Assembly: GCA_944321455.1 (NCBI GenBank)
Contig: CALULI010000004.1
Span: 1 to 64,000, forward strand
Reading direction: 5' to 3'
Source: an uncultured Eggerthellaceae bacterium
GTDB taxonomy: Bacteria; Actinomycetota; Coriobacteriia; Coriobacteriales; Eggerthellaceae
Length of the DNA: 64,000 nucleotides
The stretch's first letter is position 1, and each line of letters starts with the position of its first letter. A program made the translations under genes and the position numbers. This document shows positions 1 through 64,000 of this stretch, one piece after another. The notes below the pieces were generated by a model. It made no database searches, was not told where the DNA came from, and worked only from the letters and a program-made list of their open reading frames with translations.

Positions 1-1
1 C

Positions 2-97
2 TCCTCAGATATACCCAAATGGGGCGATGCAGTGATGTGGAGCGAGCTGCATCACATAGATCCATTGCATGAAGCATTCAGACATGATTGGGACTAG
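2..97 (+). CDS. C-terminal end of an unidentified protein (5' partial)
   Basis: An open frame runs in from the window edge and stops at TAG 95-97, giving the last 31 residues, beginning SSDIPKWGD and ending AFRHDWD. It is rich in His, Asp and Trp. A possible terminator follows (114-167), which supports this being a gene end. I do not recognise the family, and the fragment is too short to assign one. Confidence 0.45.
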   Translation, partial: SSDIPKWGDAVMWSELHHIDPLHEAFRHDWD

Positions 98-113
98 ACG
101 CTAGCAACACATT

Positions 114-167
114 TTGGCCTATAACCCCGCTTTATGCGGCTCTCAATTTTTTTGTCTTATAGGCTAA
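114..167 (+). terminator. Nested inverted repeat with T-run, possible terminator
   Basis: An outer pair of arms, TTGGCCTATAA (114-124) and TTATAGGCTAA (157-167), is complementary except for one wobble. It encloses a small CCGC/GCGG hairpin with a TTTAT loop (around 127-139) followed by seven T's. The small hairpin plus T-run could end the plus-strand gene; the outer arms could serve either strand. The inner stem is short, so the call is tentative. Confidence 0.4.
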
Positions 168-255
168 CCTTTTCAACTGGCTAATTTTATGGGTCAGTGT
201 TGCTTACTCCCATTGGATCACAAAGTCTGTACTAAGTAGCCTTGCACAAGGGCGC

Positions 256-1575
256 TTATTCAAAGTTTTGCGCTTGATCAAATGCGATTATTTCACCTAA
301 CTCTTTGACAAATTCACTGTTTTCATCCAGAGAATCAGCAATTCGCTCAGCAATCATATCCTTAATACCATCGTCTGATAAATGTGTTCCTGTTTTTCTA
401 ATAGTGGTAAAAAAGGCTTTCTTATGATGCTTTGGTGGGATGCAATTGAATAGAGTTTTAAGCAATGAATCGGGAGTATAGAGTTCAACACAGTCTCGAG
501 AAAGAGCATACTTTCGTGCGTTACGATTTTCTTTGGATTTCATATCGCCATCAAAAATTAGAACACAATGAAGTCCTAAATGAATGAGTTCTTTTCTTAA
601 AAGTTCAACATTAGATCCACCACCAGGTAAAACAGTATATAAGTCCGTGGCCCCTAATAGCTCTAATGCCTTGCGATACCAGGGCAGATCGAATTTGCCT
701 TCAACTAATAAGAAAGCACGTTGATTAGTGCGTAATCCTGACAGCAGTTCGGCAACATACATCTGAGGATTGTCGCCAACGGGGATGGTCTGAAGATTAT
801 GACCCGATTGAAGAATCTTTTGTGAATGCGTAGTTAAGAGCAACTGACCAAAGGTGTCAGATAAGCGTTCAATAAAATAAGGAAAATCTGCTGCTTTGAA
901 CGAATCTTCAATGCCATCAATACCAAATATGACATTTTTATAGTTACCGGCCGTTAAAGACGAAGAAATCAGATCATCAATAACGGATGGTCCATGTTCG
1001 GTTACTTCATTGACGAATGTTTCGTCAAAACTGAGATCGTAATTAACTGCTCTTGATGGGTTAAGTTTACTCTTTGCAGTAATTTCACCAGGTTTTGACC
1101 CATTTAATGCCAATGCGTCGTTCATTTCATTAAGAACGCTATCAATGGCTTGATTTGCGAGCGCTTCAAATTGCGCACGAAAGCGTGGATCAATCATTTG
1201 CTCAACGCGTGAACGCGCTAATTCCTTTACCAGGGTAAGAGGTGATTTTTCTGTCCCTAGGACATAGAGGTAATAGAGGCCATCAATTTGGGACCAATCA
1301 GCTTCGGGATTATCAATAACAGCGCGGTGAGCCTTTCCAATAAAGCGCTTCTTGAGAAAGGTCCTGTTGATACGGATACCAATTTCGACATCTTGAGAAT
1401 GGTCGATAATAGATTCATCATCGATACGCTCTTGGTTGAAGAAGCAATCAAGCGCCTGCAGAATTGAAGATTTGCCTGATCCGTGTTCGCCAACAAAAAT
1501 AACGCCTCCGCCATTGAGAGAAAAGTTGGCATTTTTCCACGCTTTGAAGTTCTTAATATAAATACTTTGTATCAT
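256..1575 (-). CDS. OLD-like ATPase with TOPRIM domain
   Basis: A 439-residue protein. A Walker A motif GEHGSGKS lies at residues 29-36 behind an opening MIQSIYIKNFKAW typical of RecF/OLD ATPases. A Walker B-like stretch IFGIDGIED and a switch LLTTHSQ sit near the middle. The C-terminal half has TOPRIM features: LLVEGKFD with the conserved Glu, and VLIFDGD. OLD-family proteins are ATP-driven nucleases, some used in phage defence, but the region between Walker A and B is short and no clear ABC signature is seen, so it may be a reduced or divergent member. I chose ATG 1575 because AAGG lies about 8 nt upstream and the domain begins there; an in-frame start at 1602 adds nine residues without a good ribosome site. 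It stands alone, diverging from the MBL gene. Confidence 0.75.
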   Translation of the reverse strand: MIQSIYIKNFKAWKNANFSLNGGGVIFVGEHGSGKSSILQALDCFFNQERIDDESIIDHSQDVEIGIRINRTFLKKRFIGKAHRAVIDNPEADWSQIDGLYYLYVLGTEKSPLTLVKELARSRVEQMIDPRFRAQFEALANQAIDSVLNEMNDALALNGSKPGEITAKSKLNPSRAVNYDLSFDETFVNEVTEHGPSVIDDLISSSLTAGNYKNVIFGIDGIEDSFKAADFPYFIERLSDTFGQLLLTTHSQKILQSGHNLQTIPVGDNPQMYVAELLSGLRTNQRAFLLVEGKFDLPWYRKALELLGATDLYTVLPGGGSNVELLRKELIHLGLHCVLIFDGDMKSKENRNARKYALSRDCVELYTPDSLLKTLFNCIPPKHHKKAFFTTIRKTGTHLSDDGIKDMIAERIADSLDENSEFVKELGEIIAFDQAQNFE

Positions 1576-1650
1576 GTGATTTGCCTTACGATACAAAACC
1601 ACCTTGCCTGTAGTATATAAGACTGAATTGCGCTTGAGAGGATTTGTTAC

Positions 1651-2628
1651 ATGATGTATGAAAACGAAGCACCTGCTTTAACGCGCGAAGAAGTTGAAGT
1701 TAAACGCAAGGCTTTGAAATCTTTGGTGCCTCGTTCATCGTCAGATCAATCAGCATCAGGTTTATCACCATCAGATTTATCAGCATTAGAGCAATCATCG
1801 TCAAATCAATTCTTAGCAGATCATCCTTTGAGGTTGCATGTATTAGCCAGCGGCAGTAAGGGAAACGCTTCCGCAATCGAGGTTTCATCTACGGGTCAGT
1901 TTTTCGTTATTGATTGCGGCATTTCGTGTAAGCGATTTCTTCAGGCGCTCAGTGACTGCCATCTATCGCTTGAAAACCTTATGGGCATTGTTGTGACCCA
2001 TGAACACACTGACCACACCAAGGGTCTGCCTGTTTTATGCAAGACATTGACTAAGCAGGGAAGAGGGGTTGCGCTCTACGTTAATGATCAGGTGCGTCAG
2101 AACAGTAAAGAGATTTGCTCACTTGCTGATAATGATGATATAAGCGTTGATATACAACATTTTGATGAACACTCGCAGCTCAGTTTTGCCTCTATGCAGA
2201 TCTATCCCTTTGCTACGTCACACGATGCAGCGTCTTCGTTTGGTTTTCGCGTTGAATATGACAATGACGCTCTTGGTTTCGTTACCGATACGGGCATTTT
2301 GAACGACGAAATGATGGAGGCGTTACGCGATGTTCGCATTTTGGGGCTTGAGTCCAATCATGATGCGTCTCTTCTTAAACAAGGACCGTATCCCTTTGTT
2401 GTTAAACAACGCATAGCCTCTGATAGCGGACACCTCAGTAACGCACAAGCTAGTGATGCGCTCGATCAACTTCTCTCACCACGATTAGAGAGCGTTGTTG
2501 CGCTTCATATATCTGAGAGCAACAACACGTATCGCTTGCCCGCAGAAACGCTTCATAATGTTCTTGTGCGCAATGCTCATCCTGGACAGGCCTTCTGCGG
2601 TTTTCAAAACAGATCGGTATCTCTTTGA
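1651..2628 (+). CDS. MBL-fold metallo-hydrolase, WalJ/YycJ-like
   Basis: A 325-residue protein with the metallo-beta-lactamase fold. The core starts near residue 62 (LHVLASGSKGNASAIEV), followed by the metal motif THEHTDHTKG, then FVTDTG and a late HLS and HISESNN region that complete the usual ligands. This pattern matches the WalJ/YycJ group, often linked to exonuclease activity and cell-wall signalling, but no walRK genes are next to it. The first 60 residues are an unusual Ser/Gln/Asp-rich low-complexity tail coded by 12-15 nt imperfect repeats (1732-1810). GAGAGG precedes the ATG. Confidence 0.8.
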   Translation: MMYENEAPALTREEVEVKRKALKSLVPRSSSDQSASGLSPSDLSALEQSSSNQFLADHPLRLHVLASGSKGNASAIEVSSTGQFFVIDCGISCKRFLQALSDCHLSLENLMGIVVTHEHTDHTKGLPVLCKTLTKQGRGVALYVNDQVRQNSKEICSLADNDDISVDIQHFDEHSQLSFASMQIYPFATSHDAASSFGFRVEYDNDALGFVTDTGILNDEMMEALRDVRILGLESNHDASLLKQGPYPFVVKQRIASDSGHLSNAQASDALDQLLSPRLESVVALHISESNNTYRLPAETLHNVLVRNAHPGQAFCGFQNRSVSL

Positions 2629-2673
2629 TCGAATCTATCGCTTAATTGCGCGTGTTGTGACACTATAACAGGC

Positions 2674-3621
2674 ATGAATTCATTTCTTTACACAGATAAA
2701 ACGAAGCGTGCCTTACAGCTTTGCTTTGATGCTCATGCTAACCAGCGTGATAAGGCAGGTCTTCCGTACGTGTTTCATCCCTTTTATCTTGCAACGCAGA
2801 TGCATACCGAAGATGAAATCTGTACGGCACTGCTTCATGATGTGATTGAAGATTCTTCGTTGACGCTTGACGACATTCGCCGTGAAGGCTTTTCTGAAGA
2901 CGTCATAGAGGCGCTTGCTCTCTTGTCTCATAACGATGATGAGGATTATCTGTCCTACGTTGAGCGTCTTTCTCACAACAAACTTGCTCGTACGGTTAAG
3001 CTTGCGGACTTGCGTCACAACAGCGATCCTCATCGCCTTGATCGCCTGAGTGACACCGATCTATCACGCTTAGAAAAATACGAAAAGGCACAGGCGCTTC
3101 TTCGCAATGCTGAACCGACGTATTCGGTTTCTTCGTTGTTAGAAGATCTCAATGGCGCACTGAACAAGGAAGCATCGTGGATCAACGTCAGAAGAATTGC
3201 GCGACTTGCATCAAAACATTTTGGAAAGCGTTTTGTCGCAGGAGATGCTGCTTCCTATGTCTATCATTACGCGCGGAGTGAAGGCTATGATATTCCTGCT
3301 TATCCGCTTTCAAGTAGTGGTGAAATTAAGAAGTTTTTCGCCGACGAAGGGGTAAGCGATATACCATCGTGGTACGAAAGCAAAGGGATTACTCATGATG
3401 GATTAGCTTCTCTCTATGGCAAGACCCTTGTTGAGATACGGCGCATGAATGGGTCGCGTAAAACCTTTATTTTTGCGTCAGTGTTGTATAAGGAGCCCGT
3501 TGTATTTCGACCTCTAGAAGAAAGTGGCTTTATTGACGCCTCTCATCCTGATGTGCTTGGGTCCTTGTTGCATGACGCGCTAACATGGGTGAGCGAAGAA
3601 GAATATCAAAAAACCGTTTGA
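2674..3621 (+). CDS. HD-domain protein, alarmone-hydrolase-like, with unknown C-terminal half
   Basis: A 315-residue protein. Residues 1-130 match the hydrolase half of RelA/SpoT and small alarmone hydrolases: AHANQRDKAGLPYVFHP, then LLHDVIED with the catalytic HD pair, then VKLADLRHN. No synthetase motif is seen. Residues about 140-315 form a separate domain that I do not recognise, ending WVSEEEYQKTV. The expected activity is Mn-dependent hydrolysis of (p)ppGpp or a related nucleotide. A TATAAC box at 2664-2669 lies only 4 nt before the ATG, so a leaderless transcript is possible. Confidence 0.7.
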   Translation: MNSFLYTDKTKRALQLCFDAHANQRDKAGLPYVFHPFYLATQMHTEDEICTALLHDVIEDSSLTLDDIRREGFSEDVIEALALLSHNDDEDYLSYVERLSHNKLARTVKLADLRHNSDPHRLDRLSDTDLSRLEKYEKAQALLRNAEPTYSVSSLLEDLNGALNKEASWINVRRIARLASKHFGKRFVAGDAASYVYHYARSEGYDIPAYPLSSSGEIKKFFADEGVSDIPSWYESKGITHDGLASLYGKTLVEIRRMNGSRKTFIFASVLYKEPVVFRPLEESGFIDASHPDVLGSLLHDALTWVSEEEYQKTV

Positions 3622-3643
3622 TAACAGAGAAAGTTAGAGATTA

Positions 3644-4582
3644 GTGATTACGGCACCTTCAACAGATACGCACAACAACACCGAAGAAGTTACCTGCAAT
3701 ATCCGCGATACCGCTCTTATTTTTGAAGGCGGTGGCATGCGAGCAAGCTATACTGCTGGTGCATTGGTTACTCTTTTGGAAGAAAACCTTCACTTTGATC
3801 ATGTCTATGGCATTTCTGCAGGGGCAAGCCATACCGTCAATTATCTTTCGCGCGATATTGAGCGCGCTAAGGCATCCTTTGTGGATTTGGTTGACTATCC
3901 TCATTTCGGCGGCATCTCAACCTTTCTTCAAGGGAAAGGGTATTTCAATGCGGAATATATCTACGAGGGTTTAATTGAAGAGCTGTTGGGCTCTGATGAT
4001 CCTATGGCCTTTGACTGGGATATGTTCTGCGCTAATCCTGCTGATTTTCATATTGAGGCTATTGACTGGGATACGGGTGAGACGGTTACGTGGACTAAAA
4101 AAGACATCACGTCTCCGATTGATCTTGGCTTGAAGGTTCGCGCAAGTTCTACCATGCCTATTTTTATGCCTCCAACTGAAATTGATGGCCATACCTATCT
4201 TGATGGGGGAATGGGATCAAGTTGGGGCATTTTGTTGGACGCTGCCCGTGCTGACGGATTTGAGAAGTTCTTTATTGTGCGCACCCAAGAGAAATCCTAT
4301 CGAAAAAAGCCTGTAGGGTTTTCAGGGTCGCTGCTTAAGATGGCATTTCGCAAGCACCCCGTTATTGCTGAGCGCACTATTGAGCGCTGGCAGCACTACA
4401 ACGCGCTTCTTGATGAAATTGAGCGCCTTGAAGCAGAAGGAAAGGCTTACGTTTTCTATCCTGAGATTATGAATATCTCCAACAAGGAAACTGACCACCA
4501 GAAACTGCAAGATTCCTATAACCGTGGATACGAACAAGCACAGCGAGAAAAGGATGCTTGGTACCACTTTTTGTTTGGGTAA
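3644..4582 (+). CDS. Patatin-like phospholipase
   Basis: A 312-residue protein of the bacterial patatin (RssA/YlbK-like) family. The glycine-rich oxyanion loop FEGGGMRASY is followed by the nucleophile elbow GISAG, and the second catalytic residue is in LDGGMG; together they make the Ser-Asp dyad of patatins. The expected role is acyl ester hydrolysis of lipids; the substrate is not evident. No signal peptide is seen, so it is probably cytosolic. The start is GTG at 3644, preceded by an AGAGAAAG stretch. It lies 22 nt after the HD gene and may be co-transcribed with it. Confidence 0.85.
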   Translation: MITAPSTDTHNNTEEVTCNIRDTALIFEGGGMRASYTAGALVTLLEENLHFDHVYGISAGASHTVNYLSRDIERAKASFVDLVDYPHFGGISTFLQGKGYFNAEYIYEGLIEELLGSDDPMAFDWDMFCANPADFHIEAIDWDTGETVTWTKKDITSPIDLGLKVRASSTMPIFMPPTEIDGHTYLDGGMGSSWGILLDAARADGFEKFFIVRTQEKSYRKKPVGFSGSLLKMAFRKHPVIAERTIERWQHYNALLDEIERLEAEGKAYVFYPEIMNISNKETDHQKLQDSYNRGYEQAQREKDAWYHFLFG

Positions 4583-4585
4583 TTT

Positions 4586-4686
4586 AATCTAGAGCAATTT
4601 CCATTGACCTTTTTGAATCTACCGCTGACCCTTGCGCATTTGTGGTTTTTCACCACTTACCGACCAATACCTCGGTGCTCTAGATT
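4586..4686 (+). promoter_or_regulatory. Structured leader of the ech operon, distal element
   Basis: Perfect 11-nt arms AATCTAGAGCA (4586-4596) and TGCTCTAGATT (4676-4686) enclose 79 nt that contain a second perfect hairpin, GTGGT-TTTTC-ACCAC. In RNA this gives a closed stem with an internal arm, as in cis-regulatory RNAs. It also directly follows the lipase stop and could be part of that transcript's end. No known riboswitch class was recognised. Confidence 0.4.
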
Positions 4687-4709
4687 GCTCCCCTGTATAA
4701 AAAGGCAAA

Positions 4710-4755
4710 AGCTATAAAGTAAAAGCGCGGCGTAGAGTCGCATTTTTTTATAGCT
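4710..4755 (+). promoter_or_regulatory. Hairpin just upstream of the echA ribosome site
   Basis: AGCTATAAA (4710-4718) pairs with TTTATAGCT (4747-4755); inside, AAAA/TTTT and GCG/CGC continue the stem. It ends about 10 nt before the strong AAAGGGGGG ribosome-binding site of echA (about 4766-4774). The position suggests a control element or mRNA-stabilising stem; no poly-T tail follows, so it is not a classic terminator. Confidence 0.4.
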
Positions 4756-4780
4756 TCCTTACAACAAAGGGGGGACGTCC

Positions 4781-6724
4781 ATGGAAATGATTGGATTTCT
4801 CATACTGTTTCCATTGATCGTTGCAGCGTTGCTGATGGTCGTTAGACACAACACGGCGCGTAACGTCATTGTCATTGGCGGTACCATTGCCATTGCTGTG
4901 GTTTCAGTAGCGCTTGTTGTCATGAATTTGGGAACAGCGGGACAGTATTACTATTTCCAGTCAGAGATCGTTAATTACGCGTGTATGGCTATCGGCGTAA
5001 TCATTGGTGTAACTATCATTGCTTACGGCATTAAGTATCGCAACGTGTGGGCTGTGATTTTGGCCATCATTCAGATGGGTGGATCACTCGTTTTCGAATT
5101 TGTATTCGCCCACGATGTGACGTGTACCCGTGGTTTATATCTTGACTCGTTGTCCTTGATCATGACCTTGATCATTGGTGTTATTGGTTCTGGTATTTGC
5201 GTATATGCCATTGGCTACATGCATGACTTCTATTTTGGTTTTCATGATTCGCAAGAAGATAATCCGAAGGATCGCCGTCCAACGTTCTTCGCGTTGATGT
5301 TCGTATTCCTGTCTGCGATGTTTGGCATTGTCTTCTTCAACAATTTGGTTTGGTTGTTTACCGCTTGGGAAGTTACCACCATTTGTTCGTTCTTGCTTAT
5401 TGGTTTTACCAAGACAGAAGAAGCTATTACCAATTCGTTCCGCCAGATTATTATGAACCTGGTTGGTGGTATCGCGTTCTTGGCAGCGCTTTATTACCTT
5501 GTTATCGAATTCAACTGCATTGATTTTATGGACTTCATCGTGTTCGGCACGATCGCACCTGCGCTGGTTGTTTTGCCGCTGACGTGCTTTAGTCTTGCTG
5601 GCATGACCAAGGCAGCTCAGATGCCATTCCATACGTGGTTGTTGGGCGCAATGGTTGCGCCAACGCCTACCAGTGCTTTGCTTCACTCCTCAACCATGGT
5701 AAAAGCTGGCGTATTCCTGCTGGTTAAGTGCGCACCTATCTATGCGGTTTCGTTCGCACCTTCCATCCTGGTTATTCTTGTTGGTGGTTTGACGTTCCTG
5801 CTTTGCTCGTGCATGGCAATTTCGCAATCTAACGGCAAGCGCGTTCTAGCTTATTCAACCATTGGTAACCTTGGTTTGATTACTGCGTGCGCTGGCGTTG
5901 GTACTGCTGAGGCTATTTGGGCAGCAATCTTTTTGGTTATCTTCCATGCTATCGCAAAGAGTTTGCTCTTCCTTTGCGTTGGTACGGCAGAGCACCACAT
6001 TGCTTCTCGTAACATTGAAGACATGGACCTTCTCTTTGAAAAGATGCCTCATCTTGCGCGTCTGATGATTCTGGGCATCATGATTATGTTCATCGCACCA
6101 TTTGGTATGTTGATCGCGAAGTGGGCAACGCTCGTATCCTTCGTCGATACGAAACAGTTTGTACTCTTGCTTATCTTGGCATTCGGTTCAGCGGCAACCT
6201 TCATGTTCTGGGCCAAGTGGATGGGCAAGTTGTCCGGTGTTGCTCATACAGAAGAAAATATTGAACGCACCGTTCATTTAACTGAATGGATTTCTCTTGG
6301 TACGTTCTCCTTCTTGTGTATTGCATCGTGCGCATTGATTCCTGTTATTTCGGATTTCTTTGTTGAACCTTATATTGGTTCGGTATTAGGTATTAGTATT
6401 CAACCTGTGCTTGATGACAATCTGTATCTGGCAAGTATTATGACCATCTTCATGGTTATTGTTATGGCAGCTATTGGTCGTGTTCGTTCTAAGAGGGTTA
6501 AGCAGGTACCTGTTTATCTGTCTGGTGTTTCTGTTGATAACGGAAAACGCATCTATAGCAATTCGCTGTCTCAGCCTCAGGAAGCTACGGCTCGCAACTG
6601 GTATTTGGAAGAATACTTTGGCGAAGCTAAGTGGTCACCTGTTGGTACGATCGCTACCTACCTCTTGCTAGGCTTAGCGTTCATATATGCAATTATGTCG
6701 TTTGTTGGCATCGGTCTGATGTAG
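4781..6724 (+). CDS. echA: Ech hydrogenase subunit A, ion-translocating membrane subunit
   Basis: A 647-residue polytopic protein of the NuoL/MrpA/HyfB antiporter-like family. The conserved core is seen in LFTAWEVTTICSFLLIGF, then MTKAAQMPFHTWLLGAMVAPTPTSALLHSSTMVKAGVFLL with the conserved Lys, Pro and His residues, and later VIFHAIAKSLLFLCVG. It should form the ion channel that couples electron transfer to proton or sodium movement. About 14 or more hydrophobic segments are visible. It is first of six ech genes with short spacings (16 nt to echB). A strong ribosome site, AAAGGGGGG, precedes the ATG. Confidence 0.9.
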   Translation: MEMIGFLILFPLIVAALLMVVRHNTARNVIVIGGTIAIAVVSVALVVMNLGTAGQYYYFQSEIVNYACMAIGVIIGVTIIAYGIKYRNVWAVILAIIQMGGSLVFEFVFAHDVTCTRGLYLDSLSLIMTLIIGVIGSGICVYAIGYMHDFYFGFHDSQEDNPKDRRPTFFALMFVFLSAMFGIVFFNNLVWLFTAWEVTTICSFLLIGFTKTEEAITNSFRQIIMNLVGGIAFLAALYYLVIEFNCIDFMDFIVFGTIAPALVVLPLTCFSLAGMTKAAQMPFHTWLLGAMVAPTPTSALLHSSTMVKAGVFLLVKCAPIYAVSFAPSILVILVGGLTFLLCSCMAISQSNGKRVLAYSTIGNLGLITACAGVGTAEAIWAAIFLVIFHAIAKSLLFLCVGTAEHHIASRNIEDMDLLFEKMPHLARLMILGIMIMFIAPFGMLIAKWATLVSFVDTKQFVLLLILAFGSAATFMFWAKWMGKLSGVAHTEENIERTVHLTEWISLGTFSFLCIASCALIPVISDFFVEPYIGSVLGISIQPVLDDNLYLASIMTIFMVIVMAAIGRVRSKRVKQVPVYLSGVSVDNGKRIYSNSLSQPQEATARNWYLEEYFGEAKWSPVGTIATYLLLGLAFIYAIMSFVGIGLM

Positions 6725-6740
6725 TCGAAAGGGGGCATTT

Positions 6741-7622
6741 ATGGAAACCATCATCTCCATTCTGATCACGTTGGTTGCTTCTGTTGTTTTTGCAGTGGTA
6801 GCAGCTGTACTTGGATGTCTTCTTTCGGGCATCGACAGAAAAATTACAGCCCGTATGCAGGGCAGGGTTGGACCTCCACTGTTGCAGCCTTATTACGATG
6901 TTCGTAAGTTGTTGGCGAAAGATACGGTAGCGGTTAACACCACCATGAACACCTACCTTATCTGTGCGCTTATCTTTACGTGCATTGCAGGCGGTATCTT
7001 CTTCAGTGGCGGCAACTTCCTGATGTGCGTATTCGTGGTTACGCTTTCTGAATTGCTGTTCGTCATTGCTGCTTATTCAGCACGTTCGCCTTATTCAGAA
7101 GTTGGCGCTCATCGTGAAACGCTTCAAGTTATGGCCTATGAACCAATGGTAATTTTGCTTGCAGTTGGCTTCTTTATGGCAACGGGTAGCTTTAACGTTT
7201 CAACGGTTTTGCATATGGATATGCCTATCGTAGGTACGCTGATTGGTATCTTTATTGGTTTGCTGTTCATCCTGACTATCAAGTTGCGCAAGTCTCCTTT
7301 TGACCTTTCTTATTCGCACCATGCGCATCAGGAACTGGTTAAAGGTGTAACTACTGAAATGCCTGGCAAGATGCTCGCAAAGGTTGAGATCATGCACTGG
7401 CTTGAATCGGTACTGTTCATGGCTTGGATTGCAATCTTTTTCGTATGGGCCAATCCAATCTGCATTCCTATTGTGATCGTTGCAGTTGCGCTGATCTACT
7501 TCTTGGAAATCTGGATTGACAACAACTTTGCACGTGTTAAGTGGCAGGCACTTCTTAAGTCTGCTTGGTTGGTAACGTTAGTAGCAGCTGGCATCAATCT
7601 TGCCGTGCTTACCTACTTATAG
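6741..7622 (+). CDS. echB: Ech hydrogenase subunit B, NuoH-like membrane anchor
   Basis: A 293-residue integral membrane protein of the NuoH/HycD/EchB family. MQGRVGPPLLQPYYDVRKLL is the family's conserved first cytoplasmic loop. SARSPYSEVGAHRETLQVMAYEP and SPFDLSYSHHAHQELVKGVTTEM carry the conserved acidic residues of the later loops. It anchors the hydrogenase module to the membrane and forms part of the ion path. The ribosome site GAAAGGGGG lies just before the ATG. Confidence 0.9.
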   Translation: METIISILITLVASVVFAVVAAVLGCLLSGIDRKITARMQGRVGPPLLQPYYDVRKLLAKDTVAVNTTMNTYLICALIFTCIAGGIFFSGGNFLMCVFVVTLSELLFVIAAYSARSPYSEVGAHRETLQVMAYEPMVILLAVGFFMATGSFNVSTVLHMDMPIVGTLIGIFIGLLFILTIKLRKSPFDLSYSHHAHQELVKGVTTEMPGKMLAKVEIMHWLESVLFMAWIAIFFVWANPICIPIVIVAVALIYFLEIWIDNNFARVKWQALLKSAWLVTLVAAGINLAVLTYL

Positions 7623-7637
7623 GGAGGAGATATAAGT

Positions 7638-8081
7638 ATGTCGTATGTATCAAAATCTCCTTGGATTATTCACTACGATGGATCAAGCTGCAATGGCTGT
7701 GATATTGAAGTTTTAGCAGCGTTAACACCGCTGTATGACGTTGAGCGCTTCGGCATTATTAATACCGGTAATCCAAAGCATGCTGATATATTTCTGATCA
7801 CTGGTGGTATCAATGAACGCAACATTAGCGTTGTTCAGGAAATTTACAACCAGATGATTGAGCCTAAAGTTGTTATTGCGTGTGGCGTATGTGCTTGCAC
7901 CGCTGGTATTTTCAAGGATTGTTACAACATTATTGGTGGTGTAGATCAGGCTATTCCTGTTGATGTCTATGCTCCTGGTTGTGCTATTCGCCCTGAGGCA
8001 ATTATTGATGCTGTTGTTGAAGGTTTAGGCATCCTTGAAGAAAAGGCCAAGAAGCTCGAAGCAGAAAAGAAGGGGGCATAA
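7638..8081 (+). CDS. echC: Ech hydrogenase small subunit, NuoB-like
   Basis: A 147-residue protein with the NuoB/HycG fold that binds the proximal [4Fe-4S] cluster. Cysteines C18 and C21 (SSCNGCDIE), C85 in the ACGVCAC segment and C115 in YAPGC are in the expected places; C82 and C87 are extra. It has the short form of energy-converting hydrogenases, without the second cluster domain of uptake hydrogenases. It ends in a Lys/Glu-rich tail. GGGAGG precedes the start, 15 nt after echB. Confidence 0.9.
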   Translation: MSYVSKSPWIIHYDGSSCNGCDIEVLAALTPLYDVERFGIINTGNPKHADIFLITGGINERNISVVQEIYNQMIEPKVVIACGVCACTAGIFKDCYNIIGGVDQAIPVDVYAPGCAIRPEAIIDAVVEGLGILEEKAKKLEAEKKGA

Positions 8082-8082
8082 G

Positions 8083-8619
8083 ATGGGTTTAAATCAGTCC
8101 TTCCATCCGCTTGAGCTGGATACCCTGCTTGACACCTGTCGTGAATATAAAGAAAAGGGTTATCGTTTAGCTCAGATTCATCCCGTTCTTAAACAAGACA
8201 ATTCCATTTCTCTTTTCTATACCTTTGTTAAAGATGATGAAATGATTAACTTCGAAGTATCGGGTATTGAAAAGGGAGTAACGGAAGTTCCTTCCGTGAC
8301 TGAGCTGTTTATAGCTGCATTTGTATTTGAAAATGAAGCAGCTGAACTTTTTGGTGTCAACGTTGTTGGCAATGTTCTTGATTTCCAAGGAGCATTCTAT
8401 TCCTTCGGGGAAGGCGTTGAAGCTCCTATGACTATTATTTCGCCTGAACAGCTGGCAGCTCGTGAAAAGGCTGCAAAGATTGCGAAAGCTAAAGCAGCAA
8501 AGGCGGCAAAGGCTGCTAAGGAAGCACAAGCTGCCAAAGCGGGTTCTGAAAAGGCTGAATCCGAACCAAGCTCTGCTCCTCAGATAAACGATCAAGATGC
8601 AACTCAGGAAGGAGAATAG
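8083..8619 (+). CDS. echD: Ech hydrogenase subunit D, NuoC-like
   Basis: A 178-residue protein. Residues 1-125 match the NuoC/EchD fold, with the family segment FIAAFVFENEAAELFGVNVVGN. Residues 126-178 form an Ala/Lys-rich tail, probably helical and exposed, not usual for this subunit. ATG 8083 was chosen because it follows an AAGGGGG site and directly follows the echC stop; an upstream in-frame ATG at 8035 lies inside echC and would add a basic leader with no support. Confidence 0.85.
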   Translation: MGLNQSFHPLELDTLLDTCREYKEKGYRLAQIHPVLKQDNSISLFYTFVKDDEMINFEVSGIEKGVTEVPSVTELFIAAFVFENEAAELFGVNVVGNVLDFQGAFYSFGEGVEAPMTIISPEQLAAREKAAKIAKAKAAKAAKAAKEAQAAKAGSEKAESEPSSAPQINDQDATQEGE

Positions 8620-8621
8620 GG

Positions 8622-9710
8622 ATGGGAAAAGCACAAGTTATACCATTTGGACCACAGCATCCCGTATTGCCTGAACCAATCCATCTCGATCTTGTGGTGC
8701 AGGATGAAACGGTTGTTGATGTACTTCCTCAAATTGGATTTATCCATCGTGGTCTTGAAAAGTTGGTAGAGACGCACGATATTCATCAATACATTTACGT
8801 TGCTGAACGAATTTGCGGCATTTGCGCGTTCGGTCATAGTATGGGTTACGCCGAAACGGTTGAGCGCTTGATGAATGTTGAGGTTCCAAAGCGTGCCGAG
8901 TATCTTCGCGTTATCATGCATGAGCTTTCTCGTATCCACTCTCATCTTTTGTGGATGGGTCTTGCTGCTGACGCATTTGGTTACGAAAGTCTCTTCATGC
9001 ATACGTGGCGTTTGCGTGAGCGCGTGCTTGATATTTTTGAAGCAGTAGCGGGCGGTCGCGTTATTTTGTCATACACCCTCTTAGGTGGTGTTACCAATGA
9101 CGTTGATGAACCAATGCTTGCTCACATCAAAGATGTTCTCGCGGGCATGAAGAAAGAATATAACGAACTCTGCAATGCGTTCCTGAAGGACACTTCGGTA
9201 AAGAACCGTACCGTTGGTGTTGGTACGTTGAGCCAAGAAGAAGCCATTGAGTATGGCATCGTTGGTCCTTTCGCTCGTGCAAGCAACGTTAACAACGACG
9301 TTCGTTGCATCGGTCAAGGTGCTTATGGTGAATTGTCATCATTTGAACCTATCCTTGATACCGATGGAGACTGCTATGCTCGCGTTAAGGTTCGCGCATT
9401 AGAGGTATTGCAGGCTATTGATATCATCAACGAACTGATTGATAAGATTCCTGGCGGTCCAATTCTTAATCCTGTAAAGGGTGCTCCTGAGGCAGGATCT
9501 GAAGCAAGCGGCATCCTGGAACAGCCTCGTGGTGAAGTGTATTACTACTGCTCTGGTAATGGCACTAAAAATCTCGAGCGTATGCGTATTAGAACGCCTA
9601 CCTCTCAAAACATTGCTGGTATGACCATGGCGCTTAAGGGCTGCGATCTGGCTGATGTAAACATGATTGTTCTTTCCATCGACCCTTGCATCAGCTGTAC
9701 GGAAAGGTAG
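8622..9710 (+). CDS. echE: Ech [NiFe]-hydrogenase large subunit
   Basis: A 362-residue catalytic subunit of the NuoD/HycE/EchE family. Both nickel-binding motifs are intact: ERICGICAFGH (C65, C68, H72) and DPCISCTER (C356, C359). These four cysteines separate a true hydrogenase from complex I NuoD. The protein ends exactly at the Arg after the second motif, so there is no C-terminal peptide for a maturation protease to remove. The start follows AGGAGAATAGGG, 2 nt after the echD stop. Assembly still needs hyp genes, none of which are in this window. Confidence 0.93.
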   Translation: MGKAQVIPFGPQHPVLPEPIHLDLVVQDETVVDVLPQIGFIHRGLEKLVETHDIHQYIYVAERICGICAFGHSMGYAETVERLMNVEVPKRAEYLRVIMHELSRIHSHLLWMGLAADAFGYESLFMHTWRLRERVLDIFEAVAGGRVILSYTLLGGVTNDVDEPMLAHIKDVLAGMKKEYNELCNAFLKDTSVKNRTVGVGTLSQEEAIEYGIVGPFARASNVNNDVRCIGQGAYGELSSFEPILDTDGDCYARVKVRALEVLQAIDIINELIDKIPGGPILNPVKGAPEAGSEASGILEQPRGEVYYYCSGNGTKNLERMRIRTPTSQNIAGMTMALKGCDLADVNMIVLSIDPCISCTER

Positions 9711-9716
9711 GTCATC

Positions 9717-10178
9717 ATGGGAAGTTTTAAACTTGGTAGGATGACCTTACGGTCTCTGTTTAAAAAGCCTGAAACGGTTCTCTATCCTGTTGAAAAACGC
9801 TATGAACCTGAAGGGCTTAAAGGTCACATTGCGGTTGATATAAAGAAGTGCACGATGTGTGGCGTTTGCCAAAAGCGTTGCCCAACGGGTGCAATCACCG
9901 TTGATAAAGAAGCTGGTACGTGGACTATCAATCGTTTTGATTGCATTCAGTGCCGCACCTGTGTTCGCGATTGTGCGTTTGATTGCTTGACGATGGAGCC
10001 AGGCTATCAAAAGCCAGCAACTGAAAAGTTTTCTGCTACGGAAACTAAGCCTGAGCCAACCGATGAAGAGTTAGCTGAAAAGGCACGTAAAGAAGCAGAA
10101 AAAGCTGCTCGGGTTAAGGCAGCACTTGAAGCAAAAGCTGCTCGTGAAAAAGCTGCAAAAGAAGCTGAAGGTCAATAG
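9717..10178 (+). CDS. echF: Ech hydrogenase ferredoxin-like subunit, NuoI-like
   Basis: A 153-residue protein with two [4Fe-4S] motifs: C45-x2-C48-x2-C51-x3-C55-P and C76-x2-C79-x2-C82-x3-C86. It should pass electrons from soluble ferredoxin to the small subunit. Residues from about 105 to the end form a Lys/Ala/Glu-rich tail similar in style to that of EchD. It is the last gene of the operon and is followed by a strong terminator. The start lies 6 nt after echE. Confidence 0.9.
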   Translation: MGSFKLGRMTLRSLFKKPETVLYPVEKRYEPEGLKGHIAVDIKKCTMCGVCQKRCPTGAITVDKEAGTWTINRFDCIQCRTCVRDCAFDCLTMEPGYQKPATEKFSATETKPEPTDEELAEKARKEAEKAARVKAALEAKAAREKAAKEAEGQ

Positions 10179-10188
10179 TAATTATTTA

Positions 10189-10215
10189 TTGACTTTTTGA
10201 TACGTGTGGTAAAGT
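10189..10215 (+). promoter_or_regulatory. Possible promoter for the CDP-alcohol phosphatidyltransferase gene
   Basis: TTGACT (10189-10194) and TAAAGT (10210-10215) are separated by 15 nt. Transcription would start inside the terminator stem that follows, so the ech terminator and the next promoter would overlap. The short spacer makes this tentative. Confidence 0.35.
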
Positions 10216-10216
10216 G

Positions 10217-10248
10217 ATTGTCGGGCTTTTATGGCCCGACAATTTTTT
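10217..10248 (+). terminator. Rho-independent terminator of echABCDEF
   Basis: A perfect 10-bp stem ATTGTCGGGC / GCCCGACAAT with a TTTTATG loop is followed by a run of six T's (10243-10248). It lies 38 nt after the echF stop. Confidence 0.92.
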
Positions 10249-10268
10249 AGGTACTAAAGGCGGGTGTA

Positions 10269-10919
10269 ATGTCACAAAATAAGTCTGAAGAACAGCAAGT
10301 CAGCAATAGAATATTTACTATTCCTAACCTGCTTTCGTTTATCAGGCTTCTTACTATCCCTGTCTTTTTTGTTCTCCTTTTAAATGGTTTTAATCTTGCC
10401 GCCACGCTATTGTTCGCTATTGCTGCCTCGACCGACTGGATTGATGGCCAGGTGGCGCGCCGAACGAATACCGTTACCCGTTTGGGTCAAATTCTTGATC
10501 CTGCGGTTGATCGTTTGCTGATGATCTCTGGTGTTCTTGGCTTATTCGTGGTTGGTCGACTGCCTTTGTGGATTATCTTGCTTGTTATTGGGCGAGACCT
10601 GTTGCTTCTTATTGGTGGCGCATGGTTGTTAAAGAAGCACCACATTCGCGTTGCAGTTATTTATCCTGGTAAGTTTGCTACCACGTTTCTTTATATAGGA
10701 TTTGCTGGCTTGTTGCTTAACTGGCCTTTAATGGCAGGCTTTGGCATGACCGATGTTTCATGGCTGCCCCTTTTGAATTATGATCCAGCATCGTGGGGCT
10801 TTATCTTTATCTACGCTGGTCTGGTCTTGGCTATCTTTACTACTATCTACTATATCTATGCAGGTTTGTCCGCTCTTCGAAAAAAGAATCAAAGCGGTGA
10901 AGGCTGTGAGGCTGCATGA
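10269..10919 (+). CDS. CDP-alcohol phosphatidyltransferase family protein
   Basis: A 216-residue membrane protein. The family motif D-G-x2-A-R-x8-G-x3-D-x3-D is present in DWIDGQVARR and GQILDPAVDRLL, near residues 57-85. About five hydrophobic segments follow. It transfers an alcohol phosphate onto CDP-diacylglycerol. A second such protein, the PgsA domain at 35-36 kb, is the better phosphatidylglycerophosphate synthase candidate, so this one may use another alcohol (cardiolipin or phosphatidylinositol-phosphate type). AAAGGCGGG precedes the ATG, and its stop overlaps the next start (ATGA). Confidence 0.8.
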   Translation: MSQNKSEEQQVSNRIFTIPNLLSFIRLLTIPVFFVLLLNGFNLAATLLFAIAASTDWIDGQVARRTNTVTRLGQILDPAVDRLLMISGVLGLFVVGRLPLWIILLVIGRDLLLLIGGAWLLKKHHIRVAVIYPGKFATTFLYIGFAGLLLNWPLMAGFGMTDVSWLPLLNYDPASWGFIFIYAGLVLAIFTTIYYIYAGLSALRKKNQSGEGCEAA

Positions 10920-13222
10920 GTTCGCAGCGTCCTACAAAGCGAACAACGAAAGCGTCTTCTCCGTCTGTTAGACGCCCATCTGTTGCTCGCAAGCCTTCAA
11001 TGCGGCAAACAAAGCAAAAGGCTACCCGTGCAAAACAGCAATCATCAGCAAGGGCGGTTTCTTCTCAACCTGTTCAACGTCGTAGTGCTTCTGCTCGTCC
11101 TCGCGCTGCAGCACATAGTAGCAAAGAGCCTTCAAATTCAAAGAGTCGTTTTAGCCGTACGGCAAGGCGTGAAAACGTTCGTAAAAAGCACCCTCATCAC
11201 ACGACAGCGCAAGATCTTGGTCGTCAGACCATGGCTGAAGGTGTGTGGACTAAGACATCGTCAAAATCTTCTGGCCGACAAAAGAATGAGTCATTAAAAC
11301 GCGCTTCTCATGCCTCACGTCGATCAGTTGGTTCTGTAATTGGTGGTGGCATAAAAGGCTTAGTGGGTATTCTTTTAACCTTCTTGGCTCGCCATCGCAT
11401 TATTCAAGTCCTCTCAGCGCTTATTCTTATTGTTGCTATTGTTGTTGGTGCTGATACGGTTGCAAATTATGGAAAAATCTATGGCGGCGTTACGATTGGC
11501 GAAGTTGATGTAAGCGGGATGACCGTAGACGAAGCCACGAAAGCGCTCGAAAACCAATACCGTGATCGCGTTAATAACAATGTAACGGTGTTCTATGCTG
11601 ACGAAGAAGCACTTCAGAATGCCACTGAAGAAGATTTTTCGGAAAACTTGCAAGAACAGATTAGTTACGAACAATCCTTAGAAACGCGTCGCCAATGGAC
11701 CACAACTCCAGCAGAGCTTGGCGGCGCTTTTGGATCAGAAGATCTTGCACGCCAAGCGTTAGAGATAGGTCGCAGTGATGGTGGTATTCTCAAACGTCTT
11801 GAGTGCTTGATTACGGGTGTTCATAAAGATCCTGTTATGTCCTTCAATGACAGTGCAATTGACGAATTAGCTCATTCAATCACGTCTTCTATTGGCACCT
11901 TCAGGGAAAATAGCACTATTGAAATTCAAGATGGTGTTGCTCATGCCATTGAAGGTCATGATGGTAATGAAGTGACCGATGAATGGCTTGTCCAAAAGCT
12001 TAATGAAACTATTTTTGCTGAAAGTGACCATAACGATGTCATTGTTGAGCTTCAATATATGCCGTTACAAATCACTTTTGAACAGGCACAAGAAACTGCT
12101 GATATCGTCAACAATTCAACGTCGCTTGGTGTGCACTTTACCTATGAGGGTCAATCATGGGATGCTTCTCAATCAGACGTTGCCAACGTTATTGCTACTG
12201 AGGTAGTAGAAGAAGCAGACGGAAGTTTTACTCTTAAGCCTTACTTCGATGAAGATAAGGCTAAAGCAGCGCTTATTCCAAAATTACCTTCAGCTATTTC
12301 TACCGATGATTTGCAAGTGTCGTTCCATAAGGATGACAATGGTGCTATCACGGTTACCAGTAACGCAACAGGTAAGATCCCCGAACTTGCGCAGACCGTT
12401 GAGTCGATGAATGAATCATTTTTTGTAAGTGATCCACGAACTGAATTACCTTCTGTTGAAATTCCTTCCTCTGACCTGCCCGAACAACTCTCCTTTGATG
12501 ATGCGCTGTCTTATGGCATCATCACTGAAATCAAATCGTTTACCACTGAGTATGCCGAAGGCGTTGAGGCACGCAATTTCAATATTCATCTGATGGCAGA
12601 TCGCCTTTCAAATTCTATTATTCATGCCAATGGCGGTACTTGGTCGTTCCTTGATACCTCAGGACCCATTACTGAAGACAATGGTTACCAAAATGCAGGT
12701 GCCATTATTGCAGGTGAATACAGTGATGCCATTGGTGGTGGCGTTTGTCAGGTTGCTACAACCGTATTCAATGCAGTCTATGAAGCTGGCTATCCTGTAA
12801 CCCAGCGTCGAAATCATTCGCTCTATATTGCAAGCTATCCAGAAGGACGTGACGCAGCTATTGTAGACTCAGATCCGCGTATTGACTTGCAATGGGAAAA
12901 TGACACGTCTTCAGACATATTGTTGGTTATGAGTTATACCGACTCTTCGGTAACGTGTACGCTCTATGGCGTTGATCCTGGATACCAGGTTTCCACTGAG
13001 GTAGGGGAGTGGCAAGAAGGTGATAAATATTCAACCAGTTACGTTACGGATGACACCTTATCCCCTGGAGATGAAGTTATTGAACAGTATGGCGCTGATG
13101 GACGATCAATTTCTGTCGTTCGCACGGTAAGTGACGCCGATGGCAAAGTCCTCCATCAAGAAACCTTCAGTTCAAATTATTCTGCTAAAGATGAAATAAT
13201 TGCTCGAGGCCCGAGTGAATAA
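10916..13222 (+). CDS. VanW-family cell-envelope protein with G5-like end
   Basis: A 768-residue protein. Residues 1-150 are Arg/Lys/Ser-rich and cytoplasmic, followed by one membrane segment at about 163-182. The exported part has repeat-like domains of the peptidoglycan-binding type found in VanW proteins. A VanW domain lies at about 545-680 with NGGTWSFLDTSGPIT and GGGVCQVATTVFNA, and a G5-like end (VGEWQEGDKY to DEIIARGPSE) follows. VanW function is not settled; a cell-wall role is inferred. The start overlaps the previous stop by 4 nt, suggesting coupled translation. Confidence 0.85.
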   Translation: MSSQRPTKRTTKASSPSVRRPSVARKPSMRQTKQKATRAKQQSSARAVSSQPVQRRSASARPRAAAHSSKEPSNSKSRFSRTARRENVRKKHPHHTTAQDLGRQTMAEGVWTKTSSKSSGRQKNESLKRASHASRRSVGSVIGGGIKGLVGILLTFLARHRIIQVLSALILIVAIVVGADTVANYGKIYGGVTIGEVDVSGMTVDEATKALENQYRDRVNNNVTVFYADEEALQNATEEDFSENLQEQISYEQSLETRRQWTTTPAELGGAFGSEDLARQALEIGRSDGGILKRLECLITGVHKDPVMSFNDSAIDELAHSITSSIGTFRENSTIEIQDGVAHAIEGHDGNEVTDEWLVQKLNETIFAESDHNDVIVELQYMPLQITFEQAQETADIVNNSTSLGVHFTYEGQSWDASQSDVANVIATEVVEEADGSFTLKPYFDEDKAKAALIPKLPSAISTDDLQVSFHKDDNGAITVTSNATGKIPELAQTVESMNESFFVSDPRTELPSVEIPSSDLPEQLSFDDALSYGIITEIKSFTTEYAEGVEARNFNIHLMADRLSNSIIHANGGTWSFLDTSGPITEDNGYQNAGAIIAGEYSDAIGGGVCQVATTVFNAVYEAGYPVTQRRNHSLYIASYPEGRDAAIVDSDPRIDLQWENDTSSDILLVMSYTDSSVTCTLYGVDPGYQVSTEVGEWQEGDKYSTSYVTDDTLSPGDEVIEQYGADGRSISVVRTVSDADGKVLHQETFSSNYSAKDEIIARGPSE

Positions 13223-13243
13223 AAAGAGGAGAGGAGAAGAGTA

Positions 13244-14551
13244 GTGTTTTACCAACCTGAATTAGAAACGATGCCTCGTGAAGAGCTTGAAAAACTTCAG
13301 CTTGATCGTTTGAAAAAACTTGTTAAGCGTGTATATGAGCGTATTCCGTTTTATAAGGAGTCTTTTGATAAAGCAGGTGTGAAGCCTGAAGACATTCAGA
13401 GCCTTGAGGACCTTCAAAAGTTTCCTTTTACTACCAAGCAAGACCTTCGCGATGCATATCCGTTTAAGATGTTTGCGGTTGGTCGCGATGAAGTAGCTCG
13501 TATTCACTGCTCTTCTGGCACGACGGGCACCGCTACGGTTGTTGGCTATACAAAAAATGACCTCGATGTATGGGGCGACTGCTTTGCTCGTTTTCTCTAT
13601 GCGGCAGATTGTGATGAAAATGCTGCAATCCAGGTTGCGTATGGCTATGGCCTGTTCACCGGTGGCTTAGGTGCTCATCAGGGTGGCGAAAATGCTGGTT
13701 GTACGGTATTGCCTATGTCAACGGGCAACACGAAGCGCCAGGCTCGCTTGATGCACGACTTTGAAGTCGATTGCTTGTGCTGCACGCCTTCGTATGCTCT
13801 CAATATTGCTGATGTTGCGATTGAAATGGGTTATAACCCTGCTGAAGAATTCAAGGTTCACGCTGGCATTTTGGGTGCAGAGCCTTGCTCAGAAGCTATG
13901 CGTAAAGACATTGAAACTAAGTTAGGCATTCAGGTCTTTGACATTTACGGTCTTTCTGAGGTTATGGGCCCTGGTGTTGCATGCGAATGTGAAAAGCAAA
14001 ATGGTCTCCATGTTTGTGAAGACCACTTCTTGGTAGAGGTTGTTGATCCTCGTACCTTGCAGCCTGTTCCTGATGGAGAATGGGGCGAAGTAGTATTTAC
14101 CACCCTGTCCAAGGAATGCTCACCTTTGATTCGCTATCGTACGCGTGACATTTCCCGCATTATTACGGGTGAATGCGAATGCGGTCGTACCTTCCGTCGT
14201 ATGGATCGTATTGCGGGCCGTACCGACGACATGATGATCATTCGTGGCGTTAACGTATTCCCATCTCAGATCGAAGAAGAAATTGTGTCCTTCCCAGAGA
14301 TTGCTGCACAATACCAGATTATTCTTACGACGAAGGGCACGCTTGATCACGTTGAGCTTCTTGTCGAAACCGTTCCTGATTTCCCCTTCGACGAAGTTCG
14401 ACGCTTAGAGCAGCTTAAGAAGGACCTTCAGAAGGCTTTGAAGGATAACCTGCAGGTTGCTGTAGATGTTAAGATCGTTGAACCTAAGACTATTGAACGT
14501 AGTGAAGGTAAGGCTGTTCGTATTGTAGATTTGCGAGAGGGGCTGCACTAA
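13244..14551 (+). CDS. paaK: Phenylacetate-CoA ligase (copy 1)
   Basis: A 435-residue AMP-forming acyl-CoA synthetase. The ATP loop is CSSGTTGTATVVGYT, and DIYGLSEVMGPG, RYRTRDISRII and GRTDDMMIIRGVNVFPSQIEE match the PaaK family. It activates phenylacetate or a related aryl acid, or runs in reverse. The GTG start is placed by the purine-rich AGAGGAGAGGAGAAGAG stretch in front. It is followed by an ACT gene with one-base stop/start overlap (TAATG). A second paaK-ACT pair lies at 19.4-21.1 kb; the two are clearly paralogous but well diverged. Confidence 0.9.
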   Translation: MFYQPELETMPREELEKLQLDRLKKLVKRVYERIPFYKESFDKAGVKPEDIQSLEDLQKFPFTTKQDLRDAYPFKMFAVGRDEVARIHCSSGTTGTATVVGYTKNDLDVWGDCFARFLYAADCDENAAIQVAYGYGLFTGGLGAHQGGENAGCTVLPMSTGNTKRQARLMHDFEVDCLCCTPSYALNIADVAIEMGYNPAEEFKVHAGILGAEPCSEAMRKDIETKLGIQVFDIYGLSEVMGPGVACECEKQNGLHVCEDHFLVEVVDPRTLQPVPDGEWGEVVFTTLSKECSPLIRYRTRDISRIITGECECGRTFRRMDRIAGRTDDMMIIRGVNVFPSQIEEEIVSFPEIAAQYQIILTTKGTLDHVELLVETVPDFPFDEVRRLEQLKKDLQKALKDNLQVAVDVKIVEPKTIERSEGKAVRIVDLREGLH

Positions 14552-14973
14552 TGATTTCTCAATTAACTGTATTTCTTGAAAACGAAGAAGGCCGTTTAGC
14601 AAGCGCCGTTCGCACCATTGCTGACGCGAATATCAATATGCAAGCGCTCTTCTTGGCTGATACGTCTGATTTCGGCATTTTGCGCATCTTCTGCGATACG
14701 CCACAAAAAGCATGCGATGCACTGACCGAATCTGGTTTTCGCGCTCGTTTGATTGATGTTGTATGTGTTCGCGTGGATAATAAGCCGGGAGAATTGGCTA
14801 ATCTGATGGATTATCTCAACGACAACAATATCAATGTAGAATATGCTCACTGCTTTATTTCTGGCGACTATGCGTTTGACGTACTGAAGGTTAATGATGC
14901 TTCGTTAGACGTAAAATTAGCCGCTGCTGGATTTGACGTCTGCAAACCGGAAGATGTGTATGTTACTGACTGA
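14551..14973 (+). CDS. Tandem ACT-domain protein (copy 1)
   Basis: A 140-residue protein made of two ACT domains: residues 1-68 (ISQLTVFLENEEGRLASAVRTIADANINMQ) and 69-140 (VVCVRVDNKPGELANLMDYLNDNNINVEY). ACT domains bind amino acids or related ligands. Its pairing with paaK here and again at 19.4 kb suggests it senses an aromatic amino acid or product and controls the ligase or pathway. The start overlaps the paaK stop by one base. Confidence 0.85.
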   Translation: MISQLTVFLENEEGRLASAVRTIADANINMQALFLADTSDFGILRIFCDTPQKACDALTESGFRARLIDVVCVRVDNKPGELANLMDYLNDNNINVEYAHCFISGDYAFDVLKVNDASLDVKLAAAGFDVCKPEDVYVTD

Positions 14974-16405
14974 TAGAGTTCAACAATCTTTCAAGAACAG
15001 TAAATACGCAAGCATTATTGCTTGCGTATTTACGTTTTTGCTTGCTCTTTCGCTTTTGCCAACACAGAGTTATGCCGATACGCGTAACTCTGATGTTGTT
15101 ATGGGCATTACCGCTGAAGCGCGCGGTTTAACGGCTTCTCAGTGCCCTAACATCAGCGCGCAGTATGCCTATGTTGTCTCTGACGATGGCACGGTGTATT
15201 TTGAGCGCGATGCTCATGCTAAGACCAAAATTGCTTCGGTTACGAAAATCATGACAGCGCTTGTTGCTCTTGAATATGGTGATCCTGCATCAACAACGAT
15301 TACCGTAAGTGAACGTGCGGCCCATGTTGGTGAATCCACTGCTGGTTTTCAGCAGGGAGATACGATGACGCTTGAAACCGCATTAAAAGGTTTGCTTATC
15401 CCATCTGGCAATGATGCCGGTCAAGCTATTGCGGAATCCATGGGCGCAGACGTTTATCAACAGCTAAAAGAGCGCTATCCTGACGATGAAAACATTCCAA
15501 CAGAGCCCTACGATGCTTTCATTTATGCCATGAATAAAAAGGCTGCCGAATTAGGGATGAATGATTCCACCTTTGTTAATCCTCATGGCCTCGATATGGA
15601 TGAATGGGAATCTGAGGAAATGGGATCAAGTGCATACGATTGTTATCTTATGACGCAAGAAGCCATGAAAAACGATCTGTTTAGGTCGATTGTGAGCACT
15701 CATGAAACAACGATTCAGGTTACGCGTGGCGGTCAGCCCGCAAACATTGATTTGTTGTCCACCGATGAGTTGTTGGTTTCATATGAAGGTGCTTGCGGTG
15801 TTAAAACGGGCAACACCGACTATGCGGGCGCTTGTTTTTCTGCAGCCGTAGAACATGATGGAAAGACGTATTATGCTATGGTTCTCCATTGCGATAACGA
15901 AGCTCAGCGCTTTATAGATACGCAGACGCTCTATAATTGGGTTTTCAATAATACGATTGACTATCCGCTTGCGCATAGTCCCGAGACGGTTAACGCTACG
16001 ATTGACGGCACTACACAGGATTATCCTGTTATTGCCTATGTGTCTAATCGTAGCTGGATTGATAAAACCTTTAAGGCAACAATTGCTGATCCAGGACAGA
16101 CGGTTAGCGTTTTCGTCCTAAATGGCAACGTAAGCCAAGATATTCAAATTGATGAAGTTTCTGGCAATGTCAGTGCAGGTCAAAAGGTTGGCACTATAAA
16201 CTTCATGCAGCATAATGAAGTTATTGCTTCAGTTGACTTAGTTGCCGCTGAAGACTTTGCGGGTCCTAATTTCTTTGAGGGCATTGGCATATGGTGGGAT
16301 AGGTTGATGCGAGGATTTAATGGTCAACCGCAGTATGCTGATAATACGATTGTAAATACGACACCAATTATCTTTGGTGCTGATGCGAGTTTTGATGAAG
16401 TGTAA
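14960..16405 (+). CDS. D-alanyl-D-alanine carboxypeptidase, PBP5/DacA-like
   Basis: A 481-residue exported serine peptidase. A signal peptide (hydrophobic core about 16-33, ending TQSYA-D) is followed by the three active-site motifs: SVTK (S93-K96), SGN (149-151) and KTG in GVKTGNTDYAG. It trims the terminal D-Ala of peptidoglycan stem peptides. ATG 14960 was chosen since GGAAG lies 6 nt upstream; in-frame ATGs at 14933 and 14954 are less well placed. It overlaps the ACT gene by 14 nt. Codons 14-25 sit inside a 15-bp perfect hairpin followed by T's. Confidence 0.88.
   Translation: MLLTDRVQQSFKNSKYASIIACVFTFLLALSLLPTQSYADTRNSDVVMGITAEARGLTASQCPNISAQYAYVVSDDGTVYFERDAHAKTKIASVTKIMTALVALEYGDPASTTITVSERAAHVGESTAGFQQGDTMTLETALKGLLIPSGNDAGQAIAESMGADVYQQLKERYPDDENIPTEPYDAFIYAMNKKAAELGMNDSTFVNPHGLDMDEWESEEMGSSAYDCYLMTQEAMKNDLFRSIVSTHETTIQVTRGGQPANIDLLSTDELLVSYEGACGVKTGNTDYAGACFSAAVEHDGKTYYAMVLHCDNEAQRFIDTQTLYNWVFNNTIDYPLAHSPETVNATIDGTTQDYPVIAYVSNRSWIDKTFKATIADPGQTVSVFVLNGNVSQDIQIDEVSGNVSAGQKVGTINFMQHNEVIASVDLVAAEDFAGPNFFEGIGIWWDRLMRGFNGQPQYADNTIVNTTPIIFGADASFDEV
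15000..15039 (+). terminator. Strong terminator-like hairpin inside the dacA-like signal peptide
   Basis: A perfect 15-bp stem (15000-15014 with 15019-15033, loop TTAT) is followed by G and TTTTT. It starts 27 nt after the stop of the ACT gene. It would end the paaK-ACT transcript, yet lies in codons 14-25 of the next gene and would also stop or attenuate that gene. Confidence 0.7.
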
Positions 16406-16422
16406 AGAAAGGGTAGTGTCTT

Positions 16423-16869
16423 ATGAGTGATGCACAAACAACATGCCCCGTTTGTGGAGCACAGGTTGAATCTACGGCGGCAGCATGTCCTCTGTGTGGC
16501 TACAAATTCCAAGATGTAACGCAAGCTTTTAAGATGGTCCCAGTTACATCTGAAGAAGAGCCTGCGGTAACAGAGCCTCAGAGCACTGCTACGCTTACCA
16601 TCAAGAATGGGCGCCAAGTGGGCCTAGTTTACGAACTTTATGGTGACAAAGTTACCATTGGCCGCTCTCCAAAAAGCGATATCTTCTTGAATGATATGAC
16701 GGTATCGCGTGACCATGCCTATATTGAGCGCATTCAAGGCGTATGGAGCATTAAGGACTCTGATTCGTTTAACGGGGTTTGGGTTAACAACATCAATGTT
16801 GATCATTTAGTGCTTCATGATGGTGACATCATTCAAATTGGTTGTTTTATCTTAAAGTACAGCGAATAG
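16423..16869 (+). CDS. Zinc-ribbon and FHA-domain protein
   Basis: A 148-residue protein. Residues 5-24 form a zinc ribbon with two CxxC pairs (CPVCG and CPLCG). Residues about 60-148 form an FHA domain with VTIGRSPKSDIFLND, SRDHAYIE and NGVWVNN, the phosphothreonine-binding residues. It should read a Ser/Thr kinase signal, but no kinase or phosphatase gene is adjacent. It follows the carboxypeptidase gene by 17 nt with an AAAGAAAGGG ribosome site. Confidence 0.88.
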   Translation: MSDAQTTCPVCGAQVESTAAACPLCGYKFQDVTQAFKMVPVTSEEEPAVTEPQSTATLTIKNGRQVGLVYELYGDKVTIGRSPKSDIFLNDMTVSRDHAYIERIQGVWSIKDSDSFNGVWVNNINVDHLVLHDGDIIQIGCFILKYSE

Positions 16870-16976
16870 AGCACGTTTAAGGGCGCGGTTTATGCCGCTT
16901 GTCATTGTTATAAGTTCCTTTATTCGCTGACTTCGGCTCTTAGAGCAGCATTCAGGATGAGATACGACCACTTTTA

Positions 16977-16992
16977 TGTAGCGCAAGCTACA
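16977..16992 (+). other. Small hairpin in the leader of iorA
   Basis: TGTAGC-GCAA-GCTACA forms a 6-bp stem with a GNRA-type tetraloop, followed by GCTTTTAT and then the iorA ribosome site. It may be a weak terminator for the FHA gene or a leader stem. The rest of the 146-nt gap (16870-17015) shows no gene. Confidence 0.4.
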
Positions 16993-17015
16993 GCTTTTAT
17001 AGGGAAGGATACATC

Positions 17016-18764
17016 GTGGTAAAACAATTACTTTCGGGCAATGAAGCAATTGCTCAAGGTGCATGGGAAGCAGGGTGCCATATTGGTACTGCCTATCCTG
17101 GTACCCCTTCAACAGAGACTATGGAAACATTTGCAAAGCTTCCTGATGTGTATGCTGAATGGTGCCCGAACGAAAAAGTTGCACTTGAAGTAGCAATGGG
17201 TGCTTCAGCGGCAGGCGCGCGTGTTTTGGTAACCATGAAACACGTCGGCGTTAATGTGTGCGCTGACCCTCTGTTCACGGCAGCCTATACCGGTGTTAAC
17301 GGCGGCGTTGTTATTTTAGCGGCTGACGACCCTGGCATGTTTTCTTCCCAAAATGAACAGGACTCACGCTACTATGCCATGGCTTCACAAGTTCCTATGC
17401 TTGAGCCTGCAGATTCAAGCGAGGCACTTCGTTTTACCAAAGATGCCTATGAGCTTTCTGAATCATTTGATACGCCTGTTATGCTGCGTTCTACGGTTCG
17501 CATTTCTCACACTAAAACACCCGTTGAAACGGGCGAGCGCACTGACGTTGCCGTAAAGCCGTATGAATCAAATGCCGCTAAATGGGTTATGATGCCCGCA
17601 TTTGCAAAACCTCGTCGTAAAGACTTGGTCAAGCGCATTGATTCATTGAAGAAGTGGGTTGAAACCTGTCCATATAACACCGTTGAACAGGGTGATTCTT
17701 CTATCGGTATTATTTGTGCAGGATCGGTCTACCAGCATGTTAAAGAGGCGTGTTCTACGGCTTCTATTTTCAAACTCGGCGTTACGTGGCCACTGCCTAG
17801 CCAAGCTCTTCATGAATTTGCCGAATCGGTTGAGAAGGTGTATGTCGTAGAAGAAGCTTCTGTGTATCTTTCCGATGCCGTAAAAGCGTGCGGTGTTGTC
17901 CTTGATGAATTTGAAACACCGCTTCCGCCTGATGGTGAAGTTCATCCTGAAAACATTCGTGCTTCACTTGGCCTATCGCTGCCAGAGCATCGCGAAGCTG
18001 CAACCGATGTACCTGGTCGTCCTCCTGCACTGTGTCCAGGTTGCCCGCACCGTCTTATCTTTAAAGAGCTTTCGCGCCTGAAAGCTATCGTAACAGGCGA
18101 TATTGGTTGCTATACCCTAGGTGCTCTTCCGCCACTTAATGGCATTGATACCTGCCTTGATATGGGCGCTTCAGTTTCTATGGCTCATGGTTTCGAATTG
18201 GCACTTAAGGGCACGGATCATCGCCCCGTTGTTGCGGTAATTGGTGACTCCACCTTTGCTCATTCGGGTCTTTCTTCTTTGGTAAACACGGTTTACAACA
18301 AAGGCGTTGGAACGGTTTGCATTCTTGATAACCGCACAACGGCTATGACGGGCCAGCAGGGCAATCCCTTTAACGGCGTTACACTGCAAGATCGTGACAG
18401 CCGCGAACTTGATCTTCCTGGTATTCTTCAGGCTCTTGGCGTAGATCAGGTTACCGAAGTTGATTCGTATGATATGAAAGCGGTTCGCAAAGCACTTAAG
18501 GAAGCAACGTTACATGATGAACTTGATGTCATCATCTTCAAGCGTGCCTGTGTGTTGCTTGATAAGTCTCCAAAACCAACCATGTTCGTTAATGGTGATT
18601 GCACGGGCTGTGGCGTATGTAAGACGCTTGGATGTCCTGCAATTTCATGTGATCCTGAAACAGGCATTTCAGCCATTGATCCAACGCTTTGTATTGGTTG
18701 TAATCAGTGTGTTCAATACTGCGCCTTTGGTGCAATTGAAATGCGAGAGGGAGGGGCAAACTAA
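17016..18764 (+). CDS. iorA: Indolepyruvate:ferredoxin oxidoreductase, alpha subunit
   Basis: A 582-residue protein. The N-terminal pyrimidine-binding region (GTAYPGTPSTETMETF) is followed by the TPP-binding part GDIGCYTLGALPPLN and AVIGDSTFAHSG. A C-terminal double cluster domain carries CTGCGVCKTLGC and CIGCNQCVQYCAFGAI; the first motif has the extra residue before the last Cys that is usual in this enzyme. It oxidises aryl pyruvates from transaminated aromatic amino acids to aryl-acyl-CoA, reducing ferredoxin. The GTG start follows AGGGAAGGA. Confidence 0.95.
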   Translation: MVKQLLSGNEAIAQGAWEAGCHIGTAYPGTPSTETMETFAKLPDVYAEWCPNEKVALEVAMGASAAGARVLVTMKHVGVNVCADPLFTAAYTGVNGGVVILAADDPGMFSSQNEQDSRYYAMASQVPMLEPADSSEALRFTKDAYELSESFDTPVMLRSTVRISHTKTPVETGERTDVAVKPYESNAAKWVMMPAFAKPRRKDLVKRIDSLKKWVETCPYNTVEQGDSSIGIICAGSVYQHVKEACSTASIFKLGVTWPLPSQALHEFAESVEKVYVVEEASVYLSDAVKACGVVLDEFETPLPPDGEVHPENIRASLGLSLPEHREAATDVPGRPPALCPGCPHRLIFKELSRLKAIVTGDIGCYTLGALPPLNGIDTCLDMGASVSMAHGFELALKGTDHRPVVAVIGDSTFAHSGLSSLVNTVYNKGVGTVCILDNRTTAMTGQQGNPFNGVTLQDRDSRELDLPGILQALGVDQVTEVDSYDMKAVRKALKEATLHDELDVIIFKRACVLLDKSPKPTMFVNGDCTGCGVCKTLGCPAISCDPETGISAIDPTLCIGCNQCVQYCAFGAIEMREGGAN

Positions 18765-19352
18765 ATGACTCAATCTCACGTTTATACCATTCTCCTGTGT
18801 GGCGTCGGTGGTCAGGGAACCATTACCGCTGCCGATCTGTTAGCACGTGTTGCTACTGCTGCTGGTCTTGATTGCAAGATTTCAGAAATTCATGGCATGG
18901 CGCAGCGTGGCGGTGCAGTAACGACCATTGTCCGCTTTGGTGATAGCGTTTCTACCATGGTCTGTGATAAGGGCTGTGCTGATAACATTGTTTCTTTTGA
19001 ACGCACTGAAGCGCTTCGCAACATTGAATATCTCAAGACCGATGGCGTACTTGTCGTAAACGATGAAGAAATTAAGCCGCTGCCTGTTTTAACGGGTAAG
19101 GCTTCTATGCCTGCTCGTTCAAAGGAGCACTTGGAAGATTTGGGTGCTACGCTCATTCCTGCTACCTCTATTGCTATTGAAGCGGGAACGGCAAAGTGTG
19201 CCAACGTGGTATTGCTTGGTGCGCTTGCTCCAACACTGCCTTTTGATATGGCACTTTGGGAAGATATTATTCGCGCCAATGTTCCACCTAAGACGATTGA
19301 CACCAACATCGAAGCATTCCGTAAGGGTGCTGCGTATACGCAAGGAGCATAA
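18765..19352 (+). CDS. iorB: Indolepyruvate:ferredoxin oxidoreductase, beta subunit
   Basis: A 195-residue gamma/beta-type subunit of 2-oxoacid:ferredoxin oxidoreductases, with the opening ILLCGVGGQGTITAADLLA and the typical EIHGMAQRGGAVTTIVRFGD. It forms the heterodimer with IorA. The ATG directly follows the iorA stop with no gap, and its ribosome site GAGGGAGGGG is in the iorA end. Confidence 0.93.
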   Translation: MTQSHVYTILLCGVGGQGTITAADLLARVATAAGLDCKISEIHGMAQRGGAVTTIVRFGDSVSTMVCDKGCADNIVSFERTEALRNIEYLKTDGVLVVNDEEIKPLPVLTGKASMPARSKEHLEDLGATLIPATSIAIEAGTAKCANVVLLGALAPTLPFDMALWEDIIRANVPPKTIDTNIEAFRKGAAYTQGA

Positions 19353-19355
19353 ATC

Positions 19356-19769
19356 ATGGCTGTTTCTCAGATTAGTGTTTTTGTTGAAAGCCGTCCCGGC
19401 CATTTAAAGCGCATTCTTGATCTTTTAGAGCAATGCAGCGTCAATGTTCGCGGTTATAGCTGCTCTGACACGGGCGACTATGGCATCACACGTTTTGTGG
19501 TAGATAGGCCAGATATGGCTATGAAAGCTTTGAAAGAAGCGGGTGTGGCCGTTACGGAAAGTCAGATCTTGTGCCTTAAGCTGGAAGATGATCCGGGCGA
19601 ATTAGCACGGGTATTCGGCGTTATTGCCAAGCTTAATATGAACGTTAAGTATAGCTATTCGCTTATTTCTACTTATATTGCGGTAGGTGTTGATGATGTA
19701 GCTACCGCTGAAGAAGCCCTGAATAATCAACCTGTTGAATTTGTCTCCCAGCAGGATTTACAAGCATAA
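19356..19769 (+). CDS. Tandem ACT-domain protein (copy 2)
   Basis: A 137-residue two-ACT protein, paralogous to the one at 14.55 kb: residues 1-66 open with ISVFVESRPGHLKRILDLL, and the second domain includes LCLKLEDDPGELARVFGVIAKLNMNVKYSY. It sits between iorB and paaK, 3 nt and 15 nt from each. It probably senses an aromatic amino acid or derived acid for this operon. AAGGAGC precedes the start. Confidence 0.87.
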   Translation: MAVSQISVFVESRPGHLKRILDLLEQCSVNVRGYSCSDTGDYGITRFVVDRPDMAMKALKEAGVAVTESQILCLKLEDDPGELARVFGVIAKLNMNVKYSYSLISTYIAVGVDDVATAEEALNNQPVEFVSQQDLQA

Positions 19770-19784
19770 ATAAGGAAAACCATT

Positions 19785-21104
19785 ATGAGCGAATCGCATT
19801 CAACTATCATGTATCAGCCTGAAATCGAAACGTTAAGCCGCGATGAAATTCGCGCTCTTCAATTGAAAAAGCTGAAGAAGCAAGTTGCTTGGACGTATAG
19901 TCGCGTTGATTGGTATCGTCAAAAGATGGACGAAATGGGCGTTTCTCCTGACGACATCAAAACGCTTGAAGATGTTCGTAAGCTTCCTTTTACCGACAAA
20001 AGCGTTCTTCGAGACACCTATCCGTTCGGTTTGTTTGGTGTTCCGCTCGACGAAGTGGTTCGTCTTCATGCTTCATCAGGCACAACGGGCAAACCGATTG
20101 TTGTTGGTTACAACAATCATGACCTTGATGTTTGGCGTGATTGTATTGCGCGTCTTGCTCAAATGGCAGGCGTTGTACCGTCGGATCGCGTTCAGATGGC
20201 GTTTGGCTACGGTATGTTTACCGGCGGTTTTGGCCTGCATTATGGCTGTGAGCACTTAGGTTGTATGGTTATTCCTGCAAGCTCGGGCAACACGCAGCGC
20301 CAGTTGATGATGATCAATGACTATCAATCTACTGTTCTGGTTGCAACGCCATCGTATGCAATGCATATTTGCGAATATGGCGAAAAGCATGGTTTTGATT
20401 GGTCGAAGTCTTCGCTGCGCATTGGTCTGTTTGGTGGCGAGCCTTGTCCTCCTGCTCTCAAACAAGAAATTGAAAGCCGCATGCATATTATTTGCACGGA
20501 TAACTATGGCCTTACCGAAGTCATGGGCCCGGGCGTTTCAGGCGAGTGTTTGGCATCTCGTGATATGCAGCACATTGCTGAAGACCATTTCCTGTGGGAA
20601 ATTGTTGATCCAAAAACAGGAGAACCACTTCCAGAAGGGGTTCCTGGCGAATTGGTTTTGACGCCGCTTGATAAGCAGGCATTCCCTGTACTTCGTTATC
20701 GTACGCACGACTTAACTATGGTTACAACAGAGCCTTGTGAATGTGGACGCACCCATGCTCGTATGAAGAAGGTTCGCACGCGTACTGACGATATGCTTAT
20801 TATTCGCGGTACCAACGTATTCCCATCGCAGGTTGAAGATATCTTGGCTCAGATTGATGGTGTAAGCCCTCATTATCGTATTGAAGTTGATAACGAAACA
20901 GGCCTTGATCGCATGGTTATTATGGTCGAGCTTCTGCCTGAGGCATTTAGCGATTCGTTTAATGAAATGGATGCATTCAGAAAGAAGATTGCTCAGAAGC
21001 TTAAGCAGACCATGCTTGTTGCTTCCGAGGTTAAACTTATTGAACCAGGCGGCATTGAGCGCAGCTTTGGTAAGACAAAGCATGTTATCGACAAGCGCAA
21101 ATAA
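19785..21104 (+). CDS. paaK: Phenylacetate-CoA ligase (copy 2)
   Basis: A 439-residue AMP-forming ligase. Motifs match copy 1: ASSGTTGKPIVVGYN, DNYGLTEVMGPG, RYRTHDLTMV and RTDDMLIIRGTNVFPSQVED. In an ior operon the enzyme links aryl acids and their CoA thioesters. The start at 19785 is favoured by AAGGAAAA 6-9 nt upstream; an internal ATG at 19809 would match the length of copy 1. It is the last gene of the operon. Confidence 0.9.
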   Translation: MSESHSTIMYQPEIETLSRDEIRALQLKKLKKQVAWTYSRVDWYRQKMDEMGVSPDDIKTLEDVRKLPFTDKSVLRDTYPFGLFGVPLDEVVRLHASSGTTGKPIVVGYNNHDLDVWRDCIARLAQMAGVVPSDRVQMAFGYGMFTGGFGLHYGCEHLGCMVIPASSGNTQRQLMMINDYQSTVLVATPSYAMHICEYGEKHGFDWSKSSLRIGLFGGEPCPPALKQEIESRMHIICTDNYGLTEVMGPGVSGECLASRDMQHIAEDHFLWEIVDPKTGEPLPEGVPGELVLTPLDKQAFPVLRYRTHDLTMVTTEPCECGRTHARMKKVRTRTDDMLIIRGTNVFPSQVEDILAQIDGVSPHYRIEVDNETGLDRMVIMVELLPEAFSDSFNEMDAFRKKIAQKLKQTMLVASEVKLIEPGGIERSFGKTKHVIDKRK

Positions 21105-21157
21105 TGCTGTTTACGTTTGCCGACTGCTCTCAGTAAGGGTGTCCCGAAGCGCACATT

Positions 21158-22126
21158 ATGGTATCCACAAACGTACATAACCCAAACGACCTATCACAAC
21201 CTGTGGTAGGTCGTTTTGCGCCGAGCCCTTCGGGTCGCATTCATGTTGGTAATCTTTTTTCTTTTATGGTTGCCTACATTCGTGCGCATCAAAAGGGAGG
21301 CTCGTGCGTTCTTCGTATAGAAGATCTTGACCCTGACCGTTCAAAACAGTGTCATATTGATCAGATTTTTCGTGATCTTGATTGGTTCGGCTTTGAATGG
21401 AGTGGGGAAGCGGTCTATCAAAGTGAGCGAACCGAAGCATATCAAGAGGCATTTGATGCGCTTGATAGCATGGATCTGCTCTACCCCTGTTTTTGCACGC
21501 GTGCTGATCTTCATGCTGCACAAGCCCCTCATCCTGGCGAAGAGTTTGTATATCAGGGAACCTGTCGTCATTTGTCACATGATGAACAAGCTGAGAAAGC
21601 TCGTGTGAGAAATCCTGCGTATCGCATCTGTGTAACTAACGATGAAATTGTTATTGATGATGCGTTTCAAGGGGAACATCATTACAACCTTCAAGGCTCT
21701 AGTGGTGATTTCATTGTGAGACGCTGCGATAAGACGTTTGCGTACCAATTAGCGGTTGTTGTTGATGATGCTTACCAGCAGGTAAACGATGTATGTCGTG
21801 GAATTGATCTGCTCTCTTCTGCACCACGCCAGCGCTATTTACAAGAGTTGCTGGGCTTGCCAGAAGTAACGTACGCTCATGTGCCACTATTTTTAGATGA
21901 AGAGGGTAGACGTCTTTCAAAACGAAACAATGATGCAACATTGAGCTATTTGATTGATTCGCTTGGTTTAACTGCGTGCCAAATTTTGGGATATATCGCT
22001 TATTGCTCTGGGATGATAGATTCGTGGGAAAGCGTTAGCTTGTCAGAGTTGATTCAGTTTGCATCCTTAGATGCGCTTACAAATACCACGTCAATCGTCT
22101 GGAAAGATCCATCTTCTGTTAAATAG
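21158..22126 (+). CDS. gluQ: Glutamyl-Q tRNA(Asp) synthetase
   Basis: A 322-residue protein equal to the catalytic half of glutamyl-tRNA synthetase without an anticodon domain. VGRFAPSPSGRIHVGNLFSF carries the HIGH-type motif (HVGN), and LSKRNND is the KMSKS equivalent. The zinc site is CFC...YQGTC. It adds glutamate to queuosine in tRNA(Asp). The ATG at 21158 has only a weak ribosome site. Codons 10-19 overlap a 13-bp hairpin. Confidence 0.85.
   Translation: MVSTNVHNPNDLSQPVVGRFAPSPSGRIHVGNLFSFMVAYIRAHQKGGSCVLRIEDLDPDRSKQCHIDQIFRDLDWFGFEWSGEAVYQSERTEAYQEAFDALDSMDLLYPCFCTRADLHAAQAPHPGEEFVYQGTCRHLSHDEQAEKARVRNPAYRICVTNDEIVIDDAFQGEHHYNLQGSSGDFIVRRCDKTFAYQLAVVVDDAYQQVNDVCRGIDLLSSAPRQRYLQELLGLPEVTYAHVPLFLDEEGRRLSKRNNDATLSYLIDSLGLTACQILGYIAYCSGMIDSWESVSLSELIQFASLDALTNTTSIVWKDPSSVK
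21186..21217 (+). terminator. Terminator-like hairpin in the first codons of gluQ
   Basis: A 13-bp stem, ACGACCTATCACA (21186-21198) with TGTGGTAGGTCGT (21202-21214), has one G-T wobble and an ACC loop, and is followed by TTT. It lies 82 nt after the paaK copy 2 stop, where no other terminator is seen. The T-run is short, so efficiency is uncertain. Confidence 0.5.
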
Positions 22127-22181
22127 GAGAGGGGACAAAAACGAGCGAACAATCTGTCTTTAAGAATCCACCTTATGATTG

Positions 22182-22286
22182 CAACTAAAGCATTCAGATG
22201 TGTGATTGACGGCTAAAGTACCCACATGATGACAGACAACTAACGTATCTGCATGATGATAGACAACTAAAGTATCCACGTAATGG
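22182..22286. repeat. Degenerate 27-bp tandem repeat between gluQ and menA
   Basis: Copies begin CAACTAAAG or similar: 22182-22209 (28 nt), 22210-22236 and 22237-22263 (27 nt each, about 20 of 27 identical), then a partial copy 22264-22286. The last copy includes the menA stop and its final four codons. Confidence 0.65.
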
Positions 22287-23268
22287 AATCGCTTGCCAAA
22301 ATTGCCGCAGCATAAAACGCACCAACAATAATATTGCACATAACAATTTGAGACATAGCACCGTCACGTGATGCTTGGTTGAGGGGATTATGCATAATTG
22401 CGCGGAGAACAGGAAACATTCCCAATACCATAATGATTACGAATGGCAGGCCCTGCGTAAACCAAAGAGCAACAATTGCGATGGTGATAACCAACCAAGC
22501 TGCAATGGCACCTTTGTAGGCAGGCACAGCTTTATCTCTTCCCAGTGTGACAGGAAGGGTTTTACGCTCTGCTTCGATATCTTTTTCAATATCACAGGTA
22601 TTATTGGTAGCCAAAATCATGCCTATCCCAATAATAGGCGGCAGCGAAACTACTAATGCGAACCAATCTAAAACACCAGTTAAGGCATAGACGCAGGCAA
22701 GGGGAATAAGACCACCCATAACAACGCCGCTTACAACTTCACCTATAGGAAGGTATGAAATGGGGGTTCTGCCACCCGAATAAAAGACAATAGCAAGCGC
22801 GCCAATAATGCCAATAATCAGCGGAACAAAATCACTGACATAGATGATGTAGCAACCCAATAAGAGCGCGACCACAAGAAAGCCTATGGCAAGAGCAAGC
22901 ACATGCTTAGGATTGAGATGGTGATAGACCAGGACAGCGTCAAAGGCGTCTTCTGATGAATTATCAAGAGAGTCAGTACCCTTTTTGTAATCAAAGTAGT
23001 CATTGAGTGTATTAACGGCGGATTGCATCAAGATGCAGATTGCTAACAAAATAAAGAAGACAAGAATATTGATATTGCCAGAATAAGCAGCACCAACATA
23101 GGCTCCCGACACAACTACAGGAACAATAGCAGCTGCCCAGGTATGGGGACCTGCTAGTTGTAAGGCTAAGCTTAACGTAAGTGATTCAAACGACGTGTTT
23201 GTCTTTTGAGGATTAGTGTTCTGTGTTTTAAAACGACTCTTCTTTTGAGTTGTGCGTGGTGTTACCAC
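22267..23268 (-). CDS. menA: 1,4-dihydroxy-2-naphthoate polyprenyltransferase
   Basis: A 333-residue UbiA-family membrane protein with about nine hydrophobic segments. The two Asp-rich prenyl-diphosphate sites are NDYFDYKKGTDSLDN and NNTCDIEKDIEAERKTL. It prenylates dihydroxynaphthoate in menaquinone synthesis; the family position relative to other UbiA proteins is inferred from these motifs. The start is GTG 23268 with GGAAGG upstream. The N-terminal 30 residues are Thr/Lys/Gln-rich and not conserved in type. The last codons fall in a tandem repeat. Confidence 0.87.
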   Translation of the reverse strand: MVTPRTTQKKSRFKTQNTNPQKTNTSFESLTLSLALQLAGPHTWAAAIVPVVVSGAYVGAAYSGNINILVFFILLAICILMQSAVNTLNDYFDYKKGTDSLDNSSEDAFDAVLVYHHLNPKHVLALAIGFLVVALLLGCYIIYVSDFVPLIIGIIGALAIVFYSGGRTPISYLPIGEVVSGVVMGGLIPLACVYALTGVLDWFALVVSLPPIIGIGMILATNNTCDIEKDIEAERKTLPVTLGRDKAVPAYKGAIAAWLVITIAIVALWFTQGLPFVIIMVLGMFPVLRAIMHNPLNQASRDGAMSQIVMCNIIVGAFYAAAILASDSITWIL

Positions 23269-23402
23269 CCTTAAACCGCCTTCCGCTGCATAGGGAAATG
23301 AAGCTATATAGTAAGCAACAAACAGTTAGAACTATATAACTATGTGAATCTTTTGCCGTTGTAATTGTAGCGCTAATGCCTAAAAGAAATAACGCGTGTT
23401 GT

Positions 23403-24032
23403 CTAGTAAACCCTACGAAGAACGGCAACTACTTTGCCCACAATGGCGCAATCACGGGTAATAATAGGCTCCATAGATGAATTTTCGGGCTGCAAGCGAA
23501 TATGATCCTGTTCCTTATAAAAACGCTTCACCGTAGCTCCGTCTTCTAAGAGCGCAACAATAATTTCGCCATTTCGAGCCGTTTGCTGTTGACGAACAAC
23601 AACGTAGTCCCCGTCATTAATTCCAGCTTCAATCATGGAATCACCATGAACGGACAAGATGAAAGAAGCCGAATCACCCACAAGATCTGTTGGAAGAGTC
23701 ATGTGGTCAGTAATGTTTTCTTCTGCCAAAAGAGGTTGACCAGCTGCCACGTTGCCAACTAAAGGAAGCGTGAGTGCGTTGTCAAACGAAACAGCACCAA
23801 GGCTGTCTTCTTGATTGCGATGGGCAAGAGCAATGGAGCGCGACTTGAGCTTGTCACGCACAATATAGCCCTTATCTTCAAGAGCCTTGAGGTGCACATG
23901 GACAGTAGAAGGGGAGGAGAGATTAACCGCTTCGCAAATTTCACGAACCGTAGGACCAAACCCCTTTTGATGAACGTAGGATTCAATGAAGTCATATACC
24001 TGTTGTTGACGCTTGGTTAATGCATCGCTCAT
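23403..24032 (-). CDS. lexA: SOS repressor LexA
   Basis: A 209-residue protein. The winged-helix DNA-binding domain is residues 1-70 (TKRQQQVYDFIESYV, FGPTVREICEAVNLSSPSTVHVHLKAL). The self-cleavage site is A97-G98, the catalytic pair is S132 (HGDSM) and K169 (TVKRF). It represses SOS genes until RecA filaments trigger cleavage. GAGGAAA precedes the ATG. Three LexA boxes lie in the 107-bp gap to the divergent gene, so it controls itself. Confidence 0.96.
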   Translation of the reverse strand: MSDALTKRQQQVYDFIESYVHQKGFGPTVREICEAVNLSSPSTVHVHLKALEDKGYIVRDKLKSRSIALAHRNQEDSLGAVSFDNALTLPLVGNVAAGQPLLAEENITDHMTLPTDLVGDSASFILSVHGDSMIEAGINDGDYVVVRQQQTARNGEIIVALLEDGATVKRFYKEQDHIRLQPENSSMEPIITRDCAIVGKVVAVLRRVY

Positions 24033-24049
24033 AAAAATTTCCTCACTAC

Positions 24050-24061
24050 GAACAAATGTTT
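24050..24061. promoter_or_regulatory. LexA box 1
   Basis: GAAC-AAAT-GTTT, preceded by C and followed by G: one mismatch to the Gram-positive SOS box GAAC-N4-GTTC. It lies in the lexA leader, and upstream of the -35 of the opposite gene. Confidence 0.75.
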
Positions 24062-24070
24062 GATTTTTTA

Positions 24071-24099
24071 TTGACAGGAACGGATGTTCGATATAAAGT
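24071..24099 (+). promoter_or_regulatory. Promoter of the SOS-boxed small membrane protein gene
   Basis: A perfect -35 TTGACA (24071-24076) is followed after 17 nt by TAAAGT (24094-24099); an alternative TATAAA lies at 24092. LexA box 2 fills the spacer and box 3 covers the expected start point near 24106. Confidence 0.75.
24078..24089. promoter_or_regulatory. LexA box 2
   Basis: GAAC-GGAT-GTTC, a perfect match to the SOS consensus. It sits between the -35 and -10 of the plus-strand promoter, and just past the expected lexA start point. Confidence 0.88.
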
Positions 24100-24124
24100 A
24101 TACACGAACAAAAGTTCTATGCAA
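24097..24124 (-). promoter_or_regulatory. lexA promoter
   Basis: Read on the minus strand, TTGCAT (24124-24119) and TATACT (24102-24097) are 16 nt apart, with box 3 in the spacer. The -10 overlaps that of the divergent promoter by 3 bp. Confidence 0.65.
24106..24117. promoter_or_regulatory. LexA box 3
   Basis: GAAC-AAAA-GTTC, a perfect SOS box. It starts exactly 28 bp after box 2, which starts exactly 28 bp after box 1. Confidence 0.88.
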
Positions 24125-24139
24125 GTAGGGAGGCGCATT

Positions 24140-24451
24140 ATGGCAACGAAACACTATACTTATCGCACTAACGGCACGTCAGCTCTTAAATATGATATTG
24201 ATGCGCATGACGAAACTCCAATTATCCAATTTGAAGCATATGCTCAACAACCAGAACCTGTACGTCGTCGAAATACCATTTCGCAGGATGAATATTCACT
24301 TTTTAATACGACGATCGATTCAATTAATTCATCAGTGAAAGATCTTTTTAAAACCAGCGCAAAAGTTAATAGGCGCGAAGGTTTAGTTTGTACAGCAATA
24401 GTTGCGGGAACGTTTGCTTTGCTAGTTGTAGGTGTAATGCTTGGTTTTTAG
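24140..24451 (+). CDS. SOS-controlled small tail-anchored membrane protein, function unknown
   Basis: A 103-residue protein I do not recognise. Residues 1-78 are polar and cytoplasmic-looking, with a basic stretch (EPVRRRNTISQDEY) and a helix-prone part (LFNTTIDSINSSVKDLF). Residues about 79-103 form one membrane segment (CTAIVAGTFALLVVGVMLGF) that ends the protein. It diverges from lexA under three LexA boxes. In Bacillus, Corynebacterium and Mycobacterium this position is held by the SOS division inhibitors YneA, DivS and ChiZ, so a division-arrest role is inferred; no LysM domain or similarity is visible. The ATG at 24140 has GGGAGG 6-7 nt upstream; an upstream in-frame start at 24056 would lie in the operators. 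Confidence 0.85.
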   Translation: MATKHYTYRTNGTSALKYDIDAHDETPIIQFEAYAQQPEPVRRRNTISQDEYSLFNTTIDSINSSVKDLFKTSAKVNRREGLVCTAIVAGTFALLVVGVMLGF

Positions 24452-24485
24452 TGAATCATAAACGCTGATATTGACCGGATTTTGT

Positions 24486-24527
24486 TAATCTCTCTTTAAT
24501 CATTCAGTTTTTAGGGAGATTATTTTT
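24486..24527 (+). terminator. Terminator of the SOS-boxed gene
   Basis: TAATCTCTCT (24486-24495) pairs with AGGGAGATTA (24513-24522) with one wobble, followed by TTTTT. It lies 34 nt after the gene's stop, so the gene is probably monocistronic. Confidence 0.75.
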
Positions 24528-24579
24528 ACCACAAGATAAGGTATGCTACCTTAAAGAGAGACACTATCAAAGGAGCATT

Positions 24580-25029
24580 ATGCGTTGTCCATCTTGTGGT
24601 CACTTAGAATCAAAAGTAGTAGACTCCCGTCCATCTGAAGACGGTGCTTCCATTAGACGCCGTCGTGAATGTCTTTCTTGTGGTTATCGTTTCACGACCT
24701 ATGAACGTGCTGGAGATAACCCTTTAGTAATTATCAAGTCTGATGGTTCCTCTGAAGCGTATGATCGCAATAAATTATTTAGAGGACTTTTAATAGCGTG
24801 TGCAAAACGTCCTATATCTTCAGATCAGATTTCAAACCTTATTGATGGCATTGAATTCGATTTGCGCAACAATTTCCGCAATGAAATTTCTTCGCGTGAT
24901 CTTGGCGATATGGCATTGGAGCGCTTGGCAGATCTTGATGAAGTTGCCTACATTCGTTTTGCAAGCGTGTACAAAGATTTCCAAAACGCTGAAGAATTTA
25001 GAGAAGCATTAAAGAGGATTGACCACTAA
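24580..25029 (+). CDS. nrdR: Transcriptional repressor NrdR
   Basis: A 149-residue protein. A zinc ribbon (CPSCG at 3-7 and CLSCGYRFTTYER) is followed by an ATP-cone domain. It represses ribonucleotide reductase genes by sensing ATP/dATP. No nrd gene is near, but lexA-nrdR proximity is common in Actinobacteria. AAGGAGC precedes the ATG. It is followed 21 nt later by dut, another deoxynucleotide gene. Confidence 0.95.
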   Translation: MRCPSCGHLESKVVDSRPSEDGASIRRRRECLSCGYRFTTYERAGDNPLVIIKSDGSSEAYDRNKLFRGLLIACAKRPISSDQISNLIDGIEFDLRNNFRNEISSRDLGDMALERLADLDEVAYIRFASVYKDFQNAEEFREALKRIDH

Positions 25030-25050
25030 TTTTAAAAGGATAGACCAGTA

Positions 25051-25494
25051 ATGGTGAGTATTCCCGTTCAAGTTTCAAAACAAGGCGCTGTAATCCCTTC
25101 TAAGGCCTATAAAGGCGATGCTGGGTATGATTTATCATCCGTTGAAAAAGTGATCCTTAAACCGTTTCAGAGAGCATTGATCTCCACGGGTTTATCTTTG
25201 GCTATTCCTGAAGGCTATGGCGGCTTTGTTGTGCCGCGTAGCGGTCTTGCTATCAAGCAAGGACTATCCATAGTCAACGCACCAGGTTTAATAGATAGCA
25301 ACTATCGTGGTGAAATTAAAGTGATCGCGATTAATCTTGATCCTGAACATGACATTGTCATTAATCCTGGGGACCGCATTGCACAGCTTGTGGTGATGAG
25401 TGTTGAAGAAATCAACTTTATGCGCGTTGATGAGCTCAGTGATTCAGAACGAGGCGAAGGTGGCTTCGGTAGCAGCGGAGTTTCTCAGGGCTAA
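25051..25494 (+). CDS. dut: dUTP diphosphatase
   Basis: A 147-residue trimeric-type dUTPase with all five motifs: [34 protein letters not shown] and the C-terminal [10 protein letters not shown]. It splits dUTP to dUMP, keeping uracil out of DNA and feeding dTMP synthesis. It is probably co-transcribed with nrdR; AAAAGGA precedes the start. Confidence 0.95.
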
Positions 25495-26010
25495 GCACTA
25501 ATAAGATTTCAGTAGCAGTAAGAATCCAGTAATACAAAGGGTTGATACGTAAGCTTCAAAGGTACACACCTTAATAGTGTGTACTTTCGTGAAGCGCGAA
25601 CTTATTCTAATAAATCTTGAATAAGGTCTATCTACTTTGTTAGTCAATATCCATATAAAAAGTGGATAATATATGTTATGTAAAGTTAATAGGATTTGAC
25701 CACAATCTATTCATACATAGTGGTCCAACAAAGCCTCATTTTCGTACTTTTACTAAGAACTGTTCCCCTATTTCAGCAAAACCCCAGGTCAGAGGTACCG
25801 AGGCTCTTAGATCGATTCTAAGGCCCCGTTTTGATGTTTTAGGTATAAATACTCATGGAATTTGGCGTTTTCTAACGTTTTTACGCGGTTTTACGCGCGT
25901 CATTGATGACTACGCCCCATTTCGCTTTGATTAGGACCACTAAGACGTGTTGTTGCAAGAATTAATTTGATAAGTCTTGATTTGATGTGACCCAGATTGG
26001 CTTGAGTTGT
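25495..26010. other. Gene-poor intergenic region of 516 bp
   Basis: No gene is supported. A hairpin GTACACAC-CTTAATA-GTGTGTAC near 25560-25585 may end the dut transcript, though no T-run follows. The rest is mostly the inverted-repeat element described at 25719-25941. A 90-residue GTG-started frame at 25662-25934 lacks a ribosome site and was not called. Confidence 0.6.
25719..25941. repeat. Element with terminal inverted repeats, possibly a MITE or structured RNA
   Basis: The left end AGTGGTCC-AA-CAAAG (25719-25733) is mirrored by the right end, which reads AGTGGTCC-TAAT-CAAAG on the minus strand (25941-25925). Inside are further pairs: AGCCTC/GAGGCT, and a hairpin with CTTAGA/TCTAAG arms at 25802-25825 closed by GGC/GCC. 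No transposase is coded. Size (223 bp) and ends suit a miniature mobile element, but a noncoding RNA is also possible. Confidence 0.4.
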
Positions 26011-27309
26011 TTATTCTTGCGTCACTTCGAAGGGCTCGAATCTATTGATAAATTCAGGAGCAATTCGAATGCTCATGCGCGTTCCGTTTTCGGTGTACTG
26101 CTCATTAAGAATTGTGCAACGCTGATGAGCAAGCGATACCAAATCCCCTTTTTCGTATGGGATCAAAACTTCTTTAAGAACTTCTTGTGATGCCGCCACT
26201 AAACCAATGCGCTTGATCAGTTCGCTGATGCCTTCTTCAGTAACCGTGGAAATAAACAGTGCTTGTGGATAGCGTGATTGTAGGGCTTCTAATTGACCAT
26301 CTTCCAACAAGTCAATCTTGTTAAACACTTCCAGGCGCGGAATCTCTTCAGCGCCAATTTGTTCCAACACAATATTGACAACATCAATTTGCGCTGCTGC
26401 ATTGGGATCAGATGAGTCGACCACATGCAAGATAAGGTTAGCACCATTAATTTCGTCGAGCGTTGACTTAAACGCTTCAATTAATTTAGTAGGCAGCTTT
26501 TGAATAAACCCTACGGTATCGGTAAGGGTGATTTCGCGGCCTTCTGGCAATACCAGCTGACGCGTCGTAGAATCAAGCGTTGCAAACAACTTGTCGTAGC
26601 TTAAAACTTCAGATCCCGTAATGGTGTTGAGCAAGCTTGATTTGCCTGCATTGGTATAACCAGCCAAGGAAACCTTAAAGACGCCTGAACCATAGCGTTG
26701 CTTACGCTGCAATTGGCGCGTTTTAGAAATATCAGCAAGCTCTCTTTTAATAGAGGTAATGCGTTTGCGAACCATACGACGGTCAACTTCCAACTGACTT
26801 TCGCCTTCACCAAAGCGCGATCCTACGCCGCCACCCATACGATTAGACGCCAAATGCGCCCACATACCACGCAATCGTGGTAAGAGATATTCATTTTGCG
26901 CCAAGCGGACCTGCAGACGACCTTCACGGCTTGTTGCATGAAGGGCAAAAATATCAAGAATGAGTGCTGTTCTATCAATTACTTTTACATCTTTACCAAC
27001 AATGGATTCAAGATTCGATTGCTGTGAAGGAGAGAGCTCATCATCGAAAACGACCAGGTCAGCGGCGTAAGTAAGGCACAAAGACGCCACTTCTTCAGCT
27101 TTACCGCTACCAATAAACGTACGTGGATTAAGCGTTTCGAGCTTTTGGTAGGTCCTCGCAACAACACAGGCGCCTGCCGTTTCAACCAAGCGCTCCAATT
27201 CGTTTAGAGAAGACTCAATTCCCCATTCGGATTGAGGTCGTGCAACACCGACGATAATTGCTCGTTCTGCATAGGAGCTCTGAAGTTTTTTAGCGTGTAA
27301 TTTTGCCAT
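26011..27309 (-). CDS. hflX: Ribosome-associated GTPase HflX
   Basis: A 432-residue GTPase. The N-terminal domain has the family's FIGSGKAEEVASL and DDELSPSQQSNLE; RMGGGVGSRFGEGESQLEVDRR follows as the linker. The G domain has GYTNAGKSS, DTVGF and NKIDL. HflX splits stalled 70S ribosomes. It is last of the minus-strand run miaB-miaA-hflX, 33 nt after miaA. No clear terminator is seen after it. Confidence 0.95.
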   Translation of the reverse strand: MAKLHAKKLQSSYAERAIIVGVARPQSEWGIESSLNELERLVETAGACVVARTYQKLETLNPRTFIGSGKAEEVASLCLTYAADLVVFDDELSPSQQSNLESIVGKDVKVIDRTALILDIFALHATSREGRLQVRLAQNEYLLPRLRGMWAHLASNRMGGGVGSRFGEGESQLEVDRRMVRKRITSIKRELADISKTRQLQRKQRYGSGVFKVSLAGYTNAGKSSLLNTITGSEVLSYDKLFATLDSTTRQLVLPEGREITLTDTVGFIQKLPTKLIEAFKSTLDEINGANLILHVVDSSDPNAAAQIDVVNIVLEQIGAEEIPRLEVFNKIDLLEDGQLEALQSRYPQALFISTVTEEGISELIKRIGLVAASQEVLKEVLIPYEKGDLVSLAHQRCTILNEQYTENGTRMSIRIAPEFINRFEPFEVTQE

Positions 27310-27342
27310 ATAGGGTGCCTTATCTTACGTAGTTCAACCTAT

Positions 27343-28320
27343 TCATGAAAGAGTGTTAGATTCTGAACAGTGATGACGATAGAGCGAAATGACGTCATCG
27401 ACAAGTTCATCTTGATTGACATGAGTTGCTTCAAGCCAAATCAACGAAGAGTCGCGCTTAAACCAAGAACGCTGGCGCTTAGCGTAGCGCCTCGTAGCAG
27501 TCTTTATCTGCTCAGTAGCGTCTTCAAGGCTTAACTGCCCCTCAAGATACGCTACAATCTCCTTGTAGCCAATTGCTTGTGGAGCCGTAAGCGCTTCCTT
27601 AAAACCCTTTTGCATCAAGTCTTGCACTTCTTGTACGAGCCCTTGTTCGATCATCTGATCAACGCGGGTGTTTATGCGCCTAGCAAGCACATCGGGATCA
27701 ACGCGCAGGCCAAATCGTACCGACGGAACAGCAGCAGGCAAATTACGAATGTTCTTTGCCTGTTCGGCGTAGCTAATTCCCTCTTCATACATTTCTAACG
27801 CACGAATAACACGGCGAACATTATGAGGATGAATAACTTCAGCCGAAACAGGATCTTTTTCCTTCAGAAGCTGCCAAAGCTCATCGGGTCCATGAGATTC
27901 GGCGTAGGCTTGATAGTAATCACGAAGTGGGTTATCTGTTTGCTTGCCTGAAGGAAACTGCATGTCTTCGAGAGCTGCTTGAACATAAAACCCTGTTCCA
28001 CCACATAGAAGCGGCACCTTATCCTTCTGATTAATTTCAAGAAAGGCATCACGTGCATAGTCTTGAAATAGCTGCGCGGAATACGCCTGACCAGGATCAA
28101 TAATATCTATGCCGTAGTGCTTAATGGAGGTTTTCTCAAGATCAACTTTTGCTGTACCAATGTCCATGAAACGATAGATCTGCATTGAATCAGCTGAAAC
28201 AATTTCGGCGTTGAGTTTCTGAGCAACTGCGATAGCAAGACTAGACTTTCCCGAAGCTGTAGGACCGACAATACTTAATACAGGGTGCTTAAGATGTGCG
28301 AGCTGCTCTCGCCTACTCAT
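27343..28320 (-). CDS. miaA: tRNA dimethylallyltransferase
   Basis: A 325-residue enzyme with P-loop GPTASGKSS, SADSMQIYRFMDIGTAK and the later GTGFYVQA and RRYAKRQRSWFKRD. It adds a dimethylallyl group to A37 of tRNAs reading UNN codons. Its start overlaps the end of miaB by 8 nt; the product is the substrate of MiaB, so the pair is functionally matched. Confidence 0.95.
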   Translation of the reverse strand: MSRREQLAHLKHPVLSIVGPTASGKSSLAIAVAQKLNAEIVSADSMQIYRFMDIGTAKVDLEKTSIKHYGIDIIDPGQAYSAQLFQDYARDAFLEINQKDKVPLLCGGTGFYVQAALEDMQFPSGKQTDNPLRDYYQAYAESHGPDELWQLLKEKDPVSAEVIHPHNVRRVIRALEMYEEGISYAEQAKNIRNLPAAVPSVRFGLRVDPDVLARRINTRVDQMIEQGLVQEVQDLMQKGFKEALTAPQAIGYKEIVAYLEGQLSLEDATEQIKTATRRYAKRQRSWFKRDSSLIWLEATHVNQDELVDDVISLYRHHCSESNTLS

Positions 28321-29674
28321 GAGTTAATTGTCCTTTGAGATACCACGTTTTAGTTTCCTCAATGTCAACCGAGAGAATTTTGCCTTGAAAATCGCTGAGC
28401 GTTTTTCCTTCTGGAAGCGGAACATGAACCGTGATGTTATGCGGGGAACGTCCCGTCAGAATTGTCTTGTCGCGTTTAGAGAGGGACTCAAACAGCACCT
28501 CAAGATTTTGATGGTTGTAGCGCAGATTCATCTCAAAGGCGCGCTTCTGAACAAGGTCAACAAGCGAATCAAAACGCGACTGAATTACATCATGGGGCGT
28601 GTTATCAACCATGGAAGCCGCAGGAGTTCCTTCGCGCTTCGAATAAATAAAAGTGAAAACCTGGTTATACCCTACCTCATCAATAAGTGAATAGGTGTCT
28701 TGGAAGTCCTCTTCCCTCTCCCCAGGGAAACCAACAATTACATCGGTAGACAGGGCAATATCAGGGCGCACATCGCGCAGCTTGGCAACAATTTCCAAGT
28801 AATGTTCGCGCGTATAGCGGCGATTCATCTCTTTTAAGATGGTGTTAGAGCCTGACTGAACAGGCAAATGGAGCGCTGGCATGACGTTAGGAAGCGTCGC
28901 GAAAGCGCGAATCACTTCGTCATTGAGATCCTTAGGGTGTGATGTCGCAAAGCGAATACGCTCAACACCTAAATCAGCAATACGGTGAAGAAGTTGCGCG
29001 AAATGAGGTGATCCGTAAATATCGCGGCCATAGGAATTAACGTTTTGGCCAAGGAGCGTAATTTCTTTAACTCCGTCATCAATCAAGCCTTGTGCTTCGG
29101 TAAGAATATCTTCCATGGTGCGTGATTTTTCGCGACCGCGCACGTACGGAACAATGCAATAGGTGCAGAAATTATTGCATCCAATTGAGATAGGCAACCA
29201 TGCAGCCCATTCATGTTCGCGTTTGGTTGGTAGATCGGTCGGGAAAGACGATGCAGAATCAAGAACGGAAACGCGTTGACCGCCTTCGGTGATAATTTCT
29301 TCAAGAAGCGCGGGTAAGTCACCAAGATTAAAGGTGCCAAACACAATATCAACGTGTGGCAATTCAACCTCAAGCTGTTCCTTATCACGCTGCCCAATGC
29401 AACCGCCAATAGCTACAATACGCTTTTTAAGGTGTGAACCTTGAGGTAAGGGGATATTTTTTAAAGAAGCTACCTGACCTTTGAGGCGAATATCGGCTGC
29501 TTCACGAACGCAGCATGTCATAAATACAACAATTTCAGCTTCTTCGATAGTTGAAACTTCTCGTGCATTCCAAGACGTGAGCATCCCGACAATTCGTTCG
29601 CTGTCATGTTTGTTCATTTGACAGCCGTAGGTGATGACGTGAAATGTTTTATCAGCAAGAGAAGATGTAGACAT
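28313..29674 (-). CDS. miaB: tRNA-2-methylthio-N6-dimethylallyladenosine synthase
   Basis: A 453-residue radical SAM methylthiotransferase. The N-terminal cluster domain has C18 in TYGCQMNKHDSE, then two further Cys; the radical SAM motif is CNNFCTYC; a TRAM domain ends the protein. It thiomethylates i6A37. ATG 29674 was chosen because AAGGAAG lies just upstream; an ATG seven codons earlier has no ribosome site. Confidence 0.95.
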   Translation of the reverse strand: MSTSSLADKTFHVITYGCQMNKHDSERIVGMLTSWNAREVSTIEEAEIVVFMTCCVREAADIRLKGQVASLKNIPLPQGSHLKKRIVAIGGCIGQRDKEQLEVELPHVDIVFGTFNLGDLPALLEEIITEGGQRVSVLDSASSFPTDLPTKREHEWAAWLPISIGCNNFCTYCIVPYVRGREKSRTMEDILTEAQGLIDDGVKEITLLGQNVNSYGRDIYGSPHFAQLLHRIADLGVERIRFATSHPKDLNDEVIRAFATLPNVMPALHLPVQSGSNTILKEMNRRYTREHYLEIVAKLRDVRPDIALSTDVIVGFPGEREEDFQDTYSLIDEVGYNQVFTFIYSKREGTPAASMVDNTPHDVIQSRFDSLVDLVQKRAFEMNLRYNHQNLEVLFESLSKRDKTILTGRSPHNITVHVPLPEGKTLSDFQGKILSVDIEETKTWYLKGQLTHE

Positions 29675-29795
29675 AGACTTCCTTATCAAATGCATTCGTT
29701 ATTCGTTGCAGTGGTTCACAGGGACGATTATAAGGTTGATTGGTACGTATTTGCTGGTTTGATTATTGTTAGTTAGCTTCATGGTCGCATAAAAC

Positions 29796-30137
29796 TTATT
29801 CATTAGATTCACGCGTAAGCGTCACGTTGCCACGAGGCTCAATTGAAAAGCGAATTGCGGTGCGGTATTCCCCATCAATGACAATGTCAGCAAAAGAAGG
29901 AATGCACACTATTTCAATTCCTATAGGCGATAGAAACCCGCGTGATATAGCAATTGCCTTAACGGCTTGGTTAACCGCTCCAGCACCAACTGATTGGATT
30001 TCAACGGGAACGCCATCTTTGATCATGCCTGCAATCGCTCCAGCAACTGATGCAGGAGAAGACTTCGATGAGACTTTAAGACAGCTGATTGATGAGGCGT
30101 GGTCCTCGTAAGAGTGATTGTAAGATTCTTCGTTCAT
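29796..30137 (-). CDS. spoVS: SpoVS-family protein
   Basis: A 113-residue Alba-like protein. The SpoVS core spans about 18-104: LKVSSKSSPASVAGAIAG, SVGAGAVNQAVKAIAISRGF and CIPSFADIVIDGEYRTAIRFSIEPRG. In Bacillus it affects sporulation and septation. It keeps the Bacillus position downstream of rny although this lineage is not known to sporulate. There are short extra tails at both ends. The ribosome site is weak. Its role here is unknown; nucleic-acid binding is likely from the fold. Confidence 0.92.
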   Translation of the reverse strand: MNEESYNHSYEDHASSISCLKVSSKSSPASVAGAIAGMIKDGVPVEIQSVGAGAVNQAVKAIAISRGFLSPIGIEIVCIPSFADIVIDGEYRTAIRFSIEPRGNVTLTRESNE

Positions 30138-30203
30138 TGATATAACTTTCAGTGTTTTATTACTGTATTTGTGAGTACATTTATATATAAATTATCCCTG
30201 CAA

Positions 30204-30220
30204 GTTTACAAATTGTAAAC
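30204..30220. promoter_or_regulatory. Perfect palindrome upstream of spoVS
   Basis: GTTTACAA-A-TTGTAAAC, arms of 8 with a one-base centre, starts 5 nt past the end of the GHKL gene on the spoVS-proximal side. It overlaps a possible -35 (TTGTAA) with TATATA about 16 nt on, read on the minus strand. It looks like an operator for a dimeric regulator. Confidence 0.45.
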
Positions 30221-30224
30221 CACC

Positions 30225-31310
30225 TTACAAGGTAAAGGGAATGGTGATGGTAAGTGCTTTCTTCCCTACCCGAATCGAGGGCTCTTCATCAGCGCCAAGA
30301 TAATACTTTTGCGCTAAGTCATCGTAGGCTTTGGTAACTTCGTGCTTAAACGCTTCCAGATCTTCCTGTTCGAAATGAACACGCTGTTTTCGTTCCTGGA
30401 CAGAGCGTTTTAATTCTTTCGAGGTAGTAGTTAAAGGAGAATCAGTATCAGCGGGCTCTTGAGCCAGTATCTCAATATGAGGAGCAAGAGGAGCAATTTC
30501 GCCATTCATGATTCGTCGCGCATTGCGTGATGAAAGCGGCAAGCCCATTGCTTGTGCACGATTGCTAAAATCAGTCGGATCCTCACTTAAGGCAAGTCCA
30601 TACATATATGGAAGTGTTTCCTCGTCAGAAAAAGGAGAAAACGTAAGAGCAGAGGATTGAGGGAAATAGTAGAGCGTTGATGCAATTTCACTTGGGCTTC
30701 CTAAAAAGACTACGCCCCTATCCCGCTGCTCAATCGCGAACTCTAAAACCGTACGAATGATGTTGTGAGGTCCCCTGAGAACAGGCTTGTGTGCATCGTT
30801 AAACGTGATTTGTGGCTGCGATGATTGATCTTTCTTTTCACCAAGGTGTGTCGTGTCGGTTTGCACCGTAAAAATAGAACCGCGCCCAGGAGTTGATTTA
30901 AGAATACGAGCAGATTCAGCGTTTTCTCTAATGGAATAGAGCGCCATGCCTCTACCGTGGACACCCCACTTATCAGCATGAAACGAATCAAGCTTTGACG
31001 TAACAAACGGCTCGAAGATAGTTTCATGAAGGTTTTCAGGTACGCCATCACCATTATCGATAAAGGTTAAGGAGCGCTTGTCTTGTTCTTTCCACGTAGC
31101 AAGAAAGTATAAGGAAGCATGAGCATCGCGCGCATTGCGAAGCATTTCGATAACAATGTCTTCGGTGCAGCGGATATCCTGTTTAGCCTGTCGACGCTGT
31201 GCTTCAGCTGCACGTAAACGAACGAAACCATCTCCGAGGTCATCTTGAACACGGAGATGGTTATCGCCATCAATAAATTCAATAAACTGTGTTAAATCAG
31301 GCTGGGTCAT
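30225..31310 (-). CDS. Orphan GHKL-type ATPase
   Basis: A 361-residue protein with a histidine-kinase/Hsp90-type ATP site in its first 150 residues: N box EMLRNARDAH (N59, D62), G1 DNGDGVP (86-91), FEPFVTSK and G2 GVHGRGMALYS. No phosphoacceptor His helix, sensor or membrane segment is seen, so it is not an ordinary sensor kinase. The C-terminal 200 residues are not recognised. It lies between rny and spoVS, about 47 nt after rny. Function unknown. Confidence 0.8.
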   Translation of the reverse strand: MTQPDLTQFIEFIDGDNHLRVQDDLGDGFVRLRAAEAQRRQAKQDIRCTEDIVIEMLRNARDAHASLYFLATWKEQDKRSLTFIDNGDGVPENLHETIFEPFVTSKLDSFHADKWGVHGRGMALYSIRENAESARILKSTPGRGSIFTVQTDTTHLGEKKDQSSQPQITFNDAHKPVLRGPHNIIRTVLEFAIEQRDRGVVFLGSPSEIASTLYYFPQSSALTFSPFSDEETLPYMYGLALSEDPTDFSNRAQAMGLPLSSRNARRIMNGEIAPLAPHIEILAQEPADTDSPLTTTSKELKRSVQERKQRVHFEQEDLEAFKHEVTKAYDDLAQKYYLGADEEPSIRVGKKALTITIPFTL

Positions 31311-31357
31311 CTATTCTCTCAGCTTTATTTAATGCAGCTCAACAAACACGAATCGAC

Positions 31358-32893
31358 TTACTTCGCGTAATCAACAGCACGCGTTTCGCGAACAACAACG
31401 ACTTTAACCTGACCAGGATATTTCGTCTCATTTTGGATCTGTTGTGCAATATCGTGCGCCAAAACAGTCGTATGAGCTTCATCAATCTTATCAGGGGTAA
31501 CAATGACGCGTACTTCACGACCTGCCTGAATAGCGTGCGTGCGTTCTACGCCTGGATAAGAATTAGCAATTTCTTCAAGCTTTTCGAGGCGCTTGATGTA
31601 AGACTCAAGGTTTTCCTTACGAGCACCTGGTCGAGCAGCAGAAACAGCGTCAGCCGCCTGTACCAAAACATCCAATACGCTGTTAGGTTCAACGTCATTG
31701 TGATGTGCTTCGATTGCATGAACAATCATAGGATCTTCGCCATAACGACGAGCTAAATCAGCGCCGATTACGGCATGAGAACCTTCAATTTCATGGTCAA
31801 CTGCCTTGCCTAAGTCATGAAGGAGACCGGCACGTTTAGCAGAAACCGAATCAAGACCAAGTTCACTTGCCATTACACCGCAGAGATACGCTACCTCTAA
31901 GGAGTGATCTAGAACGTTTTGACCATACGAGGTGCGATAACGGAGGCGACCAAGTGTATTTTCCAATTCAGGATGAAGGTCATGAATGCCGGTATCAAAC
32001 GTTGCCTGAGCAGCAGCTTCTTTAATCTGCTGATTAACGTACTTTTCGGCCTTATGGAACATCTCTTCAATACGAGCAGGGTGGATACGACCATCTGAAA
32101 TGAGGTTTTCCATCGTAACGCTTGCAATTTCACGACGCACAGGGTCATGGCAAGAAATAGTTACGCATTCAGGCGTGTCATCGATGATCAAGCTGGTGCC
32201 GGTAATCTGTTCGAAGGAACGAATATTGCGGCCTTCACGACCAATGATGCGACCTTTAAGATCATCAGATGGAATATGAATGGTTGAAACCGTGATCTGA
32301 GAAGTGTGATCAGCTGCTAAGCGCTGAATTGCCAAGGAAAGAATTTCACGAGCCTTACGATCAGCTTCAGCGCGCGTACGTGCTTCTGCATCACGAATGA
32401 TAGCAGCAGATTCGTGAACCACATCTTCCTTGAGGCCCGTTAAAAGCTCATCTTTAGCTTCTTCTGATGTAAGACCAGCAACCTCTTCAAGGCGTGTAGT
32501 GATTTGGGCTTCCGCTTTATCAAGATCTTTTGCCTTGCGATCAAGTTGTCCTTGCAGTGATGAAATCTGATGTTCACGATGATCAAGCGCTGCAAGACGT
32601 TTATCAAGATTCTGTTCGCGCTGGTTAAGGTGATTTTCAGCAGAGCGAACTTCTTTCATACGCTCTTTGCTTTCTTTTTCTGCATCTTGCTTCATCTTGA
32701 TAACTTCGTCTTTAGCTTCTACCAAAGCTTCACGGCGAAGATTATCAGCCTCTCGTTTTGCTTCGTCGAGAACCGAACGAGCCTCTAGCTGAGTGGCTTC
32801 ATTGCGTTTTTTAAGGACGTTTTGCATCAAGAAGTAGCCGATGAGAAATCCGATGACGATCGCTACAACAGCAGCGATGATAACTTCAATCAT
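31358..32893 (-). CDS. rny: Ribonuclease Y
   Basis: A 511-residue endoribonuclease. An N-terminal membrane anchor (residues 2-24) and a long coiled coil (about 30-190) are followed by a KH domain ([19 protein letters not shown]) and an HD domain ([24 protein letters not shown]). It starts mRNA decay at the membrane. AAAGGAAG precedes the ATG. A terminator-like hairpin lies about 50 nt upstream. Confidence 0.96.
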
Positions 32894-32919
32894 TGAACTT
32901 CCTTTCGTTTAAGCTACGT

Positions 32920-32925
32920 TTTATA
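32920..32925 (-). promoter_or_regulatory. Possible -10 box of rny
   Basis: On the minus strand, TG-TATAAA lies about 27 nt before the rny start and after the hairpin at 32945-32968. A -35 match is poor (TTTTAT at 17 nt), so this is weakly supported. Confidence 0.3.
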
Positions 32926-32944
32926 CATATCCGCGTTTTGGTAT

Positions 32945-32968
32945 AAAAAATGCCCACAAAACGGGGCA
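32945..32968 (-). terminator. Terminator-like hairpin in the rny leader
   Basis: On the minus strand, TGCCC-CGTTTTGT-GGGCA is followed by six T's. It may end the recA-recX transcript or attenuate read-through into rny. Confidence 0.65.
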
Positions 32969-33227
32969 AGAGCATACACCTATAGAGGGTAACAACTATA
33001 TTCGTTTGTAGAAATATAAAAAGTACCTGTAGGTACGTAAGCTCAAGCAGTAAAAATGATAGACCAAACCAATGATTTTGCCTAGGCTTACACACGTCAA
33101 ATGGGTAAATGGGAAGAAATAATCCATTTCTTCCCTTCAAATGTGGTTTGAGGAAGCTGAGATTAAGCTGTTTCTCTAGCAACGCTTCGCTACATCAACA
33201 GCACTTTGCTACGTGAATAAAGCTCTG
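32969..33227. other. Rest of the 334-bp recX-rny gap
   Basis: No gene is seen. It holds a palindrome GTACCTGTAGGTAC (33023-33036) that on the minus strand is followed by TTTTT, a perfect 10-bp hairpin GGGAAGAAAT/ATTTCTTCCC (33111-33135), and degenerate copies of a GCTACAT-like unit running into the recX stop (33181-33230). Confidence 0.5.
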
Positions 33228-33803
33228 CTATGCAGTTTCAGCCCACTGTCGTGCTGCGGCAGCAGCAATGGCAGACGAATACCCCATTCGCATAAGTTTG
33301 GAAAACGCCGCCTGCTGCTTGTTTTTAGCACGAGGAGGCTTTTTCATAAGTGCATCAAGAGCACGGGTGAATTCTGAAGGATAGAGCGCTTGATATTCGT
33401 CAAATAACGCTTCACAGGACACAAGATCAATCTGGTGATCCTGCAGTTCACGCTTAATACCTTCAACTCCTCTTCCTGCAGAAAGGCGGGAGCGAATAAG
33501 AATATCTGCAAAACGATGATCGTCTAAGTAGTTGCAGCGAAGAGCTCTGTCAATTGCTTCATCAATATCAGCTGAAGAAAAATCATCTTGTTTAAGGCGT
33601 TTGGTTACTTCGCTAACTGAACGATCTCGAACTGCGACTAAACGTTCAATCTTTTTGAATGCTTTTTGAGCAGCGTTTACCTCCCCGCTACCGTCTAACG
33701 TGTTTGCATGAGCTTTACGAGCATCATGTGTCTTGTTGACGGCACGTTTGCGGTGTGGTTTTATGCCAAACTGCTGCTCAAGATATGTTTCATCTATGAG
33801 CAT
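33228..33803 (-). CDS. recX: Regulatory protein RecX
   Basis: A 191-residue helical repeat protein of the RecX family: AFKKIERLVAVRDRSVSEVTKRLKQDDFSSADIDEAIDRA, then LDDHRFADILIRSR and GVEGIKRELQDHQI. It modulates RecA filaments. A basic N-terminal extension of about 50 residues precedes the family core. It lies 101 nt after recA, with tandem repeats in between, and has a weak ribosome site, so the exact start is uncertain. Confidence 0.88.
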   Translation of the reverse strand: MLIDETYLEQQFGIKPHRKRAVNKTHDARKAHANTLDGSGEVNAAQKAFKKIERLVAVRDRSVSEVTKRLKQDDFSSADIDEAIDRALRCNYLDDHRFADILIRSRLSAGRGVEGIKRELQDHQIDLVSCEALFDEYQALYPSEFTRALDALMKKPPRAKNKQQAAFSKLMRMGYSSAIAAAAARQWAETA

Positions 33804-33832
33804 GGTGGTACTTTTCTCGTGTGTTTAAAAGC

Positions 33833-33900
33833 GCGTTTAACTATCTGATGTGTCTAAGTATCTGATATGTTTAAGCGTCTTATGCGTTTGAGAACCCTGT
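33833..33900. repeat. Four degenerate 17-bp tandem repeats after recA
   Basis: Copies at 33833-33849, 33850-33866, 33867-33883 and 33884-33900, with pattern RYGTYTAA-TATCTGAT. The first two differ at four positions. They end 4 nt before the recA stop. A partial copy precedes them (33819-33832). Confidence 0.7.
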
Positions 33901-33904
33901 TTGA

Positions 33905-34924
33905 TTACTCTTCGGCAAGAGGAGCATTATCAAGAGGTTCAAGTTCGTAGTATTCACGAACCTTATTCTCAATTTCATTGCGCAAGTCCGGATTTTCTTT
34001 CAACGTACGCTTTGCGGCTTCTCTGCCTTGGCCAAGACGTTCATCGCCGTAGTTAAACCAAGAACCGCTTTTAGCAACAATTCCTGCTTCAACGCCCATA
34101 TCAAGAACGCAGCCTTCTTTTGAGATGCCTTCACCATACATGATGTCAAATTCAGCTTGGCGGAATGGTGGTGCAACCTTGTTCTTAACTACTTTTGCGC
34201 GAACGCGATTACCAATGAATTCGCCATCTTTTTTCAAGGAGTCAAAGCGTCTGATGTCAATGCGGACACTGGAGAAGAACTTCAATGCACGACCACCCGT
34301 TGTTGTTTCGGGATTACCAAACATAACGCCAATTTTTTCACGTAATTGGTTAATGAAAATGCACGTGGTGTTTGACTTAGAAAGCGAACCAGCAAGTTTA
34401 CGGAGTGCCTGGCTCATGAGACGTGCTTGAAGGCCGACCGTGGTGTCTCCCATTTCACCTTCAATTTCTGCACGAGGAACAAGAGCAGCAACGGAGTCAA
34501 TAACGACGCAGTCAATTGCACCTGAGCGAACTAACATGTCGCAGATTTCAAGTGCTTGCTCACCAGTATCAGGCTGAGAGATAAGCATTTCATCTACATC
34601 TACGCCAAGCTTTGCAGCATAGACAGGATCAAGAGCGTGTTCTGCGTCAATAAAGGCAACGACACCACCCATAGCCTGGGCTTCAGCGATGATGTGGAGG
34701 GCAACGGTAGTCTTACCACTTGATTCAGGACCATAGATTTCAACAATGCGGCCACGAGGAACACCACCAATACCCAAAGCAATATCAAGAGGAAGTGCAC
34801 CGGTTGGAATGGCTTCTACTTGGAGACTAGCAGCATCCCCAAGTTTCATAATTGCACCTTTGCCAAATTTATGTTCGATTTGATCTGTTGTGATTTTGAG
34901 TGTGTTTTCTTTATCCGAAGTCAT
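33905..34924 (-). CDS. recA: Recombinase RecA
   Basis: A 339-residue RecA with Walker [32 protein letters not shown], the loop [40 protein letters not shown], and a C-terminal acidic tail. It catalyses strand exchange and triggers LexA cleavage. AAAGGGAG precedes the ATG. A perfect LexA box sits in its promoter, 45 nt upstream. Confidence 0.98.
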
Positions 34925-34959
34925 AAATTCTCCCTTTGCTGCTTAATGCGAACATACAT

Positions 34960-34988
34960 ACCATACACGAACATGCGTTCGTGTGCAA
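34960..34988 (-). promoter_or_regulatory. recA promoter
   Basis: On the minus strand TTGCAC (34988-34983) and TATGGT (34965-34960) are 17 nt apart. The LexA box fills the spacer, the same layout as at lexA. Confidence 0.65.
34969..34980. promoter_or_regulatory. LexA box of recA
   Basis: GAAC-ATGC-GTTC, a perfect match, extended to 8-base arms ACACGAAC and GTTCGTGT (34965-34984). Confidence 0.92.
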
Positions 34989-35070
34989 GTAATTTGATGA
35001 CTACTATCTTAGATAGCAATAATGGAATAAAACTTGAACAAATTTTGAAACAGTACAGAAAGGATGCTGC

Positions 35071-36261
35071 CTAAGAATTCAGTTCACGTTCGAAAAGCTC
35101 AAGCGCATAGAGCACTGTTTGCAAGCGAATCTGTTCCCTGTCTCCGTCAAAGTGTTTAACTTCGCTCTTTGTTCCTGCTGCGCTAGCTACACCAAACCAA
35201 ACCGTGCCTACAGGTTTTTCAGTACTTCCTCCACCAGGCCCTGCAATTCCCGTTACAGAAACAGCTATATCAGTTTTAAGGAGCTTTCGTGACCCTTCAC
35301 ACATCTGTTGAGCTACTTCGCTACTAACAGCACCCTTTGAGGCTAAGTCGGTCTGTGAAACACCCAAAACGCCTTGTTTAACATCATTGGAATAACTTAC
35401 AACGCCACCCTGAACAACGGCAGAGCTACCAGCAATAGCGGTAAGAGAACCCGCAATTAAGCCTCCGGTACAGCTTTCTGCCGTACTCAGTTGCAAGGAT
35501 TTATCAGTTGCTTTTTTGATAACGTCTTTAGAGCGCTGCTCAATTTCCTTCTGAAGTGACTCAACTGAAAGATCACTGGCGATATCAGCAGGCGTATCAG
35601 AAGAAGAATCAGCAGCATTTTCAGTATTCTTTTTCTTAAAACCAAGAAGATGAGCGGCCTTGAAGAAATAATCAAGCATGGAAAGCACGGTTAAGATCAA
35701 GGCGATAGTCATAACAATCCACGAAACAATATAAAGCGAAGGCTCAAGCGTTTCGTGAAGTGACAACAGAAGCGTTGAATCCTTAATAATGAAGAGCAGA
35801 ATTGCAATGATCTGGAAAACCGTTTTCGCTTTCCCGTACCAACTAGCAGCAATAACAACTCCTTGAGCTGCCGCCACCATGCGAATGCCTGAAACAATAA
35901 ATTCGCGCGTCAGAATAACCAGCGCAACCCATGAAGGAAGAATCTGAAGCTCTACCAGCGTTAAGAGCGCCGCTGCAACTAAAATTTTATCGGCAAGCGG
36001 ATCGACGAATTTGCCAAAATTGGTAACCTCTCCCCTGCTTCGTGCAAGGTGACCATCGACTGCGTCAGTGCAGGAAAGAAGCGCAAACAGAAATGCTGAA
36101 ATCCACGGTTTCCAAAGTGCCGCTTCATCCCAATCAGGAATCCAATATGGCCATGGAGCCAGCATGGCAGCAACAAAAACAGGAACAAGAAGAATACGAA
36201 TTATGGTAACAACATTAGCTGGCGTCCATAATCTATCTTCAGGTGCACGCGTTTCAGACAC
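35071..36261 (-). CDS. pgsA-cinA: Fusion of phosphatidylglycerophosphate synthase and CinA-type amidase
   Basis: A 396-residue protein joining two usually separate neighbours. Residues about 10-205 are PgsA, with DAVDGHLARSRG and FGKFVDPLADKIL and several membrane segments. After a Ser/Asp/Thr-rich linker, residues about 235-396 are the CinA C-terminal (PncC) nicotinamide-nucleotide amidase: STAESCTGGLIAG, VVSYSNDVKQGVLGV, SVTGIAGPGGGSTEKPVGTVW. There is no stop or frameshift between them. The start is GTG 36261, with GGAGG 6 nt upstream, overlapping the rimO end by 8 nt; an ATG at 36279 is less well placed. Confidence 0.92.
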   Translation of the reverse strand: MSETRAPEDRLWTPANVVTIIRILLVPVFVAAMLAPWPYWIPDWDEAALWKPWISAFLFALLSCTDAVDGHLARSRGEVTNFGKFVDPLADKILVAAALLTLVELQILPSWVALVILTREFIVSGIRMVAAAQGVVIAASWYGKAKTVFQIIAILLFIIKDSTLLLSLHETLEPSLYIVSWIVMTIALILTVLSMLDYFFKAAHLLGFKKKNTENAADSSSDTPADIASDLSVESLQKEIEQRSKDVIKKATDKSLQLSTAESCTGGLIAGSLTAIAGSSAVVQGGVVSYSNDVKQGVLGVSQTDLASKGAVSSEVAQQMCEGSRKLLKTDIAVSVTGIAGPGGGSTEKPVGTVWFGVASAAGTKSEVKHFDGDREQIRLQTVLYALELFERELNS

Positions 36262-37540
36262 GTTCTGCCTCCATTTCATAAAGAAGCGTGTCGGTTATGA
36301 GATACGGAGCAATCTCTCCAAGAGAGCCTTCATCAACATATGTTACACCGTCAACATCGGGAGCTTGTTGTTGAGTTCTGCCAAAAATCTGACCGTCTTC
36401 TTCGGTTCCTAAAATAAGAACAGGAACTGTCATTGATTGACGTTCAGCAATTTTTTGCGACGAAATAGAATCAGCTAAATCACGAATTACCTGCAAACGG
36501 TCGGTTTTGATGTCTTCGTCTACTTGATCAGGAAGCGTAGCGGCAACGGTGCCATCTTCAGGTGAAAAGGCAAACGCACCAGCATAGTCAAATTCTGCTT
36601 CAGAAAGAAAATCGCACAGGTCTTCGAACTGCTCTTCGGTTTCTCCTGGGTAGCCAACAATAAGCGTTGTGCGCAGTACTACATCAGGAAGAACCGATCG
36701 AATACGGCTGATCAAATCAAGGTAAGCACGCTTTGATCCTTTACGGTTCATTGAACGTAAAATAGCTTCGTCACAATGCTGAAGCGGAATATCAAAATAG
36801 TTGCAGATGGTGTCATAGCGCTTCATGACGCTTAAGAGCTCATCAGTGACCCCGCTTGGCTGCAAGTACAGAACACGAAGCCACGTATTAGGAAAGGTCT
36901 GTGCTAAAACCTCTAAAAGGTGCGCTAAGGTGTCAGGTTGATCAAAGTCTCTACCCCACAAGCCTGAATCCTGCGCAATTAAAACCAGCTCACGTGCCCC
37001 ACCATCAACCAGCTCTTGGGCATTCTTGACAATGTCATCAAGCGGAAAGCTATGGTATGGCCCGCGAATAAAAGGAATGGTGCAGTATGAACACTTGCGA
37101 GAACAGCCATCTGAGATCTTAAGATACGCGCTTGGTCCCTGTTCAAGGGTAACGCTTAGCGTTTCTGGGGCATTATTGTTACCTAACAAGGAGTTGACAA
37201 CATCAACCACCGTATGCTCGTCAGCGCAGGGCAAAAACGCATCAGGTTCGGTTAGTTCTGTTGCTAAATCATCACCAAAGCGCGCAGGCATACAGCCCGC
37301 AACAACAAGCTTCGTAGAGCCATTAGATACCGATTCTAATGAGAGCGCCTCAAAAATGGTGTCAATGGACTCTTCAATAGCAGGTTGAATAAAAGAACAC
37401 GTATTGATAATGATAACGTCGGCATTATCGTAGTCGTTAGTCAGCTGATAACCTGCTTCAAGCAACAGCTTCTGCATATCAGCCGTATCAACTTCATTCT
37501 TTGCGCAGCCAAGCGTAATAAAGGCAACAGACGAAGGCAT
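36254..37540 (-). CDS. rimO: Ribosomal protein S12 methylthiotransferase
   Basis: A 428-residue radical SAM enzyme. FITLGCAKNEVDTADM has the first cluster Cys (C12); the radical SAM motif is CSRKCSYCTIP; a TRAM domain ends it. The KNEVD form marks RimO rather than MiaB. It thiomethylates an Asp of ribosomal protein S12. The start lies 12 nt after the yajQ stop on the transcript. Confidence 0.94.
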   Translation of the reverse strand: MPSSVAFITLGCAKNEVDTADMQKLLLEAGYQLTNDYDNADVIIINTCSFIQPAIEESIDTIFEALSLESVSNGSTKLVVAGCMPARFGDDLATELTEPDAFLPCADEHTVVDVVNSLLGNNNAPETLSVTLEQGPSAYLKISDGCSRKCSYCTIPFIRGPYHSFPLDDIVKNAQELVDGGARELVLIAQDSGLWGRDFDQPDTLAHLLEVLAQTFPNTWLRVLYLQPSGVTDELLSVMKRYDTICNYFDIPLQHCDEAILRSMNRKGSKRAYLDLISRIRSVLPDVVLRTTLIVGYPGETEEQFEDLCDFLSEAEFDYAGAFAFSPEDGTVAATLPDQVDEDIKTDRLQVIRDLADSISSQKIAERQSMTVPVLILGTEEDGQIFGRTQQQAPDVDGVTYVDEGSLGEIAPYLITDTLLYEMEAERV

Positions 37541-37552
37541 GTACGGTCATCC

Positions 37553-38050
37553 TTAGCGATAATTTACGTACTGAAGAGGTTGACCGTAATCTTGTTCTTT
37601 AAGAAAAGCGATAACCTCTTGAAGCGTATCAATCTTTGCGCTTGAAATACGCAGCTTGTCGCCTTCAATGGTTACCTTGACTTTTTTCTTGGTGGCCTTG
37701 ATGTCCTTGTTAATTTTGCCCGCCGTATCGCGATCAATGCCTTCAATAATGTTTGCCGTTTGGCGAACATTACCACCAGAAGCATTTTCAGGGTTTGACC
37801 ACTTAAGAGCATTGATATCAATACCACGCTTAATCAGTTTTGATGTAATGATGTCAATAACTTGCTTGGCAACAAAATCGCTTGGTGCCAAAACCGTAAT
37901 GGTTTTACCACCCTTATCAAGGCTAATTTGAGCGCCGGAATCTTTAAGGTCATAGCGCTGGGTAATTTCCTTTTTAGCCTGACCAAAAGCGTTATCAACT
38001 TCTTGCATATTTACCTGTGAAACAACATCAAAACTTGATTCTTTAGCCAT
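37553..38050 (-). CDS. yajQ: YajQ-family nucleotide-binding protein
   Basis: A 165-residue protein of the UPF0234/YajQ family: SSFDVVSQVNMQEVDNAFGQAKKEITQRYDLKDS to AIRISS-type end KLRISSAKIDTLQEVIAFLKEQDYGQPLQYVNYR. Members bind cyclic di-GMP or tRNA-like ligands in some bacteria; the role here is unknown. ATG 38050 was chosen for the AAAGGAA site 6 nt upstream; a longer frame starts at 38098 without one. Confidence 0.93.
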   Translation of the reverse strand: MAKESSFDVVSQVNMQEVDNAFGQAKKEITQRYDLKDSGAQISLDKGGKTITVLAPSDFVAKQVIDIITSKLIKRGIDINALKWSNPENASGGNVRQTANIIEGIDRDTAGKINKDIKATKKKVKVTIEGDKLRISSAKIDTLQEVIAFLKEQDYGQPLQYVNYR

Positions 38051-38125
38051 GAGTTTCCTTTCGTGTAGCGTGAGCGTTTCTAAGTGAAAAGCGCTCAAAC
38101 ATATTCAATCAGATTTCAGTATGTC

Positions 38126-39343
38126 CTAGGAAGACGAAGTATCTTCACTGTTTTGACTGCTATCAGTTGCGGAACGGGATTGACGCGCGTTAGTTTGCGA
38201 TCCTGTGCTTTCAGCATCGCCTGATTCGTCGGTGGTTGAGGTGTTTTGAGGGGCGGCGTCAGGGTGTGCTTCATACCATTGATCAAGAATATCTTGGAAT
38301 TCGTAGGTGATATTCACAATGCCGCTGTCGTTTGCTTCTAATTCAACAGGTTCACCGTTGACAGTTAGCGAAACACCTTCTAACGATCCACAAACAAACT
38401 GAATATCAGTACTTGAGGAATACGATTGCTGAGTAGGACCTTCAACCTCTCCTGCTTCCTGACGTTCTCCGTCAATATAAACCTCTATCCAAGCACTTGT
38501 TCCTTCCTCAAGGGAATATTCCAAGGTGAATTCCGTCGGAGGCTGTTCGGCTGGTGGCTGCTGTTCGGTTGATTCAACGTTTTCAAGACCCGTAACAGGA
38601 ATGTTGGTTTGCTCGGGTTGTTTTGTGCACGAAGAAACAGCAAAAACAATAATCGCAATGATGATAATGATTGCGATAACGCCAAAGATAAGAGGCTTTG
38701 GGATACGCGATTTAGGCAAGCGACCAGCATGGTCTTGTTGCGCATATAAATTAAGATACTTACCTTCGGTTATGGCTGGATGACGCGAAGGATGAAGATT
38801 AGGCGTGCGCTGATGCGCTGCTTGCTGACGCTCGGATTGCGCGTTTTGACGAGATTGAACACGCTGACGCGCACTTGAAGATTGATAAGCAGCACTTGAG
38901 CGAAGGTCTTCTTGCGAATAATGCCTGCGCCCATTGACCACTTCCCCATCAGCGCGCGTACGGCGACTAGAGGTCTGCTGGAAACGTGAAGTAGATTGGT
39001 CTGTTGAACGCGAAGATGAATTGATCTCACGCGAACGACGCTGCATTTCTACATTATGATTAGCGCTTTGGTAGGCCTGCCCAATTTGAAACGCATAGGC
39101 CTGATCTAAATAAAGACGCGTTAACTCTTGTGGATTAAGACCAAGGAATTTTGCGTAAGCGGAAACCATGTTGCGCGAATATCCACGAGGAGGCATACGC
39201 TCAAAATCACTATTTTCAATGGCCTGAAGGATGTCTGGGCGTATGCGAAGCCTACGGGCTGCTTCTTGCAGCTCGTATCCCTTCGAAATACGTGCCTCTC
39301 TTAAGAGAGAACCGAAGCTTATATTATGCAACGCTCCACCCAT
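38126..39343 (-). CDS. RodZ-like helix-turn-helix membrane protein
   Basis: A 405-residue protein. Residues 8-75 are a Cro/RodZ-type HTH (FGSLLREARISKGYELQEAARRLRIRPDILQAIENSDF and the RGYSRNMVSAYAKFLGL helix). A Ser/Arg/Gln-rich linker leads to one membrane segment (FGVIAIIIIIAIIVFAVSSC), and an outer beta domain of the DUF4115 type follows, then a Ser/Thr-rich tail. RodZ organises the cell-shape machinery. It starts 8 nt past the ftsK stop. Confidence 0.85.
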   Translation of the reverse strand: MGGALHNISFGSLLREARISKGYELQEAARRLRIRPDILQAIENSDFERMPPRGYSRNMVSAYAKFLGLNPQELTRLYLDQAYAFQIGQAYQSANHNVEMQRRSREINSSSRSTDQSTSRFQQTSSRRTRADGEVVNGRRHYSQEDLRSSAAYQSSSARQRVQSRQNAQSERQQAAHQRTPNLHPSRHPAITEGKYLNLYAQQDHAGRLPKSRIPKPLIFGVIAIIIIIAIIVFAVSSCTKQPEQTNIPVTGLENVESTEQQPPAEQPPTEFTLEYSLEEGTSAWIEVYIDGERQEAGEVEGPTQQSYSSSTDIQFVCGSLEGVSLTVNGEPVELEANDSGIVNITYEFQDILDQWYEAHPDAAPQNTSTTDESGDAESTGSQTNARQSRSATDSSQNSEDTSSS

Positions 39344-39351
39344 GACCTTAC

Positions 39352-41862
39352 TTAGTCATCATTCATCTCAAATGCTTTAATCGATTCAAGTTCAAGTGCA
39401 TCAACTAAAACTTCTCGTGGCTTCGACCCATTAGGAGGACCAACAACGCCTTTAGCTTCCAAGAGGTCCATAATACGACCCGCTCGTGAATATCCGACGC
39501 TTAAACGACGTTGAAGATTAGAAGTTGAAGCGGTTCCCGCCGATACTACAATATCGGCAGCCTCCCACACCAACGGATCATCTGAAACTCGAGCGGCTCC
39601 ACCTGAACCATCTGGAGAACTATCCCCTAATGTTATCAAATTCGTTCGAAGAATATCGTTGTGATATTCGGGTTCACCTTGTTCTTTTAATTTTTCCACA
39701 ACAGCAGCAATCTCATCTTCAGAGACGAAGCAACCCTGAATACGCTGAGGCTTAGCAAGTTCTGGTTTCGAAAGAAGAAGATCGCCCAAACCAATGAGAT
39801 TTTCGGCACCAGGCGTGTCCAGAATAACGCGCGAATCAATGCCTGAGGCAACATTAAAGGCCATACGATTAGTGATGTTTGCCTTAATAAGGCCTGTTAC
39901 CACATTCGTAGACGGACGCTGCGTAGCAACAATAAGATGAATACCTGCTGCACGGGCAAGCTGAGCAAGACGTGAAATAGAGAATTCAACTTCTTTACCC
40001 ACGTTCATCATCAAGTCTGCAAGTTCGTCAATCACAATAACGATATAGGGCATATCATTGAATTCGTTTGACGCTTCATCTTCTTCTGAAAGCTGTGCCT
40101 TTTCCGCATGCATCTTGGCGTTGTATTGACCAATGTTTCTTGCTCCCACCTGGGAAAAGATCTTAAGACGACGCTCCATTTCGGCAACCGCCCAAGCAAG
40201 AGCGCTTGCAGCTTCGCGTGATTCGGTAACAACGGGAACATAGAGATGCGGAATACCGTTGTAAGGGGTAAATTCAACACGCTTTGGGTCAATCATGATA
40301 AAACGCACTTCGGAAGGGGTAGCACGCATCAGGATAGACATAATCATGGCGTTAATAGCAACTGACTTACCTGAACCGGTGGTGCCACCAATGAGGAGAT
40401 GCGGCATAGTAGCAAGATTGCTGATGATACTACGACCTTCAACGTCTTTACCAATGGCCATCTGCAGAGGTCCGTCAGAGGCATCCTTGAGAACATCACC
40501 AAGCAAAACAGTTTGACGCTTTTGGTTAGGAACCTCAATGCCAACATAGTTTGTGCCAGGAACCGGCGCAAAAATACGCACACCCGGCGCAGCAAGGGCC
40601 AGCGCAATATCATCTTGGAGATTAGAGACACGAGAAACACGCACACCTGCAGGCAGATCAACCTTAAACAGAGTTACGGTGGGACCAGGAACCCAATCAA
40701 CTACTTCAGCATCAACACCGAAGTCATGAAGCGTATCTTGAAGGTGCTGGGCTGTCTGCTGAAGAACCGACTGAGCTTCTTTTGTCTGAGCGTTTCGCTT
40801 AGAGTACTTTAAAAGATCCATCGAAGGCAAGACAAAACCATCAGAAGGAAGCGGGCTTGAACTTATCGGAGCAGTCTTGGCTGGCGATGACTTGGGTTTT
40901 TCACGCTGATCGTCTTGATCAGGGCAATGCTGCTTGCCTAACTTGCGTGTTAGTTGTTTGTCACTAGGTGCATCAAGTTCAGGTAACACCAAGGTTTTCT
41001 GCTGAGCTTTCTTATTGGCTGCTTGTGCCTTAGTTGATTCATCATCAGGAGCAATAACTTGAGTATCAAGCTGAGAACGATGTGCTTTAGGGTTGTGAAC
41101 GCGTAACGCTTTTGCTTCTGCCCCACCTTGATTGAGGGCCCTATCTTGTCCTTTACGCACACGCGCAAAAGGCAGCACATCTTGAGGCGTCTCGGGAAGG
41201 TCTTCGTCAGATTGTTCATCATGGCGTGGTCGCGCATTAAGAAAGCTTGAGAGCGAAAAACCAATGATGATAAACGAAAGGATAATAAGGCCAATCATTA
41301 AGATGACAGATACAAGCAAACCGAACAGGTTAAGGAGCGCCCACGCAATACCAGCACCTAAAAAGCCTGCCCTTGAAACAAGGTTTGCTGAGGTAAATAA
41401 GCTATTTGGATCAGCTTCAGCACCTGGCGTAAACAGAGCTACGATAGTCAAGAAAGCAATAAAGAGCAAACCCAGCCCAATAGCCACGCGCAGCGGGACA
41501 ACATCTTTTTTGAAACGGACTAATAAGGTTATAGAAACTGCTAACAGAACAAAGGGCAAAACGTATGATCCAATACCAATGGCATGGCGCAAGCCCGCAG
41601 CAACAAGGGAGGTAATCATCCCTTCAGGAGATAAAACCGCTGTTACAAACAACGCGACGGCCAATATAGCGCAGATAACACCAGCGATGTCACGTCGTGT
41701 GCGATCATCAAAAAGCGGTGCTTTAGCGCTTTCAGCTGCAGCACCTGCATTTCTGTATTGCGGTTTTTGCTTGCCGCCCTTCGCCGATGAAGCCACTTTA
41801 CGATTTTGTGACTTCTTGGCGTTTTTAGACGATTGTTTCGAATTTGATTTTTTGGTTGCCAT
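39352..41862 (-). CDS. ftsK: DNA translocase FtsK/SpoIIIE
   Basis: An 836-residue protein. A Lys/Ser-rich N-terminus and four to five membrane segments (about 55-210) are followed by a linker to about 340. The motor has Walker A GGTTGSGKS (about 487-495), Walker B VIVIDELADLMM (about 610) and a C-terminal winged-helix gamma domain (SVGYSRAGRIMDLLEAKGVVGP). It pumps chromosome DNA through the septum. AAAGGA precedes the ATG. Confidence 0.96.
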   Translation of the reverse strand: MATKKSNSKQSSKNAKKSQNRKVASSAKGGKQKPQYRNAGAAAESAKAPLFDDRTRRDIAGVICAILAVALFVTAVLSPEGMITSLVAAGLRHAIGIGSYVLPFVLLAVSITLLVRFKKDVVPLRVAIGLGLLFIAFLTIVALFTPGAEADPNSLFTSANLVSRAGFLGAGIAWALLNLFGLLVSVILMIGLIILSFIIIGFSLSSFLNARPRHDEQSDEDLPETPQDVLPFARVRKGQDRALNQGGAEAKALRVHNPKAHRSQLDTQVIAPDDESTKAQAANKKAQQKTLVLPELDAPSDKQLTRKLGKQHCPDQDDQREKPKSSPAKTAPISSSPLPSDGFVLPSMDLLKYSKRNAQTKEAQSVLQQTAQHLQDTLHDFGVDAEVVDWVPGPTVTLFKVDLPAGVRVSRVSNLQDDIALALAAPGVRIFAPVPGTNYVGIEVPNQKRQTVLLGDVLKDASDGPLQMAIGKDVEGRSIISNLATMPHLLIGGTTGSGKSVAINAMIMSILMRATPSEVRFIMIDPKRVEFTPYNGIPHLYVPVVTESREAASALAWAVAEMERRLKIFSQVGARNIGQYNAKMHAEKAQLSEEDEASNEFNDMPYIVIVIDELADLMMNVGKEVEFSISRLAQLARAAGIHLIVATQRPSTNVVTGLIKANITNRMAFNVASGIDSRVILDTPGAENLIGLGDLLLSKPELAKPQRIQGCFVSEDEIAAVVEKLKEQGEPEYHNDILRTNLITLGDSSPDGSGGAARVSDDPLVWEAADIVVSAGTASTSNLQRRLSVGYSRAGRIMDLLEAKGVVGPPNGSKPREVLVDALELESIKAFEMNDD

Positions 41863-41915
41863 CTATGTCCTTTGTGCGTTTAAGTAGTTTGTTTGGACTT
41901 TGATTGAAGTATAAC

Positions 41916-43778
41916 CTATAGCGTGATGACACTCACCACAACTAGTGGTCTTTGATTAGTTCTTTCCCAAAGAATTGAAAGCAGAGCACTGCGAGCCGCC
42001 TTTTTGAGTCCCTGTATAGGTTCACCCTTAGATAACGAGCGCTTCAATGCGCTGGTTACAGAACTCTCTGCGGCGCTGATAAGTTCATAATCATCGCCAC
42101 CAGGGATACCATGCATTTCAACCTGAATATCGGCTGCCAGTTCTTTGCGCTTGGCGTTAATAGCAAAGGTAATAACGGCAACACCCTGAGAACCTAAGCT
42201 GGTGCGTTCGTTAAGAACGAACTCTGAAGTATCACCAACGGACAAGCCATCAACCAAGACGATACCGCTCGGTACCGAAGGTCCTGGCTTTACTTCATGA
42301 TGGGTTAGCTCAAGGCTTTCGCCATTTTCGCAGATAAAGATATTCTCAGAGTCTACACCCGTTGCCTCTGCAAGGCGTGCATGGGCACGCAGATGGGTTG
42401 CTTCACCATGAACTGGCATAAAGTATTTTGGTTCAACAATAGATAGAACCAGCTTTAATTCTTCTGCCGAAGCATGGCCGGAAACATGAACGCGCGCACG
42501 AGACTTGTCATAGACATCGGCTCCAATTTTTGCGAGCGCGTTAATGACACGCGTTACCGCTTTTTCATTACCAGGAACAGGAGAGGCCGAAATAATAACG
42601 GTGTCCCCTTCTTCAATGGAAATGGTTTTATGATTGCCACTTGCAATGCGCGCAAGTGCCGAAAGCGGCTCACCCTGAGAGCCGGTACACATGACAACGT
42701 AGGAATCGCTTGGCATATCTTTAACATCGTAGGCGTCTAACAGATCACTGTCGGAAATATTGAGATAGCCAAGACGGCGCGCAATATCGGTGTTTTGCAC
42801 CATGGAGCGGCCGGTTACCGCAACTTTGCGTCCATTGCGAACCGCAGCATCACAGATTTGCTGCATGCGGTGAATATGCGAAGCAAAGGATGCAATAATA
42901 ACGCGTCCCGTAGCCTGAGAAATAATCTTTTCAAGCGCCTTTCCTACCTCAGCCTCTGAAGGCGTGAAAGTTGGATTCATGGCGTTAGTGGAGTCTGACA
43001 TCATCAGATCAACGCCCATATTGCCAAAGCGCGACAGAGCACCAAAGTCAGTATGAACGCCATCAATTGGAGATTGGTCAAGCTTGAAGTCGCCGGTATG
43101 GAGCACATTACCTGCAGGAGACTGGAAGAAAACACCGACCGCATCAGGGATGGAGTGGTTTACTGAAAAGAATTCAGCTTTAATGGAGCCTAATTTAATT
43201 TCCTGACCAGGCTTAATTTCGCACAGCTTTGCGTTTTTAATCTTGTGTTCTTTCAGTTTGCCTTCAATAAGACCAAGCGTTAACTTAGTGGCATAAATAG
43301 GAACCTGTACATCTAAGTCTTTGAGTAAGTAGGGCAGTGATCCCGTGTGGTCTTCATGACCGTGGGTAATAATGATGCCACGCAGTTTTGAAGCGTTTTC
43401 TAAAACATAGGTGTAATCAGGCAAAATAAGATCAATGCCTGGATGATCATCATCGGGAAACATCAAGCCAGCATCATCTAAGACCATATCGCTTCCGCAT
43501 TCGAACACCGTCATGTTCTTACCAATAGCATCAAGACCACCTAAAGGAATAATCTTCATCGATACTTTTGGCGCACGCGTCGATTGAGATTTGCCACGTC
43601 CCCTACCCCTTGAACCACGGGAAGGTTTCTTGCGTGTGTTTTCGGTCTTTTGACCGTCAAACTTCGAAAGCTTAGGGCGTGTACGCTCTAAATGGACGTG
43701 CTTAACTGACTCTCTGCGCTTTTGCGGAGCGTTTTTATCAGATCTGGTACGTTCAGATCCGTTTTGTTGTTGGGTCAT
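41916..43778 (-). CDS. rnj: Ribonuclease J
   Basis: A 620-residue MBL/beta-CASP ribonuclease. A basic 70-residue N-terminal extension (KKPSRGSRGRGRGKSQ) precedes GGLDAIGKNMTVFE, DAGLMFPDDDHPGID and the metal motif THGHEDHTG, then HTGDFKLD and HVSGHASAEELK. It acts in 5'-3' mRNA decay and rRNA processing. The basic tail resembles that of mycobacterial RNase J. AAGGAAG precedes the ATG. Confidence 0.95.
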   Translation of the reverse strand: MTQQQNGSERTRSDKNAPQKRRESVKHVHLERTRPKLSKFDGQKTENTRKKPSRGSRGRGRGKSQSTRAPKVSMKIIPLGGLDAIGKNMTVFECGSDMVLDDAGLMFPDDDHPGIDLILPDYTYVLENASKLRGIIITHGHEDHTGSLPYLLKDLDVQVPIYATKLTLGLIEGKLKEHKIKNAKLCEIKPGQEIKLGSIKAEFFSVNHSIPDAVGVFFQSPAGNVLHTGDFKLDQSPIDGVHTDFGALSRFGNMGVDLMMSDSTNAMNPTFTPSEAEVGKALEKIISQATGRVIIASFASHIHRMQQICDAAVRNGRKVAVTGRSMVQNTDIARRLGYLNISDSDLLDAYDVKDMPSDSYVVMCTGSQGEPLSALARIASGNHKTISIEEGDTVIISASPVPGNEKAVTRVINALAKIGADVYDKSRARVHVSGHASAEELKLVLSIVEPKYFMPVHGEATHLRAHARLAEATGVDSENIFICENGESLELTHHEVKPGPSVPSGIVLVDGLSVGDTSEFVLNERTSLGSQGVAVITFAINAKRKELAADIQVEMHGIPGGDDYELISAAESSVTSALKRSLSKGEPIQGLKKAARSALLSILWERTNQRPLVVVSVITL

Positions 43779-43853
43779 ATTCTTCCTTATCTATAATCAA
43801 ATACCCTCCGCCAAACATTTTGGCAGAGGGTAAAACAGTGCAAACGGTTGAAG

Positions 43854-44753
43854 CTAGAGAACGCCTACTTCGCGCATTACCTGAGCCAAGTGCTCTGATT
43901 GTTCGGGTGTTGCATCAATCAGAGGCAGGCGAACGCCACCAACAGGATAGCCTGTGAGCGCCAAGGCCTCCTTCACCATAATAGGATTAGAGGTAACAAA
44001 GAGTTCATCCATCAGAGGTAACAAGGCATCATGAGCCTTCTTAGCTTCATCAAATTTGCCTTCAGCACAGAGCGTCACAATTTCCTTCATGCGTCCCGGT
44101 GCAACGTTACCAATAGTTGAAACAACACCAACACCGCCGTATTTCATAACGTCATAAGTCAAGGAGTCATCACCAGAATAGACATCAAAGCCTTCTGGAG
44201 CACCAGCTACAATGGCGGAAACCTGATCAAGATTACCCGAAGCTTCCTTGATAGCAACGATGTTTTCTACATCGTGAGCAAGGCGCAGCGTAGTCTCTGC
44301 CGTCATATTGATAACGCAACGACCAGGAATGTTATAGAGAATGCAGGGCAAATCAATAGATTCAGCAATGGTTTTGAAGTGCTGATATAAACCTTCTTGA
44401 GGAGGCTTGTTGTAATACGGAACAACAAGCATGAAGCCATCAACGCCTAATTTTTGGACGTCTTGAGCAAAATCAACCGTGTCAGCCGTGCAGTTATCAC
44501 CAACATTGGCAATAACAGGGATTTCTCCCCCTACTTCATCAACAACCGCTTCAAACAACTTCATTTTCTGAGGATAGAAAACGGTAGGGCTCTCACCCGT
44601 AGTTCCATTGATGATTAAAGCGTCGTTACCGCCTTCAACAAGGCGACGAGCAAGTCCGCGAGCACGATCAAGATCGAGTTCTCTGTCTTTATCAAAAGGC
44701 GTGACCATTGCGGTGATCATGCGGCCAAAACGTGGTTCTGAGGCAGATGACAT
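43854..44753 (-). CDS. dapA: 4-hydroxy-tetrahydrodipicolinate synthase
   Basis: A 299-residue aldolase with INGTTGESPT, VVPYYNKPPQEGLYQHF, the Tyr of ILYNIPGR and the Schiff-base Lys of VAIKEASGN. It condenses pyruvate with aspartate semialdehyde for lysine and peptidoglycan precursors. GGAGG precedes the ATG. It lies 56 nt after dapB, the next enzyme of the path. Confidence 0.95.
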   Translation of the reverse strand: MSSASEPRFGRMITAMVTPFDKDRELDLDRARGLARRLVEGGNDALIINGTTGESPTVFYPQKMKLFEAVVDEVGGEIPVIANVGDNCTADTVDFAQDVQKLGVDGFMLVVPYYNKPPQEGLYQHFKTIAESIDLPCILYNIPGRCVINMTAETTLRLAHDVENIVAIKEASGNLDQVSAIVAGAPEGFDVYSGDDSLTYDVMKYGGVGVVSTIGNVAPGRMKEIVTLCAEGKFDEAKKAHDALLPLMDELFVTSNPIMVKEALALTGYPVGGVRLPLIDATPEQSEHLAQVMREVGVL

Positions 44754-44809
44754 TAAAAACCTCCTCGAAAATTTTTAATAACTGATTTATTATGGCATTA
44801 CCATGGCGT

Positions 44810-45574
44810 TTATGCCATGAAGTTTTCCAAACCCACAATTAAACCTGACTTGTCTTCAACGCTGCGAATTCCCAGTAAAACACCAGGCATATAGGAATTG
44901 CGGTCCCATGAATCATGACGAATAGTCAATGTTTGACCAAAGGAACCAAATACCACTTCCTGGCTTGCAACATAGCCCATAGAGCGAATGGAATGGACAG
45001 GAACACCATCGATCAAAGCACCGCGAGCACCTTCAGCACCATTGATTTCCGTTTCTTTGCCAGGAGCCGTTGATTGAAAATCACGTGCTGCAGCAATAAT
45101 CTCAGCAGTACGTACCGCAGTGCCACTTGGTGCATCTTTTTTGTTGCAGTGGTGGAATTCCAGTACTTCAGCTTCAGGGAAATACGGAGCAGCTGCCTTA
45201 GCAAACTCCATCATCAATACAGCGCCCGTCGTAAAGTTTGGAGCATAGAACAAGCAAGCATCATTCGTTGCAAGAGCGGCTAACTCTTGAAGGGTTTCAT
45301 TGGTCATGCCCGTTGTACCTACCACGCAATTTACGCCTGCAGGAAGCGCCTTTTCAAGCGTTGCCTTAACCACATCGGGCTGCGTGAAATCAACAAGCAC
45401 ATCAAACGACGAATGCTCCAGTGCATCGTCAATTGAAGTAAAGGTAGGAAAATCAGCTTCGCTTTGGTACGGATCAATGCCGCATACAACGTGCATATCA
45501 TCAGCAGCAGTTACTGCCTCAACAACGGTTGCGCCCATACGTCCTGAATATCCAGCAACAGCAACAGAAATCAT
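44810..45574 (-). CDS. dapB: 4-hydroxy-tetrahydrodipicolinate reductase
   Basis: A 254-residue NAD(P)H-dependent reductase. The Rossmann start is VAVAGYSGRMGATVVEAV; the catalytic segment is EFHHCNKKDAPSGTA. It reduces the DapA product. ATG 45574 was chosen for AAAGGA about 6 nt upstream and because the Rossmann strand begins there; an earlier in-frame start at 45613 has no site. Confidence 0.94.
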   Translation of the reverse strand: MISVAVAGYSGRMGATVVEAVTAADDMHVVCGIDPYQSEADFPTFTSIDDALEHSSFDVLVDFTQPDVVKATLEKALPAGVNCVVGTTGMTNETLQELAALATNDACLFYAPNFTTGAVLMMEFAKAAAPYFPEAEVLEFHHCNKKDAPSGTAVRTAEIIAAARDFQSTAPGKETEINGAEGARGALIDGVPVHSIRSMGYVASQEVVFGSFGQTLTIRHDSWDRNSYMPGVLLGIRSVEDKSGLIVGLENFMA

Positions 45575-45668
45575 AGTGATCCTTTCATCGTTATAACTAT
45601 CATAGTAGGTCAATCAAAAGCGTGTAATACGCTAACGTTTCGTGTTAACGCAGTGTTTACGGAGCGTA

Positions 45669-46922
45669 TCAATCAAGAAGCGTGTGCAATTCGTCAACAG
45701 AGCGCGAAGACACAATGGCTATTGTTGGATCCTGGTTGAAGTAGCTTTGCGCTAAGGTCTGAATATCAGCAGGCGTTACGCTGCGATAGCGCTCAATTGC
45801 TTCATCAATAGAAAGTTGCTCAGCTCCCAAGCACTCACGCTTACCAATGCGACTCATGTGCGAAGTCGTAGTTTCAGAGCTTAAAAGAAGCTGACCACTG
45901 ATCAGTTCAACGTTGCGCTGCAGTTCGTCTTGGCTAAGCGGTTCTTCAGCAAATTGAGAAAGCTCTCGTTTGATGATATCAACAACATCGGCGATGTTGC
46001 TTGGACGGGTGCCCGCATAAACGCACCACTGCCCCGCTCCTTGGTAGGTACCTTGGGTAGCATAGATTGTATAGGCTAAGCCGCGTTTTTCGCGCACCTC
46101 TTGAAATAGACGTGAAGACATTGAACCACCAAGGGCGGTTGTCAATATGCCCGAAGCAAATCGACGGGGATCCCCCAGCTCAAGCCAAGGAAAACCATAC
46201 ACAATGTGGGCTTGCTCAATATCGCGTGTTTCAACGAAAAGCCCCGAAAACGACTGCGGCTTGACCAAATCACGTGGCTGATGAGGCTTTTGAGGCATTG
46301 CGTCAAACAAGGTAGTAACCAAATCAACCAAAGCGTCGTGGTCAATGTCTCCAGCAGCAGCTACCGTCAGATTGCCTGTTGAGTAGTGCTTCTGAAGGTA
46401 CGAAACACACGCTTCGTGAGAAAAGGATGCGATGCTTTCTTTAGTACCCAAAATAGGATGGGAAAGCGCATGTCCTTTAATAATGTTTTGGGAAAACAGT
46501 TCGAATACAAAATCATCAGGCGCATCAATACTGCGAACCAATTCCTCTTGTACAACCTCACGTTCAAGGGTGATAGCCTCGTTGTCGAATTCGGAATTGA
46601 TAACCATATCGGCTAAAACTGATAAAGCGTCGCGAAGCTTATCAGAAGCGAAGCGTGAATAGTAGCAGGTGTACTCTTTTGAGGTAAAGGCATTAAGTTC
46701 AGCACCAAGGCGATCAAAATGCATAGAAATATCAAGCGGTGAGCGCGTTGGAGTTCCTTTGAACATCATATGCTCCATGAAGTGAGACATGCCCGCTTCA
46801 TCATGAGCTTCATCACGTGTGCCCACGCTAAACCAGAGCCCCAAAGCAACTGATTTAACCGAAGGCATCTGATCAGTAATAACGGTAATGCCTGATGGAA
46901 GAAGAGTTTGTTGATAGTTCAT
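45669..46922 (-). CDS. M16-family zinc peptidase
   Basis: A 417-residue insulinase-type peptidase. The inverted zinc motif HxxEH is seen in MSHFMEHMMFKGTP, with the third ligand Glu in ITLEREVVQEEL. This is the MlpA/YmxG group, conserved near pnp and dapA in Bacillus. Substrate unknown. It starts 5 nt after the TSCPD gene. Confidence 0.93.
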   Translation of the reverse strand: MNYQQTLLPSGITVITDQMPSVKSVALGLWFSVGTRDEAHDEAGMSHFMEHMMFKGTPTRSPLDISMHFDRLGAELNAFTSKEYTCYYSRFASDKLRDALSVLADMVINSEFDNEAITLEREVVQEELVRSIDAPDDFVFELFSQNIIKGHALSHPILGTKESIASFSHEACVSYLQKHYSTGNLTVAAAGDIDHDALVDLVTTLFDAMPQKPHQPRDLVKPQSFSGLFVETRDIEQAHIVYGFPWLELGDPRRFASGILTTALGGSMSSRLFQEVREKRGLAYTIYATQGTYQGAGQWCVYAGTRPSNIADVVDIIKRELSQFAEEPLSQDELQRNVELISGQLLLSSETTTSHMSRIGKRECLGAEQLSIDEAIERYRSVTPADIQTLAQSYFNQDPTIAIVSSRSVDELHTLLD

Positions 46923-46927
46923 AGGGT

Positions 46928-47179
46928 CTACTCGCTTTGCTCAAGTGCCGCTTTAAGTGCACGAGAAAGCTGATCAGGACAGCTGGTAGAGCGAGGACCG
47001 CACGTAGTCCCTTCAAGTACATCAATAACCTTTTCAGCAGGCATTCCTTCAACCAAACGGGCAATGCCTTTGAGATTGCCGTTGCAGCCACCCTCAAAAG
47101 CAACAGAGGTTACACAGCCATCTTTAAGATCAAACGAAATGCGTCGGGAACATGTCCCTGAAGTGGTGAATGAATACAT
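46928..47179 (-). CDS. TSCPD-domain small protein
   Basis: An 83-residue protein equal to a single TSCPD domain (also seen at the end of some ribonucleotide reductases): TCSRRISFDL, FEGGCNGNLKGIARLVEG and CGPRSTSCPDQLS. Four or more Cys suggest metal binding. Function not known. ATG 47179 follows AAGGGAG; a longer frame begins at 47266 without a ribosome site. Confidence 0.88.
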   Translation of the reverse strand: MYSFTTSGTCSRRISFDLKDGCVTSVAFEGGCNGNLKGIARLVEGMPAEKVIDVLEGTTCGPRSTSCPDQLSRALKAALEQSE

Positions 47180-47275
47180 AAAAGCTCCCTTATAAAAGAC
47201 TTCTTTAGCAAATTCTTGTAAGAAATTATTGTAGAACAGAGGTTTTAAAACTGCGATGGCAGGCATCTAATTACT

Positions 47276-47308
47276 AAAAAAGCTCCTCAGATACATCCGA
47301 GGAGCTTT
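47276..47308 (-). terminator. Terminator of pnp
   Basis: On the minus strand AAAGCTCCTC pairs with GAGGAGCTTT over a GATGTATC-type loop and ends in six T's. It lies about 32 nt after the pnp stop. Confidence 0.88.
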
Positions 47309-47340
47309 GCAACTAGCGCTTTTGCTTTATGGAAGGCATA

Positions 47341-49503
47341 TTAGTTGGTGTGACGACGGCGAGGCTTGCGGTCATGATCCTCATGATTGTGGTTATGATT
47401 GTCGCCGTGGTTATTCTTAACGTCAGGCTTGTTAACGCGATCAAGAGAAATCTTGTCGTGATCTCCTACCTCAATAACCTTTACGCGAACAATGTCACCA
47501 ATGTTCAAAACGTCTTCAACCTTATTCACGCGACCATTAGCCATGCGTGAAATGTGAAGCAAACCGTCTTTGCCAGGCGTCAAGCGAACAAAGGCGCCGA
47601 AGTCTTTAATGGCAACAACTTCGCCATCGTATTCTTCGCCAACCTCAGGAACCTTAACGATGCCCATGATAGCTGCCTTTGCAGCAGCGCCAGATGCCGC
47701 TTCAACAGAAGCGATACGAACCGTACCGTCCTCTTCAATTTCAATAGTGGCACCCGTTTCTTCCTGAAGGCCACGGATGGTTTTTCCACCAGAACCAATG
47801 ACGTCGCGAATCTTGTCCACAGGAATCTGGATAGTTTCGATATGAGGCGCATAAGGAGAAATCTCAGCACGAGGTTCAGCAATAGCCTCAAGCATGTGCT
47901 GCATGATGAAGTGGCGGCCTTCTTTAGCCTGTGCAAGCGCACGAGCAAGAATATCAACAGAAAGACCCTTAGCCTTGTTATCCATCTGAAGTGCCGTAAT
48001 GCCCTTTTCAGTACCGCAAACCTTGAAGTCCATGTCACCCAAGAAGTCTTCAAGACCCTGGATGTCAGAGAGAATAACGATGTCATCGCCTTCCTTGATA
48101 AGGCCCATAGCAATACCTGCAACAGGAGCCTTAATAGGAACACCAGCATCCATCAAAGCAAGCGTAGAGCCGCAGGTAGATGCCATGGAAGATGAACCGT
48201 TGGACTCAAGGATTTCAGAAACAACGCGAATGGCATAAGGGAATTCCTCTTCTGAAGGAAGAACAGGAACCAATGCACGTTCTGCAAGAGCACCATGACC
48301 AATCTCGCGGCGCTTAGGGCTGCCCATGCGGCCAACTTCACCGGTGCAGTAAGGTGGGAAATTGTACTGATGCATATAACGCTTATGATCTACCGGATCA
48401 ATGGTGTCAAGGCGCTGAGCTTCACCAAGCATACCCAAGGTAGCAATGGAGAGTGCCTGAGTCTGACCACGCTGGAACAAGCCAGAGCCGTGTACGCGTG
48501 GCAGATAACCTGCCTTGATATAGAGAGGACGAATTTCAGTGCTGGTACGACCGTCAGCACGTTCGCCCGTTTCAATAACCATGGCACGCATAGCATGCTT
48601 TTCAAGGCTCTTGAGCGCTGCAGCAATATCTGCGCCCCAGGCTTCCTGCTCTTCTTCGGTGAAGTCTTCAGCCTTGATGCGAGCCTTCAGTTCATCAACC
48701 TTTGCCATGCGAGCAAGCTTGTCAGCATCCTTAAGAGCAGCGCTCATTTCGTCAAAGTGAGGATCAACGCGCTCAGCAATGGATGGATCAGGAACATGGA
48801 TAGGCCATTCTTTAGGCTGTGGGTTTACCTTAGCCAAGAATTCGCTTTGCTTTTCGCAAAATGCAGCAATTGCTTCCTGGCCGAAAGCCATAGCCTTGAG
48901 CATATCTTCTTCAGAAATCTCATGAGCGCCTGCTTCAACCATTGAAATGTAATCAGCGGTACCAGCAATGGTCAGCTCAAGATCAGAGTTCTCTTCTTCT
49001 TCGTAGGTTGGGTTAACAATAAATTCGCCCGTTTCAATGTCACGGCCAATGCGAACACAAGCAGCAGGTCCATCAAAAGGAGCACTTGCGCACATCAATG
49101 CAGCACTTGCACCCATAACGCTAATGCAGTCAGGAGCGTTGTCATCATCAACAACAAACGTGGTAGCAACAATGTGCACTTCCTGCTTGAAGCCGTCCGC
49201 AAAACCAGGACGGATTGGACGGTCAATCATACGAGCCGTCAAAATGCCTTTGTCGCTTGGCTTAGCTTCACGCTTGAGATAGCCACCAGGAATGCGACCG
49301 ACTGCATACATTTTTTCAATGAAGTCGACAGTCAGTGGGAAAAAGTCGTAGTCTTTTTCCTCGTCAGAAATAACCGCGGTTACCAAAACCGTGGTATCAC
49401 CCTGGGTTACTTTAACAGCACCGCTTGCCTGCTTAGCAAGTTCGCCCGTAGACAGCGAATACTGTTTGCCGTAGAGCTCGAATGATTCTGTAATTTGTTC
49501 CAT
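47341..49503 (-). CDS. pnp: Polyribonucleotide nucleotidyltransferase
   Basis: A 720-residue PNPase: two RNase PH folds (YGKQYSLSTGELAKQASG... and GQTQALSIATLG...), a KH domain (IPVDKIRDVIGSGGKTIRGLQEETGA) and an S1 domain (VGEEYDGEVVAIKDFGAFVRLTPG). It degrades RNA 3'-5'. A short His/Asn/Asp-rich tail (DNHNHNHEDHD) then a basic end is unusual. AGGAAAGAG precedes the ATG. Confidence 0.97.
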   Translation of the reverse strand: MEQITESFELYGKQYSLSTGELAKQASGAVKVTQGDTTVLVTAVISDEEKDYDFFPLTVDFIEKMYAVGRIPGGYLKREAKPSDKGILTARMIDRPIRPGFADGFKQEVHIVATTFVVDDDNAPDCISVMGASAALMCASAPFDGPAACVRIGRDIETGEFIVNPTYEEEENSDLELTIAGTADYISMVEAGAHEISEEDMLKAMAFGQEAIAAFCEKQSEFLAKVNPQPKEWPIHVPDPSIAERVDPHFDEMSAALKDADKLARMAKVDELKARIKAEDFTEEEQEAWGADIAAALKSLEKHAMRAMVIETGERADGRTSTEIRPLYIKAGYLPRVHGSGLFQRGQTQALSIATLGMLGEAQRLDTIDPVDHKRYMHQYNFPPYCTGEVGRMGSPKRREIGHGALAERALVPVLPSEEEFPYAIRVVSEILESNGSSSMASTCGSTLALMDAGVPIKAPVAGIAMGLIKEGDDIVILSDIQGLEDFLGDMDFKVCGTEKGITALQMDNKAKGLSVDILARALAQAKEGRHFIMQHMLEAIAEPRAEISPYAPHIETIQIPVDKIRDVIGSGGKTIRGLQEETGATIEIEEDGTVRIASVEAASGAAAKAAIMGIVKVPEVGEEYDGEVVAIKDFGAFVRLTPGKDGLLHISRMANGRVNKVEDVLNIGDIVRVKVIEVGDHDKISLDRVNKPDVKNNHGDNHNHNHEDHDRKPRRRHTN

Positions 49504-49610
49504 AAATTCTTTCTTTCTCTTTCCTCTTCGCCCTATTGCGCAGAGCCTCTTCGCGTTTGATTAAACGCACGAGCGACAATGCCCTCCATTGCCGACCGTT
49601 TCCAATAGAC

Positions 49611-49637
49611 AATTGCCCGCGTCAAGCGCGGGCAATT
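49611..49637 (-). terminator. GC-rich hairpin between rpsO and pnp
   Basis: AATTGCCCGCG-TCAAG-CGCGGGCAATT, an 11-bp perfect stem 7 nt after the rpsO stop. Only a weak T-rich stretch follows on the minus strand, so it may be a partial terminator or RNase processing stem as found between rpsO and pnp elsewhere. Confidence 0.7.
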
Positions 49638-49643
49638 TGCTAA

Positions 49644-49931
49644 CTAAAGGTTGTCGCGGATACCAAGTTTCTTGATAAGCTCACGATACTCAAGAACGTC
49701 ACGATCCTTGATGTAAACAAGAAGACGACGACGCTTACCAACGAGCATCAACAAACCACGACGGGTGTGATGATCCTTTGGGTGAGACTTCAAATGCTCA
49801 GTGAGATTCTTGATGCGCTCAGTCAGGATTGCAACCTGAACCTCTGCACTACCAGAATCCTGAGGATTCTTGCCGAATTCAGCAATCAGTTCTGCGGTAC
49901 GTTCTTTGGAAATGCTATCTTTGTTAGCCAT
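49644..49931 (-). CDS. rpsO: 30S ribosomal protein S15
   Basis: A 95-residue S15, slightly longer than the usual 89: [54 protein letters not shown]. It binds 16S rRNA and the platform. GAAAGGTGG precedes the ATG. The rpsO-pnp order is widespread. Confidence 0.97.
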
Positions 49932-49959
49932 GATCCACCTTTCTTTTTTCTTAGATCGT

Positions 49960-50005
49960 TTATTGCCGAGTAAGTAAATGGTGGTATTTACAAACTAAGC
50001 AATAA
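49960..50005 (-). promoter_or_regulatory. Structured leader of rpsO, candidate S15 autoregulatory site
   Basis: Two stacked stems: TTATTGC/GCAATAA (49960-49966, 49999-50005) and GTAAAT/ATTTAC (49974-49979, 49986-49991) with a six-base loop. It lies about 30 nt before the rpsO start. Another hairpin GCTGC-TTTTT-GCAGC precedes it. S15 represses its own mRNA in several phyla. Confidence 0.5.
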
Positions 50006-50032
50006 GTTCGTGCTGCTTTTTGCAGCCGTCAT

Positions 50033-50061
50033 AGTATAGGGTTTTTTTGGCGCTATAACAA
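50033..50061 (-). promoter_or_regulatory. rpsO promoter
   Basis: On the minus strand TTGTTA (50061-50056) and TATACT (50038-50033) are exactly 17 nt apart, giving a leader of about 95 nt. Confidence 0.7.
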
Positions 50062-50149
50062 GCAGATTTACTTCATCCTTACATTTGCCACAATTCACTC
50101 CTATTTGACCGCAATCGGCAACCATGAGAATAAGCCATGATTGTCACAA

Positions 50150-50926
50150 TCACAGCCCATAGGTAAACAAAAAGTTAAGTGATTTTAAGTTAGAACCAAT
50201 GTGCTGCTTAATCCATGCCTGAATAAAGCGCAGCAAAGAAATTTGAGTTGCACGATCAAGTGTAAAAGACGCTATGGTTTCGAAATCTGAATAGAGAAGC
50301 GCATCTAACCAGGTAATAAGGGATTGAGGATACGTAATGGTTTCGAAGGCAGGTTTGCAGGCATTGCAAACTACTCCCCCATCAATGCAGGAAAAGGCAA
50401 CCGCATGGTTTGCAGCGCCTTCTTCTTGCAAAAATGCTGCACTGCCACAACCAATGCACTCGTGTAGTTCTGGCTTAAACCCTAAAAAACTTACCGCCTT
50501 AATCAAATGAGCAGAACTTATAGTTAAAGTCTGCTCAAGATCACAGGAACACAAGTATGAAAGCGCTTTCATACTCAAAGGGTAAAGCTGAGGGCTTTCA
50601 AGCGCGCCCAATGTTGCCCTTTCAAGTAATTCAACAATAGGAGAAGCTGCTTCGCTGCGTTCAAGCGAAGTTCGAAGGGAAGCATTACTTTCATAGAGAC
50701 GCGCTTCCTTTACAATATCAAGTGATCGTCCCTTAACTAAGAGCAGATCGCAAGAGGAAAACACCTCTAAACGGGAAGCAAAATGCGAAGAGGGCTTTCG
50801 TGCTCCTTTTGCAACCGCACGAATTTGTGAGCCGTCTTCGGCAAGAAGCGTACAAATTACATCAGATTCTCCCAGCTTAGTCCGTTTAAGCACCAAAGCA
50901 CGGACACGATACGTCTGAGATGCCAC
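50150..50926 (-). CDS. recO: DNA repair protein RecO
   Basis: A 258-residue protein. The OB-fold start TYRVRALVLKRTKLGESDVICTLL and ARKPSSHFASRLEVFS are typical, and the zinc site is CIGCG with a second Cys pair CNACKPAF. It loads RecA on SSB-coated DNA. It starts 3 nt past the era stop on the transcript. Confidence 0.93.
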   Translation of the reverse strand: MASQTYRVRALVLKRTKLGESDVICTLLAEDGSQIRAVAKGARKPSSHFASRLEVFSSCDLLLVKGRSLDIVKEARLYESNASLRTSLERSEAASPIVELLERATLGALESPQLYPLSMKALSYLCSCDLEQTLTISSAHLIKAVSFLGFKPELHECIGCGSAAFLQEEGAANHAVAFSCIDGGVVCNACKPAFETITYPQSLITWLDALLYSDFETIASFTLDRATQISLLRFIQAWIKQHIGSNLKSLNFLFTYGL

Positions 50927-50929
50927 GTG

Positions 50930-51859
50930 TTATGCGCCTTCTCCGTAGCCAAAACGACGGATTTGATTTAAATCACGTCGCCAGTTCTTACGAACCTTGA
51001 CCTGCAGATCAAGAAAAACCCTACAGCCCAAAAGAGTCTCAAGGTCATTGCGGGCTTCAGAGCCTATCTTTTTGATAGCAGCGCCCCCTTTGCCAATAAG
51101 CATTCCCTTTTGGCTTGAGCGTTCAACATAAATGTTGGCATAGATGCGCTCAATGTTTTTCCTGCGGTTGTAATCCATTTCTTCAACTACAACACCAACG
51201 GCATGAGGCACTTCATCATAAAAGTTAAGGAGCACTTTTTCGCGAATAAATTCCGCAACCAACACTTCAATGGGCTGATCAGTTTCCATATCACGCGGAA
51301 ACCATAAAGGACCAACAGGCAAACAGCGTGAAACGCTCTCAAGGAATTCGTCAATGTGATAGCCCGTATGAGAGCTTAAAACAACCACATCATCCCATTC
51401 GGCAAACTCACGAGCAGCGCTTATCTGTTGATTGATCTGCTCTTCGTTAGCTAAATCAGCTTTTGAGATAACCAAGATCTTTTTGACCTTGTATTTAGAA
51501 AGCTCATTGATGACCCATTCATCACCCGTGCCAAACGCTTCGTGAGCATCAAGAAGAAACGCCGCCACATCAATGCCTTCAAGGGATTTGAGGGCGGTGG
51601 TGTTGAGTTCTTCGCCTAAAGCATCATGGGGTTTGTGAACACCGGGCGTATCAACAATAACCAGCTGGTAATCATCGGTGGTATACACCGCACGAAAACG
51701 GTGGCGTGTTGTTTGAGCAGTTGAAGTGGTAATGGCAAGTTTTTTACCCATAATGGTATTGAGCAGGCTTGATTTTCCCGCATTAGGACGACCAAGCAAG
51801 GTAAGAAAGCCGCTCTTAAACGACGCATCAGCCGTTGCCGCAGAAGATAATTCTGACAT
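50930..51859 (-). CDS. era: GTPase Era
   Basis: A 309-residue protein. The G domain has GRPNAGKSS (23-31), DTPGVHKP and the SKAD G4 motif; the C-terminal KH domain has GMLIGKGGAAIKKIGSEARNDLE. It assists 30S assembly. It starts right after the dgkA stop. Confidence 0.96.
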   Translation of the reverse strand: MSELSSAATADASFKSGFLTLLGRPNAGKSSLLNTIMGKKLAITTSTAQTTRHRFRAVYTTDDYQLVIVDTPGVHKPHDALGEELNTTALKSLEGIDVAAFLLDAHEAFGTGDEWVINELSKYKVKKILVISKADLANEEQINQQISAAREFAEWDDVVVLSSHTGYHIDEFLESVSRCLPVGPLWFPRDMETDQPIEVLVAEFIREKVLLNFYDEVPHAVGVVVEEMDYNRRKNIERIYANIYVERSSQKGMLIGKGGAAIKKIGSEARNDLETLLGCRVFLDLQVKVRKNWRRDLNQIRRFGYGEGA

Positions 51860-52228
51860 TTACACTCCTATAAGTGCCAACAGTTTAGGAAGAAAAATGA
51901 CTATACCGACGGCTAACGCACCAAGCGAAAACAAAAGAACACCACCGGCTGCACAGTCCTTTGCTTTTCCTGCAAGCTCATGATAACCAGGAGAAGCCAG
52001 ATCAACAATTGCCTCTACCGCCGAATTAAACGCTTCTCCACCCAGCACTAAACCAATGCAAATTATGACGGCAAGCCATTCTAAAGGAGAAATGGAAAGC
52101 GCAAAACCAAGAATGATGACAAGGGCTCCAAAGCAGAGCTCAATTTTGAAATTGCGTTCAGAAGCCGTCGCAAAAATACCTTTAAAGGCACAACCAAAGG
52201 CGCTTTTTAAGCTAAATTTCTCATTCAT
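51860..52228 (-). CDS. dgkA: Diacylglycerol/undecaprenol kinase
   Basis: A 122-residue membrane protein with three hydrophobic helices and the family segment GLVLGGEAFNSAVEAIVDLASP followed by AKDCAAGGVLLFSLGALAVG. The Gram-positive type phosphorylates undecaprenol. ATG 52228 gives MNEKFSLKSAF; it overlaps the ybeY stop by 8 nt, so translation is probably coupled. The ribosome site is weak. Confidence 0.92.
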   Translation of the reverse strand: MNEKFSLKSAFGCAFKGIFATASERNFKIELCFGALVIILGFALSISPLEWLAVIICIGLVLGGEAFNSAVEAIVDLASPGYHELAGKAKDCAAGGVLLFSLGALAVGIVIFLPKLLALIGV

Positions 52229-52685
52229 GATTACGCTCGTTCCAAGCTGCAATAAGTTTATCTTCAAGCGCTTCCATTACTTGTGCATCATCATCTTCAA
52301 TATGGTCATAACCCATCAGGTGAAGCAAACCATGAACCGTCAACAGCGTTAGTTCTTGTTCAAGCGTAGTTCCATATTCACGGGTTTGACGCTCTGCAAC
52401 ATCTACGGCAATGATAATGTCGCCCAGCTCATATTCATGCGCTTCGTCAAAGGCTTCCCCTTCAAACGGAACATTGTCGCATTCAAATGAAAGTACATCA
52501 GTTGGACGGTCAATACCGCGATAGTCACGGTTAAGTTCGTGAATACGATCATCGCTTACAAACGTAATGGTTACATCACTTGATTCAGGGCAGTCCATTT
52601 CCTTCATAACGAAAAGACTCAATGCCTCAAGGGGTATGTCTTTGACGTTGTCTTCTTTATATTCGTAGAGAACCGTGACGTTCAT
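52221..52685 (-). CDS. ybeY: Endoribonuclease YbeY
   Basis: A 154-residue metalloprotein with the zinc motif HGLLHLMGYDH and LNRDYRGIDRPTDVLSFE. It acts in 16S rRNA 3'-end maturation. ATG 52685 has AAAGGA 7 nt upstream; the longer frame to 52805 lies inside phoH and is rejected. Confidence 0.95.
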   Translation of the reverse strand: MNVTVLYEYKEDNVKDIPLEALSLFVMKEMDCPESSDVTITFVSDDRIHELNRDYRGIDRPTDVLSFECDNVPFEGEAFDEAHEYELGDIIIAVDVAERQTREYGTTLEQELTLLTVHGLLHLMGYDHIEDDDAQVMEALEDKLIAAWNERNHE

Positions 52686-52708
52686 GATTGATCCTTTATC
52701 AGCGTACG

Positions 52709-53674
52709 TTAGAGGCGCAAGTTCATTTCTTCGGCACGCGCATACGCAGAGACAATCTTGGCAACCAGCGAATGACGCACAACGTCTTGAGACTTGAAAT
52801 CGCAAAATGCAATGTCATCAAGACCGCCAAGAACTTGGCGGACAGTCTTTAAGCCAGAAATACCTTTTGGCAGGTCAGTTTGCGTAATATCGCCTGTGAT
52901 AACCATCTTAGAGCCCATACCTAGGCGGGTTAAAAACATTTTCATCTGTTGCGGTGTGGTGTTTTGTGCTTCGTCTAAAACAACAAAGGCATCGTTGAGC
53001 GTACGACCACGCATAAACGCTAAAGGCGCAATCTCAATAACGCCTTCGCTCATGTAGCGATTAACGCGCGCAGCGTCCATCATGTCAAAAAGCGCGTCAT
53101 AGAGAGGGCGAATATAGGGGTCAATCTTTTCCGTTAGCGTTCCTGGCAAAAAACCAAGATTCTCCCCTGCTTCCACCACAGGACGCGTCAGAACAATTCG
53201 CCCTACCTCTTTGCGATTAAACGCTGCTACCGCCATTGCCATAGCAAGGTAGGTTTTGCCCGTACCAGCAGGACCGATACCGAAGGTGATGGTGTTATGA
53301 CGAATAGCATCAACATAGGTTTTTTGCGTTGGTGTTTTAGGACGAATAACATGACCGCGATACGTCAAGAGCACGTCATTGCGAAGCGCCTGGGGCGCGT
53401 ATTCAGCAGTTCTCATAAGCGAAAGCGATCGATTGATGGAATCCAGGGTGATAGGTTCACCTTGTTGAGCGCTTTGCGTTAAGTCAGAGAAGAGCGTTGT
53501 GAGCGATTGAAGCTCTAATTCATCGCCCGTGATAGTGATTTCGTTTCCGCGGACGTTAATGCGGGAAGAAACAAAATCTTCAATAGCATGGAGATATTCG
53601 TCGTGCGGACCAACGATGCACGCCATATCAACATCGTGAGGAATTGTGATAAGAATTTGTGACTGTTCGCTCAT
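52709..53674 (-). CDS. phoH: PhoH-family ATPase
   Basis: A 321-residue PhoH-like protein. Walker A is GPAGTGKT (about 135-143), Walker B is FVVLDEAQN, and TRLGMGSKMVITGDITQTDLP is typical. The N-terminal 90 residues form a KH-like part. It is an RNA-linked ATPase, usually next to ybeY as here. Its start overlaps the mtaB stop by 4 nt. Confidence 0.95.
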   Translation of the reverse strand: MSEQSQILITIPHDVDMACIVGPHDEYLHAIEDFVSSRINVRGNEITITGDELELQSLTTLFSDLTQSAQQGEPITLDSINRSLSLMRTAEYAPQALRNDVLLTYRGHVIRPKTPTQKTYVDAIRHNTITFGIGPAGTGKTYLAMAMAVAAFNRKEVGRIVLTRPVVEAGENLGFLPGTLTEKIDPYIRPLYDALFDMMDAARVNRYMSEGVIEIAPLAFMRGRTLNDAFVVLDEAQNTTPQQMKMFLTRLGMGSKMVITGDITQTDLPKGISGLKTVRQVLGGLDDIAFCDFKSQDVVRHSLVAKIVSAYARAEEMNLRL

Positions 53675-54867
53675 GATTTAAAGATACCAGACGGATCATA
53701 ATTTGTTAAGGTGCGTTTGATGCGCGATCCAACGGGAATAGAAGACGGAACCTCAACTTTGAAATACGATTCGGTGGTTCCAATACCTGGTTGCTCAACT
53801 ACGATATCTTCAACAGTTCCCACAATCGCATTGGCAAACGCGCAGCGCATATCTTCTGCGCACGTTAAAAGCTCCTGCTCGCGTTTGCGAACGACGTCAG
53901 GGTGGATCTGATCCGCGCGCGCTGCGGCAGGGGTTCCTTGACGTTTCGAATACGGAAACACATGGATTTTCGAAAAGCCAACTTCCTTGGCTACCGTAAG
54001 CGTTTCCTGAAAATCAGAATCGGTTTCTCCAGGGAAGCCAACTATGATGTCAGTGCTCAATGAAAGACGCGGAATAGCCTCTTTCAAGGCAGCGCAAATG
54101 TGCAGAAACTGCTCAGCATCATAGGGTCTATACATTTCTTTGAGCACCTTCGTAGATCCCGACTGAAGCGGAAGGTGTAAATGCTGACACACGAATTCAG
54201 GATGGTCTGCAAGAAAGGAAATCAATTTCGACGAAACGGAACAGGGCTCAATTGAAGAAAGACGCAGACGGGTATCAGGCATTACGGCAATAAGACGCTC
54301 CAGCAAATCAACTAAATGATACATTGTGGAACCGTCTTGATAAGCATACGATCCCATGTCAATTCCTGTAAGCACCACTTCTTTGACACCCTTTTGTGCC
54401 AAACACGCAGCTTCTTCAACAACGTCATCAAGAGGACGCGACCAAGCTTTGCCGCGCGCAACGTGAACAATACAGTACGAACAAGCATGGTTGCATCCAT
54501 CTTGCACCTTGATGCCAACCCTCGTCGGAAACGTTTCCCCTACGCGTCCTGAAACAAAGGGGTCAATTAAATCTGATTTAGCAACAATTACCACGCGATC
54601 AGATAGCAAAGAAAGCTCTTCGGGATTAATGGTGGCTGCACAACCCGTTACCAAGAGCTGTGCTTTGGAATTTTCACGCGCTACCTTTCGAATGGTTTTA
54701 CGCGTTTTCTTTTCTGCTTCCCCCGTTACGGTGCACGTGTTAATAACGACGGTCTCTGCTTCGCGATAGGAAACAATTTCTGCCCCGCGCTGAAGATATG
54801 ATTGCGCAATGGAATCCGACTCAACGCGGTTTACCTTGCATCCTAAATTAACAACCGCAACCTTCAT
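53671..54867 (-). CDS. mtaB: tRNA threonylcarbamoyladenosine methylthiotransferase
   Basis: A 398-residue radical SAM methylthiotransferase. NLGCKVNRVESD (C10) and NTCTVTGEAEKKTRKTIRK mark the MtaB type; the radical SAM motif is CNHACSYCIV. It converts t6A37 to ms2t6A37. It overlaps rsmE and phoH by 4 nt each, so the three are coupled. Confidence 0.94.
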   Translation of the reverse strand: MKVAVVNLGCKVNRVESDSIAQSYLQRGAEIVSYREAETVVINTCTVTGEAEKKTRKTIRKVARENSKAQLLVTGCAATINPEELSLLSDRVVIVAKSDLIDPFVSGRVGETFPTRVGIKVQDGCNHACSYCIVHVARGKAWSRPLDDVVEEAACLAQKGVKEVVLTGIDMGSYAYQDGSTMYHLVDLLERLIAVMPDTRLRLSSIEPCSVSSKLISFLADHPEFVCQHLHLPLQSGSTKVLKEMYRPYDAEQFLHICAALKEAIPRLSLSTDIIVGFPGETDSDFQETLTVAKEVGFSKIHVFPYSKRQGTPAAARADQIHPDVVRKREQELLTCAEDMRCAFANAIVGTVEDIVVEQPGIGTTESYFKVEVPSSIPVGSRIKRTLTNYDPSGIFKS

Positions 54868-55733
54868 GCGCGCTCCAATTCGTACATCACAAGACTAGGA
54901 GCTAAAAGACCGGCCGTTTCGGTGCGAAGAATGCTGGGGCCTAATGTCACAACGTGTGCACTCGTATTGTAGGAGCAAAGCATCTCAACTTCTTCGCTCG
55001 ATAATCCGCCTTCAGGACCTACCACAACCCCGACTGAAAGATTCGCACTAGCGGTAGAACCACCGTTTAAGATATCAGAATCAGCTGAAGGATTCGCAAA
55101 CGAAGAATCCGCCAGCGAAGAATCCGAAGGTGTACGATTCTTGGTTGCTACCCGTTCAATCAACGGATGCAATGCTTTGGCGATAGTAGCTGAAAGAGGT
55201 GCTTCCTCCCAAAAAATCAAAAGCGCATCAAATGATGCAAGAAGCTCGCACGCATCTTTAATCGTCTGCGTATCATAGAGATGCGGCATGACAGATTGAC
55301 CGCTTTGCATAGCGGCACTCTTAATAAGCGCCTGCCACCGTTTTGCTCGGGTTGCTTTTTTCTTGCTATCCAGCTTCACAATACTGCGACTGCACTCAAG
55401 CGGAACAAACGCGCGTACTCCAACTTCAGTGGCGTGACGAAAGACAGTATCCATTTTGTCACTTTTGGCAAGACCCTGAAACAGCGTAATATGGGGACGC
55501 TCAGCGCTCTCTAAGCGTTGTGCAATAGAAACAACCACTTCCTCACGCGATAGCGATTCAACTACGCATTCAAAGTAGTCCGCATCTGCATCAATGACCG
55601 CAAGATGTTCGCCAACTTGCAAGCGAAGCGCATTGAAATGTTTGCGATCTTCACTTGACAAGCGCAACACAAAACGTGGCGTTTCAATAGATGAAAGTAT
55701 TTGCTCATCTAAAAAGAAATGAGGAAGCGACAT
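54864..55733 (-). CDS. rsmE: 16S rRNA m3U1498 methyltransferase
   Basis: A 289-residue SPOUT methyltransferase, longer than the usual 240-250. The knot has VGPEGGLSSEEVEML and TLGPSILRTETAGL. A Ser/Ala/Asp-rich insert of about 35 residues (NRTPSDSSLADSSFANPSAD) lies just before the SAM site and is coded by imperfect repeats near 55082-55135. The start lies 8 nt after dnaJ. Confidence 0.94.
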   Translation of the reverse strand: MSLPHFFLDEQILSSIETPRFVLRLSSEDRKHFNALRLQVGEHLAVIDADADYFECVVESLSREEVVVSIAQRLESAERPHITLFQGLAKSDKMDTVFRHATEVGVRAFVPLECSRSIVKLDSKKKATRAKRWQALIKSAAMQSGQSVMPHLYDTQTIKDACELLASFDALLIFWEEAPLSATIAKALHPLIERVATKNRTPSDSSLADSSFANPSADSDILNGGSTASANLSVGVVVGPEGGLSSEEVEMLCSYNTSAHVVTLGPSILRTETAGLLAPSLVMYELERA

Positions 55734-55741
55734 AGTGGTTC

Positions 55742-56869
55742 CTAGGAAGTAAACGCATCACGAATTTTCTTAAAAGGGCTCTTTGCCTCAGCGAATGATT
55801 CGCCCATTTCATCGGCAAGCTTTTCAAGAATTTCGCGCTCAGCCTTAGAAAGACGTGATGGAATCTTTACTTCAATGTGAACATAGAGATCGCCGCGTGA
55901 TTCGCTTCTAAACTTAGGCATGCCATAACCACGAACACGAATAACCTGGCCATATTGGCAACCGTCAGGAATAGCTACCTTAACTACTTCGTTGTCGTAA
56001 ATGCCTTCAACCTCAATTTCAGCACCTAAGGCTGCCTGCACCATTGAAATAGTGGTCGATGCGTGAAGGTCGTCACCATCGCGTTCGAAGAATTCGTGAG
56101 GCTCAATGCGGCAGGTCACAATCAAATCACCTGCTGCCGCACCGCGAATACCCGCCTCACCATAGCCAGAAAGGCGCAGTTGCTGACCATCGCGAATGCC
56201 CACAGGAATATCAACCGACAAGCGCTGACGATCAGGGACGCGGCCCTGTCCTTCGCATTCAGGACATGGGTTGTCGATAATTTTGCCTGAACCACCGCAC
56301 TTACTACAGGTAGAAGCTGCTTGCATATCACCTAAGAAGGTGTGCTGAACCGTCACCACACGACCCTGACCATTACATTCAGGGCACGTTACTTCCTGAC
56401 CGTTTTCACCTAAACCGGTGCCTTCGCAGTCAGGACAGGGAGCAAGGCGGTCGTAAACAATTTCCTTTTTAACGCCAGCTGCCGCTTCTTCCAGCGTGAT
56501 GCGCAGACCAACACCCATATCGCGACCTTCTTTGCGAACCTGCGTGCGCCCTGCTGCAGCGCCGCCAAAGAAAGAGCTGAAAATATCGCCCATACCAAAG
56601 CCACCGAAGAGGTCTTCGAAATCAACGTACTGTTGACCTCCGCCAGCAGCAGCGCCAGGAATGGTACCAAAACGATCATACTGAGCACGTTTATTAGGGT
56701 CACTTAAAACGTCATACGCTTCGTTGAGTTCCTTAAAACGATCTTCTGCGTCGGGTGCTTTGTTGATATCAGGATGTAACTGACGTGCTTTTTTACGAAA
56801 TGCTTTCTTAATTTCGTCGTCAGTAGCTGTTTTAGCAACACCGAGAATCTCATACAGATCTTTGGCCAT
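55742..56869 (-). CDS. dnaJ: Chaperone DnaJ
   Basis: A 375-residue class I DnaJ: J domain with HPD, Gly/Phe-rich region, four zinc repeats ([32 protein letters not shown]) and the C-terminal substrate domains. It delivers substrates to DnaK. It follows hrcA by 23 nt and shares its CIRCE-like operator. Confidence 0.97.
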
Positions 56870-56892
56870 TGAATAGCTCTCTCTTTCTCCTG

Positions 56893-57888
56893 TTATCGTT
56901 CGTTAAGAATATGTTTTGCTGTTTTAAGGGCTTTTAAAACCAGCGAATAGTTCATGCGCGTTGGTCCAACAATGGCAATAAAACCACAGTTGTCATCCTC
57001 GCCAATTTTTGAGGCAACCAACGAAACATCTGAAAGCGCATCAGAATCATTTTCATGACCGATGCGAACAATAGGCCCATCGGAGTTTAGCGCATCTCTA
57101 AATATATGCAACAAAACCGTGTCATCTTCAAGTTCTTCAAGAACAGGCAAAAGGCGCGATGAATCACTGAACTCAGGCTGGCTAAGCAGCATACGCATAC
57201 CAAGCGCTGAAGGATGAATGGTGTCGAATTCTTTGAGCGCGTTGAGCAGTTCGCTCATAGTGGTGCTAAAGAGCGGGTCTTGCAAAACTTCAGGATCAAG
57301 CGGAAGCGTAACGCCTGAAGACACCAGCGACTTGCCCGCTAACACACGATTGAGCAGCTTTTCGGTATGGCGAAGGTCATCTTCAGTAATTGGTTTGGTA
57401 ACACGAATTTGGCGATTAACAACCTGAGCATCGTCGGTTACCGCAACCAACAGATAGCGAAACTCCGTTAAATAGATGAGGCTGATTTGTTTGAGCGATA
57501 GCGCAACCTGACGTGGTGGCACCGCAAAAGCAAGGCATTGGGTTAGACGAGAAAGCACCTGAGAGGTTTTGTGAAAAAGCCCATCAAGTTCTGTAGCGCT
57601 TTCACGAAGCATTTTGACTGAAGCAGGGTCAAATTCATCAATATGATGAGCCAGCAGGTCATCCACAAACGCACGGTAGCCATAATCAGTAGGAATACGT
57701 CCTGCTGACGTATGAGGCTGCGTGACATAGCCCGCTTCTTCAAGAGAAGACAGTTCATTACGCACCGTAGCAGGACTAAATTCAAGGTTATAGCGCTCGA
57801 CAAGCGTGCGGGACCCAACGGGGGCCGCATGGGCGATATATTCCTCAATTAATGCGCGTAATACTATTTGACGTCTATCTGATAGCAA
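56893..57888 (-). CDS. hrcA: Heat-inducible repressor HrcA
   Basis: A 331-residue protein. [52 protein letters not shown] is the winged-helix region, followed by GAF-like and insert domains and the end [22 protein letters not shown]. It represses heat-shock operons at CIRCE sites; a CIRCE-like site lies 27 nt upstream. Confidence 0.97.
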
Positions 57889-57914
57889 GACTTCCTTCTC
57901 TCGTCAGTAGCATT

Positions 57915-57941
57915 TTAGCAGTGTAAGGGCGAGACTGCTAA
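57915..57941. promoter_or_regulatory. CIRCE-like operator of hrcA-dnaJ
   Basis: TTAGCAGTG-N9-GACTGCTAA, the same size and spacing as CIRCE (TTAGCACTC-N9-GAGTGCTAA). The inner part of each arm is changed symmetrically, so the palindrome is kept. Confidence 0.75.
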
Positions 57942-57988
57942 TCTATTTGATCATACTGCGAAAAGCGGAATGAATTAATTGTTTGTTC

Positions 57989-59143
57989 TTATGGTTCCAA
58001 ACTGTAAATTCTTCCATACAAAACGTTGCCAAGAAGCCATCCTTTTTCGGTAGGCTTTAAACGCCCTGCATCTTCATATACCAAGTTGTCATCTATGAGA
58101 GACTCAAACGTATCTAAGGTGCCCTCAATTTCACGATCGATGCGCTCTACATATTCTTTCGAAACGCCTTCTGACATGCGCATACCTAAGAAGAGATCTT
58201 CAACAAGCATCTGGGGGCGGTTAAGCGTCTCAATAACGCCCTCTTCGTTAAAGCGAATGCGCTGATGGTCATTTTGTTTCATAGAAACCGCGCCTCTACC
58301 AATTCCTAAGTAGGGCACACCTGTCCAATACGCTTTATTGTGGCGGCACTCATGCCCAGGACGCGCATAGCTAGCGACTTCGTAGCGGTGATATCCCGCC
58401 GCAAAAAGGAGCTCTTCAGCTTCTTGCATCATGGATGCCTGGGTGTCAGGATCAATGTCTTCGGTTAAACCCTGTGATATCCGCTTTTCAAACGGTGTCT
58501 CCTCTTCAATTGATAAGGGGTAAATACTGATGTGCGGAATTTCTAAGGCAAGAGCCTTAGAAACACTATCAACAAAACTTTGGTGACTTTGCCCTGGGAT
58601 GCCACACATCAAATCAATACTTATATTGTCAAAGCGCACTTGAGCAGTCTTAATAGCTTCAACAGCCTGCGATGCAGAATGAATGCGACCAAGCGTCTGC
58701 AGCACTTCATTATCAAAGCTTTGAACACCCATAGATAGACGCGTAACACCGAGCGCAAAGATGTCTTTGACCATGGGAAGGGTAAGGCTTTCAGGATTAG
58801 CTTCCATGGTGCATTCAACTTCAGGCGTTAAATGCATAGAAAGAGACAACGTATAAATAAGACGTGAAAGCTCCTTGTTTCCAATATGACTAGGCGTTCC
58901 CCCACCTATATAGACCGTCTCAAGCTGTCCTAAAATCTCTTGGCGCGAATACCGACGAATCTTCATGATGAGCGAATCCATATACGATTCAATACGCGGA
59001 TCTCCACTCTCAATGGCTTCGGTCGTAAAATCGCAATAGGCGCATCGCTTCTTACAAAACGGAATATGAACATAGAGAGCGCGATACGACTGAAATTGAT
59101 CTTGGTCGAGCATTTGATCATCCATCACCATTTGATCATCCAT
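57989..59143 (-). CDS. hemW: Heme chaperone HemW-like radical SAM protein
   Basis: A 384-residue protein of the HemN/HemW family. The radical SAM motif is C30-x3-C34-x2-C37 (PFCKKRCAYCDF), preceded by YVHI, then IGGGTPSHI and MGVQSFDN. HemW-type proteins carry heme to targets. The start at 59143 follows AGGAG by 7 nt, directly after the dus stop. The first codons (MDDQMVMDDQM) come from a 16-bp direct repeat. Confidence 0.9.
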   Translation of the reverse strand: MDDQMVMDDQMLDQDQFQSYRALYVHIPFCKKRCAYCDFTTEAIESGDPRIESYMDSLIMKIRRYSRQEILGQLETVYIGGGTPSHIGNKELSRLIYTLSLSMHLTPEVECTMEANPESLTLPMVKDIFALGVTRLSMGVQSFDNEVLQTLGRIHSASQAVEAIKTAQVRFDNISIDLMCGIPGQSHQSFVDSVSKALALEIPHISIYPLSIEEETPFEKRISQGLTEDIDPDTQASMMQEAEELLFAAGYHRYEVASYARPGHECRHNKAYWTGVPYLGIGRGAVSMKQNDHQRIRFNEEGVIETLNRPQMLVEDLFLGMRMSEGVSKEYVERIDREIEGTLDTFESLIDDNLVYEDAGRLKPTEKGWLLGNVLYGRIYSLEP

Positions 59144-59144
59144 C
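59111..59144. repeat. 16-bp direct repeat over the hemW start
   Basis: CATTTGATCATCCATC occurs at 59111-59126 and exactly again at 59129-59144, 18 bp apart. It doubles the start region so that in-frame ATGs occur in both copies. Confidence 0.85.
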
Positions 59145-60134
59145 TTAGGACTCCTGAATTGATTCCTGAACCTTTTCAGCATAATTAGCAGCTTCGTTAA
59201 AAATCTGCTTGAAGTCTTCAAAGGTCACGGCGTCATTGAACGCACGACGATACACAGACGCCCCTGGCAATCCTGCCACATACCACATAGCATGCTTGCG
59301 CATACGAGCAAGATAATTTCCCTCGTGTTCTCGCAAGAGATACGCATGACGAATTGCCATATCCATTTTTTCACGTGGTGTTGGACGGGAAATAATCTCT
59401 CCCGTGGCTAGGTACGTTTGTATCTCACGAAAGATCCAGGGGTTTCCTTGCGCACCACGGCCAATCATGATGGCATCACATGATGTTTGATCGAACAGGG
59501 CTTTTGCAGAGGGGCCATCAACCACATCACCATTGCCCACAACAGGAATGCTTACCGCCTCTTTCACGCGTGCAATAACATCCCAGCAAGCGCTACCACG
59601 GTAAAACTGCTGAGCGTATCGCCCATGGACGGCAACGGCTGATGCGCCTGCTTGTTCGGCAAGCTGAGCAAATTCGGGAGCTGTTTCGTGATCAAGCTCG
59701 AAACCGCGCCTAAATTTAACGGTAACGGGAATAGAAACAGCAGATGAAACAGCCTTAATAATGGCAAACGCTAAATCAGGATCCTTCATCAAGGCAGCAC
59801 CGTCACCTTTTGAAGAAATCTTTTTTGCAGGACATCCCATGTTGATATCAATAGCAAAAATGGTATCTCCTAGGCGCTCTTCAAGCATTTGCGCTTCCTG
59901 CGCCATAGTTTGGGGTTCATGACCAAAGATCTGAACAACGACCGACGTTTCATTTGGTGCCAAACTAAGCAGGCCTTGCGTTTTCGCGTTGCCATAGCTC
60001 AGCGCCTTAGCAGAAACCATTTCGGTATAGGTCAGTTGAGCTCCCTGCTCAATACAGAGCTGCCTGAACACGTGATCAGTGACGCCAGCCTGCGGAGCCA
60101 AAATCAATTTTTTTGCATCAAACAACGAAGCCAC
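59145..60134 (-). CDS. dus: tRNA-dihydrouridine synthase
   Basis: A 329-residue FMN enzyme of the Dus family: LILAPQAGVTDHVFRQLC, IDINMGCPAKKI with the catalytic Cys, VTVKFRRGF, AVHGRYAQQFYRG and VVGNGDVVDG. It reduces uridines in the tRNA D-loop. It is between lepA (68 nt before) and hemW (1 nt after). Confidence 0.95.
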   Translation of the reverse strand: MASLFDAKKLILAPQAGVTDHVFRQLCIEQGAQLTYTEMVSAKALSYGNAKTQGLLSLAPNETSVVVQIFGHEPQTMAQEAQMLEERLGDTIFAIDINMGCPAKKISSKGDGAALMKDPDLAFAIIKAVSSAVSIPVTVKFRRGFELDHETAPEFAQLAEQAGASAVAVHGRYAQQFYRGSACWDVIARVKEAVSIPVVGNGDVVDGPSAKALFDQTSCDAIMIGRGAQGNPWIFREIQTYLATGEIISRPTPREKMDMAIRHAYLLREHEGNYLARMRKHAMWYVAGLPGASVYRRAFNDAVTFEDFKQIFNEAANYAEKVQESIQES

Positions 60135-60202
60135 TATTCGTCAACCTTTGTTCATGAGCCTATTTTTGTCAGCTTTGTTCCTCAAACTGAGTCCGACAGA
60201 TC

Positions 60203-62008
60203 TTATTCGTCAACCTTCAAAATTGCCATAAAGGCCTCTTGAGGCACTTCAACATTGCCAATGCTTTTCATGCGCTTCTTGCCCTTTTTCTGCTTTTCAA
60301 GCAACTTGCGCTTACGGGAAATGTCACCGCCATAACACTTAGCCAAAACATCCTTGCGAAGAGCACGCACCGTTTGACGTGATAAAACACGCGAGCCAAC
60401 CGCAGCCTGAATAGGCACTTCAAATTGCTGACGAGGAATGATCTCTTTGAGCTTTTCGCACAACACACGACCACGCTCATAGGCTTTATCGCTATGAACA
60501 ATGAATGACAGAGCGTCAATAGGCTTACCAGAGAGCAAAATATCTAGCTTGACCAGCTTAGATGGCTTGTAGTCATCAAAATCGTAGTCAAGTGACGCAT
60601 AACCTTTCGTACGGCTTTTAAGCTGATCGAAGTAATCCATGATCAGCTCTGACAGGGGCATTTCCCATAACATCTCAACCGTTTTCGTGCTGAGGTAATT
60701 CATGGTCTTAAATTCCCCACGGCGCGATACCGTTAATTCCATAACCGCACCAACGTAATCAGGTGGAATGAGAATTTTAGCTTTAAGATAAGGCTCTTCA
60801 ATGTGCTCAATTTCGCTGGCATCAGGCATGTCTTGAGGCGAATGGAGCGAAAGCATTTCGCCATTAGTTTTATATACGTGGTATTCAACAGAAGGGGCCG
60901 TAGCCAACAGATCAAGGTTAAATTCACGCTCAAGGCGCTCCTTGATAACCTCCATATGTAACAGACCCAAAAAGCCAACGCGAAAGCCAAAACCAAGTGC
61001 ATGACTTGTTTCAGGTTCATAGATAAGAGCAGGATCGTTGAGCGCAAGTTTTTCAAGCGCGTCTTTAAGGTCTTCGTATTGGTCACCATCAATGGGGAAA
61101 AGACCGGTAAATACCATAGACTTAACATCGCGATACCCAGGAAGTGGTTCTTCACAGCCGCCACGTACGAGCGTGATCGTGTCACCAACTTTTACGTGAG
61201 CAGGATCTTTAAGGCCGGTTACCAAATAACCAACTTCCCCTACCCCTAATTCATCGGTAGGAATTTCAGTTGGACGGCGTACCCCTACTTCTTCAGCAAG
61301 CGCTGTAGCACCCGTAGCCATCATTTTAATGGTGTCACCTTTATGAATGGCGCCATCAAAGATGCGAATAAGGGCAACAACGCCGCGGTAGGCGTCAAAA
61401 TATGAGTCAAAAATAAGCGCCCTCAACGGAGCGGTAGCATCTCCTTCTGGCGGGGTAATGGTATAGACAACCGCTTCAAGAAGATCATGAACGCCAACAC
61501 CTGTTTTACCACTCGCCAAAACGGCGTCATCAGCAGGGATAGCAAGACCGTCTTCGATTTCTGCACGAACGCGCTCAGGATCAGCTGCAGGAAGGTCAAT
61601 CTTGTTGATAAGCGGAATAATTTCCAGGTTTGCATTCATGGCCATCATGGCATTCGCAACCGTTTGCGCTTCAACACCTTGGGTGGCATCCACTACCAAC
61701 ACAGCGCCTTCGCACGCCGCCAAAGAACGAGAAACTTCATAGGTAAAGTCGACGTGACCTGGGGTGTCAATTAGGTTGAAATGATACGTCTGGCCATCAT
61801 CGGCCTTATAGTCAACGCGAACCGCTTGGCTTTTAATAGTGATGCCGCGCTCGCGTTCAATATCCATTGAGTCTAAAACCTGCTCTTTCATGTCACGCTT
61901 AGAAACCGTGTCAGTCATTTCAAGAATGCGGTCAGAAAGCGTGGACTTGCCATGGTCGATATGAGCAATAATCGAAAAATTGCGAATATAGTGTGGGTCA
62001 AGTGCCAT
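60203..62008 (-). CDS. lepA: Elongation factor 4
   Basis: A 601-residue translational GTPase: [29 protein letters not shown] and [10 protein letters not shown]; the LepA-specific C-terminus has [42 protein letters not shown]. It acts on stalled or assembling ribosomes. It diverges from rpsT across 186 nt. Confidence 0.97.
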
Positions 62009-62194
62009 TATTACTCTTTCTTCATCAGTTGCTATAATGAAAACACCGCAAAATTCTAACTCACTTGCTATAGTTTAGTTGGCCTTGAATAGGAAAATTG
62101 CGACAATTTCTAACGAGGGACTACTCTCGTGATCGATATTGTGATACTATTCTAAGGCTTTCGTCTACAAGAAGTATTATATGGAGGATAAAAC

Positions 62195-62692
62195 GTGGCG
62201 AACATTAAAAGTCAAAAGAAGCGCATTATTACCAACGAAAAAGCACGCATGCGTAATCGTGCTGTTCGTTCTGAACTTAAAACCGCAACTCGCGCTGTCC
62301 ATGAAGCTGTAGCTGCTCAAGATGGTGCAAAAGCATACGCTGCTGCATTGGACGCTTGCCGTTTGATGGACCGTGCAGTTACCAAGGGTGTTATCCACAA
62401 GCGTCAGGCCGCTAATCGCAAGAGCGGCATCATGAAGCTTGCTAATACGATTGTTACCGCTGAAGACATTGCAGCATATCAGCCAAAGGAAAAGAAGGCT
62501 CCTGTTGCTTCTGGCAACAAGAAGGCTGCCGCTAAGGCTGCTCGTAAAGAGGCAATGGCTGCTGCTTCTGCTGAAAAGGCAAAGCGCCGTGAGAAGACCC
62601 TCAAGGAAGAAGCTGCTGCTGCAAAGCGCAAGGCTGAAGAAGAGGCTGCTGCTGCAGCTGAAGAAGAAGCAACTGAAGAAGCTTCTGAATAA
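62195..62692 (+). CDS. rpsT: 30S ribosomal protein S20 with long C-terminal tail
   Basis: A 165-residue protein; typical S20 is 85-90. Residues 1-88 are S20 ([54 protein letters not shown]). Residues 89-165 are an Ala/Lys/Glu-rich, probably helical tail ending [13 protein letters not shown] start with GGAGGA upstream. It binds 16S rRNA; the tail's role is unknown. Confidence 0.95.
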
Positions 62693-62734
62693 TTATTTGA
62701 TACTTACTCGGGTTTTACATCCGCATATCAAGAA

Positions 62735-62762
62735 CAAAAGAGCCCTTTCAAGGGCTCTTTTG
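62735..62762. terminator. Bidirectional terminator of rpsT and holA
   Basis: CAAAAGAGCCC-TTTCAA-GGGCTCTTTTG, an 11-bp perfect stem with T's on one side and A's on the other, between the convergent genes. Confidence 0.9.
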
Positions 62763-62859
62763 TTGTCTTAGTTTAGTTGTCTTACCTCACCTATGAACTT
62801 TAGGAGGGCTATAGGAGGTTATAGGAAACGTGTTGCGTTATAGCCCTATCATCTTCACT

Positions 62860-63843
62860 TTAGTTTCTTGGCGGGCGCTTAATGGTTGTAAGCATCCAAG
62901 AAACAAATTCATCATCAGGATCAGATCCGCTTTTCATGGCAAATTCGGTGTCACGCGCCCGTTTAAGCGCACCTACCAGTTCATTACGAGAAAAGTCTTC
63001 GGCCCACTGACGCAAGCTTCTTACCTTCCAATCAGGAACATTCAATACTTTAGGAATAGCATGAACATTTCCGCGTGCAACAAGGGCTTGAACCGTCAAA
63101 AGTTCACGAATGCGCGTTATACACATGCTTAAAAGACCATACGGCGTTGTCTTTTTTATCCGATGGAGTAAATAAATACACCGTTTAGGATTGCGCGCTG
63201 CAAACGCATCAACGAATTCCCAAGGTTTAACTTCAGCGGTGCGAGAAACCGCCGCCATAACTTCCCCATCAGTAACAGGATCAGTTCCACGGTGGGCTAA
63301 AGCAATTTTTCTAATTTCGCTATCAAGAGCAACCGTATTGGTGCCCACCAAATCAATCAAAGCAGCTGAAGCGCCAGGCGTAAACGTAACACCATGTGAT
63401 ACTGCCATGGAACGAACGGCGTCGTTTAATTGCTTACGCCCAAAGGGAGCACAATCAATGATGGCTGTTTTACCAAGACGAGCTACCGCCTTATAGAGGC
63501 GCGTATTTTTTGCGAGCTTAACGGCAACAAGCGCAAGAATGGTAGAACTATTAGGGTCAGCCAGATAGTCAATTAAAAGTTCCTGGTCTGCCTTTTTGAG
63601 CTTCTCAACATTGTTAACCTGAACAAGACGGACATCGCTTGCAAACGGAAGTGTCTGACAAGCAGCAACAATGCTCTCCCCGTCAGCTGATTCGCCATTG
63701 AAGGAGTCAGAATTAAACGCTAGGTCCCCCATTTTTTCTAAGCGTTGACGAAGACGACGAATAACCGTTTCGCGCTTTAATTCGTCTTCACCAACAATGA
63801 GATATGCGTTAAGTAATTGAGTATCTTTTTTCGTCTGAGCCAT
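62860..63843 (-). CDS. holA: DNA polymerase III delta subunit
   Basis: A 327-residue HolA: AYLIVGEDELKRETVIRRLRQRL, the FASDVRLVQVNNVEKL strand, and KAVARLGKTAIIDCAPFGRKQLNDAVRSMA. It is the clamp-loader wrench. ATG 63843 lies 4 nt after the comEC stop; the longer frame to 63876 overlaps comEC and is rejected. The comEC-holA-rpsT order is common. Confidence 0.92.
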   Translation of the reverse strand: MAQTKKDTQLLNAYLIVGEDELKRETVIRRLRQRLEKMGDLAFNSDSFNGESADGESIVAACQTLPFASDVRLVQVNNVEKLKKADQELLIDYLADPNSSTILALVAVKLAKNTRLYKAVARLGKTAIIDCAPFGRKQLNDAVRSMAVSHGVTFTPGASAALIDLVGTNTVALDSEIRKIALAHRGTDPVTDGEVMAAVSRTAEVKPWEFVDAFAARNPKRCIYLLHRIKKTTPYGLLSMCITRIRELLTVQALVARGNVHAIPKVLNVPDWKVRSLRQWAEDFSRNELVGALKRARDTEFAMKSGSDPDDEFVSWMLTTIKRPPRN

Positions 63844-63847
63844 GCAT

Positions 63848-64000
63848 CTATTGTACCTGACGTGTAAACAACTCAATTCCTGAAGATCCTATATTACAAA
63901 TAAGATCCCCTTGTTCATCAGTTCGCGCAATTGATACATCATGCTCTTCTAAAAGCTCAATAACCGAATCAGCAGGATGACCATAGGAATTGTGTTCACC
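63848..64000 (-). CDS. comEC: C-terminal end of ComEC (5' partial)
   Basis: The last 50 residues are visible before a TAG at 63848-63850: GEHNSYGHPADSVIELLEEHDVSIARTDEQGDL, typical of the MBL domain end of the DNA-uptake channel ComEC/Rec2. The rest lies beyond the window. Confidence 0.85.
   Translation of the reverse strand, partial: GEHNSYGHPADSVIELLEEHDVSIARTDEQGDLICNIGSSGIELFTRQVQ

Follow-up and report, generated by a model that had tools for sequence, protein, structure and literature searches.

A LysM-less, tail-anchored protein encoded opposite lexA in Eggerthellaceae, a probable reduced relative of known SOS division inhibitors

Gene X and the lexA intergenic region

The window, that is, the whole 64,000-nucleotide stretch of DNA that was analysed, comes from an uncultured gut bacterium of the Eggerthellaceae and carries lexA and a small divergent gene, here called X, followed by nrdR and dut. 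The features considered in this work are the following.

23403 to 24032, minus strand: lexA, divergent from gene X (TIGR00498, 233 bits)
24049 to 24062, palindrome: LexA box 1, CGAACAAATGTTTG, with one core mismatch (palindrome scan)
24071 to 24099, plus strand: sigma-70-like promoter of gene X, TTGACA-17-TAAAGT, 10/12 matches (promoter scan)
24077 to 24090, palindrome: LexA box 2, GGAACGGATGTTCG, perfect core, inside the promoter spacer (palindrome scan)
24105 to 24118, palindrome: LexA box 3, CGAACAAAAGTTCT, perfect core, just downstream of the -10 (palindrome scan)
24127 to 24133, plus strand: Shine-Dalgarno AGGGAGG of gene X, six bases 5' of the ATG (sequence)
24140 to 24451, plus strand: gene X, 103-aa tail-anchored protein, SOS-regulated as judged by sequence (ORF list, family HMM, AlphaFold2)
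24173 to 24190, plus strand: N-terminal motif GTSALK, residues 12-17 of X, common to LysM-bearing relatives (alignment, HMM)
24221 to 24232, plus strand: second motif IIQF, residues 28-31 of X (family consensus IIxFP; (V/L)IEGG in LysM-bearing relatives)
24371 to 24379, plus strand: R-R-E, residues 78-80 of X, cytoplasmic helix end (E/Q at the equivalent place in the family)
24377 to 24439, plus strand: predicted C-terminal membrane helix, residues 80-100 of X, with 3 residues after it (AlphaFold2)
24580 to 25029, plus strand: nrdR, next gene 3' of gene X, same order in most relatives (NCBIfam/Pfam search)
25051 to 25494, plus strand: dut (dUTPase), after nrdR (NCBIfam/Pfam search)
34968 to 34981, palindrome: perfect LexA box upstream of recA (33905-34924, minus strand), an independent check of the box consensus

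The gap between lexA and gene X is 107 bp, and the gene X promoter carries three LexA-type palindromes spaced 28 bp, with the core GAAC-N4-GTTC. The first-pass annotation had described perfect LexA boxes, which holds for two of the three, box 1 having a single mismatch. When up to two mismatches were allowed, a scan of the whole window gave 28 boxes against 23.8 by chance, which is not significant alone, so that the case for the boxes rests on their clustering, conservation and strict form. In 95 distinct Eggerthellaceae lexA intergenic regions, 254 boxes were seen against 3.4 expected by shuffling; three were present in 67 regions and two in 26, giving two or three in 93/95. Across the 1.55-Mb genome, the strict form CGAAC-N4-GTTCK, from which the genome-wide LexA regulon was judged, has only 5 occurrences: the gene X promoter, recA, an IMS-family Y-family polymerase, a small gene of no assigned family and a place (L218) that falls inside an unrelated ORF and was discounted as fortuitous. 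Regulation of gene X by the three boxes lying around its promoter is well supported at the sequence level, in line with the SOS induction that had been proposed for it.

Two similar-looking proteins of about 100 aa are encoded elsewhere in the same genome, each adjoining a strict LexA box (L221:1134-1454 and L222:1159-1452, both on the minus strand); one of them is divergent from a Y-family polymerase gene, and neither matched Pfam or PHROGs.

An in-frame start at 24056 would give a longer product of 131 aa, with no ribosome site seen; position 24140 was chosen as the start because the AGGGAGG ribosome site precedes it and the family alignment begins there. That the 103-residue frame is a real gene was confirmed by this site and by a leave-one-out family HMM, which found X at E=1.5e-6 among the 454 ORFs of the window, the next unrelated ORF appearing at E=1. 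AlphaFold2 predicted no structure for residues 1-79 and one confident helix for residues 80-100, agreeing with the single membrane segment at the very end of the protein that had been read from the letters; with R-R preceding this helix, the N-terminus is predicted to lie inside.

No significant match to X was found in Pfam, NCBIfam or PDB sequences (in NCBIfam none at E up to 10), and the family is, as had been suggested, undescribed. A housekeeping family, which would have contradicted the SOS proposal, was looked for in Pfam, NCBIfam, PDB and PHROGs and none was significant; a PHROGs match (E=0.036) and a Pfam laminin-like match (E=0.041) were both judged chance. Neither a LysM nor a hydrolase domain was found in X with Pfam and NCBIfam, as already noted in the first-pass annotation, and no LysM was found anywhere in the 1.55-Mb genome.

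A family conserved beside lexA

X belongs to a conserved, single-copy family located beside lexA in Eggerthellaceae and allied Coriobacteriales families. Eggerthellaceae loci typically have an ORF of some 70-160 aa that begins 100-130 nt from lexA and points away from it, its product terminating in a membrane helix. Among 199 Coriobacteriales genomes, the family matches with E<1e-4 were all single-copy and beside lexA; most of the weaker ones (E=0.004-0.01) were located elsewhere and look like chance. In the 39-row family alignment M1, G12 and A15 were invariant and L16, F31 and G64 nearly so. The 41-aa protein of L101 was left out of the family as doubtful. L003 has lost the gene, and its 26-aa ORF, which the script termed 'mini', does not belong to the family. 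The 'none' given to L126 in the tree reflects only the fact that its protein is a duplicate of that of L098.

In most relatives lexA, X and nrdR keep the same slot and neighbours. This order, with dut also following in the window, could mean that X serves NrdR or nucleotide supply, as a regulator or as a membrane tether, and not the divisome. Such a role seems very unlikely, because the same order is found with LysM-bearing, YneA-like proteins in place of X, where it is hard to see what would connect an extracellular domain to NrdR, and the synteny is accounted for by shared ancestry.

The slot in Adlercreutzia holds a 23-aa peptide (e.g. MARYEFPIAFALSTIASFVIFFA) that is nearly all helix; its start position is unchanged, and so are the boxes and the ribosome site ahead of it. 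These micropeptide loci (L016, L018, L046, L052, L068, L069, L073 and L078) are below normal annotation size; among eight distinct coding sequences pN/pS was 0.26, and the position of the stop codon was fixed through TAG, TAA and TGA. Forms of 29-38 aa, with an E near the helix start, were found at the lexA slot in other orders of the class (L155, L157, L159 and L161). A small SOS-boxed protein with a single helix, represented in Adlercreutzia by little else than that helix, might be a membrane-active, TisB-like toxin, lowering growth by membrane depolarisation and not by divisome inhibition. We find this improbable, considering that the ancestral LysM form and the slot belong to division inhibitors and that a long conserved cytoplasmic motif is unexpected in a pore peptide.

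Judged from coding sequences, the X family is under purifying selection where close pairs exist: dN/dS was 0.10-0.47 in 13 of the 14 close relative pairs giving a value, the window's own copy not being among them, and the exception (L095/L108, 2.37) is a pair of nearly identical sequences with almost no changes. Gene X was absent from the Eggerthellaceae loci L074, L079, L084-L086, L125 and L190, and the LexA boxes remained at members where the gene was gone. It was also absent, with the boxes kept, from G002, a fragmented draft and the sole congener with a lexA locus.

In that congener (L279) nrdR-dut is inverted beside lexA, and a long, repetitive-looking, cell-surface-like ORF adjoins nrdR. 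Neither lexA nor a family member was found in another Eggerthellaceae genome, G011 (99% complete, 1.4 Mb), a possible loss of the LexA system.

The loss of X in several Eggerthellaceae, including the congener, and the variation in family length from 45 to 158 aa are what would be expected if LysM-less X were a decaying relic, no longer inhibiting division and drifting toward loss, kept by the promoter next to lexA; YneA deprived of LysM fails to inhibit division (PMC13396833). Against this stand the dN/dS values, the N-terminal motif preserved in 69/86 members, the two or three boxes in nearly every region and the 23-aa form, which is under selection and has its stop position fixed, and we therefore hold a relic to be unlikely.

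Common ancestry with LysM-bearing proteins and loss of LysM

In two other families of the order, f4 and f10, and in f2, the slot between lexA and nrdR is occupied by a protein whose N-terminus is cytoplasmic, whose helix is central and whose LysM domain is extracellular. Pfam LysM was matched by 16 of the 17 sampled LysM-type slot proteins of the class, and all 17 matched NF010723 ('cell division suppressor protein YneA') with E no higher than 1, the best at E=2.1e-16; the sole displayed score, 44.5 bits, is below the curated cut-off of 60. X itself did not match this curated model, unlike its LysM-bearing relatives, so that the profile comparison with YneA suggested in the first-pass annotation came out negative for X and positive for the LysM-bearing proteins of the same slot. 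A survey of lexA neighbours in Coriobacteriia, also suggested there, turned up the X family, LysM-bearing relatives and short forms in the lexA slot; at some Eggerthellaceae loci the gene was missing. In 119 Coriobacteriia genomes 80 of 88 LysM matches adjoin lexA, the lexA-linked SOS protein thus accounting for nearly all of them; LysM was beside lexA in 0/19 Eggerthellaceae genomes.

The N-termini of the LysM-bearing and tail-anchored forms matched each other by HMM at E=1.9e-7 and 2.8e-5 (680 shuffled sequences reached 0.5 at best) and by profile comparison with hhalign (93%, E=3e-7). The motif G-[TSN]-x-A-[LM] was present in 69/86 tail-anchored and 30/34 LysM-bearing (f4/f10) proteins and in 0/23 proteins of other orders, with about 0.1 in shuffles. 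The homology spans about 30 residues only, and the middle region has no clear similarity between the two forms. Because the motif and the HMM and profile matches are far above shuffles, a common ancestor of the two forms, at least in the N-terminus, is well supported by these comparisons.

The dissimilar middle region and the lack of a family match for X would also fit the loss of a LysM gene whose slot was then taken by a different membrane protein. We regard such a replacement as most improbable: the N-terminal motif is common with the LysM forms, two LysM-less f4 members (L147 and L216) retain the motif of the LysM form (in L147, GTSAL followed by VVIDGG), and the f7 form L232 has a stretch after the helix without LysM. 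An independent newcomer in the slot was discarded on the common motif together with the LexA tree.

In the LexA protein tree the LysM-less families f1, f3, f5, f6, f8 and f9 grouped together, as sister to the group holding the LysM-bearing f4, f10 and f2; support for this key branch was moderate (81) and nearby forks were open. The fewest LysM changes on the tree were five, including separate losses in two f4 genomes and in the basal group with 29-38-aa forms; the count alone gives no direction, and loss is the likelier one because LysM is present in outgroup orders. This suggests a single LysM loss at the base of the clade containing Eggerthellaceae, with further losses elsewhere. Descent in common with the LysM-bearing slot proteins was thus indicated by the N-terminal motif, the profile comparison, the slot and the tree, and X appears to be related to the known inhibitors as a reduced form and not to be the independent solution that the first-pass annotation had envisaged.

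Proposed action of X and known SOS division inhibitors

In YneA the helix binds FtsW TM7, with K5, E6, F10, V11 and F14 being critical (2026 study, PMC13396833). Inhibition by YneA needs LysM binding to peptidoglycan, and the helix of B. subtilis YneA without LysM localises and does not inhibit (PMC13396833). SosA requires its extracellular part (PMC6851548), so that X, in losing LysM, could have lost its function or changed it. For ChiZ, however, the N-terminus and helix are reportedly enough to cause filamentation (PMC7355643); the 29-aa SidA stops division by way of FtsW (PMC4211646).

E or Q, a loose category, was the final polar residue ahead of the helix in 60/88 proteins of the tail-anchored form, 12/12 of the short form and 26/57 of the LysM-bearing form; in background N-in helices the share was 18%. 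For three of the 12 short proteins a different residue was picked by the automatic scan and an E a few positions on was counted instead, and the p-values for these counts ignore relatedness. Three FtsW/RodA-family proteins are encoded in the genome of the window.

Taken together, the evidence makes it probable that X is a LexA-controlled, membrane-anchored division inhibitor of the YneA/ChiZ type that has lost LysM and acts through its helix, most likely on FtsW, and its cytoplasmic tail. LexA would occupy the three boxes over the shared promoter, and cleavage triggered by RecA would release it and allow X to be made. Once in the membrane, the protein would have its disordered N-terminus in the cytoplasm and end with the helix; this helix, E/Q-capped at its cytoplasmic end like K5/E6 in YneA, may dock on the septal peptidoglycan synthase, and septation would be held until LexA has built up again. 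As for the conserved N-terminal motifs, their probable role is to bind another partner in the cytoplasm or to set turnover. We infer division inhibition, FtsW as the target and the role of the N-terminus from these comparisons, and halting of division by X after DNA damage is plausible. More tentatively, the checkpoint may have been pared down in steps within one lineage, the peptidoglycan-binding protein giving way to a tail-anchored one and this to a 23-aa helix, an intramembrane contact with FtsW alone stopping division with nothing outside the cell.

Should X act via its helix on a septal synthase, division could be stopped without an extracellular domain, unlike with YneA. Published work disagrees on the need for LysM, essential in YneA and reportedly not in ChiZ; as a single genomic slot of Coriobacteriia holds natural versions with LysM, without LysM and as a 23-aa helix, this need becomes directly testable. 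No publication on SOS division control in Coriobacteriia was found in the open-access literature searched, and our analysis names a likely SOS division checkpoint for the common gut bacteria Gordonibacter, Adlercreutzia and Slackia.

Our best inference is that X represents a new form of the known SOS division inhibitors, the novelty being a LysM-less, tail-anchored form. The gene adjoins lexA, in the same slot as those of YneA, DivS and ChiZ, as the first-pass annotation had pointed out. Like YneA of Bacillus subtilis, X is LexA-controlled by sequence, encoded near lexA and predicted to have one N-in helix, and its R-R-E (E/Q in the family) at the cytoplasmic helix end resembles K5/E6; unlike YneA, it has no LysM and nothing past the helix, and its cytoplasmic N-terminus is long whereas YneA has almost none. 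ChiZ (Rv2719c) of Mycobacterium tuberculosis shares with X a disordered cytoplasmic N-terminus, one helix and the slot adjoining lexA, but keeps a linker and LysM. DivS of Corynebacterium glutamicum is likewise SOS-induced, with one helix, encoded beside lexA and described without LysM (PMC6851548), but it has an extracellular C-terminus; both ChiZ and DivS were compared by description, not by sequence. SosA of Staphylococcus is also encoded beside lexA, SOS-induced and without LysM; its helix, however, is N-terminal and its extracellular C-terminus essential (PMC6851548), whereas in X the order is reversed and nothing lies outside. Finally, the 23-aa Adlercreutzia form is close in size to SidA of Caulobacter (29 aa), an SOS-induced single-helix inhibitor acting on FtsW (PMC4211646), a likeness by description for which no common ancestry is claimed.
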